In this document: positions 1-36,938 of the stretch, piece by piece | Layout of the letters: every line of letters begins with the position of its first letter | Position numbering within the stretch: the stretch's first letter is position 1 | Source: a virus | Strand: one strand, 5' to 3' | Virus record (IMG/VR): IMGVR_UViG_3300009481_000038 | Location: 1 to 36,938 of that record | Length of the DNA stretch: 36,938 nucleotides | Translations under genes and position numbers: made by a program | The notes under the pieces: model-generated | What the model was told of the DNA's origin: nothing | Database searches by the model: none | Seen by the model: the letters and a program-made list of their open reading frames with translations, nothing else

Positions 1-129
1 ATTAATTAAGTTATCAACTGCATAAAACGCACCGGAAGTATTAGTAAACGCCTCACCACGCCTTGTTAAATTATGGTCAAACCATAACAAGAAACTCGAC
101 ATTAATCTATTGTCAAACTGTGGCAGCAT
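1..129 (-). CDS. Partial hypothetical virion-operon protein (5' end only)
   Basis: An open frame starts at the ATG at 129-127 and runs off the left edge with no stop, giving 43 residues that begin MLPQFDNRLMSSFLLWFDHN. The start overlaps the stop codon of the upstream gene as TAATG, the coupling used throughout this arm, so I take it as real although only a fragment is visible. Its position after connector-like genes suggests a head-tail or tail protein, but I do not recognise the family from this fragment. Confidence 0.6.
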   Translation of the reverse strand, partial: MLPQFDNRLMSSFLLWFDHNLTRRGEAFTNTSGAFYAVDNLIN

Positions 130-758
130 TATGTTTTATTGCTTATATTTCGTTCAAAATTTCTTAATATAGCGGTAAGGTATCTTGTTGGCTTATATCC
201 TCCGCTTCTTATTCTTCTGCTCGCTTGTACAGCCGTTCCAGATCTACTATTTCCACTTAGGTAGTCTTGATTTTCAAAATATAGATAGTTTCCTAAGCCT
301 GACATACCGCTTTCGATGGCTTGAAGCCAACTTTTACCTATCCAAGATAATCTGGTTTTTGCAAAAATTTCGCCCCTTGTCATCCCTGTAGTCCTATAAG
401 AAAAAGAAATCATTTTTCTTTTCGCAGTTATTCTAGGAGTCCCTAAAGTAAACTGCATTAATAATTGCCTAACTAACTCTACCGGATCCTCTTCTTCGTG
501 AAAGCCTATAAATGAAAATAAGTTCCCGTAGCCACTTAAAGTTCCCGAAATGTTATCCGCCTCTGGCCCAGCTTCTAATTCCATAGTTATAGGGTGCTCG
601 TTAAATTCCCTTATCATTTCTTGCATTGCTAAATCTAATTTTCTTTTAGCTACTACCTCTATATTTTTTCTTGCATCTCTGTTTTTAGCAACGCCTTTTA
701 AAGCCTCCCTTTCAAGGATCAAAGGCTTCATTCTAAATCTTTTTACCTTTAATTTCAT
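129..758 (-). CDS. Hypothetical virion protein, possible tail-completion/neck protein
   Basis: This encodes 209 residues starting MKLKVKRFRMK. An upstream in-frame start at 803 would be TTG and would overlap the preceding gene by 44 nt, whereas the ATG at 758 lies one base after that gene's stop, so 758 is preferred. The N-terminal third is basic and helical (rich in K, R and E); the rest is mixed alpha/beta with no motif I recognise. It sits in a run of three similarly sized genes typical of head-tail joining or tail-completion proteins, which is the only basis for the role. It ends in a TAATG overlap with the next gene. Confidence 0.65.
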   Translation of the reverse strand: MKLKVKRFRMKPLILEREALKGVAKNRDARKNIEVVAKRKLDLAMQEMIREFNEHPITMELEAGPEADNISGTLSGYGNLFSFIGFHEEEDPVELVRQLLMQFTLGTPRITAKRKMISFSYRTTGMTRGEIFAKTRLSWIGKSWLQAIESGMSGLGNYLYFENQDYLSGNSRSGTAVQASRRIRSGGYKPTRYLTAILRNFERNISNKT

Positions 759-759
759 T

Positions 760-1203
760 TTAGTTCGTATACTGTAGATGAAATACGTAAAGCTTGATGC
801 CAAAAAAGTATTTAACAGACTCTTCTGTCATGACTTGAAAATCTTTTCCATCAATTACGATTTTCTCGGTTTTGCCGTTTTTTATGTAATCTCTTGCTTC
901 TTCTTGGACTTTGATCCTGCAATCTCCAGCAAAATATCTAATCTCTTGAACCTCAGAAAGAGGATCTGAATCTTGTTCATCTTTATACTTAATCATTCCG
1001 CTAAAACTTTGCGAAACGGGCTCGTAAGTATAATTAGCTTGCTGGGCAGATGTGCCATAACCATACAAGAAATCTGTATTGATTTGAGATATTACTTTCT
1101 TAGGCTCTTTGTGTACCACAAAATCTCTTTTAAAAGTATCGAACAAATTTATAAAATCGCCAGTAAAGGCCGCTATCTCTGTTGCTGATACTAAGCTGGC
1201 CAT
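760..1203 (-). CDS. Hypothetical protein, possible head-tail joining protein
   Basis: This encodes 147 residues from an ATG two bases after the upstream stop. No transmembrane segment or signal is visible. The protein is mixed alpha/beta and ends in an aromatic stretch (YFFGIKLYVFHLQYTN). Size and position between two other small virion-type genes resemble head-tail connector or tail-terminator genes of siphoviruses and myoviruses. I do not recognise a specific family, so the role is inferred from context only. Confidence 0.65.
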   Translation of the reverse strand: MASLVSATEIAAFTGDFINLFDTFKRDFVVHKEPKKVISQINTDFLYGYGTSAQQANYTYEPVSQSFSGMIKYKDEQDSDPLSEVQEIRYFAGDCRIKVQEEARDYIKNGKTEKIVIDGKDFQVMTEESVKYFFGIKLYVFHLQYTN

Positions 1204-1205
1204 AA

Positions 1206-1694
1206 TTAAATCCTGTTGTAATCTCTGTTCGGTCTGTAAACCGCTGCAACTGTATCATCTCCAGCAACTTGAAGCGGGGCAGATCCTCTAGTTTTATAAG
1301 CGGTGATCAAAGACTCTAACTCGTCGTACTGCCCCTGCCTGATTTGCAAGAAAGTTTTCGATTGCTCGTTTTTATTTATTTTTCTAATTGATGAACCATC
1401 CGAAGAAAGTGCTATAACGGCATCGCTGGTTGCAGCATTTATAGTGTCTCTAATCTTCCCGTCGTAATAATGAACCAAATACATTTTTTTCATTATCGCT
1501 ACTTCTTCAGGAGTGATTGCAGTACCCGATTCTTCTATCTCAAAGCTCGTAGAGTCTACGTCAAAGCTAGTATTTAAATGATTATTTAGTGCTCCTATAT
1601 TGGTTCTCACGTAGAAAGCAATAGCAGGAATACTAAGATCTGAGGGAGATCCTAACTCTCTATGAATTTCATCTGCTATATCTACAATCTTCAT
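1206..1694 (-). CDS. Putative head-tail connector/adaptor protein
   Basis: This encodes 162 residues. The N-terminus (IADEIHRELGSPSDLS, then an amphipathic helix and an acidic TPEEVAIMKKMYLVHYYDGK segment) has the helical pattern seen in gp6-like or neck adaptor proteins that bind the portal. That comparison is from memory of the general pattern, not a search. The start ATG lies 7 nt after a GTGTAAA motif and has no Shine-Dalgarno sequence. The gene leads the small connector group running to the left edge. Confidence 0.6.
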   Translation of the reverse strand: MKIVDIADEIHRELGSPSDLSIPAIAFYVRTNIGALNNHLNTSFDVDSTSFEIEESGTAITPEEVAIMKKMYLVHYYDGKIRDTINAATSDAVIALSSDGSSIRKINKNEQSKTFLQIRQGQYDELESLITAYKTRGSAPLQVAGDDTVAAVYRPNRDYNRI

Positions 1695-1700
1695 AATTAT

Positions 1701-1708
1701 ATTTACAC
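1701..1708 (-). promoter_or_regulatory. GTGTAAA motif upstream of the connector gene
   Basis: On the minus strand this reads GTGTAAAT and sits 7 nt before the ATG at 1694. It belongs to a motif family found just upstream of about ten genes in this window, possibly a -10-like late promoter element giving leaderless messages. No Shine-Dalgarno sequence lies between it and the ATG. Confidence 0.4.
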
Positions 1709-1714
1709 AAATAT

Positions 1715-1945
1715 CTAAGAGATTTGAGTATAATATGGATATTTTCCATCAGAGGTTTTTACTCCAATTACCCCTAAGTCAATTTGCTGCGCTAATTCTT
1801 GCTCTATCTGTAGTCTTCTCTTGCGTTTCCTGCCATCTGGCCCTAAAGGATAACCCGGATCTGGTAAATTACCTAAAGAATTAATATCATTAATCCTTGG
1901 ATAATCACTAATGTCTACAAATGGGCCAGTGTTAGTTCCTATCAT
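1715..1945 (-). CDS. Small hypothetical protein
   Basis: This encodes 76 residues starting MIGTNTGPFVDISDYPR. It is proline- and glycine-rich at the N-terminus (PDPGYPLGPDG), with a central basic patch (GRKRKRRLQIE), and looks like a short flexible virion accessory protein. I do not recognise it. It lies between the KpsC-like glycosyltransferase gene and the connector-like gene. A GTGTAAA motif sits 7 nt before the ATG. The orthodox ATG and reasonable codon use support it as coding. Confidence 0.55.
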   Translation of the reverse strand: MIGTNTGPFVDISDYPRINDINSLGNLPDPGYPLGPDGRKRKRRLQIEQELAQQIDLGVIGVKTSDGKYPYYTQIS

Positions 1946-1951
1946 GAATGT

Positions 1952-1960
1952 TTTTACACT
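1952..1960 (-). promoter_or_regulatory. GTGTAAA motif upstream of the 76-aa gene
   Basis: The minus strand reads AGTGTAAAA, 7 nt before the ATG at 1945. It touches the TAG stop codon of the glycosyltransferase gene. It is a member of the recurring late-arm motif family. Confidence 0.4.
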
Positions 1961-3026
1961 AGTCTTTTAGTTCTGAGGGCAGTTTTTCTTTTATTAAGTC
2001 AATTGGGCATTTATACGCCATACTTAGATACGCATAAATAAACTTTTTTATTTTAAGTTCGTCTACGGGGCTATTTATGAATTGCACTGATTTCTTTATG
2101 TCTTCAATATTCCGACACTCGTAAGTGGCAGCGGAATAGTCTACTTTTCCTAGGGTGACAACTGGCTTAAGGTGAATTAGAGCCTCGAATCCCGCCCCCG
2201 AATTTATTGTTACGACACCTTTAGCTAAATGTATCAAATCATGGATAGACACATCGGAAACAATAGATACATTATTAAGAGCAGGAAGATCGATTAAGTT
2301 GTTGATTACTGCATTTGCATCTTGGTTTTCGAATGGGTGAGGTTTATAAATAATAGGGATATTAAATTTATCCAAGACAGAAAGAGCCGTAATCAGAGTG
2401 TTAACATATGCTGTTGGAACATCTCTCTTTACGCTAGGAGGCCTCATCGAACCTCTAATTTTGTGCTTTGGGGCAGGAAAATTTGTAAAATTAATAACTG
2501 AATCTCCCGCAACTTGACCGAGCACTAAAATAAAAGGCTGAGAGCCACAAACTTTCGTGAGATATCCAAGCCCTGCAAATTCTGGCTGTTCATATTTACT
2601 TGAATTTGATTCTACGATTTTCTCAAATAGGCGCTTGTGCATAGCCAAGGCATCGTCTTCGGAAACTTCATCAATTTTTAACAAGCTGTGGTCTTTAGCT
2701 ATAAAACTTGCACCTGAATATCCGTTTCTATCGCAAAGCGTCCAACCTCTAATTGGCGCACCCATAACACACCATACGTTATCACAAATTCCATCAAGAA
2801 ATTCGAATCTAGAATGCATGACTGGAACATCACGATTCCCATGCATAACGAGGCATAAAACGTTATCTGGCGAAGGTTCCGTTCTGCCAAAGTTTACCCC
2901 ATATTCTTTTATTATATTGTAGTCTCCAAACGCTTTTTTAGCTCGTGAGTAAAGCGCTTTTGCCTGACTGGAGTTTCTTTGATCTACAGCGGCCAGTATG
3001 ATGTTCTTCTTGTCCACATTTTTCAT
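1959..3026 (-). CDS. Capsule-polysaccharide-type glycosyltransferase (KpsC/KpsS-like)
   Basis: This 355-residue protein resembles the capsule synthesis family (Capsule_synth, KpsC/KpsS, Kdo-type transferases). Visible motifs are FILVLGQVAGDS at about 165-176, IIYKPHPFE at 225-233 (the KPHP signature) and NSGAGFEALIHLKPVVTLG at 275-293, corresponding to the family's S-x-x-GFEAL-x-x-x-KPV motif. Family members transfer sugars from nucleotide donors onto polysaccharide or lipid acceptors; donor and acceptor here are unknown. It overlaps the sulfotransferase gene by 4 nt and shares a run with a second glycosyltransferase, suggesting a coordinated glycan-modification set just downstream of the tail-fibre genes. 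Confidence 0.75.
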   Translation of the reverse strand: MKNVDKKNIILAAVDQRNSSQAKALYSRAKKAFGDYNIIKEYGVNFGRTEPSPDNVLCLVMHGNRDVPVMHSRFEFLDGICDNVWCVMGAPIRGWTLCDRNGYSGASFIAKDHSLLKIDEVSEDDALAMHKRLFEKIVESNSSKYEQPEFAGLGYLTKVCGSQPFILVLGQVAGDSVINFTNFPAPKHKIRGSMRPPSVKRDVPTAYVNTLITALSVLDKFNIPIIYKPHPFENQDANAVINNLIDLPALNNVSIVSDVSIHDLIHLAKGVVTINSGAGFEALIHLKPVVTLGKVDYSAATYECRNIEDIKKSVQFINSPVDELKIKKFIYAYLSMAYKCPIDLIKEKLPSELKD

Positions 3027-3691
3027 ATAAACGTGGAATATTTTTTAAAGTCTGGATCATTAAATAATCTTTCCTCCGTTTTTTCATGTATCTTGCCATT
3101 TTCCCTAAACCACTTGAAGCCTTTGTTATTGCTTACATTTTGTTTTTCTATTGGGGTATATTGAATTTCTAATTCAGTATTTATAAAATCTTGAAGATTT
3201 GAATGTTTAAATTCTTTAACGATTTTAACGTCACTAATATAGTCAGGTAAGATCCATAAATCTCTTAACGCTGTGTCTATGCATCTATGTATAAAAACAT
3301 CCATATCCCACTCATGAGAATCCACATTCAATGGGTTTTTGCCTTTCTCTAGGTAAACCTGTTTTGACCAACAATATAATGAAGTTATTAAATCTTCAGG
3401 TCTTCTTATGAAAGTAAAAGTAACCCAGCCTTTTTTATTAAATTCTAATATACTGTCTTTTGACCAAGCTATATGGTGATTATGTACGTAAGCTGGGCCT
3501 TCGTCATTAGAAATTTCTGACAGTTCTTCTTTAGTCCAATCTCTACCTTTATAAGTTTCAGGGATTCTTTTTATCCAAGAGTTGTATACTTTATAATTTG
3601 AGTCTACGAAAGCTTTGGTCTCTAGCCAACGAGTCACATACGAACCAGCGCATTTGCCAAAATGTACAAAAGCTATTCTATTGTCTTTCAT
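3023..3691 (-). CDS. Sulfotransferase-family protein
   Basis: This encodes 222 residues. The N-terminus contains a PAPS 5'-phosphosulfate-binding loop (FVHFGKCAGSY, about 8-18). A second block, FTFIRRPEDLITSLYCW (about 92-108), matches the 3'-phosphate site with its R-x-P and downstream Ser. These are the two defining motifs of the P-loop-like sulfotransferase family, which moves sulfate from PAPS to hydroxyls, often on carbohydrates. It overlaps genes on both sides by 4 nt (ATGA type), so it is translated with the glycosyltransferases. It is paralogous to the gene at 32189-33031. The acceptor is unknown; a fibre glycan or host surface glycan is an inference. Confidence 0.75.
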   Translation of the reverse strand: MKDNRIAFVHFGKCAGSYVTRWLETKAFVDSNYKVYNSWIKRIPETYKGRDWTKEELSEISNDEGPAYVHNHHIAWSKDSILEFNKKGWVTFTFIRRPEDLITSLYCWSKQVYLEKGKNPLNVDSHEWDMDVFIHRCIDTALRDLWILPDYISDVKIVKEFKHSNLQDFINTELEIQYTPIEKQNVSNNKGFKWFRENGKIHEKTEERLFNDPDFKKYSTFI

Positions 3692-4932
3692 TTTAAAATT
3701 AATTTTATTTTATCTTGTAAAATTTTCATGTTTTCAAATTCGCTATTCAAATCTAAGTACCTGTAAAAACTCATTTTTATTTGCTCATTTAACTTAGATA
3801 ATGCGGTGCAGTCTGAGCCGTATATCCCATTTGTTAAGTGTAAATGAAAACTGCGTATGGAATATGGAATTTTAAATTCGCTTCTCCAAAAGCCCCAATT
3901 ATGGTTCTTGTCAAAAATGCCTATATCATAATTCTCTGCGATGTAGTTCATACATTCTTGTTCGTAGAACTTAGATCTAGTTAAGTATAAATCTTTCCAA
4001 TAATCTGGGAAATTTTTTTCTGCACAAAAAACATAGCCAGCATTAAAAAAACCAAATCTTAGACTGTTATTTATATTTTTAATCCCGTGATAATGAGGAG
4101 ATAAAATTAAGCTCCGGTTTAAATTTTCGTCTATTTTGTTTACTAAAACAATGTCGCTATCCAAGAAAAAGGTGTTGTCTTGCTCGCTTAAAGCGAAATT
4201 CATAGCTGCCATTTTTTGAAAAATACACTCTACCCTATGGGGCGATTTGATTTCCGAATAAAGAGTCTCGAAATGCTTAGATTTTATCTCTTTTAAGATT
4301 TCACCTTCTGCATCTAATTTAAAAATTAAATTTTTAAAATCAAAAGAATCAAAGTAACTTTTGGTTTCTAAATCGCATATTATGTAAATTGGTTGATCGT
4401 AAAAAAGTCTTACGCTTTCAATAAAGATAGCGCCTTCCTTCATTAGCTCTTTAGTGCATACAAAACAAAAGCTTTTTAATTCGTGCTGTTCATCGAGTTG
4501 ATTTTCTCCATGAATATAGCTAATTTCGCTTTTAAATACGTTATCATATTGCGCTGAAAGCTTTCTTAAATAATCGAAGGTTAAAGCTTCTTCAAACGAC
4601 TCGGATAATTTGAGAGGGGCAAATACTGAAGACGAGCTATATACTTGATGATGATCTAGTATCATGGATACTCTATCACCACCACTTGTATCACCTATCC
4701 AAAAAGCCCAATTTTTCCCCTCCATCTCAGCTTCGATACTGTTTAATTTATCTATTAGTCCATCGCTAGACTTTACAAGTAGCAAGACAGATAAATTATT
4801 TGATGAATCTACAACAGGCTTATTTGATAAAGCGTTTTCAAAAACAGAATTATTTTTAGGCTCAAACGTGTTATTTCCTAAGCCCCTTAATCCAATTTGC
4901 TTCCCATTAAAATTTAAGATTCCGTCTTCCAT
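3688..4932 (-). CDS. Nucleotide-diphospho-sugar glycosyltransferase (GT-A-like, DXD)
   Basis: This encodes 414 residues. The C-terminal two thirds, from about 153, resemble a GT-A-fold transferase: FCFVCTKELMKEGAIFIESVR opens the domain, and NTFFLDSDIVLVNKID (about 253-268) carries the DSD metal and nucleotide-sugar-binding motif. A FGFFNAGYVF segment follows, as in GT8-like and related enzymes. The N-terminal 150 residues are distinct and unrecognised. The gene starts inside the end of the upstream small gene (19-nt overlap) and overlaps the sulfotransferase by 4 nt. Donor and acceptor sugars cannot be read from the sequence. Confidence 0.65.
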   Translation of the reverse strand: MEDGILNFNGKQIGLRGLGNNTFEPKNNSVFENALSNKPVVDSSNNLSVLLLVKSSDGLIDKLNSIEAEMEGKNWAFWIGDTSGGDRVSMILDHHQVYSSSSVFAPLKLSESFEEALTFDYLRKLSAQYDNVFKSEISYIHGENQLDEQHELKSFCFVCTKELMKEGAIFIESVRLFYDQPIYIICDLETKSYFDSFDFKNLIFKLDAEGEILKEIKSKHFETLYSEIKSPHRVECIFQKMAAMNFALSEQDNTFFLDSDIVLVNKIDENLNRSLILSPHYHGIKNINNSLRFGFFNAGYVFCAEKNFPDYWKDLYLTRSKFYEQECMNYIAENYDIGIFDKNHNWGFWRSEFKIPYSIRSFHLHLTNGIYGSDCTALSKLNEQIKMSFYRYLDLNSEFENMKILQDKIKLILK

Positions 4933-5159
4933 TCTGGCGTATTTATAATCTCTATTATTTCGTGCTTAGTGTACTCTTTTAAGCCTATGTCATTACCCGC
5001 AATTTCAAATAAAAATTCAGGCTGATCACCTTTATATTTTATAATAAACTTCTCCTTGTCAGGAGAAAATCTCAAAGAGGCGTAGCTTGTTTGCATAATC
5101 TTATCGTAATCTACAAAATGCAAATCATCCGTGTTTAATATGCAATATTTAGTTTCCAT
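4914..5159 (-). CDS. Small hypothetical protein between fibre and glycosyltransferase genes
   Basis: This encodes 81 residues starting METKYCILNTDDLHFV. A longer frame to 5225 would need a TTG start and overlap the LamG gene by about 60 nt; the ATG at 5159 lies 4 nt after that gene's stop and is preferred. The protein is acidic/aromatic with a short beta-rich core and a C-terminal helix (EYTKHEIIEIINTPEW). I do not recognise it. Its place directly after the fibre genes is where fibre chaperones often lie, but no chaperone motif is visible. Confidence 0.6.
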   Translation of the reverse strand: METKYCILNTDDLHFVDYDKIMQTSYASLRFSPDKEKFIIKYKGDQPEFLFEIAGNDIGLKEYTKHEIIEIINTPEWKTES

Positions 5160-5163
5160 TTTA

Positions 5164-6954
5164 CTAACTACATGTCGCTTGTGTACTATTAGCTGCTTGG
5201 TTTCCAACGTATTCAGTATCTCCAATCATTGGTATAAAGGCAATATGAAAAGTTCTTGCGTCACAATTAGACGTAGTCGCAAGCTGTAAATTATCAGCAC
5301 CACAAGCACCTTGGGAAAAATCACTGCTTTTAAATAAACCTTCAGCGTTCAAAAAAATGAAGCCATGAGTATTAATCGAAGGAGTCCCTCCGGTTGTAGC
5401 TATAGTTACTTTTAGTTTGTCGTATGCAATATGATCAGTTTCTCCAAAAACGCCTCTAGCCTTATAAAGCCAAGCTGTGTCCACACTAGCGCAAACTGCT
5501 GCCAAGCTTGCACTAGCCGATGCGCTTGCAGCGCCCATTACATGAACTATTTCATAACTAGCTGGATCTAATACGTAAAATTCCCTAAGTAGTTCAAAGT
5601 TTCTTCTGATTTCAGACAGTTTAAGAGCTCGCTCATATACTATTAAATGCCCAACCTTAACGTTCGAATCTGTCGCGGTTGCAGCTATACTTTTGCCTAG
5701 TGTTATGGCGCAACTTTTTACACCTGCGTCATTACCATCCACGTAATACATTTGACTAACAAGACTTTGATTTATTGAGTATGAGGAAGAATCCACAGTA
5801 TCACCAGAATTAGTGAATCTAAATCCATCGTATTGTTTATTTGTATATGCGTTTATATGAGAGCCAAAAACACCTAACTTAGGGTGAATTGTCATAGAAA
5901 ACATATTCCAATGGTCAGTTTCCAATTCAACATTAAGAGCTATTTTACCAGTTTTACCCGGAACCAAAACGTAAAAACGAGAAGCGTCATTTTCAACTAT
6001 AACACCAAACTCTATGTAAAATCTTTCTGATAACCCCTCTCCGGGTGGTTTTATATTTCCTATGGGATAAGAAGTATTGCCCGTTTTTTTAGGAACATAA
6101 ACCCATTGAGATACGGTAGTTGGCTTTTGCATGTTGATCGTAAAAGCAGACCCACCATAACCAGCACTTTGAGCCCCTATTTCGTCATCAACCCCGTCAA
6201 AACCAAAACACCTAACTGCTCTTCCGTACAGATTAACTGGACTTGCCATCCCAGTATAGTTGTCTTCTATGCCATTATTGAGAGAAAGGTCTTTTGTATT
6301 TCCAACATTTGTATCGTTTTCCCATTTTAAATTTCCAGTAGTTGTATCAACAGCGTCTATATCGTCTGGATCAAACAGCCCTATCATACTAGCTGTATCT
6401 CCAGAGCCAAAGGTTAAAGACCCAGCAGAAGAAGGTGTTGAGGCAGAACCACTATAAATAACTTGCCCATCAGTAAAGTAAGTAGATTGACCAGCAGAAA
6501 AACTATATATGGTTGAACCATCTGTATTTTTAAAGGTGAGACCTATATCGCTTTCAACGCCTACGTCTGTACCGTCGTCTCCTCTAACATATTTGAGCGA
6601 GATTGACCCTGTGGCTTCTGTAGATATAGTATAAGTTTCGCTAAAGTGATCGTTATCAAATTCACTCCAAGTAACCCATACTTTGTCAGAAGCACCTTGG
6701 ACAGTCATTAAATTGTCGCCTTCGTAAACCTCTATGTAAGGATGATTATAATACTCATCTCCCCAACCATCACCCCCCGTATCAGTAACCTCTATGGTCA
6801 TTTCAGCGGTGGAAGTAGGATAAGGGTAAGACACTAGGCCACTGGTAGGGTGTTGACCAGTGCCATTTTCATCTCTAAAATACTTATGCTGGCTAGAGAT
6901 TGTTTTGCCTATTGCAGCAGTAGTATTAGAGCTATGTATCCCAGCGAAGTCCAT
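5164..6954 (-). CDS. LamG-like/concanavalin-fold tail adhesion protein
   Basis: This encodes 596 residues. The first 190 are Gly/Thr/Asp-rich and beta-predicted (repeated DTGGDGWGDEYY and YTISTEATGSISLKY type segments). A laminin-G-like domain follows at about 200-470: LFDPDDIDA, then the FGFDGVDDEIG hallmark and a closing VGHLIVYERALKLSEIRRNFELLREFY block. This hallmark-plus-closing pattern is typical of LamG_3 domains in phage tail proteins that bind glycans. A Cys-containing C-terminal region of about 120 residues may be a tip. It is paralogous in its central domain to 7459-8418, and its ATG overlaps the stop of the upstream gene as TAATG. Confidence 0.7.
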   Translation of the reverse strand: MDFAGIHSSNTTAAIGKTISSQHKYFRDENGTGQHPTSGLVSYPYPTSTAEMTIEVTDTGGDGWGDEYYNHPYIEVYEGDNLMTVQGASDKVWVTWSEFDNDHFSETYTISTEATGSISLKYVRGDDGTDVGVESDIGLTFKNTDGSTIYSFSAGQSTYFTDGQVIYSGSASTPSSAGSLTFGSGDTASMIGLFDPDDIDAVDTTTGNLKWENDTNVGNTKDLSLNNGIEDNYTGMASPVNLYGRAVRCFGFDGVDDEIGAQSAGYGGSAFTINMQKPTTVSQWVYVPKKTGNTSYPIGNIKPPGEGLSERFYIEFGVIVENDASRFYVLVPGKTGKIALNVELETDHWNMFSMTIHPKLGVFGSHINAYTNKQYDGFRFTNSGDTVDSSSYSINQSLVSQMYYVDGNDAGVKSCAITLGKSIAATATDSNVKVGHLIVYERALKLSEIRRNFELLREFYVLDPASYEIVHVMGAASASASASLAAVCASVDTAWLYKARGVFGETDHIAYDKLKVTIATTGGTPSINTHGFIFLNAEGLFKSSDFSQGACGADNLQLATTSNCDARTFHIAFIPMIGDTEYVGNQAANSTQATCS

Positions 6955-7439
6955 TAATTTTCCGCAGCATATCCAGCGGTAACTTGCCCTGTGAGTTGAC
7001 CATCAACTCCAGTATCGTAAGAAACTAAAGACAGTAATCCTTGACTGCCAGACTCAATTCCTCCCGGAGCACCACCAATAAATTTTATTCCAGTATCGAA
7101 AAATAAATTAAAACCAGTGTTTGGGTTGTTGTTGACTAGCTTTATTGTAGATGTTTTACCTGTTCCTAAATTAGAGAAAGTAAAACCAGATATATTGCCT
7201 GTTACTTCCATTACGCAAAAGGTTTGACCTAAATTACCAGTAAAGGGACCGCCCGTAGGATTGGAGCCACTAATTAATGGCGCTTGGCCATAATCATGCA
7301 TCCCAGTGAAACCACCAGCGCCGACTACATTTCCATATTGTAGGCCATTTCCATCATCACTTACTATAATTGCCTGTCCAGCGCTTGCACCTGAAACGCT
7401 AATTCTATCAATTATAATTTGCTTTAATTTATCATCCAT
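6954..7439 (-). CDS. Tail-fibre tip-like protein
   Basis: This encodes 161 residues with a short helical N-terminus (MDDKLKQIIIDRISVSG, a typical fibre-to-fibre assembly helix) followed by a Gly/Thr/Asn-rich beta region. The C-terminal pattern, with a hydrophobic I-K-F-x-G segment, SGSQGLLSLVSY and a final G-x-x-x-AGYAAEN, resembles the C-terminus of the giant collagen-like fibre (8422 side), suggesting a shared knob or tip domain. It lies between two LamG genes in the adhesion module. No enzymatic motif is visible. Confidence 0.6.
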   Translation of the reverse strand: MDDKLKQIIIDRISVSGASAGQAIIVSDDGNGLQYGNVVGAGGFTGMHDYGQAPLISGSNPTGGPFTGNLGQTFCVMEVTGNISGFTFSNLGTGKTSTIKLVNNNPNTGFNLFFDTGIKFIGGAPGGIESGSQGLLSLVSYDTGVDGQLTGQVTAGYAAEN

Positions 7440-7458
7440 TCTTAATTCCTATTTAAAT

Positions 7459-8418
7459 TTAAGTATTGTCAGAGTAGCCCGTAAATAAAAATTGATCTTT
7501 TGTGGCTAAAAAATTTTGTCTTATTTCTGAGTTTTTAAGGTGTTTATTGTATACTAAAACTCTGCCTAACTTAAAGTTTTGTCCAGCGTAGAAAGATCCC
7601 ATGTTGTCTTTATACCAATTTGTTCCTTCTTGGTCTAAGTTTTTTATGGTTTTCCCTACATTCAATAGAGCGCCCGTTTCCCCCCAAGTCGGATAGTATA
7701 CGTCATCAGATTCGCCTTCTAAATTGTTAGATATAAGAGTGTGAGTAATTGGTTGGAAGTCGTCATCTACATACAAATCAAATCTTCCACCGTAATCTAT
7801 ATCGGCTGTTTGATCTGGAAATTTTCCAGAGTTTTTAGTGAGGGATATCATATGCCAAGTGCTTGGCTCTCCTGTAAGTACTGAGGCTCTGTTAGGGTCA
7901 AGGTCTGTATTGTTACGGAACCCCCAAGCGTTTTCCCCGCCTAAAACATTAAGTGATCCATATTTTTTATATTCGCTAGTGCCAACACCATAACGTCCTG
8001 ATACGTTGCTCGTGTACTCAAGACCCATCCCTCTTCCACTCCAGTAATCATCTGCGCCAGCTAATGCATTCCAATGGGCTCCTGTATTACCACTCAATTC
8101 CCACCACATGCAAATAGTGAAGCCACCACTTAAATTTATAGTAAATGAATTATTATAAATATCATCATATGAGCCTATGTGGTCATCAACACCATCAAAT
8201 TCGTAATGACTTGCATTTCCACTTACTCCGCTTTTCCAAATAGTTCCATTTTTTATTTCCAAGTCAGATTCACCAGCAATTGAATTAGACCATCTTGAAA
8301 GACCTGAAGCATTTCCTGTAGTAGGATCAAAATTACCAATTAGCCCTTCCGTAACAACTCCTGTTCCGGAAGGGATTAAGCTGCCCATTCGGGCCGTGTT
8401 ATGGATTCCTCCAAACAT
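7459..8418 (-). CDS. LamG-like tail adhesion protein, paralogue of the 596-aa protein
   Basis: This encodes 319 residues, nearly all one laminin-G/concanavalin-like domain: an entry block LIGNFDPTTGNASGLSRW, the hallmark YEFDGVDDHIGSY (about 74-86), a FTICMWWELSG strand and a closing LGRVLVYNKHLKNSEIRQNF helix. The same sequence order occurs in 5164-6954. Such domains in phage tails bind carbohydrates. It lies 3 nt after the collagen-like fibre gene and is probably co-translated. A receptor-binding role is inferred from domain and location. Confidence 0.7.
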   Translation of the reverse strand: MFGGIHNTARMGSLIPSGTGVVTEGLIGNFDPTTGNASGLSRWSNSIAGESDLEIKNGTIWKSGVSGNASHYEFDGVDDHIGSYDDIYNNSFTINLSGGFTICMWWELSGNTGAHWNALAGADDYWSGRGMGLEYTSNVSGRYGVGTSEYKKYGSLNVLGGENAWGFRNNTDLDPNRASVLTGEPSTWHMISLTKNSGKFPDQTADIDYGGRFDLYVDDDFQPITHTLISNNLEGESDDVYYPTWGETGALLNVGKTIKNLDQEGTNWYKDNMGSFYAGQNFKLGRVLVYNKHLKNSEIRQNFLATKDQFLFTGYSDNT

Positions 8419-8421
8419 ACC

Positions 8422-13708
<5,287 letters not shown>

Positions 13709-13718
13709 ACTAATAAGT

Positions 13719-13725
13719 ATTACAC
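13719..13725 (-). promoter_or_regulatory. GTGTAAT motif heading the fibre unit
   Basis: The minus strand reads CGTGTAAT, 10 nt before the ATG at 13708, with no Shine-Dalgarno sequence in between. It is one of the best-placed members of the recurring motif and would start the transcript running through the fibre genes. Confidence 0.45.
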
Positions 13726-13751
13726 GGCGAAAAACTTAAAAATATGGTAAA

Positions 13752-14171
13752 TTATCTACCTTCTTCTAAAATTTTTCTTACATGGTCTGGAATGTCACCA
13801 TTATTGGCGGCAGGAGCATCATTCATGGGTTTTTGATATTGATTAAAATGCCTTTTAAATTCGTAAACCAATCTCTCCTCAAGACGGGTTCTGTCTCCTG
13901 CTGGCAAAATACCTAAATTAGACGCATGAGCCTCAATGTCGGTTCTATTCATTTCATCTAACTGTCTTTTATACTCTTCTTCATTAGTTGTAGAGTATTT
14001 GCCGATTCCATCATCACCCCAAATTTGGTCTAGCGTAGAAGGCTGAAATTTTTCCTCTTTCCCATGAGACTGATCCAATTCAGTAATCTTGGGTTTTCTT
14101 GGCCTTTTTGCTGCTTTGGCTGTTTTTTTGTTAGGTTTATTTTTCATGTCATCAAAATATTTAACGTCCAT
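13752..14171 (-). CDS. Hypothetical protein with SAP-like helix-loop-helix
   Basis: This encodes 139 residues from ATG 14171; a slightly longer frame to 14180 would start with TTG. The first 40 residues are strongly basic (KNKPNKKTAKAAKRPRKPK). Around 85-120, LDEMNRTDIEAHASNLGIL followed by PAGDRTRLEERLVYEF matches the SAP-motif pattern (helix, extended loop with Gly, helix), which binds DNA in other proteins; this is by eye. It is the first gene after the capsid-unit terminator, with a TATAGT box 8 nt before the ATG. A DNA-binding or capsid-associated accessory role is an inference. Confidence 0.6.
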   Translation of the reverse strand: MDVKYFDDMKNKPNKKTAKAAKRPRKPKITELDQSHGKEEKFQPSTLDQIWGDDGIGKYSTTNEEEYKRQLDEMNRTDIEAHASNLGILPAGDRTRLEERLVYEFKRHFNQYQKPMNDAPAANNGDIPDHVRKILEEGR

Positions 14172-14203
14172 CGATTTCAACTATAGCTTAAAAAACTAAA
14201 AAA

Positions 14204-14226
14204 CCCAAGGGGAAAATCCCCTTGGG
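14204..14226 (-). terminator. Rho-independent terminator after the major capsid gene
   Basis: A perfect 10-bp stem (CCCAAGGGGA with TCCCCTTGGG, loop AAA) is followed on the minus strand by a T-rich run (the plus-strand A tract just to its left). It lies 20 nt beyond the capsid gene stop and closes the capsid transcription unit. Confidence 0.9.
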
Positions 14227-14246
14227 CTTGAATTGGTTAATTAAGA

Positions 14247-15425
14247 TTAACCAAGAATTAGACCGCAAACTGCGCGACCATCGAGGCAGAGGCGACCCTC
14301 TTCGAGAGAGCCATAGAAGCCAGCCTTGTCGGAACGAGCAGCATACCACTGATCATCAGGAACGGCGGTGAAAGTACCACCAGTGTCAGCGTCACGGGCT
14401 ACGGGGCGTACAAACGCCTCACGGCCCAAGTCAACACCAACAAGAATTTGATGACTCGCGGTTGCGAAGTTAGAGATGCTGTTAGTAGATCCGTCGATTT
14501 GCGTGGCAGCAGTGCCAACGGCATCGAAGAATGTCTCAAACAACGCATTGTAACGTTGGCTCTTGCCAAGCTCAACCAACTCGTGGATGGCTACGCCGTA
14601 AATGCTCTCCATGCCAGCGGCATTGTAGATAGCCATACGAGCGTCATCCGGTAAGCTCTGAGCGTTAGCAGCAGTAGCTGCACTGTCAGTACGAATAGCG
14701 TTGTAAGCGAACTTACGAATCTGACCCTTAACTTCAGGAGACACGAACAAGTCGGTCATACCTTTAGCATTGTAGTCAGCGGGAGTACCACCAGCCCAAG
14801 AAGTGTTAACTCTTCTCATTCTGGTCATCAAGTCATTCAAGTCTTGAAGAACAAACTCGGCGGAAGCGCCAGTGTTGTTCGAAGTCAATACGTGACGAAG
14901 AGCACCAGAAGTGCTGGCAGCGTCAGAACGACCTTCCTTGGTTGCAGCTTCGGCAACAGCCTTCATAACTACAGACCAAGCATTTCTTTCTTGCTTGATG
15001 AGAACCTCTTGAGCCATGCGCTCAACAGCTTTGCTAACTACGTCAAGACGAGCCTTACGAGCGTACTTCTTGTGAAGATGAACGGCGCTATCTAAACGAT
15101 AGGTCATTACCTTCATTTCTTGTACGGGAACGTGAGCGTCTGAGCTAGGTAAGCCACCAGCCATGTTCTGAGACCACACACTGACATGTCCTTTATCAGT
15201 GTTGTAATAAAGGTCGAGAGGGTAACTAGGGTTATCGTCCTGATCGAATTCAGAATCAGTGTAAAGTGCGGCGGAAGTACCAGCCTCATTTACAACCTTC
15301 TGAACGACAGGGCCAATAAAAGCAGCGAAAGCTTCGCTGGCCTCACGAGACACATTTAAGTCTCTCGAACCCAAAGCCTTTACCAACTCCACCTGTTCGG
15401 GGGTATTTTTAAGCTTCAATTTCAT
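14247..15425 (-). CDS. Major capsid protein
   Basis: This encodes 392 residues. Evidence is positional and compositional: the gene is last in a protease/scaffold, decoration, capsid series and is followed by a strong terminator. The size fits, and the sequence has the expected organisation of an HK97-fold capsid: a helical N-terminal region, then an E-loop-like segment (LYYNTDKGHVSVWSQNMAGG), a long spine-like helix (ARLDVVSKAVERMAQEVLIKQERNAW) and a final beta-rich DQWYAARSDKAGFYGSLEEG stretch. GGATT precedes the ATG by about 8 nt as a Shine-Dalgarno sequence. The gene is visibly more GC-rich, with C-ending codons, than its neighbours, which fits high expression. Confidence 0.8.
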   Translation of the reverse strand: MKLKLKNTPEQVELVKALGSRDLNVSREASEAFAAFIGPVVQKVVNEAGTSAALYTDSEFDQDDNPSYPLDLYYNTDKGHVSVWSQNMAGGLPSSDAHVPVQEMKVMTYRLDSAVHLHKKYARKARLDVVSKAVERMAQEVLIKQERNAWSVVMKAVAEAATKEGRSDAASTSGALRHVLTSNNTGASAEFVLQDLNDLMTRMRRVNTSWAGGTPADYNAKGMTDLFVSPEVKGQIRKFAYNAIRTDSAATAANAQSLPDDARMAIYNAAGMESIYGVAIHELVELGKSQRYNALFETFFDAVGTAATQIDGSTNSISNFATASHQILVGVDLGREAFVRPVARDADTGGTFTAVPDDQWYAARSDKAGFYGSLEEGRLCLDGRAVCGLILG

Positions 15426-15459
15426 ATAATAATCCTTTTATAAATAAATGATTAAAGGT

Positions 15460-16023
15460 TTACAGCGAAAGCTTGATGAGAGCGTAACCATCGGTGTCAC
15501 TCGAACCAAGAACAGTGCCAACTTGGAAGCCAGCGCTGTCGTCGTTATATTGAACGATTTCACCACTATCTCCAGCGTAAAGCTTAGTTCCGGGAGTGAC
15601 AGCGCCAATCGAGTCGCCCGAATACAAAAGGATACCCTTCGTAAGTACGGGAACTGTTTGACCGCTGATAGCAACTTCCATTTCGGCTGCTTTTCTGGGG
15701 TTGAACTTCAGTAGCTCACCGTTCTCATCGACTTCAGCAACGTCATGGAGAGTTACTCCAAGTGCTACATTACCAGAACTAGTCTGACAAATCTTAGCAG
15801 TAGTGCCATATCTTTGAGAAACAGTGCCGTTGTAAGAAGCACCGGGATTGCCCAACATTTCTGTTGGTTCATCGGTGTTCTTCCAACCATCGCCCTGAAC
15901 CTTTACAAGTGTTCCTTTCGGAATATTGTCGCCAGCACTGACGCCAATCGCTCCGCTATAAGCGTAGAGATTGACCACATCGTGCTCATCGTATACTCTA
16001 AATGGTTTTAAGTTAATAGCCAT
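15460..16023 (-). CDS. Putative capsid decoration protein
   Basis: This encodes 187 residues, beta-rich with many Gly, Val and Thr (SGAIGVSAGDNIPKGTLVKV, and a VLTKGILLYSGDSIGAVTPG strand-turn block repeated in style further on). Beta-tulip/decoration-like proteins of this length typically lie between the protease/scaffold and capsid genes, exactly its place here. A strong Shine-Dalgarno sequence (AAGGAGT) lies 8 nt upstream of the ATG, as expected for a protein needed in capsid-equivalent amounts. No recognised named family. Confidence 0.6.
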   Translation of the reverse strand: MAINLKPFRVYDEHDVVNLYAYSGAIGVSAGDNIPKGTLVKVQGDGWKNTDEPTEMLGNPGASYNGTVSQRYGTTAKICQTSSGNVALGVTLHDVAEVDENGELLKFNPRKAAEMEVAISGQTVPVLTKGILLYSGDSIGAVTPGTKLYAGDSGEIVQYNDDSAGFQVGTVLGSSDTDGYALIKLSL

Positions 16024-16064
16024 ATTTTTTTACTCCTTAATAATTAATATAATAAATTAAGTGT

Positions 16065-16709
16065 TTATTTGATCCAATTTTCTACCGAGAAAGCATTCTT
16101 GTATTTATCATACGTAGTTTGCTCTTCAGTGTCCGAAGATACAGGAATTTCAGAAGCTTCGGCCTCAGAATTGTCTACTGCTTCTTCTACAACATCTGTA
16201 GAAGCAACAGGTTCTTCTTCAGTTTCAACCTCTTCTGAAGCTTTGGCTTCCTGTATCACCTCGGCTTCTACTGTTTCTAAACTTTCTCTATTTTTAGTGC
16301 TCAAAAGAACACCCATTTTTTTAGAGTAAGTTTCGAAATTGTCATCGTCCATATCTTTAATGTCGAAAGCGATAATTTCGCGGTCTCCATCTTCAAGGAC
16401 GTACTCTTTATCGAAGTAGGTCATGCGAGCAACGAAACGCTCTTCGGCTTCCTTTGCTGCGACCTCTTCTTTGATTTTTTCAAGTTCAGCTTGAACAGAC
16501 TCAAAGGTTTTTTGAGTATCCTCAGAATTTTTCTGAAGATTCTCAATCTGCTCTTGAGCGGCTTTCAAGTTGTTCTCTACTTCCGTTTTTTGGGCGACGT
16601 ATTCCTCGGAAGCCTTCTGCAACTCATCCTCAATGAAATCAGAGATGGATGAGGCAGAAAGCTCTTTAAGATTCTCGTCGTTAATATCTTTTAAGCTTTC
16701 AATTTTCAT
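16065..16709 (-). CDS. Possible nested scaffold protein from an internal start
   Basis: Within the protease-scaffold gene an in-frame ATG (residue 295, MKIESLKDINDENLK) is preceded on the minus strand by AAAGAGAG about 6 nt upstream, a plausible Shine-Dalgarno sequence. It falls exactly at the boundary between the protease half and the coiled-coil scaffold half and would give a 214-residue free scaffold. Nested protease/scaffold pairs are known (lambda C/Nu3). This is an inference from position and ribosome site only. Confidence 0.4.
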   Translation of the reverse strand: MKIESLKDINDENLKELSASSISDFIEDELQKASEEYVAQKTEVENNLKAAQEQIENLQKNSEDTQKTFESVQAELEKIKEEVAAKEAEERFVARMTYFDKEYVLEDGDREIIAFDIKDMDDDNFETYSKKMGVLLSTKNRESLETVEAEVIQEAKASEEVETEEEPVASTDVVEEAVDNSEAEASEIPVSSDTEEQTTYDKYKNAFSVENWIK

Positions 16710-17591
16710 GATAACTCTCTTTTTATTCTTTACATTAATTTCCTCTGATTGTGAAATAATATTTACTGTTTTTTCTGTTTTTTCCTCTGAGATCTCCTTT
16801 TCAGAAACAGTCGCTTCAGAGTTGGATTCAGGATCTTTAGAGGATTTTGGAGACACAATGACACCTTTAACGTCAGCAGCAGGGGTTTCGGTAAGTCCAA
16901 TTCCCAATGGGACAACTTGACCAACTACCTTCCTATATATGCTCCTTCCATCTTGGGTTTCGCCTGTGCCACCAAAAGCTTTTAAATTCGGTTTTAAAGA
17001 TTCGATTTCTGCTTGATCAGAAATAATAGTTGAAGATTCAAGATTTTTATCGCCGCCTTCGGTTAATACTAAGTTATATTGACTAAATCCAAGTTCCCAA
17101 CTCGCGCTGATAGACATGTATTTATCACTAGTTGGATCATTAGACTCTTCAATTACGTCGGCTAATTGATTATTGACGACTTTCCATACTACACCGCCTA
17201 AAGTAATATTAAAAGGAGATAAAGACTCTTTTGATAAAGATTCGTTATTTAAAACTTGGTCTGTCCCAAATTCACTAAAACCAGCAGAAAGAATAACTCC
17301 AATGACTTTCTGTCTATTATGCTCAATGTTTATGGGCTTATTAATGAAAGATTTAAAAATATCAAGGGCTGTTTCGGTATCAATAACATCACCGTTTCTA
17401 TTGACCCTATTAGCTACACAGGCATTAAAAGCTATAGGAAGTAGGTCTATTTCTTTTTCAGTGTCGATTCCCGGAACGAAACTTTCGATATCTAACTGAC
17501 TAGCCAAAGATAGATATTTATCTTTATCCTCAGAAACCATCGGTTTTATAACCGAACTAAATATTGTAGTATATTCAAAGTTCTTTTTCAT
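16065..17591 (-). CDS. Prohead protease fused to scaffold domain
   Basis: This encodes 508 residues. Residues 1-240 look like a phage prohead serine protease: FNACVANRVNRNGDVIDTE, then NIEHNRQKVIGVILSAG with candidate catalytic His91, then KYMSISASWELGF with candidate Ser at 160-164. The middle (about 245-290) is Ser/Glu-rich. From about 295 to 410 is a long charged coiled coil (EVENNLKAAQEQIENLQKN), then an acidic tail, typical of an internal scaffold. Such protease-scaffold fusions direct capsid assembly and are cleaved during maturation. An AAGGAA Shine-Dalgarno sequence precedes the ATG, which overlaps the upstream stop as TAATG. An internal start at 16709 may give free scaffold. Confidence 0.75.
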   Translation of the reverse strand: MKKNFEYTTIFSSVIKPMVSEDKDKYLSLASQLDIESFVPGIDTEKEIDLLPIAFNACVANRVNRNGDVIDTETALDIFKSFINKPINIEHNRQKVIGVILSAGFSEFGTDQVLNNESLSKESLSPFNITLGGVVWKVVNNQLADVIEESNDPTSDKYMSISASWELGFSQYNLVLTEGGDKNLESSTIISDQAEIESLKPNLKAFGGTGETQDGRSIYRKVVGQVVPLGIGLTETPAADVKGVIVSPKSSKDPESNSEATVSEKEISEEKTEKTVNIISQSEEINVKNKKRVIMKIESLKDINDENLKELSASSISDFIEDELQKASEEYVAQKTEVENNLKAAQEQIENLQKNSEDTQKTFESVQAELEKIKEEVAAKEAEERFVARMTYFDKEYVLEDGDREIIAFDIKDMDDDNFETYSKKMGVLLSTKNRESLETVEAEVIQEAKASEEVETEEEPVASTDVVEEAVDNSEAEASEIPVSSDTEEQTTYDKYKNAFSVENWIK

Positions 17592-18151
17592 TATAAAATA
17601 TTCCTTAAATGACTATAATCCTCTGGTTTATGTTGTAAAAATAAATCAGACAGGTCGAAATCAGTTTCTAGTCCATATTCTTTACACTCTGTTGAGGCAT
17701 TTGAAAAATCTTTTACCTTAAAATTGAAATCTATCTGTTTGCAATCATTATCTAAAAAACGATTTATGTAAGCTACGCACCAATGATTTATATTATTAGA
17801 ATTTTGAAATTCAAATTCTGAAGCCGCTAGACAAAAGGCATCCTTGAATCTTGCAACTGGAATGCGCTTTTTATTTTCTTTATTGTAAGTTTTCATCTTT
17901 GACTCTAAGAAGGATAAAACCCTCAAAGAGTAAGATATAGCTTGCGATTGAGTTGCTATTTTACAAGTTGATTTAGCTTCCGTAGAAGCAGAAGGCGCAT
18001 CATTTTCTTCGTTAGTCTCTTCTTGCTCGGCTTGCTGCTCTTCTTTTACTTCTTCAGGTGCTTCAGCGCTAGTCTCAGGCTCTATATCTACCTTACGATT
18101 GACCTTTTCCCAAAGATCTTTGTAGTCAGAGTTAGCCTGATTTTTTTTCAT
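17591..18151 (-). CDS. Hypothetical protein heading the capsid unit
   Basis: This encodes 186 residues. The first 65 are highly acidic and low-complexity (EEVKEEQQAEQEETNEEND). The rest is a compact helical domain with several Cys and Trp residues (CKIATQSQAISYSLRVLSFLESK, NHWCVAYINRFLDNDCKQ). I do not recognise it. The stop overlaps the protease ATG as TAATG, so it is co-translated with the capsid assembly genes. An acidic extension is common in capsid assembly partners, but a role beyond that is guesswork. A GTGTAAT motif lies 18 nt upstream. Confidence 0.6.
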   Translation of the reverse strand: MKKNQANSDYKDLWEKVNRKVDIEPETSAEAPEEVKEEQQAEQEETNEENDAPSASTEAKSTCKIATQSQAISYSLRVLSFLESKMKTYNKENKKRIPVARFKDAFCLAASEFEFQNSNNINHWCVAYINRFLDNDCKQIDFNFKVKDFSNASTECKEYGLETDFDLSDLFLQHKPEDYSHLRNIL

Positions 18152-18169
18152 AATAATATCTAATTTTAT

Positions 18170-18178
18170 ATTACACTA
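18170..18178 (-). promoter_or_regulatory. GTGTAAT motif heading the capsid unit
   Basis: The minus strand reads TAGTGTAAT, 18 nt before the ATG at 18151. It lies between the lysis-unit terminator (18212-18237) and the capsid unit, exactly where a promoter is expected. Confidence 0.45.
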
Positions 18179-18211
18179 AAATTAAATAAAAACAATCAAT
18201 TTTAAATAAAA

Positions 18212-18237
18212 AAGCCCCCGTAATTAAACGAGGGCTT
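18212..18237 (-). terminator. Rho-independent terminator after the lysis/lipoprotein unit
   Basis: A GC-rich stem (AAGCCCCCG with the CGAGGGCTT arm, AT-rich loop) is followed on the minus strand by a T-rich run. It lies 24 nt after the small lipoprotein stop and separates it from the capsid unit. Confidence 0.8.
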
Positions 18238-18260
18238 AAAGAAGGTGATTTAATTTAGTT

Positions 18261-18455
18261 TTACTTCTTCTTTTCTTCGGTAGCTGCTACCCCAGCCTGA
18301 ACAAAAGGAAGGGTAACGCTCACCCCCTCTCCATTGGCTGATGCGGAAAGGTATCCATCATCGTTAGCCTTTGGTCCAAGGGTAACAGTGCTTGAGCAGC
18401 CAACGCCAAAAAAGGCGACTGCTGCAATTAACAATAGTGTCGGTTTATTTTTCAT
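18261..18455 (-). CDS. Small phage lipoprotein
   Basis: This encodes 64 residues: a signal sequence MKNKPTLLLIAAVAFFGVGC with a lipobox (GVGC, modified Cys20), then a short Ser/Gly/Val-rich mature region ending in EEKKK. It is probably exported and lipid-anchored in the host envelope. It follows the u-spanin-like gene and precedes the terminator, so it is last in the membrane/lysis cassette. It could be an o-spanin-like partner, a superinfection-exclusion lipoprotein or another envelope modifier; nothing in the mature sequence decides. Confidence 0.65.
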   Translation of the reverse strand: MKNKPTLLLIAAVAFFGVGCSSTVTLGPKANDDGYLSASANGEGVSVTLPFVQAGVAATEEKKK

Positions 18456-18523
18456 ATGATTAAATAAGCTAACTTAGCTCGCGGTCAACGTAACAAACGT
18501 ATAAAATGAAATCAAGAAAAAAA

Positions 18524-19402
18524 CTAAAGAGTTTTTCTTTTGCGTGAAGTCTTCTTCTTAGCGGTCTTTTTAACAGCTTTTTTGGCTGCTTTTTTGGGCA
18601 CAGATTTCTTCGCCGCCTTTTTAGGGGCTGCTTTTTTCACTGTCTTTTTAGGGGCAGCTTTCTTTTTAGGCCTAATTTTTTTAGCAGGTTTTTTGGCAAA
18701 TGGGTTACGCTCTTCATTTTTAAGCCTCATTTGCTTTAGAATGTCATAGGTTATGTAAGCTATAATTATAATCAGCAAAGCTAAAAAGTAATACAGGAAT
18801 AACTCTGTCCAATTAATCTTCATGTTTTTATCTTGTTGCTGCTTGAGTAGCTTTTTAGACTCTTCTTCTTTTTTTTCTACAGAATCTTTTTTAGATTGAT
18901 CTTCTGGATCTTCTTCAAAATCTGGAGCAGGAACCAAATTAATTAAGTCATCAACCTTATCTTTATTTTCTATAGATGGCAAGAGTGGAATCTTGGCCTT
19001 AGAAAAGTCTAATTGTGATAATTCCAGATTAGCTTTCTCCAACTCTAATTTAAAATTATCAGTTTTTGGTTCTGCAATTTTTATATCGGGTAAATCTGGT
19101 TTAGACTTATGGGCCGGAATTTTTATCTTATCGTAAGGCTGGGGCAACGCTTCTTCCCAAGATGTGACGTTGTCTTTTTCTGGTGCAATGTTACCATTAG
19201 ATATATTTTCGGTAGATTTAATTTCAGGCTTTTTAGGGCTAGGATTACCTTTTGGTATCAAAGCGCCGCCTTTTTTTATTTCTTCAATTGTTTTAGGCTT
19301 AATTATTTTACCAGCAGAGTCTTCCCCTACCCTAACGCCGCCAGTCTTACAACCGATTAGGAAAAATACAAAAGTGCAAATAAATAAAATGTTAGGCTTC
19401 AA
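18524..19402 (-). CDS. Unimolecular-spanin-like lipoprotein with histone H1-like tail
   Basis: This encodes 292 residues. A TTG start at 19402 is preferred: AGGAGG lies 4 nt upstream and the frame opens directly with a lipoprotein signal (KPNILFICTFVFFLIGC, Cys18). Residues 20-195 are hydrophilic, Pro/Lys/Glu-rich and coiled-coil-prone; 198-222 (WTELFLYYFLALLIIIIAYI) is a membrane segment; 237-292 is a Lys/Ala/Pro tail (KKAAPKKTVKKAAPKKAAKK type) like histone H1 C-termini. Lipobox plus C-terminal membrane segment is the u-spanin layout, which fuses inner and outer membranes in Gram-negative lysis. The cytoplasmic lysine tail is unusual and could bind DNA. It overlaps the upstream small membrane gene by 11 nt. 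Confidence 0.6.
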   Translation of the reverse strand: MKPNILFICTFVFFLIGCKTGGVRVGEDSAGKIIKPKTIEEIKKGGALIPKGNPSPKKPEIKSTENISNGNIAPEKDNVTSWEEALPQPYDKIKIPAHKSKPDLPDIKIAEPKTDNFKLELEKANLELSQLDFSKAKIPLLPSIENKDKVDDLINLVPAPDFEEDPEDQSKKDSVEKKEEESKKLLKQQQDKNMKINWTELFLYYFLALLIIIIAYITYDILKQMRLKNEERNPFAKKPAKKIRPKKKAAPKKTVKKAAPKKAAKKSVPKKAAKKAVKKTAKKKTSRKRKTL

Positions 19403-19646
19403 GACCCCTCCTACTTTCTTCTTCTATTTTTTTTAATACTTCTAAGAGTTTTTCATATGACTTATAAAGTTTTGTTGCTTCATAAGTTATAATGGTATTA
19501 ACCGCTTCTAAATGTTTTTTCTCCTCTTTCAACAAAGAGTTAGCCTGATAGCTTAAAATGTTGATAAAAATAGAGATAGCTAAAGAAAAAGATAAAACCA
19601 TCTTTATCGTAAAGTCTCTCATATTTTTTTTAGATTGATCTGTCAT
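19392..19646 (-). CDS. Small membrane protein with periplasmic/cytoplasmic coiled coil
   Basis: This encodes 84 residues: a basic N-terminus, one membrane segment at about 12-33 (FTIKMVLSFSLAISIFINIL), then a charged helix to the end (NSLLKEEKKHLEAVN, KSYEKLLEVLKKIEEESRRG). This resembles inner-membrane spanins or small holin/antiholin proteins. It is translationally coupled on both sides: its ATG overlaps the upstream stop (TAATG) and its end overlaps the u-spanin-like start. A lysis role is inferred from size, topology and neighbours. Confidence 0.55.
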   Translation of the reverse strand: MTDQSKKNMRDFTIKMVLSFSLAISIFINILSYQANSLLKEEKKHLEAVNTIITYEATKLYKSYEKLLEVLKKIEEESRRGLEA

Positions 19647-20083
19647 CAGGTAGATCCTTTCGCTGCCGCATTACCAAAGTAGAAGCCAACTATCGCACTT
19701 AAAGTTTGCCTTACTTCTGGAATCATTAAGTATCCATCTAACTCAACAAAAGTTATTTCTTTGCCTCCACCGAACAAGCCAAAGAACCAAGTAGGGTTTT
19801 CAGTCTCTACCTCTACTATGGTAGAATATCCAAGTATAGATAAAATAAACGGCGCTGCTATAACGCCAAATAATATAGAACAAACAATCAATCTCCTCAC
19901 CCATTTACCTACATCAATGGGCACTCTCTTAGCGGCTCTATCAGCACTATCATCTTGAGCCTCCTTCATCTTAAGGGCGTTTTGGAACATCTCATGACGC
20001 TCTTTAGCTCTTTCAGCCATATAACGAAATATAAAGCCTACGATGCTTCCCCCAATCATGGTTATTAATTCCATAGACAACAT
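19646..20083 (-). CDS. Holin-like membrane protein
   Basis: This encodes 145 residues from ATG 20083; an alternative ATG is at 20074. Three membrane segments are visible: about 5-21 (ELITMIGGSIVGFIFRY), 64-86 (RLIVCSILFGVIAAPFILSILGY) and 126-142 (QTLSAIVGFYFGNAA), with a charged helix between the first two. Small proteins with two to three membrane segments next to spanin-like genes are usually holins, which permeabilise the inner membrane at lysis. It is the first gene of the membrane cassette, downstream of a GTGTAAT motif and of the tubulin-gene terminator. Assignment rests on topology and context only. Confidence 0.55.
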   Translation of the reverse strand: MLSMELITMIGGSIVGFIFRYMAERAKERHEMFQNALKMKEAQDDSADRAAKRVPIDVGKWVRRLIVCSILFGVIAAPFILSILGYSTIVEVETENPTWFFGLFGGGKEITFVELDGYLMIPEVRQTLSAIVGFYFGNAAAKGST

Positions 20084-20093
20084 TCTATATAAA

Positions 20094-20102
20094 ATTACAC
20101 TA
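20094..20102 (-). promoter_or_regulatory. GTGTAAT motif heading the lysis cassette
   Basis: The minus strand reads TAGTGTAAT, 10 nt before the ATG at 20083. It directly abuts the T run of the tubulin-gene terminator, so termination of one unit and initiation of the next are packed together. Confidence 0.45.
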
Positions 20103-20107
20103 AAAAA

Positions 20108-20131
20108 GCCGCACAGTGAAAACTGTACGGC
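20108..20131 (-). terminator. Rho-independent terminator after the tubulin-family gene
   Basis: A stem GCCGcACAGT with ACTGTaCGGC (one C-A mismatch) and a GAAA tetraloop is followed on the minus strand by TTTTTTA. It lies 22 nt after the GTPase stop codon. Confidence 0.85.
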
Positions 20132-20153
20132 CTTGGAGAAACAAAGCAGAGTC

Positions 20154-21332
20154 CTACTTTATCGAAATATCTCCTAATTTTGCCAGTTCTTGCAGCTTAT
20201 CTTTCGGACGACCTAATCCGCCAATAGAAGTATAAACAATTAAATTAGGCTTATCGCCAATATAAATACCTCTATGAACTACATTTCCGGGCCTGAGCAT
20301 TCTGCAAAGCTGATCAAACGCTTGATCTAAGGCGGATTGCGGAATATTATCCAATTGCTCTTTACCACCCACAACAACGGCCCCAGCATGACTGCCAGAA
20401 GACAAATCAATTCCTCCAGATAAGAGTCCACTCTTGAAGTTATCTCTTACTGCTCTTGAAATGCTAACTGGGTCTTGCCATTCTTTTACGGGCGCTGCTC
20501 CAAACACCATTAAACCGGAGTCTAGGATAGTTTTGTAGTCGTTTGCGTCAAATGAAGTAAACGAACTATCCCTCGCAGCGGTAAGATTAAACAAGTGAAA
20601 GAGACCAGCCATACTTGCATTGGCAGTTTGCCAAAAATTGGATACAACTAAGTTAGGGTAAACCTTCCCAATTCTTTCATTATCGATTACAACTAAAGGA
20701 GAAACTTTGCCTTCCTCAACTAAGTTGTAAACTTCGTTTAAGCACTTGTGTGCATTAGCGTTAACTTTTTTTCCTTCGGAGGCTTTAGGAAGAGCTAAGA
20801 TAACACCAACTTTATCAGTTGGAGCTTTTATTGTTTCTTGAAGCTCTCTTGCTGCGTCAACCAAACTTGTGACAGTACCAGATCCAGTTCCGCCGCCAGC
20901 ACCAGCACAAACAAAGATTCTATCAAGGGTTTCGCCAAACGAATACCTCATAAAATCTACAACGTCTTCTTTTTTACCAGCGAAAACTTTTTTAGCAAAT
21001 GATGGATCTTTACCTGCGCCACCTTCACCAATGCAAAGTTTGTGAGGCACTTTCTTGATGGTGTTTAAGTCTTGCTGCGCTGTATTTAGTACAGCTACTT
21101 TTCTGTAACCAAAATCATAAAAAGTTTCAGCTATCCTTGAACCACCTTGCCCAGCGCCAATAAACGCGAACTTAAAAGCAGTCTCAACTTCGTCCTTGAT
21201 TTCTTTTTCGGCAACCTGCTCCTCTTCTGGTTCTGGAATGGGAATATCAGGCATAGAAATATCAAAGCCGCCGGGATTCATATATTCACTAGCGGTTTGG
21301 CCCACTGGATTTTCTTGATTTTCTTCACTCAT
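20154..21332 (-). CDS. Tubulin/FtsZ-superfamily GTPase
   Basis: This encodes 392 residues. A 50-residue acidic, Pro-rich N-terminal extension precedes FIGAGQGGSRIAETF (T1 loop, 57-71), then the tubulin signature GAGGGTGSG (144-152), LPKASEG (T5-like, 181-187) and VVIDNERIG (nucleotide-contact region, 214-222). SFDANDYKTIL (260-270) lies where the FtsZ T7 loop is expected; Asp262 and Asp265 keep the D-x-x-D catalytic spacing although the usual Asn is Ser. It should therefore bind and probably hydrolyse GTP and may polymerise. Phage relatives (PhuZ, TubZ) centre DNA or segregate plasmids. It has its own GTGTAAT motif and terminator, a single-gene unit between tail and lysis units. Whether it is closer to FtsZ, CetZ, PhuZ or TubZ cannot be settled by eye. 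Confidence 0.9.
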   Translation of the reverse strand: MSEENQENPVGQTASEYMNPGGFDISMPDIPIPEPEEEQVAEKEIKDEVETAFKFAFIGAGQGGSRIAETFYDFGYRKVAVLNTAQQDLNTIKKVPHKLCIGEGGAGKDPSFAKKVFAGKKEDVVDFMRYSFGETLDRIFVCAGAGGGTGSGTVTSLVDAARELQETIKAPTDKVGVILALPKASEGKKVNANAHKCLNEVYNLVEEGKVSPLVVIDNERIGKVYPNLVVSNFWQTANASMAGLFHLFNLTAARDSSFTSFDANDYKTILDSGLMVFGAAPVKEWQDPVSISRAVRDNFKSGLLSGGIDLSSGSHAGAVVVGGKEQLDNIPQSALDQAFDQLCRMLRPGNVVHRGIYIGDKPNLIVYTSIGGLGRPKDKLQELAKLGDISIK

Positions 21333-21345
21333 AATATTTTCTTAA

Positions 21346-21354
21346 ATTACACAT
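21346..21354 (-). promoter_or_regulatory. GTGTAAT motif upstream of the tubulin-family gene
   Basis: The minus strand reads ATGTGTAAT, 13 nt before the ATG at 21332 and directly after the stop of the tail-tube candidate. Together with the terminator at 20108-20131 it defines a single-gene unit. Confidence 0.45.
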
Positions 21355-22659
21355 TTAAAAGTTAAAACCTGAGAAAGCAGTGCCCGTTTCAGTGATTTTA
21401 CCACTAATGAACAATCCTTTGCCAGATACGTTATCCGCAACGTCAGTCACGAAACTCATGCCCAAAAAAGCCCTATCATTAACTTGGTTTGAGAAATCGA
21501 TTGAGTCAACATTAGATTGAACCAAATCGTACTGCAATACTGTATATGGCTCAGTTTCTCCAGAGCAAGCGACTTGCCTATTTCTAGCTTTTATAGTTAC
21601 GTCGTATTTATGATCTTTATTAAATATGTTTCTTAATTCACCTGTTTTAGATGTGGAAACTAAAGCCGATATTGTAGAATTTACTATTATCGGATAGCGC
21701 ACAGGTCGATCAATTGGAATAGCGTACCCCAAGCCTATGTACTCTCGCCTTTCGAAAGATACATCGAATGTCGCTTCCTGAAGATGAAATGTTCCGAAGT
21801 CAAATCCTATATCTTCTACATCTTTTTGATTATCTCCATATCCAGTAGCTTTTATCTCCATTATTAGGTCAGAGCATAAAAGAGGTGTGCTTGGATTTTC
21901 TTGGTTTTCAAATAATCCGATTTTGCTTTTGCCATGAACCTCATCTTCCATTACTGGAATCTTGAATATGTTTTGATTTACATTTGTATATCCAGTGGGT
22001 TCTATGGCGGGTATATTTCCAGATCCGCTAGTGTGATAACTAACATTGTCGGCTGTATAAGAAATTGAACTTCTTATCAAATCATTTACAGCAAGCGTGG
22101 TTGAGTAAGAGTTTAAGTAGCAGTCTCCAAAAGCTAAAACTGAATACTCTTCTAAATCTGATTCTTTACCGCTTACTAAATCTATACCTTTTTTACCGTT
22201 AACAAAAAATAAATTTCTTTTGTCTCTCTTTTTATAAGGCCAATTAGATTCGGAATACGCAGCGGATTCTCCCGTCGAGGTAAAACCTTCAAATACAAAA
22301 ACGCCCGTATTATAATCATAATAAGGTGAACCTTCGGAGCCCGTTTGGAAATTAGGGTTAAAACCCATCCTTACCTCGTTCCTTAAATCATATACATAGT
22401 AATCAAAATTTAACTCGACACTTGGCGGAGTTATTTGAACAAAGTCTACAAGCTCTCTTCTTCCTAGCTCTGAAACTTGCTCTCTGTTCGAGGATATAGA
22501 ATAGCTAAAAGACTGAAGACCATTTAATTGTTTCAGCGCGTTTGTCTGTGAAGAATCGCCCGTTAAATAACCATCACTATTAATAAAGTGATATCCGGAC
22601 GATGGCGCTGGGCCAACATACAGTCCTTGCTCGTTAGACTTGATTGTATATTTAGGCAT
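21355..22659 (-). CDS. Putative tail tube (major tail) protein
   Basis: This encodes 434 residues. After a short lead comes LNGLQSFSYSISSNREQVSELG, then VDFVQITPPSVELNFDYYVYDLRNE. The remainder is beta-rich, with paired strands and a FGDCYLNSYSTTLAVNDLIRSSISYTADN block, a layout common in phage tail-tube proteins. A polymerising structural protein is likely but the identification is by pattern, not a match. Its ATG lies inside the last codons of the portal gene (8-nt overlap), so it is co-translated with the portal. Confidence 0.55.
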   Translation of the reverse strand: MPKYTIKSNEQGLYVGPAPSSGYHFINSDGYLTGDSSQTNALKQLNGLQSFSYSISSNREQVSELGRRELVDFVQITPPSVELNFDYYVYDLRNEVRMGFNPNFQTGSEGSPYYDYNTGVFVFEGFTSTGESAAYSESNWPYKKRDKRNLFFVNGKKGIDLVSGKESDLEEYSVLAFGDCYLNSYSTTLAVNDLIRSSISYTADNVSYHTSGSGNIPAIEPTGYTNVNQNIFKIPVMEDEVHGKSKIGLFENQENPSTPLLCSDLIMEIKATGYGDNQKDVEDIGFDFGTFHLQEATFDVSFERREYIGLGYAIPIDRPVRYPIIVNSTISALVSTSKTGELRNIFNKDHKYDVTIKARNRQVACSGETEPYTVLQYDLVQSNVDSIDFSNQVNDRAFLGMSFVTDVADNVSGKGLFISGKITETGTAFSGFNF

Positions 22660-24595
22660 CCTTTACCTCTACCTCACTAGCATAAAGAATACTTGCAAGG
22701 TAAGAGTCAACTTGATGCTCACAAGCTATGTCGTGAATTCTATTGACTGCTTGAGGATTAGTATCTACAGGAGACTTTAGATACTTCCTAATGACACCTA
22801 CCTTATTCCAATTTTCAGACTTTTCATTAGCGATAATGATTTCGCAGATTTCCTCTGCCACCTCATTTTGTTTCTCGTCTAGCTTTTCGATCTTGTGAAG
22901 TTTCTTAACTTGATCTTTCACTTTCTCTACAAGTCTAGAAGCAAGAACCATATTATCTTTTATATTTTTCAGGCTGTAATTTGCGCGAGATTGTCTTTCT
23001 CCAATTTTACCCTGTTGCCTATTTGGCTGCTCAGTGCTTATGTCTGGAGGTCTGCCATTCTTATCTTCACCTTTGGAAGCTCCAGCGCCTTTGCCTCCAA
23101 TTAGAGGCTCGTAATAACCTTTATTCCTTAACTCTTTGAATTTTTTCTGAGACTCTAAGGAGGATTCATTATCGGGCAATTTATTATTTTGGATAGCCTC
23201 AAACCCCTCTTCTGGAGTCAGAATACCAAGTTCCATGAGTCTGCTATAGATTCTGTGAGTATTATAATTATTCTTTAACGGGATGTCTTCGAATACTGGA
23301 TTTGGGTAAGACTTAAACCCTAAAGATTTAGAAATCCTTTTGACTTCAGGCTTCAGGAACTTATTAACAAAAGCCTCACGAGCTTGTTTTAATCTAGCCA
23401 TGAAGACCTCCACCTTTGTTTGTTGATTGGCGAATTTTTCACCACCCACTAAAACATTGTTAAGACCCTCGTTTATGTCTCTGTCTATTACTTCGTACTT
23501 TCTAGGATCTAAAAGACTAGCAATATCAGGAATTACAAATTTTGCATCAGTAGTATAGTCAGAAATAAGAACCCTGCCTACAGATTCATTCTCGAAAAGC
23601 TTTTGCATAGCTTCCAAGTTCTTTTGATTTACTCCGCCTTTTTCAGGCTCTGCACCCATCGTAACTAATAAAATAGCTTGATGTGTAGTTCTGGATATAG
23701 CCATATCCATCTTACGCATCTCAGCCTTTGCGTTTATAGATTCTAAAACCGGGAAGCCCATCGGAACCGCTAGTGGTTCGTAGTCTTGCTTCTTGTAAAA
23801 AACGGCTGATGTTTTTTCTGGATTAAGTTCTATTTGGACATGATTATTTTTCTTGTCTAAAACCTCTTTGCGCTTGTCTGCTGGAAGAGCTCTTAAAACC
23901 TCCTCATCTTCCGCTGTCTTTGGATGCCTTAATCTTTCAAGCTCGTAGTCGCTTAAGTTCTTGTAAAATTTAGCTTTTGCGAAAGATATATTTCCCCCTG
24001 CTTGAATATCTGCTGGGTTTAAAATAATGTATCGAGACGGTAAGATTACGCTCCCATCTTCAGCCAGCGAAGTGGCAAATCCTTTGTTTAAGCCAAAAGA
24101 TCTAGCGATTTTAATTACGTCGGCTTTTCTTATTTTATTGTCAAATCTATGTATGAATACATTCCCAGATCTAAAATATTCTCTGAAAAATTTATCTTGT
24201 AGATCTTCTATATCAAACTTCTCAAACAGGGCGCTAAAGAAATCTCTAGACTTTTTTGTTCCTCCAGATAAGTAAATGTCCGAGATTGAGAACTCGGTCA
24301 TTAGGTCAATAACATTCCTAAAAACAGCGAAATTATAATAAGCCTTTTGACATAGTATAACTACGTCTCTAACATTAATATTTCTCGTGCTGCCATAATC
24401 GCCAGACTGACTGTACCTAAATGGAGTTAGACCCTCATCTATATTCCTGAACCTGTCAGTTCTCTCTATGTACGAAGAAGCGTTTCTGCGGGTTCTGGTA
24501 GTTTTTGCCGCTTTAGAATAGGCAAGGGACTCTTCCATTCCCGCCATTAAAGGCTCCGTATCAGGATTTTCAGGTTTTTTGCGTGGTCTTGGCAT
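22652..24595 (-). CDS. Portal protein
   Basis: This encodes 647 residues. Length, position directly after the large terminase and the sequence layout fit a portal: FRNVIDLMTEFSISDIYLSGG and FFREYFRSGNVFIHRFDNK in the wing/stem approach, KMDMAISRTTHQAILLVTMG in the stem region, and a hydrophilic C-terminus with GYYEPLIGGKGAGASKG followed by a helical crown. Twelve copies form the DNA entry channel at one capsid vertex and bind the terminase. A GTGTAAT motif stands 13 nt before its ATG. No frameshift or missing segment is seen. Confidence 0.8.
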   Translation of the reverse strand: MPRPRKKPENPDTEPLMAGMEESLAYSKAAKTTRTRRNASSYIERTDRFRNIDEGLTPFRYSQSGDYGSTRNINVRDVVILCQKAYYNFAVFRNVIDLMTEFSISDIYLSGGTKKSRDFFSALFEKFDIEDLQDKFFREYFRSGNVFIHRFDNKIRKADVIKIARSFGLNKGFATSLAEDGSVILPSRYIILNPADIQAGGNISFAKAKFYKNLSDYELERLRHPKTAEDEEVLRALPADKRKEVLDKKNNHVQIELNPEKTSAVFYKKQDYEPLAVPMGFPVLESINAKAEMRKMDMAISRTTHQAILLVTMGAEPEKGGVNQKNLEAMQKLFENESVGRVLISDYTTDAKFVIPDIASLLDPRKYEVIDRDINEGLNNVLVGGEKFANQQTKVEVFMARLKQAREAFVNKFLKPEVKRISKSLGFKSYPNPVFEDIPLKNNYNTHRIYSRLMELGILTPEEGFEAIQNNKLPDNESSLESQKKFKELRNKGYYEPLIGGKGAGASKGEDKNGRPPDISTEQPNRQQGKIGERQSRANYSLKNIKDNMVLASRLVEKVKDQVKKLHKIEKLDEKQNEVAEEICEIIIANEKSENWNKVGVIRKYLKSPVDTNPQAVNRIHDIACEHQVDSYLASILYASEVEVKDA

Positions 24596-24608
24596 GATTT
24601 CTATTAGA

Positions 24609-24617
24609 ATTACACAT
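24609..24617 (-). promoter_or_regulatory. GTGTAAT motif upstream of the portal gene
   Basis: The minus strand reads ATGTGTAAT, 13 nt before the portal ATG at 24595 and touching the TAA stop of the large terminase gene. Confidence 0.45.
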
Positions 24618-26446
24618 TATTTTATGACAATTGGAGTAAAAGTTGATTGAACTTGTTCTTCTTTTACGGTTTTCGAGTCATAATAACATTTGGTCGCCCA
24701 ATTAGCGAGCATAAGTGTCGTGTAATTATCCTTTCTCGCCCTGAGAGCAGATGTACTTCTTTTTAAATGTTGGGGCAAGTCAAAAGTTTGATTGCCTTTA
24801 GCGGTGGATTTAACTTCAACTAAGGCGCATTGCTTTTTTGTTTGATGTATTAAAGAATCCTGAGTCTCAATAAAATCTAAAATGTTATTTTCGTTAACTA
24901 ATTTCAAATCTACGCCAGCCGAAGAATACTTGTTGAATGCTGTAGTGTTTGCGACGGTTTTAGAGCCAAACCATATTCTTTTGTGATCTATATTGCTTTG
25001 TAGATACTCGTTAGCTTTTCTCAACCACTCGCTTGTAAAGACCTGCTTAAAGCAAATATATCCTGAATCTTGGTTGTGCTCTCTTTTAAATTTGCGTATT
25101 TCTTTTTGATAGTCAACTCCCTCCTTATTACTGTCAAAATTCATAAAGTTTATTTTGATGCCGTCTTTCCTAAAATGCTCTGATTCATTTGCGCCGTCTA
25201 TAAATTGATACCCTGCATTATCAATGCATATTAATTGTATGTTAAAGTTAGACATCAAATGGTAAAGATACTTAATATGATCTTTAAGATTTCCACCCGC
25301 CACGGCGTAGCTATGCACTAAAGTGCCAGAACTTGTTTCGTCATCTAGCTCTAAAAGAGACATGGCAAAATAGTCAGAGCTAGGGCTATTTGAAAATGAT
25401 GGGTCAATCCCTAGAATATACTTCTTGTCTTTGTCTCCAACTATTTTTGTCGTCGGGCTTTCACCATCGGGTATGGTACACAGATGCATTTTTTTCGCAC
25501 TGTAATAAGAATCTGACCCATCAGTAAATTGAGCGCAATACTCCCTCAAGAATGATGAATGAGAAGCTCCTCCATTTTGAGCCTCGTCAATAATTGTTCT
25601 ATCTATCATTTCTTCAGGAAGAGAATCATAAGCCATTTGAGATATGAAATATCTACCGTCAGTCTTTTCTTTCGAGGTAATTTTATCTGTCCACTCTTGA
25701 TAAGTTTTATATAAATTTTCAAACGTGTACGACGCAGAGGAAAGAGCTATCATCTTGGAGGTGTTTTCAAAAACCATCCTATCCTCTTCTTTCATTCTGC
25801 CTTCTTTAATAAGTTTATCCTCTATCTCTTTTACCTCTAATCTTTCTTTCATGTTCTGAGGAGCAACCAAGAAAGGCATTAATACATTATTGATAATATC
25901 TTCCGGTATCAAAAGATACTCATCGAGTACTAGAATGTCGGCACGGAAACCACGAATCTTTTCACCGTTTAAGGGAATTGCGGTTATTGTTCCGTCATTG
26001 ATTTTCCATTCGAACTGGTCATTGCGTTTTGATTTTGCTCCGAATGCTTGCGCTAATAATTCAGCGCCCTTGCTTTCAACAAGCTTTTCTAAATTATTAA
26101 AAATAAAACGCGCAGTACGGAAAGTCGGACCAGCTATAAGTATTTTTGTTCCGGGGTTAAATATGCATTGCAGAAAACAGAATACAGAGGCAATGAAAGT
26201 TTTCCCGCAACCACGACCCCAAACACACATTGAAAAATTGCTGTTCAACATTCCTTTAAGAGTTATCTCTTGGAATGGGGCAAGCTTTATCCCTGATATA
26301 AGTTCAGTGGTAATTCCTAAGTTACCTCTTAAGAACTTGGCTAGACTGATCTTAGCTTGCTTGTCGGTAAGTTCACCTTTTAAATTTAAAAGCTCCTGAT
26401 TTAAATCTGGTAAACTATTTTGATATTTTTCTGGCGCGTACCACAT
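24617..26446 (-). CDS. terL: Terminase large subunit (packaging ATPase/nuclease)
   Basis: This encodes 609 residues. The ATPase half has a Walker A motif VWGRGCGKT (75-83), a Walker B ILVLDE (171-176) and a coupling-type SSAS motif (236-239). The nuclease half has the RNase H-like LGIDPSFSNSPSSDYF (Asp348) and LICIDNAG (Asp409), acidic residues expected to bind metal. The protein docks on the portal, pumps DNA into proheads and cuts the concatemer. Its ATG overlaps the upstream nuclease gene's stop as TAATG, so packaging genes are co-translated. The length is normal and no residues appear missing. Confidence 0.92.
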   Translation of the reverse strand: MWYAPEKYQNSLPDLNQELLNLKGELTDKQAKISLAKFLRGNLGITTELISGIKLAPFQEITLKGMLNSNFSMCVWGRGCGKTFIASVFCFLQCIFNPGTKILIAGPTFRTARFIFNNLEKLVESKGAELLAQAFGAKSKRNDQFEWKINDGTITAIPLNGEKIRGFRADILVLDEYLLIPEDIINNVLMPFLVAPQNMKERLEVKEIEDKLIKEGRMKEEDRMVFENTSKMIALSSASYTFENLYKTYQEWTDKITSKEKTDGRYFISQMAYDSLPEEMIDRTIIDEAQNGGASHSSFLREYCAQFTDGSDSYYSAKKMHLCTIPDGESPTTKIVGDKDKKYILGIDPSFSNSPSSDYFAMSLLELDDETSSGTLVHSYAVAGGNLKDHIKYLYHLMSNFNIQLICIDNAGYQFIDGANESEHFRKDGIKINFMNFDSNKEGVDYQKEIRKFKREHNQDSGYICFKQVFTSEWLRKANEYLQSNIDHKRIWFGSKTVANTTAFNKYSSAGVDLKLVNENNILDFIETQDSLIHQTKKQCALVEVKSTAKGNQTFDLPQHLKRSTSALRARKDNYTTLMLANWATKCYYDSKTVKEEQVQSTFTPIVIK

Positions 26447-27399
26447 TATAATTTTCCAAGGTCGTAAAATAATTGTAGGTCTATTTTCTTTACTCCTCCA
26501 CCAGAGGTGAAAATTTTCTCTACGATTCTTGACGCTTCCTTTCTTCCTTCCACAAATAGAAATTGTATGTGCTCGTTTTCTTGAATTAGATTCCTTACAT
26601 TGTGAAATATAAATTCGGGATTAATTCTTATCTTGCTATATAGTCTGGAGTTAGTCCCTTTTCTTCTTATCTGATCGAAATGGAGAGCGTCATTATATTT
26701 AGCCTCTACAAGAATCACTAAATAAGCCTCTGACTCTTTTGCTCTTTGTATTTCTTTTTTAAATCTATCCAGCCCCCCACTCATCGTTCCAACAAAATCA
26801 GTTAGAGATTTTCTTTCGACGTAGCAATTACCAGAAGCTTCCCTACTGCTAAAAGAGTAGTCTCCAAAATTTAATTTTTTGATTTCTATAGGTCTATCAA
26901 ATCTTAACGACTTTTGCTCTCTGGTATCTATGTATATTTTGTGTTTTGGGTCAGCCCATTCTTCCCCCACTATCAATTCAAAAGCGTTGTAGTATTTGCT
27001 TTTGAGTCCGAGCTTTGAGCATAGATCATAATACGTATTAAATAATTCGTTGTAATACTGAACAGGAGGGAACATTAAAGATCTTAGCTCTACCTGACAC
27101 GGCGAATATTTTAAATCTTTGTCTATTATCCTCTCTTGTAAAATTTCCTCGCAGAATTTTTTAGCTTCCTGCTCTGGCTGTTTTTTTAGCCACATTCTCA
27201 AGTTTGTTTTAGAATTAAACTTGGAGGAGAAATATTGAGTTTTATTTTTAAATTTTATTATTTCCCCTGTATGTAAATCGTAACGAGGGTAATATTGTTG
27301 GTAATACTCAGCTAATCTTAGCTTGTGAGCCTTCAAGTGGCCGTGAAGCTGTCTTTCTGAAGAGAAAGATAATCCGCAAACTTTACAAGTGTTAGCCAT
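26446..27399 (-). CDS. C2H2 zinc finger-ERCC4-type nuclease
   Basis: This encodes 317 residues. Residues 5-25 form a C2H2 zinc finger (CKVCGLSFSSERQLHGHLKAH would need Cys5, Cys8, His21, His25). Residues 150-260 carry an ERCC4/XPF-type nuclease core: IYIDTREQKSLRF (Asp158), KLNFGDYSF (Gly179-Asp180) and YVERKSLTDF (Glu195-Arg196-Lys197), equivalent to the GD-x(n)-ERK-x3-D motif. Such nucleases cut branched or flap DNA. The finger may direct it to DNA. It is wedged between the candidate small terminase and TerL, overlapping both, so a role in resolving concatemers or assisting packaging is inferred. No helix-hairpin-helix is evident. Confidence 0.82.
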   Translation of the reverse strand: MANTCKVCGLSFSSERQLHGHLKAHKLRLAEYYQQYYPRYDLHTGEIIKFKNKTQYFSSKFNSKTNLRMWLKKQPEQEAKKFCEEILQERIIDKDLKYSPCQVELRSLMFPPVQYYNELFNTYYDLCSKLGLKSKYYNAFELIVGEEWADPKHKIYIDTREQKSLRFDRPIEIKKLNFGDYSFSSREASGNCYVERKSLTDFVGTMSGGLDRFKKEIQRAKESEAYLVILVEAKYNDALHFDQIRRKGTNSRLYSKIRINPEFIFHNVRNLIQENEHIQFLFVEGRKEASRIVEKIFTSGGGVKKIDLQLFYDLGKL

Positions 27400-28489
27400 T
27401 TAAAACCTCGTCTTCTGTCAAACCCATTATCCTAGCTTTTATTTCGTCCATAGAAGCTAGTTTCTGCGTCTCTTCTTTCAGCGACTCTTTTCTTAACTCA
27501 GCTAAGTGGATCATTTTTTCTCTGCTTTCTTCCTCTTTCCACATTTGGACTAAATTTAAGATACTAGCGTTCTCTTTAACTTGTTTGCTCAGGCGGTCAC
27601 TTCTTTTTACTTTTAAATCGTTAAGAAGCTTTTGCTGCCGAGTAACACATTGGTTATACTCTGTTCTCGCGGTGTTGTTAGCTTCGATCAAAGTCATCGG
27701 TATTCTATTGCCTTGCTCAACTTCTTGATCGATTTGCATTTGTATCATTTGAATAGTTTCTTGGATACTCGATGAAATAATTATTTCAGTACATAGGACT
27801 ATATATTGATCAACCTCTTCTTGAGTTAGATCTGACTTATCATTCGTATAACGAATAAAACTAGACTCGAACAATTCTCTATCTGTTTCAGATTGATACG
27901 TATTGATTTGATGATTAAACCTATAAGTATTCATGTAACCGATAAGGGAAGTTACTTCTTTTTTCTGCGAAGGCTTAATTTTATCTTTGTTGATCTTTTC
28001 AGCTACATAAGTGTTTACTTTAAAAATCATAGAAGGAATTGTCTTAGGGGCTTTGTATTCTCCTACAGCAACGTCTTCGTGTTCTGGTTGAGCATAAACC
28101 AATTGAGGGTCTAAGGTTTTTATGTGATCTAAAACTGTCCTTGCTTCTTGAGATAAAGCAGTAAGCTTATCGTCATTAAAAAGAGCCCTAGTTATTTCTA
28201 GAGGCTTCATTGTTAATACGTTGTTTTGTATGAAATCTTTTTGGTCTTCGTTTAAGTCTTTAACGCCTTTGGCTTTGTATTCATGAGCGCCTCTGGCTTT
28301 TAGCGATCTTGACGCTAGAAACGCCTTTACAGCCTTCCCTTCCTTGCTTCTGCCGTCTGCATTCTCAACGTCAGGGAAAGCCTCTCTAACAAGCTCTAGG
28401 AGCGAAGGAGGGTCATTCTCTTGACTATTCCAAAGATCAATTATTTGTTTCTGTTGATCTTCTGTAAGTTCTAAAGCTTTCTTACTCAT
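27392..28489 (-). CDS. Candidate terminase small subunit, helical
   Basis: This encodes 365 residues, almost wholly helical. The N-terminus (LTEDQQKQIIDLWNSQENDPPSLLELVREAFPD, then a GRSKEGKAVKAFLASRSLKARG helix pair) looks like a DNA-binding helix-turn-helix unit. The centre and C-terminus contain long coiled coils (VTRQQKLLNDLKVKRSDRLSKQ, EEESREKMIHLAELRKESLKEE). It lies two genes before TerL in a fully overlapping run, where small terminases normally lie. No family match is claimed; the role is from position and architecture. It overlaps the sigma-like gene by 4 nt and the nuclease gene by 8 nt. Confidence 0.5.
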   Translation of the reverse strand: MSKKALELTEDQQKQIIDLWNSQENDPPSLLELVREAFPDVENADGRSKEGKAVKAFLASRSLKARGAHEYKAKGVKDLNEDQKDFIQNNVLTMKPLEITRALFNDDKLTALSQEARTVLDHIKTLDPQLVYAQPEHEDVAVGEYKAPKTIPSMIFKVNTYVAEKINKDKIKPSQKKEVTSLIGYMNTYRFNHQINTYQSETDRELFESSFIRYTNDKSDLTQEEVDQYIVLCTEIIISSSIQETIQMIQMQIDQEVEQGNRIPMTLIEANNTARTEYNQCVTRQQKLLNDLKVKRSDRLSKQVKENASILNLVQMWKEEESREKMIHLAELRKESLKEETQKLASMDEIKARIMGLTEDEVLNG

Positions 28490-29190
28490 AGGATATCTAT
28501 ATCGTTTTCGGATAAAACTTTTTTAACTTTTTCTATAATTGTTTTTTTTATATTTTTAAGTTGTTTGTATCCGGGCGACCTATTTTTTTCATTTGTCTTA
28601 TACCCCATTAATCTAGAGACCTCATTTTCTGTTTTAAATTCTATATATAATAACCTGTATACTTTCCACTCTATAGGTTTCAGAATGGTCTTCATCTTCT
28701 GATGCAAAGCTTCTGCATTCCTTTCTAAATTGCAAGAATCCGACTGCATGGTGTGGACTTCTTGCCTGTGATTTTCTAATGAAACTGGTAGTTTAGTATC
28801 GTGAGCTCTCTTTTTTGTTTTTTCCCAGTTAGCATATAAAGGACATTCGCTAGATTGCTTTCCGTATATGGAGCACATATCAAGCCCCTCAGAGGCATCG
28901 CACTTTAAACAAGGACGACTAAAACTTCCGTAGTTGTTCCTTATTAAATTTTTTATTTGATTTGATATAATCCTATTAAGCCAAGGAGCCAGAGGTTTTT
29001 CTGGGTCGTAAAGATGCCATTTTTTGTATATGTGAATTCTTAAAATTTGAGAGACATCATCAAAGTCCATCCAAGACAGGATGGTTAGATTCCACTTTCC
29101 TCTTCTTTTGAGGATTTCGGTATCTATTTTTTCTATAACGTCTTCAAATTTTGGTTTTGTTTTCTTGGATTTCTTTTTCTTACGAGGCAC
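28486..29190 (-). CDS. RNA polymerase sigma-factor-like protein
   Basis: This encodes 234 residues from GTG 29190, whose G overlaps the upstream stop (TAGTG). After a Lys-rich N-terminus, residues 40-87 resemble sigma-70 region 2 (MDFDDVSQILRIHIYKKWHLYDPEKPLAPWL, then NRIISNQIKNLIRN; compare dDlxQexxxxxwkkxxxydPekpfxxWlxxixxN). Residues 170-226 look like region 4 (LKPIEWKVYRLLYIEFKTENEVSRLMGY). Between them lies a Cys cluster (Cys94, Cys97, Cys106, Cys116) that may bind zinc. It probably redirects host RNA polymerase to phage promoters, perhaps the GTGTAAT motif, an inference. It is followed by the packaging genes. Confidence 0.7.
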   Translation of the reverse strand: MPRKKKKSKKTKPKFEDVIEKIDTEILKRRGKWNLTILSWMDFDDVSQILRIHIYKKWHLYDPEKPLAPWLNRIISNQIKNLIRNNYGSFSRPCLKCDASEGLDMCSIYGKQSSECPLYANWEKTKKRAHDTKLPVSLENHRQEVHTMQSDSCNLERNAEALHQKMKTILKPIEWKVYRLLYIEFKTENEVSRLMGYKTNEKNRSPGYKQLKNIKKTIIEKVKKVLSENDIDIL

Positions 29191-29564
29191 TATTCGCTGT
29201 CTGTTTCTCTAAGTGTCCCCGCCTCGGCTTTGAATTGCTCCATGTGCTGCTGTGCTGACATGCCACCTTCTGAAGAGAGGTTTTCTCTACTTGGGTCAAT
29301 TTCTGGATTAGCACTTTTCATTATGGAGCCTAAAGTTTCAGAGTTCGGAGAATCTGGTTCAAAATCGAATTCCAAGCCTTTTATTCTAACTTGGAAATTT
29401 TCTGAATCGTCCATCTCAAATCCAATTTGGGATTCATCTGCTGTAGAGGCGGCTTCAGCCACTTTTTCACCTCCGTCTAAAGCATGACCACAATTACTGC
29501 AAAATTTGGGCTTTTTTAGAGAAAATTCTATTTTAACCCCACATTCTGTACAGTAAGTCTTCAT
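29190..29564 (-). CDS. Zinc-ribbon protein with acidic tail
   Basis: This encodes 124 residues from ATG 29564; the frame extends two codons to a TTG. A zinc ribbon opens the protein (CTECGVKIEF, then KFCSNCGHALDGG, C-x2-C twice). The remaining 85 residues are acidic and Ser/Glu-rich with no recognised fold. Such ribbons often bind nucleic acid or RNA polymerase, and the gene directly precedes and overlaps the sigma-like factor, so a transcription accessory role is suggested but unproven. A GGTGTTAT variant of the late motif lies 13 nt upstream. Confidence 0.65.
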   Translation of the reverse strand: MKTYCTECGVKIEFSLKKPKFCSNCGHALDGGEKVAEAASTADESQIGFEMDDSENFQVRIKGLEFDFEPDSPNSETLGSIMKSANPEIDPSRENLSSEGGMSAQQHMEQFKAEAGTLRETDSE

Positions 29565-29577
29565 AATCAAAAAAACG

Positions 29578-29585
29578 ATAACACC
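29578..29585 (-). promoter_or_regulatory. GGTGTTAT variant of the late-arm motif
   Basis: The minus strand reads GGTGTTAT, 13 nt before the ATG at 29564. It lies back-to-back with the plus-strand GGTGTAAATA at 29611-29620, forming a divergent promoter region. Confidence 0.35.
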
Positions 29586-29610
29586 TTAAAATTTAAAAGT
29601 CTAATAATTT

Positions 29611-29620
29611 GGTGTAAATA
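29611..29620 (+). promoter_or_regulatory. GGTGTAAATA motif for the lone rightward gene
   Basis: The plus strand reads GGTGTAAATA, with its GTGTAAA core 10 nt before the ATG at 29629. Finding the same motif in the same place but on the other strand supports both the motif and the small gene. Confidence 0.45.
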
Positions 29621-29628
29621 TAGACGCT

Positions 29629-29811
29629 ATGAGCAAGGACGAAGTTCTAAAAGATTTCGAAAAAATTTTAGACCTAAGTTACAAATATTGCGATAAAGAC
29701 ATGCAAGATAAAGAATTTGAAGATTTTATACAAAATTTAGCGCAACAGATAAACGCCAAAGCTTTTCTAGTTAAGAAGCGCGTCGAGCGAAACAGTGGTA
29801 AGGAAATCTAA
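29629..29811 (+). CDS. Small hypothetical helical protein on the opposite strand
   Basis: This encodes 60 residues (MSKDEVLKDFEKILDLSYKY and on), highly charged and predicted helical: an acidic first half and a basic end (VKKRVERNSGKE). It is the only rightward gene inside the leftward late arm. It does not overlap its neighbours, and a GTGTAAA motif ends 10 nt before its ATG. No Shine-Dalgarno sequence is present, as for the other motif-led genes. I do not recognise it; an early regulator or inhibitor is possible but unsupported. It ends 12 nt before the convergent GT2 gene. Confidence 0.5.
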   Translation: MSKDEVLKDFEKILDLSYKYCDKDMQDKEFEDFIQNLAQQINAKAFLVKKRVERNSGKEI

Positions 29812-29822
29812 TGCGCGATTTG

Positions 29823-30899
29823 TTAAGATCGGCAGAAGTCAAGTAGTCTTTCATAGCATTGCCTAAAATCTAGAGGCATATAGCTAATATTTAGCTTGTC
29901 TTCGCACACCCTCTTACAAACATCTTTTTTCCCTGTCCAATAATTACTTAAAGCAAACTCTAACGGTATTTTATAATCCCTAGAAGCTTGATCTACGAAT
30001 AGTATATCTTCTGTCGCAGGTTTTTTCATGTACTCTAGCGAAAGGGCGTAAGAAGCCGTATAAAGCTCTTTTCTTCTTATATAATTGATTACTCTGTATG
30101 CAGCCTCAAATCTAGAAGGGCGGTACTTCATCGCTTTTATATACAGACCTAGAGGAAAGTCCATGCTTTCTGGGTCTTTGCTAATACACTCTGCTTCCCT
30201 TAACATCGAGATATACGTTTCTTGGTCCCAGCCTTCCATCTGAGCGCGTTTTCCATACGTATCCCTAGCTTCGTCCCGTTGGCCATTACATTCGTAAGAT
30301 TGAGCCAAATAAAACATATCTCTGGGGTTATTTGCATTGTCCATAATTGATTGCTCTAAAAGTCTTACGTCTTCTTGATTTTTATAGGAGTGCCTAGACC
30401 CATCTGCGAAATGAACTAAAGAAATTAAATCCGTCACCCCTTCTCCATTGTCTTGGTCGCTCACTATATATTCATGGGTTACTCCTTCGTACCTCCAATC
30501 AAGATCTCCTCTTACTAATAGTTTTTGCCTAAAATAGTTTACCCCTTCGTATTTTAGTAAATAAGAGGTGGGCTTCATTGAATCGTTCGAAAGAGAATCT
30601 CTAAAGTTTCCTTGGTTTACTTGCAGCGTCATATCTGCATCTAAAAGAATAATATAATCAGCCTTATTACGGCAAAGCTTCATTAGCTCGGATCGGTTAT
30701 AGCCAAAGTTCTTCCACTCTCTATCGTGAAGCTCGCCGGGAATTCCTTGAAGTTTTTCGGTGATAATTTGCTTGGTATTATCAGTCGATCCAGTATCGCA
30801 TATCACCCAGTAATCAATATGGTCCTTAAACGAATCAATGCATCTTGAGATGACACTTTCTTCGTTTTTAACTATTAATGCGGCACAAAGCGTACTCAT
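29823..30899 (-). CDS. Family 2-type glycosyltransferase
   Basis: This encodes 358 residues. Residues 1-100 have the GT2 hallmarks ALIVKNEESVISRCIDSF (7-24), DYWVICDTGSTDNTKQI (29-45) and DYIILLDADMTL (81-92, DAD metal/donor site). Residues 165-340 look like TPR-like helical repeats (DMFYLAQSYECNGQRDEARDTY), a fusion seen in SPBc2- and UDP-sugar-type transferases. It probably adds a sugar to a protein or glycan acceptor that is not identifiable here. It is separate from the other two glycosyltransferases (1959-4932) and stands apart from its neighbours by short gaps. Confidence 0.8.
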   Translation of the reverse strand: MSTLCAALIVKNEESVISRCIDSFKDHIDYWVICDTGSTDNTKQIITEKLQGIPGELHDREWKNFGYNRSELMKLCRNKADYIILLDADMTLQVNQGNFRDSLSNDSMKPTSYLLKYEGVNYFRQKLLVRGDLDWRYEGVTHEYIVSDQDNGEGVTDLISLVHFADGSRHSYKNQEDVRLLEQSIMDNANNPRDMFYLAQSYECNGQRDEARDTYGKRAQMEGWDQETYISMLREAECISKDPESMDFPLGLYIKAMKYRPSRFEAAYRVINYIRRKELYTASYALSLEYMKKPATEDILFVDQASRDYKIPLEFALSNYWTGKKDVCKRVCEDKLNISYMPLDFRQCYERLLDFCRS

Positions 30900-30943
30900 T
30901 TAACCAACTGTACGCTCATGCGCTACTTTTTTCAATTATATGG

Positions 30944-31129
30944 TTAACAACCGTAGTCTTCCTCAGACCAAGCATTATCCTCAATCCCTTTTATCTTTTT
31001 TACCCACTCCCTCTTACTAGAATCTTCGTACCTACTAAGAAAAAGCTTTAGTTCCTCTTCTGCTTGCTTGTTGCTGATTCTAACTACGTCTTGTTCTCCA
31101 TTTTCGTATTGTACATTTATTTTGACCAT
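30944..31129 (-). CDS. Small hypothetical protein
   Basis: This encodes 61 residues beginning MVKINVQYENGEQDVVRISN. A short beta hairpin is followed by a charged helix (QAEEELKLFLSRYEDSSKREW) and an acidic end. It is unrecognised. It lies 7 nt after the small membrane protein gene in the PhoH unit. Its charged, well-formed composition supports coding. It ends about 45 nt before the GT2 gene start. Confidence 0.5.
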   Translation of the reverse strand: MVKINVQYENGEQDVVRISNKQAEEELKLFLSRYEDSSKREWVKKIKGIEDNAWSEEDYGC

Positions 31130-31136
31130 TTAAAAT

Positions 31137-31385
31137 TTACCAAGGAGTTATTTCATAGCCTATTTGATTAAAAAACAAATTTAATAACCATAATATCAAT
31201 ATATAAATCGGGAGCTCTATTAAGAACTGCTTCCATACTGGTTGTTTTAACTTCCAAGTCTTAAATCTGTTTGGTTTACTGGCCCCTACCTTTTTATCTA
31301 CTTTTTTAGTTAAGTAAGACACAGCGTTATCCTGAAAGTCTTTTATCCATATAAGAGGCTTAAGTAGGATCTTGAATATCTTCAT
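31137..31385 (-). CDS. Small membrane protein
   Basis: This encodes 82 residues from ATG 31385, which overlaps the PhoH stop as TGATG; a GTG one codon upstream is less likely. A basic amphipathic N-terminus (KIFKILLKPLIWIKDF, KKVDKKVGASKPNRFK) precedes one clear membrane segment near the C-terminus (QFLIELPIYILILWLLNLFF). Function is unknown; such proteins in phages often modify the envelope or exclude superinfection. Confidence 0.55.
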   Translation of the reverse strand: MKIFKILLKPLIWIKDFQDNAVSYLTKKVDKKVGASKPNRFKTWKLKQPVWKQFLIELPIYILILWLLNLFFNQIGYEITPW

Positions 31386-32176
31386 CACTTGGTTTTTAAG
31401 GTTTTCAACTTTTTAGCCAAGAACTTAACTAGCTCAGATCTCATAATGTCATCCTCGTCGAAACAGAAGGTGTGAATTCCCATTTTCTCACTCTCTTGGT
31501 CAGTGAAAATTTTAGTCATTGCCTCAAATGCCCCACGCTGGTCATGATGCCTTAAATCTGTCTGCATAGGGTCAGCTAGAATAAAACATTTACTGTTATT
31601 ACCCATTCTGGTTAAAACAGTAGTAATCTCTTTAGCAGTCGAATTTTGCGCCTCATCCAGAATTATACATTTAGCATCCCAATGGAGTCCTCTTGCAAAG
31701 TTAACAGGGAACATTGAGATTCTACCTTCCGACTCAAGCTTTTCTGCTCTGGTCGTGGCTAACAATTCGTCCAATTTATCTAAAAATGGTAAATTATAGA
31801 ACCTTAATTTATCTTCTGCGCTTCCGGGCAGGAAGCCTAGTTTAGCTTCACTACTCTCTACAGCAGATCTTAAATACATGATGTCAGATATGACTTTCAT
31901 GTTAAGAAGTTGCAAACCACAATAAACAGACAACAATGTCTTGCTTGTACCTGCTGGACCATTAACGAAGATTACTTTGGTGTCTGGATGCAGTGCGATT
32001 TTAAAGAAGTCTTTCTGCCTTTCTGTCCACGGAAAGGATTTTACCTTGATTTGCCTTTTTATAGGGTTTTCGGGTACGAAATTTGGACAAAGAGCTTCTT
32101 CGATTTCTTCGATCACTTCTTTTCTTTCTTGGGTCTTCGAATTTCTCTTCTTAGACGAGCTAGATTTTCTAGACAT
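31385..32176 (-). CDS. phoH: PhoH-like ATPase
   Basis: This encodes 263 residues. A Lys/Ser-rich N-terminus is followed by WTERQKDFFKIAL, Walker A VNGPAGTSKT (71-80), the PhoH-typical LRSAVESSEAKLGFLPGSAEDKL block (102-124) and Walker B IILDEAQN (171-178), then TRMGNNSKCFILADPMQTD. These are characteristic of the PhoH/PhoL P-loop family, which is common in marine phages and probably acts as an RNA-dependent helicase/NTPase. A GTGTAAA motif lies 11 nt before the ATG, and the gene is followed by a coupled membrane protein. Confidence 0.88.
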   Translation of the reverse strand: MSRKSSSSKKRNSKTQERKEVIEEIEEALCPNFVPENPIKRQIKVKSFPWTERQKDFFKIALHPDTKVIFVNGPAGTSKTLLSVYCGLQLLNMKVISDIMYLRSAVESSEAKLGFLPGSAEDKLRFYNLPFLDKLDELLATTRAEKLESEGRISMFPVNFARGLHWDAKCIILDEAQNSTAKEITTVLTRMGNNSKCFILADPMQTDLRHHDQRGAFEAMTKIFTDQESEKMGIHTFCFDEDDIMRSELVKFLAKKLKTLKTK

Positions 32177-32186
32177 ATGTATTTTT

Positions 32187-32195
32187 ATTTACACT
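32187..32195 (-). promoter_or_regulatory. GTGTAAA motif upstream of the PhoH-like gene
   Basis: The minus strand reads AGTGTAAAT, 11 nt before the ATG at 32176. It overlaps the stop region of the upstream sulfotransferase gene. Confidence 0.4.
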
Positions 32196-33031
32196 GATAA
32201 AAGTCTTTTTGACTTTTCTACTATTTTTTTATAAATCTCGGTTTTAAAATGATTTTTTATTTTTTCCTGATTTAATTTAGATATTTCTCCTGTCTCACAG
32301 TAATGTGAGTACCCCTTGTTCTCACTCGTGAGAAGTTTTTCTTTTTTCGAGTCTCGATATCCATCTACATTTGGTATTTTTCCTGAAAAATCAATATTTA
32401 AGTACTTTTTGAGAAAAAAACTAAAATTGTCATTTGAGTATTCGCAAATAAAATCTATGTCATTCCAAAAAGGAGGGTAAGTTTTAGACTTGTTTCTCAG
32501 CAAGGCAATAGAGATAAACTCATCAAGAGTAATTTTTAATATGACCGACCTTGGTATTCCCCAAAGAGTCAAGTTCCACTGATCTGTTATGCACATACTT
32601 GAATGGGAATAGCCGTCTGGAGTATAATTTTCATAATTTTTTAAATAAAAGTAATAAGAACAAAGAATTTCACCATATGGTCTCACAAAACTGAATGTTT
32701 TCCATCCTGCGTTTCTAAAATCGTAAAATGGCGTTGCTTTTGCTTCAGATCCAAAGCCGTCATACCAATTATTGATATGATTGTGTACAAAAGCGCTTCC
32801 TCCTCGGCCTTTTTCGTATTCCAAAATTTTTGATAGCTCTTCGGGCTTATAATCTCTTTTATCTTTTAATTTAAAATCCTGCTCACACAACTCTGTATGG
32901 TTATCATAGACTCTCCAACCCGAATGGTCATCGTAAAATTCATCAGATTTATTTAGATAAAAAGTATGAGTTAAATATATCCTTGCAAATGTGCCAGCGC
33001 ATTTAGGGGTGTGGACAAATGCAAGTTTCAT
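32189..33031 (-). CDS. Sulfotransferase-family protein, paralogue of 3023-3691
   Basis: This encodes 280 residues from ATG 33031, which overlaps the upstream lipoprotein stop as TAATG; a longer frame to 33097 would use TTG and overlap it. The PAPS 5'-phosphosulfate loop is LAFVHTPKCAGTF (3-15) and the 3'-phosphate block is FSFVRPYGEILCSYYF (113-128). AFVHNHINNWY and the spacing of all blocks mirror the gene at 3023-3691. It is larger in the C-terminal half. It probably sulfates a carbohydrate; acceptor unknown. Confidence 0.75.
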   Translation of the reverse strand: MKLAFVHTPKCAGTFARIYLTHTFYLNKSDEFYDDHSGWRVYDNHTELCEQDFKLKDKRDYKPEELSKILEYEKGRGGSAFVHNHINNWYDGFGSEAKATPFYDFRNAGWKTFSFVRPYGEILCSYYFYLKNYENYTPDGYSHSSMCITDQWNLTLWGIPRSVILKITLDEFISIALLRNKSKTYPPFWNDIDFICEYSNDNFSFFLKKYLNIDFSGKIPNVDGYRDSKKEKLLTSENKGYSHYCETGEISKLNQEKIKNHFKTEIYKKIVEKSKRLLSV

Positions 33032-33285
33032 TACCTGAGAAGAATCTTCCTTACTATCAACAATACAATCAAGACTATAATGAAGATCACTATACAATTA
33101 AATGGCTTTATCACGCCACCTTTTTCCCACTCTTGGGGTAAAATTCGTATACCTTCGGGGCTTTTTTCTTTTTTTTCTATTTTTGGGCCAGATTTAGTGA
33201 GACCAATCCCATCGCTAACCTTTTTTAGCACAGAGCACGATGTGAATAGCACCAAAGATAAAATTAATGCCACGATTTTTCTCAT
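33031..33285 (-). CDS. Small lipoprotein with C-terminal membrane segment (u-spanin-like layout)
   Basis: This encodes 84 residues: signal MRKIVALILSLVLFTSC with lipobox (Cys17), a 45-residue Lys/Glu/Pro-rich linker, then a membrane segment at about 62-79 (FNCIVIFIIVLIVLLIV). Lipobox plus C-terminal membrane segment is the u-spanin order, but the linker looks too short to span a periplasm, so an envelope-modifying or exclusion role is also possible. It is the first gene of the leftward arm, 7 nt downstream of a GTGTAAT motif. Confidence 0.55.
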   Translation of the reverse strand: MRKIVALILSLVLFTSCSVLKKVSDGIGLTKSGPKIEKKEKSPEGIRILPQEWEKGGVIKPFNCIVIFIIVLIVLLIVRKILLR

Positions 33286-33292
33286 GACCTAT

Positions 33293-33300
33293 ATTACACC
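33293..33300 (-). promoter_or_regulatory. GTGTAAT motif starting the leftward arm
   Basis: The minus strand reads GGTGTAAT, 7 nt before the ATG at 33285. Confidence 0.4.
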
Positions 33301-33304
33301 TATG

Positions 33305-33333
33305 TTCGCTACGCGAAAGCTTGCTACGCAAGC
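33305..33333. repeat. Twin mini-hairpins with a shared TAC loop
   Basis: TTCGCTACGCGAA (33305-33317) and GCTTGCTACGCAAGC (33319-33333) are two perfect short hairpins, stems of 5 and 6 bp, each with loop TAC, one base apart. Short hairpin repeats of this style are familiar from some cyanobacterial genomes, but that comparison is from memory. Confidence 0.7.
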
Positions 33334-33423
33334 CCAGATATCAAAATAATTAGTCTAAGCCCCGAATAATTATTAATAATAATTCTAAATAATTTAAATT
33401 AGAACATATTTAATGAAAAAACC

Positions 33424-33458
33424 CCTCTCTGGAGAATGATGAACGAATACCAAAGAGG
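33424..33458 (-). terminator. Possible minus-strand terminator hairpin
   Basis: CCTCTcTGG (33424-33432) pairs with CCAaAGAGG (33450-33458) around a 17-nt loop, one mismatch. On the minus strand it is followed by GGTTTTTTC. It would stop leftward transcription before the lipoprotein gene. Confidence 0.4.
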
Positions 33459-33566
33459 AGCTTATGCAATTATACAATGACAATATAACTACATCTATCA
33501 TTCAGCCCGAATGATGATAAAAACTAGCCTGTATATCACAAAGCGCAAATTAAAAAGCCCCAAATT

Positions 33567-33591
33567 TAAAAAGCCCCGCCGGGATTTTTTT
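33567..33591 (+). terminator. Possible plus-strand terminator
   Basis: AAAAAGCCCC then GCC then GGGATTTTTTT can form an A-T plus C-G stem followed by T residues. It is weak, but it sits after the micro-frame cluster. Confidence 0.3.
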
Positions 33592-33870
33592 AGTTGAGCG
33601 CTTCTTAGAATACATTTTAAATTTAAAATATTTTAAATCGGGGGTATATGAGAAACCCTATGTGGTAAAACGCCTGAGCTTCGGGGAGACTCGGATTTAA
33701 CCCCGCCACCCTCAAACACATATATTTGATGCGTATTTATTTGAGTAACTGGTGGGGGTGGATCATAGTCGGCCCACCCTGTCAACTGAATTACGAAATT
33801 TATTTTACGAATTATGAAAAAAAATCTCGCCGGATTCGGGGTTTTTATAGTATAAATAATCACCGCGAGG

Positions 33871-34125
33871 ATGCGGCCAACAAAGAACAAAGAACCAAAT
33901 ACGAAGATGGACAAAGACCAAAAGATGTTCGAGATGCTCCAAGACCTGAGCGCATACTGCACCCTATTCACGGGTGATGCTCACCTTGGCCGAGTGATCA
34001 ACCACGACCACGCCGCGATTGTGGAGGTGCTCCACACCGGAGACACCGAGGTGCTACCCTACAGCCACGGAGCCAAGAAGAAGCTGGACGCGAAGTTCGC
34101 TGGCCAGATCAACGAATGGAATTAA
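33871..34125 (+). CDS. Hypothetical small protein, first gene of the rightward arm
   Basis: This encodes 84 residues from ATG 33871; an internal ATG at 33907 (MDKDQKMFEMLQDLSAYCTL) could be the true start because the first 12 residues are low-complexity. TATAAA lies 14 nt upstream of 33871. The body has a small mixed fold (LGRVINHDHAAIVEVLHTGD) and a basic end. I do not recognise it. It begins the GC-rich block, and its TAA overlaps the first arm of a strong G/C hairpin. Confidence 0.55.
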   Translation: MRPTKNKEPNTKMDKDQKMFEMLQDLSAYCTLFTGDAHLGRVINHDHAAIVEVLHTGDTEVLPYSHGAKKKLDAKFAGQINEWN

Positions 34126-34181
34126 CCCCCACGGGAGGGGGTTCGGAGTGCCAACGGCCTCGCCCCCTCCCACCAGTTTTT
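34125..34181 (+). terminator. G/C hairpins then TTTTT after the first rightward gene
   Basis: Two alternative stems exist: ACCCCC/GGGGGT (34125-34142) and a larger 9-bp perfect GGGAGGGGG/CCCCCTCCC (34133-34141 with 34163-34171). TTTTT follows at 34177-34181. The alternative pairings suggest termination or attenuation ahead of the next gene. Confidence 0.5.
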
Positions 34182-34202
34182 GACCCTGAAAAGATACGAA
34201 CC

Positions 34203-34805
34203 ATGAAAAAACACATACAACACAACATCGCCAAGCACATCAGCACCGAGGACGTTTTACGATCCGTCAAGGGCTGCATGATCGCAACCATCACGACCTA
34301 CACCAAGGCCAACTTGCCGAAGAGCAAGCCAGAGCACCTACCGAAGCGAGTGCCAACCGGATTCGGTGAGATCATGAAGCGCACGACCTCGCAAGTGATC
34401 CTCGGCTGGAACTACGCCAGCCGCATCGAACGCGCTGCGGATCGGCAGGAGATCGGCAACGAGTACGAAGGCGGCGAACTCGTTTGGGGTACGCACGACG
34501 AAGCCAACCCGATCTTGATCCACCACAAGGGCAAGCTGTACGTGCAGACCGCCTTCCTGAAAAATTTGACCCCGCCGACCTACTACAGCGAGGCAGGGAA
34601 TCAGATCGCCAGCGACTCGCCCGAACTGATCGCGCTGATCGAGCACAAGGCGAACCAGAAGAAGAAGCCGAGCACCCAAGAGTTTCTCGGAGACGAAGAG
34701 CACGTAGACGTTCAAACCTACTCGCTCGACAGCATCGAGAAGATCGCCGTGAACGGGTACGCGCTCACGGTTGAGGATCGTGACAACGTGTACGCGATGC
34801 GCTAG
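34203..34805 (+). CDS. Conserved phage-type hypothetical protein
   Basis: This encodes 200 residues from ATG 34203. An in-frame ATG at 34116 would make the hairpin and TTTTTGACCCTGA module coding, and the same module precedes the next gene, so 34203 is preferred. The pattern HISTEDVLRSVKGCMIATITTYTKANLP, then VILGWNYASRIERAADRQ, GELVWGTHDE, ILIHHKGKLYVQTAFL, resembles a widespread uncharacterised phage family that I recall only by its shape. Function is unknown. It is GC-rich compared with the late arm. Confidence 0.65.
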   Translation: MKKHIQHNIAKHISTEDVLRSVKGCMIATITTYTKANLPKSKPEHLPKRVPTGFGEIMKRTTSQVILGWNYASRIERAADRQEIGNEYEGGELVWGTHDEANPILIHHKGKLYVQTAFLKNLTPPTYYSEAGNQIASDSPELIALIEHKANQKKKPSTQEFLGDEEHVDVQTYSLDSIEKIAVNGYALTVEDRDNVYAMR

Positions 34806-34814
34806 ACAATAACC

Positions 34815-34847
34815 GGAGGGGGGTGATCCCCCCCTCCAAAAATTTTT
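34815..34847 (+). terminator. Strong G/C hairpin then AAAAATTTTT
   Basis: GGAGGGGGG (34815-34823) pairs with CCCCCCTCC around a small TGATC loop, followed by AAAAATTTTT. It stands 9 nt after the upstream stop and again leads straight into a TTTTTGACCCTGA element. Confidence 0.65.
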
Positions 34848-34856
34848 GACCCTGAT

Positions 34857-35066
34857 ATGAAACCGATCAAATTAACTAAAGACGAGACCAAGACCCTGAT
34901 CAACCTGCTTCACCACGCTTTCAACCATCACAACGATGAGGCGCAGACGTTCGCAGAGAAGAAGGGGAACCAGAACCGAGTGAACATGATCCACCACGCG
35001 ACCAAGGCGGGGATCGCCAGCACGATCCTCACCAAGGCTTGCGAATCGATGGGGGGCGACAAGTGA
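34857..35066 (+). CDS. Small hypothetical protein
   Basis: This encodes 69 residues (MKPIKLTKDETKTLINLLHH and on), mostly helical and His/Lys-rich (HHAFNHHNDEAQTFAEKK). The ATG lies only one base after a TTTTTGACCCTGA element, with no Shine-Dalgarno sequence. It is unrecognised and GC-rich. It ends in a TGA that overlaps a possible GTG-started micro-frame. Confidence 0.55.
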   Translation: MKPIKLTKDETKTLINLLHHAFNHHNDEAQTFAEKKGNQNRVNMIHHATKAGIASTILTKACESMGGDK

Positions 35067-35125
35067 TCGAGATGATGACCGCCGCGATGATCGTAATCAT
35101 GGCCCTAGATATCGCCACGCAGTAG
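35063..35125 (+). CDS. Possible 20-residue hydrophobic micropeptide
   Basis: A GTG that overlaps the upstream stop as GTGA opens VIEMMTAAMIVIMALDIATQ and a TAG. It is nearly all hydrophobic and would form a single short membrane helix. Coupling to the upstream gene is the only support, so it may be chance. Confidence 0.25.
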   Translation: MIEMMTAAMIVIMALDIATQ

Positions 35126-35150
35126 AGCAGCAAACGTGCCAAGCACAGGG

Positions 35151-35335
35151 TTATTCACAGGTTGTGAATAACTTTTTTTTTGACCCTAGATAGTACGTAC
35201 ACGTACTACTTTTGACCCCGAAGAATATAGTACGTACACGTATGAAGTTTGACCCTAGTTAATAGGCTTTTGACCCCAGTTGTTCACAATTATTTGGTTG
35301 ATTGTGAATAAAGAGGGGATTTTTGTGAATAACTT
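35151..35335 (+). repeat. Composite repeat/control region, copy A (candidate replication origin)
   Basis: The region contains inverted DnaA-box-like sites TTATTCACA-GGT-TGTGAATAA (35151-35171). Four TTTTGACCC-type repeats lie at 35177, 35210, 35248 and 35268. Two direct copies of ATAGTACGTACACGTA lie at 35190-35205 and 35227-35242, the first inside the palindrome AGTACGT-AC-ACGTACT. A TTCACAAT/ATTGTGAA inverted pair spans 35283-35308, and another TGTGAATAACTT lies at 35324. Alternating short repeats plus DnaA-box-like sites are the usual makeup of iteron origins or of multi-operator control regions. Confidence 0.55.
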
Positions 35336-35378
35336 CATCAAAGTTTTTCTTGTAGTGAAAACGTTTTTGCTTTAGTCT
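35324..35378 (+). promoter_or_regulatory. Promoter of the TTGTGAATAACTT family for the 90-aa gene
   Basis: The conserved box (here TTTGTGAATAACTT, 35322-35335) is followed by a 14-nt gap, -35 TTGTAG (35350-35355), a 17-nt spacer and -10 TAGTCT (35373-35378). The -10 ends 10 nt before the ATG at 35389, so the message would have almost no leader. Confidence 0.5.
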
Positions 35379-35388
35379 CATCTCCGTT

Positions 35389-35661
35389 ATGAGAAAAGTA
35401 CATCACAACAACAACGCAAGACTCGCCGCAGCAGTAACCAACGCCATTAAAATTGGCAAGCGTTACGGGTGGAATCACATGGAAGCAAAGTCATTTGCTT
35501 ACCTGAAGTACAACATCAAAAACCGAAACAGCGCAGACGTAAACTACGCTTGGCTTGATCGCGCCAAGACTCTTTACGGTAGTTGGGAGGCATTTCAAGA
35601 AGCCTACGAACGGGCACGGGTAACGTGCAAGGGAGCAGCCAGATCAACCATCGGCATCTAA
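35389..35661 (+). CDS. Hypothetical basic protein
   Basis: This encodes 90 residues, basic and helical (MRKVHHNNNARLAAAVTNAI, KIGKRYGWNHMEAKSFAYLK, WLDRAKTLYGSWEAFQEAYER). It may bind nucleic acid but no named motif is seen. It follows a promoter of the TTGTGAATAACTT family whose predicted start of transcription is a few bases before its ATG. The next gene follows after 16 nt with a good Shine-Dalgarno sequence, forming a two-gene unit ended by the terminator at 36020. Confidence 0.6.
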   Translation: MRKVHHNNNARLAAAVTNAIKIGKRYGWNHMEAKSFAYLKYNIKNRNSADVNYAWLDRAKTLYGSWEAFQEAYERARVTCKGAARSTIGI

Positions 35662-35677
35662 CTAGGAGATCCATACA

Positions 35678-36007
35678 ATGTACAAAGCAATCAAAATTGA
35701 CGTAGACAATCAAACAATCTCGCAGGTCGAGATCAACGGGCTGGAAGATCTGCAAAAGATCGTGGAAGGCAGGATTGAGGTAGTCCACTACTTCGAAAAC
35801 GGAGACGTTTGCTACGGCAACGAGGAAGGCCTTTTCTGCTTCGGAGACCAGCCCAAGGGATGGTTTCACATACAAGGAGCCTACCAACCAACCAAGGGTA
35901 ATGGTGTGATCGTTGGAACCACAGAAGACGGTGACAGCGAAGATCCCAAGACGACCTTGGAACAAGTCAAATCGATCACGGAATTCAGGGATCTGATTCT
36001 AGTGTGA
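35678..36007 (+). CDS. DUF3846-like protein
   Basis: This encodes 109 residues. MYKAIKIDVDNQTISQVEIN then GLEDLQKIVEGRIEVVHYF, YGNEEGLFCFGDQPKGWF and GVIVGTTEDGDSED follow the order of DUF3846 proteins (an N-terminal beta-hairpin, EEL-x-x-V-G-G-x-IE, NEEG, and a closing V-x-G-x-x-D-G-D), by recall. These are small phage proteins of unknown function. TAGGAG lies 9 nt before the ATG, unlike the leaderless neighbours, as expected for the second gene of an operon. A strong terminator follows. Confidence 0.65.
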   Translation: MYKAIKIDVDNQTISQVEINGLEDLQKIVEGRIEVVHYFENGDVCYGNEEGLFCFGDQPKGWFHIQGAYQPTKGNGVIVGTTEDGDSEDPKTTLEQVKSITEFRDLILV

Positions 36008-36019
36008 TGTCATAACACC

Positions 36020-36046
36020 GGAGGCCTTCGGGCCTCCTTTTTTTTT
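36020..36046 (+). terminator. Strong rho-independent terminator
   Basis: A perfect 7-bp stem GGAGGCC/GGCCTCC with a TTCG tetraloop is followed by nine T residues. It lies just after the DUF3846-like gene and ends the two-gene unit. Confidence 0.95.
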
Positions 36047-36058
36047 GCTCCAATAAAC

Positions 36059-36184
36059 ATACGTATACGTACTAAAAAAATTTTTTGACCCTATTGACCC
36101 TGCGGTTTTTTATAGGGTTTTGACCCTGTGTGTGCGTAATTATTTGGCTTATTAACAAAAAAATGGCCCGATTGTGAATAACTT
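36059..36184 (+). repeat. Composite repeat/control region, copy B
   Basis: This repeats the elements of copy A: a perfect 12-nt palindrome TACGTATACGTA (36060-36071) continuing into GTACTA, TTTTGACCC-type repeats at 36082, 36094 and 36118, then AATTATTTGGCTTATT (compare AATTATTTGGTTGATT in copy A) and TTGTGAATAACTT at 36172. The order of elements is the same in both copies. Confidence 0.55.
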
Positions 36185-36217
36185 TTATTTGCAGTAAAAA
36201 CGATTCCATGATGTAAT
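36172..36217 (+). promoter_or_regulatory. Promoter of the TTGTGAATAACTT family for the 79-aa gene
   Basis: The box TTGTGAATAACTT (36172-36184), a 4-nt gap, -35 TTGCAG (36189-36194), a 17-nt spacer and -10 TGTAAT (36212-36217). The ATG at 36226 is 8 nt after the -10, so the transcript is predicted to be nearly leaderless. Confidence 0.5.
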
Positions 36218-36225
36218 CTCTCCAG

Positions 36226-36465
36226 ATGAACGCAGTAAAATCAATTTATAAAGCAGACGTTAACGGCAAAACATTTACCTTTTTCCATGCGGATTACAAT
36301 GTCGGATGCGATGGCTATGAGATCCCGATGCCGTGGGAAAATAAACATTATTTATATGTGTGGAATAAGATAACAAAGATCCACGAATATTACTGTTTTG
36401 AATCTGATTTATTCCTGCCCGAAGATCATGCCCCTTGGCTTGTGAATAACTTTTTCTTGAAGTAA
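36226..36465 (+). CDS. Hypothetical small protein
   Basis: This encodes 79 residues (MNAVKSIYKADVNGKTFTFF and on), aromatic and beta-rich (HADYNVGCDGYEIPMPW, KHYLYVWNKITKIHEYYC). It is unrecognised. The start ATG directly follows a promoter with no space for a Shine-Dalgarno sequence. The final codons (WLVNNFFLK) are built from the TTGTGAATAACTT box of the next gene's promoter, so its C-terminus is constrained by regulation. Confidence 0.55.
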   Translation: MNAVKSIYKADVNGKTFTFFHADYNVGCDGYEIPMPWENKHYLYVWNKITKIHEYYCFESDLFLPEDHAPWLVNNFFLK

Positions 36466-36485
36466 AAACAATTTTCTGATTTAAT
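36440..36485 (+). promoter_or_regulatory. Promoter of the TTGTGAATAACTT family for the 66-aa gene
   Basis: The box TTGTGAATAACTT (36440-36452) overlaps the end of the preceding gene. A 4-nt gap, -35 TTGAAG (36457-36462), a 17-nt spacer and -10 TTTAAT (36480-36485) follow. The ATG at 36495 is 9 nt after the -10. Confidence 0.5.
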
Positions 36486-36494
36486 AAACACGTT

Positions 36495-36695
36495 ATGAGC
36501 AAATACACATTTCAAAAATTCATGAAAGACGTTGACGAAAACGTTTCGCACAAATCTGGCGTGGGCGTTCACTGTCTGCCCGACATAGACTTCCACGATT
36601 TTTGGTGGCAGGGAATTGATGAGGCAGACTGGTCTAATATGGTGAACGCTGCTGCCGATGAAGCTTTACAGGAGGCAGGTTTTCCTTGTGAATAA
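36495..36695 (+). CDS. Hypothetical small acidic protein
   Basis: This encodes 66 residues (MSKYTFQKFMKDVDENVSHK and on), acidic and Trp-rich in the centre (DIDFHDFWWQGIDEADW) with a helical end. It is unrecognised; size and placement are typical of early phage proteins. Its stop codon TAA lies inside the TTGTGAATAACTT box of the next promoter. Confidence 0.55.
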   Translation: MSKYTFQKFMKDVDENVSHKSGVGVHCLPDIDFHDFWWQGIDEADWSNMVNAAADEALQEAGFPCE

Positions 36696-36741
36696 CTTTA
36701 CGAAAATAATTATTGCATAAACGAAAATAATCCATTATCTT
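36686..36741 (+). promoter_or_regulatory. Promoter of the TTGTGAATAACTT family for the 58-aa gene
   Basis: The box TTGTGAATAACTT (36686-36698), a 14-nt gap, -35 TTGCAT (36713-36718), a 17-nt spacer and -10 TATCTT (36736-36741). The ATG at 36751 is 9 nt after the -10. Confidence 0.5.
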
Positions 36742-36750
36742 TTAATCGTT

Positions 36751-36927
36751 ATGAGCGAATACGAAAACAAAATCGAAGAGCAAAATGCAGCATGGAAAAT
36801 CTGGGCTACCAATATGACCATGCTCAAAGAGATCAAAAAAGAATGTGGTTTAGAATCTGAACCCCAGCAGGAGGAAGTAGCAATGGATAATTCAAAATAT
36901 CAGCACGAATACTCAATAGGAAAATGA
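36751..36927 (+). CDS. Hypothetical 58-residue protein
   Basis: The ATG at 36751 (GTT ATG AGC) opens MSEYENKIEEQNAAWKIWAT and continues to a TGA at 36925-36927, 58 residues in all. The N-terminal 30 residues are a charged helix; the remainder is polar. It sits directly after a promoter of the same family as its neighbours and lacks a leader. Its stop overlaps the next ATG (ATGA). Size and context make it a plausible early gene of unknown function. Confidence 0.5.
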   Translation: MSEYENKIEEQNAAWKIWATNMTMLKEIKKECGLESEPQQEEVAMDNSKYQHEYSIGK

Positions 36928-36938
36928 TTGAAATTCTG
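36924..36938 (+). CDS. Partial downstream gene, cut by the window edge
   Basis: The ATG at 36924 overlaps the preceding stop as ATGA and opens MIEIL before the window ends. Only the coupling suggests it is a gene. Confidence 0.35.

Follow-up and report, generated by a model that had tools for sequence, protein, structure and literature searches.

A portal-linked tubulin family with a conserved N-terminal peptide in phages with siphovirus-type tail genes

Hundreds of uncultured viral contigs with siphovirus-type tail genes encode, within the head-gene operon, a GTPase of the tubulin/FtsZ superfamily whose gene is stably kept there and evolves slowly. Because this gene usually follows the portal gene directly and its product bears a conserved peptide, our analysis suggests cytoskeleton building during virion assembly in many long-tailed phages of ordinary appearance. 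If the tubulin polymerises, phages that form no nucleus may often organise virion assembly in space. The conserved peptide is a direct starting point for identifying the cargo. Most of what is known of phage cytoskeletons comes from nucleus-forming jumbo phages, along with a few plasmid-like prophages. Phage tubulins as such are already known and an uncharacterised "FtsZ" of an uncultured phage already stands in the viral structure library; for a portal-linked or portal-operon tubulin family with a docking peptide in siphovirus-type phages, no description was found in the open-access literature. The gene was analysed in IMG/VR record IMGVR_UViG_3300009481_000038, whose whole stretch of 36,938 nucleotides is called the window in the following.

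Fold and nucleotide site of the tubulin

The gene and its nucleotide-site loops are located as follows:
20154..21332, minus strand: tubulin/FtsZ-superfamily GTPase, 392 aa, ATG start (Pfam, PDB and PHROG matches; AlphaFold; structural matches)
21135..21158, minus strand: T1 loop GAGQGGSR, residues 59-66 (G59, G61, Q62, G64 and R66 invariant in 39 relatives)
20877..20903, minus strand: T4 tubulin signature GAGGGTGSG, residues 144-152 (G146-148, G150 and G152 invariant in 39 relatives)
20538..20552, minus strand: T7 loop FDAND, F261-D265, with D262 and D265 in the catalytic position (F261, D262 and D265 invariant in 39 relatives)

The span 20108-21354 that had been marked in the first-pass annotation consists of this open reading frame together with the flanking GTGTAAT and most of the terminator. 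The protein matches the Pfam families Tubulin (PF00091, E 5e-13) and Tubulin_2 (6.6e-8), both beyond the gathering cut-off, and its best PDB match in phmmer is Bacillus TubZ/RepX 4ei7 (2e-13); the family profile scores 8e-21 against Bacillus TubZ/RepX. An AlphaFold model based on an alignment of 39 relatives (pLDDT 86.6) shows the full fold, in which the GTPase domain and the activation domain are joined by helix H7 (residues 230-253). In the structural comparison all 724 of 724 aligned chains reached Z >= 8, with CetZ2 (35.9) and TubZ (35.8) tied at the top and FtsZ at about 30-31, the latter at approximately 22% identity across the fold. At the C-terminus (...LAKLGDISIK) the protein forms a short helix and the chain stops six residues past it.

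The first-pass annotation had read a tubulin signature, a T1-type GAGQGG loop and a T7 D-x-x-D pair from the letters, and all three are present with their key residues invariant. The possible flaw that the catalytic loop might not align was checked as well, and the T7 FDAND does align with FDASE of TubZ and VDFAD of FtsZ. The modelled fold and the predicted GTP site make it well supported that the window protein is a true member of the tubulin/FtsZ superfamily. Its GTP site and T7 aspartates appear intact, and with the nucleotide-site and T7 residues invariant in the 39 relatives the earlier prediction of a working GTPase is probably right.

Linkage of the tubulin to the portal gene

Genes in and near the head block of the window are:
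24617..26446, minus strand: terminase large subunit (Pfam Terminase_6N 1.7e-8, PHROG 4.6e-23)
22652..24595, minus strand: portal protein, 647 aa, usual 5' neighbour of the tubulin (weak PHROG portal match; almost all tubulin loci show TerL, portal and tubulin in this order)
21355..22659, minus strand: 434-aa tail-tube-fold protein between portal and tubulin in the clade of the window (AlphaFold, Foldseek)
14247..15425, minus strand: probable major capsid protein, 392 aa (sub-threshold SU10_MCP match, 7.5e-4)
28486..29190, minus strand: sigma-70-region-2 protein, conserved in the block (Pfam Sigma70_r2 1.7e-7)

In nearly all loci the order is terminase, portal, tubulin, followed by protease/scaffold-like, head and capsid genes. 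The tubulin starts within approximately 20 nt of the portal stop codon in 62 of 76 loci, including 12 in which the two genes overlap, and therefore translational coupling of portal and tubulin is likely. Exceptions are one locus (L151), in which the tubulin precedes the portal gene, and another (L246), in which it lies away from the portal block. The latter is a 47%-identical tubulin on a MAG contig (4445-5662, minus strand) with no portal gene nearby; its neighbours, named from reading the open reading frames, are ClpB-like ATPase, DNA-polymerase-III-alpha-like and glycosyltransferase-like genes.

In the window the block runs terminase, portal, tail-tube paralogue, tubulin and, further on, the capsid gene, and throughout the clade of the window the tail-tube-fold gene of about 1.3 kb separates portal from tubulin. 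The first-pass annotation had placed the tubulin between a tail-tube candidate and a lysis cassette. On the tail-tube side this is borne out, as the model of the 21355-22659 product (pLDDT 66) has a siphovirus tail-tube fold and finds its best Foldseek matches among siphophage major tail proteins (E 8e-12). On the other side the genes 19646-20083 and 19392-19646 encode small membrane-type proteins, which leaves a lysis cassette at 19392-20083 plausible but unproven. In many relatives without the tubulin, the gene next to the portal belongs to the tail-tube-fold family, and a paralogue of the 434-aa protein often fills this slot (e.g., L120, L136, L155).

Some further observations were made on these contigs. 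On the contig of locus L027 (G004:C1:25465-27296) the terminase large subunit is split into two frames overlapping near residue 428, which may be a frameshift, programmed or not, or an assembly error. The window itself encodes a 1632-aa collagen-like protein of GPTGPTG repeats, a probable fibre (8422-13320, minus strand), as well as a glycosyltransferase family 2 gene (29823-30899, minus strand) and two similar sulfotransferase-like proteins with an AFVHxxKCAGT-like start (3023-3691 and 32189-33097, both minus strand), for which surface-sugar modification is possible.

Promoter-like element and terminator

The candidate expression signals around the tubulin are:
24609..24615, minus strand: GTGTAAT ahead of the portal gene (30 of 57 loci have the element before the portal)
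21346..21352, minus strand: GTGTAAT promoter-like element of the tubulin (top-ranked upstream 7-mer in the window and close relatives)
20105..20134, minus strand: intrinsic terminator after the tubulin (13-pair stem, 20134-20105, then a T run)
20094..20100, minus strand: GTGTAAT ahead of a 145-aa membrane-type gene (motif scan)

For the promoter-element search all 7-mers were ranked by how enriched they are in the stretch 3-40 nt ahead of ORF starts. GTGTAAT ranks first in the window set and in the set of loci with a separated tubulin, while the portal-adjacent set has AGTGTAA, which is GTGTAAT shifted by one base, in first place and GTGTAAT in third. Upstream of genes lie 5 of 7 occurrences in the window, 15 of 18 in the separated set and 20 of 37 in the portal-adjacent set, and none of 209 permuted heptamers matched these counts. 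The window sites, all on the minus strand, are 33299-33293, 24615-24609, 21352-21346, 20100-20094, 18176-18170 and 13725-13719. The form GTGTAA[TC] precedes a 128-aa fibre-module gene in 23 of 26 cases and the portal gene at the frequency given above; it was found before the terminase large subunit in 0 of 46 and before the sigma-like gene in 0 of 28 cases. Before the tubulin it occurs in 12 loci, only where the tubulin is separated from the portal.

This pattern points to GTGTAAT as a probable late promoter used throughout the phage group, and the sigma-70-region-2 protein perhaps reads it. The element is strongly enriched upstream of genes and stands at the start of portal and fibre operons; late expression of the tubulin is therefore probable throughout the family, in agreement with the late context proposed at first pass. 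In one locus (L058, IMGVR_UViG_3300035204_001665, 10004-11161) the tubulin has moved beside the tail-tip gene J. This tubulin is 76% identical to that of the window, the capsid protein only 53%, and the relocated gene keeps GTGTAAT at -14, so that horizontal transfer together with the promoter element is likely. What is retained looks like late expression, not portal adjacency.

The GTGTAAT directly upstream and the rho-independent terminator directly downstream had both been noted correctly, and 0 of 365 shuffled downstream sequences gave a terminator under a stricter pattern. The isolated unit deduced from them holds for the window but not for the family, in which most tubulins adjoin or overlap the portal gene and GTGTAAT is phage-wide. 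Because most relatives have the tubulin behind the portal and the terminator is essentially confined to the close clade of the window (locus L002 belongs to this separated clade), the transcription unit of its own is a local, derived layout and says little on function.

Distribution and evolution of the family

With the family alignment as query, tubulin relatives were found on at least 289 viral contigs, and among the first 61 loci identity to the window tubulin ranges over 52-100%. The same alignment gave no tubulin relative in 84,980 species genomes, a scan that reaches only close relatives, as Pfam later gave the 47%-identical MAG homologue. In these searches the family is restricted to phages. 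The nearest relatives carry the lambda-type tail-tip genes J, I and L, which by gene content makes the carriers siphovirus-type phages; their contigs reach up to 162 kb. Relatives of the portal were met in Flavobacteriales and Neomarinimicrobiota MAGs, a statement on contig binning and not on the host.

In the superfamily tree the window tubulin family forms its own clade outside FtsZ (100/99) and PhuZ (100/100). Plasmid TubZ and phage G come out as its sister group (82/98); since the deep branches are long, this join is tentative. The phylogeny against FtsZ, CetZ, TubZ and PhuZ that had been proposed thus places the family apart from host FtsZ, with CetZ represented by one partial sequence only. 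That the gene is a host FtsZ, brought in by contamination or a mis-joined contig, had been named as a possible flaw and has next to no probability: the same gene order recurs in dozens of independent contigs, the scan of genome contigs gave no relative, and the window tubulin scores 64.8 bits with the NCBIfam ftsZ equivalog TIGR00065, whose cut-off is 295.2. We regard this origin as refuted.

To count presence and absence, the major capsid gene served as an independent anchor. The tubulin is present in 31 of 66 capsid-anchored loci, with 5 changes on the capsid tree, and in 9 of 80 portal-anchored loci; a portal tree that oversamples tubulin loci gave 6 changes. A search elsewhere in 16 tubulin-less contigs, which are partial, found no tubulin. 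The presence of the tubulin is ancient but patchy and, because many related phages do without it, the protein is useful but not indispensable and capsid assembly does not require it. Where present, it is more conserved than portal, capsid and scaffold proteins and less than the terminase (mean identity 0.64 against 0.56 for the portal, 0.65 against 0.62 for the major capsid protein), with a dN/dS of about 0.02 that is rough, as dS is saturated.

These data bear on the idea that the protein acts without filaments, as a GTPase or chaperone that helps to assemble the portal or procapsid. It agrees with the almost obligate coupling of tubulin start and portal stop in most relatives and with the tubulin distances, which track those of the portal (r 0.81) and co-vary with portal and protease/scaffold genes alike (r about 0.81). 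However, the tubulin is missing from close relatives that share the portal and capsid genes, which weakens this explanation. In known tubulins the T7 residues act across the filament interface, where they complete hydrolysis, and the invariance of the T7 aspartates here favours polymerisation; we consider a non-filament role quite improbable.

A conserved peptide in the N-terminal tail

Ahead of the GTPase domain lies a tail of approximately 50 residues, mostly of low pLDDT, whose length and sequence vary except for one peptide:
21234..21263, minus strand: linear motif D-I-S-M-P-D-I-P-I-P, residues 24-33, conserved within the disordered N-terminal tail (motif counts; low pLDDT)

The conserved pattern is D-[IL]-x-[LMIV]-P-[DEN]-[ILM]-[PL]-[IMLV]-P. 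Its core P-D-I-P-x-P is found in 76 of 80 tubulins, the remaining four having recognisable variants, and in none of the other ORFs (0 in 894,122 residues). The peptide is kept even in the most divergent tubulins, namely those of L151 and of the MAG contig L246 (PDIPLP). No significant N-terminal extension is described for phiKZ TubZ, and the TubZ proteins of Bacillus and Clostridium recruit their cofactors via a C-terminal tail (PMC3678025); a conserved recruiting tail at the N-terminus would therefore be a new arrangement among tubulins. Within the terminase-to-capsid block no family of neighbouring genes shares its pattern of occurrence with the tubulin, and for this reason the putative partner of the peptide should probably be sought among universal phage proteins, host proteins and the products of genes located elsewhere.

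The peptide also bears on interference with host division, in which a late FtsZ-like protein would co-assemble with the Z ring or titrate its partners. Tubulin and FtsZ share a superfamily, the core D-I-P recalls the C-terminal D-I-P-A-F-L of E. coli FtsZ, and phage inhibitors of FtsZ exist, such as T7 Gp0.4 (PMC13423816). Yet the peptide is N-terminal and without the F-L-R half, identity to FtsZ over the fold is only about 22%, a poison would not need intact GTP hydrolysis residues, and portal-adjacent late expression comes late for blocking division. We judge this role unlikely.

A late filament as the favoured explanation

The explanation we favour, tentatively and at somewhat under an even chance, is a late phage-encoded cytomotive filament that uses its N-terminal tail to dock an assembly-stage cargo or anchor. 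It builds on the modelled fold, the intact nucleotide site and T7 aspartates, the portal linkage, the promoter context and the conserved peptide. With the late-type, promoter-like GTGTAAT element ahead of the operon the tubulin would be made during virion assembly and, by analogy with known tubulins, would polymerise with GTP into a filament that may treadmill or pulse like those of TubZ and PhuZ. The peptide might then dock a universal assembly-stage phage component, such as portal or procapsid, or else a membrane or host anchor, and the filament would position procapsids, packaging sites or new virions within the infected cell. The cargo role is the conjectural part of this scheme. From gene order alone, a capsid role cannot be proved. 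Against the filament stand the patchy presence described above for capsid- and portal-anchored loci, and the divergent copies off the portal block (L246) or ahead of the portal (L151).

Comparison with known tubulins

The TubZ/RepX proteins of Bacillus plasmids (4ei7, 2xka) provide the best PDB sequence match, share first place in structural Z and have the T5 LP-x-x-x-E and T7 FD-x-x-[DE] patterns in common with the window tubulin. They differ in that identity is 20-28%, the C-terminal recruiting tail is nearly missing from the window tubulin, and the latter is a late portal-linked phage gene with an N-terminal docking tail. In DNA segregation of the TubRZC type, the filament would move replicating or pseudolysogenic phage DNA. 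The nearest sequence relatives, plasmid TubZ/RepX and phage G gp138, speak for such a function, and TubZ of phage c-st is cited as a partition system in PMC7824862. The surroundings argue otherwise: no tubC iterons were found near the tubulin, only coding or chance repeats in 18200-24700, and no DNA-binding family of the TubR helix-turn-helix type co-occurs next to it, a comparison that short, diverged or distant genes could escape. Instead of replication genes, the portal and a late-type promoter are what the gene is linked to, and the tail with which TubZ recruits cofactors (PMC3678025) is reduced to six residues after the last helix. Segregation has a low probability, and the missing iterons together with the want of a co-occurring DNA-binding neighbour speak against membership in TubRZC.

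Phage G gp138 of Bacillus, a putative FtsZ-like protein, is the only sequence match from an isolate phage (28% identity over 63%), but it sits among small metabolic genes, not head genes. The best viral structure match, A0A6J5RW92 of an uncultured Caudovirales phage (E 2.5e-33, 26% identity), carries the automatic name "FtsZ cell division GTPase" only, and no published function or context was found for it. Archaeal CetZ, the top structural match together with TubZ, is cellular and shows no CetZ-specific link in the tree, where one partial sequence represents it. The C-terminal conserved peptide that follows the linker in FtsZ is not found in the window tubulin, and PADLOC gave no match.

PhuZ of the phiKZ-like nucleus-forming jumbo phages is likewise a phage-encoded tubulin, and late in infection procapsids reportedly travel along its treadmilling filaments (PMC8314001). 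Positioning capsids, suggested at first pass as a distinct use, would consequently not be new for a phage tubulin. Membership in PhuZ was rejected, as its fully supported clade (100/100) leaves the window family out; the phages that carry this family have lambda-like siphovirus tail tips. A search for chimallin gave no match in 8 relatives, which are partial contigs, and missed one of two control records. PhuZ procapsid transport therefore serves as a working analogue and not as a relative. It is conceivable, if rather doubtful, that a widespread family of siphovirus-type phages without a known phage nucleus operates a portal-coupled filament and uses P-D-I-P-x-P to hold procapsids, or the site of packaging, on it, an independent late capsid-handling cytoskeleton distinct from both the PhuZ spindle and TubRZC.
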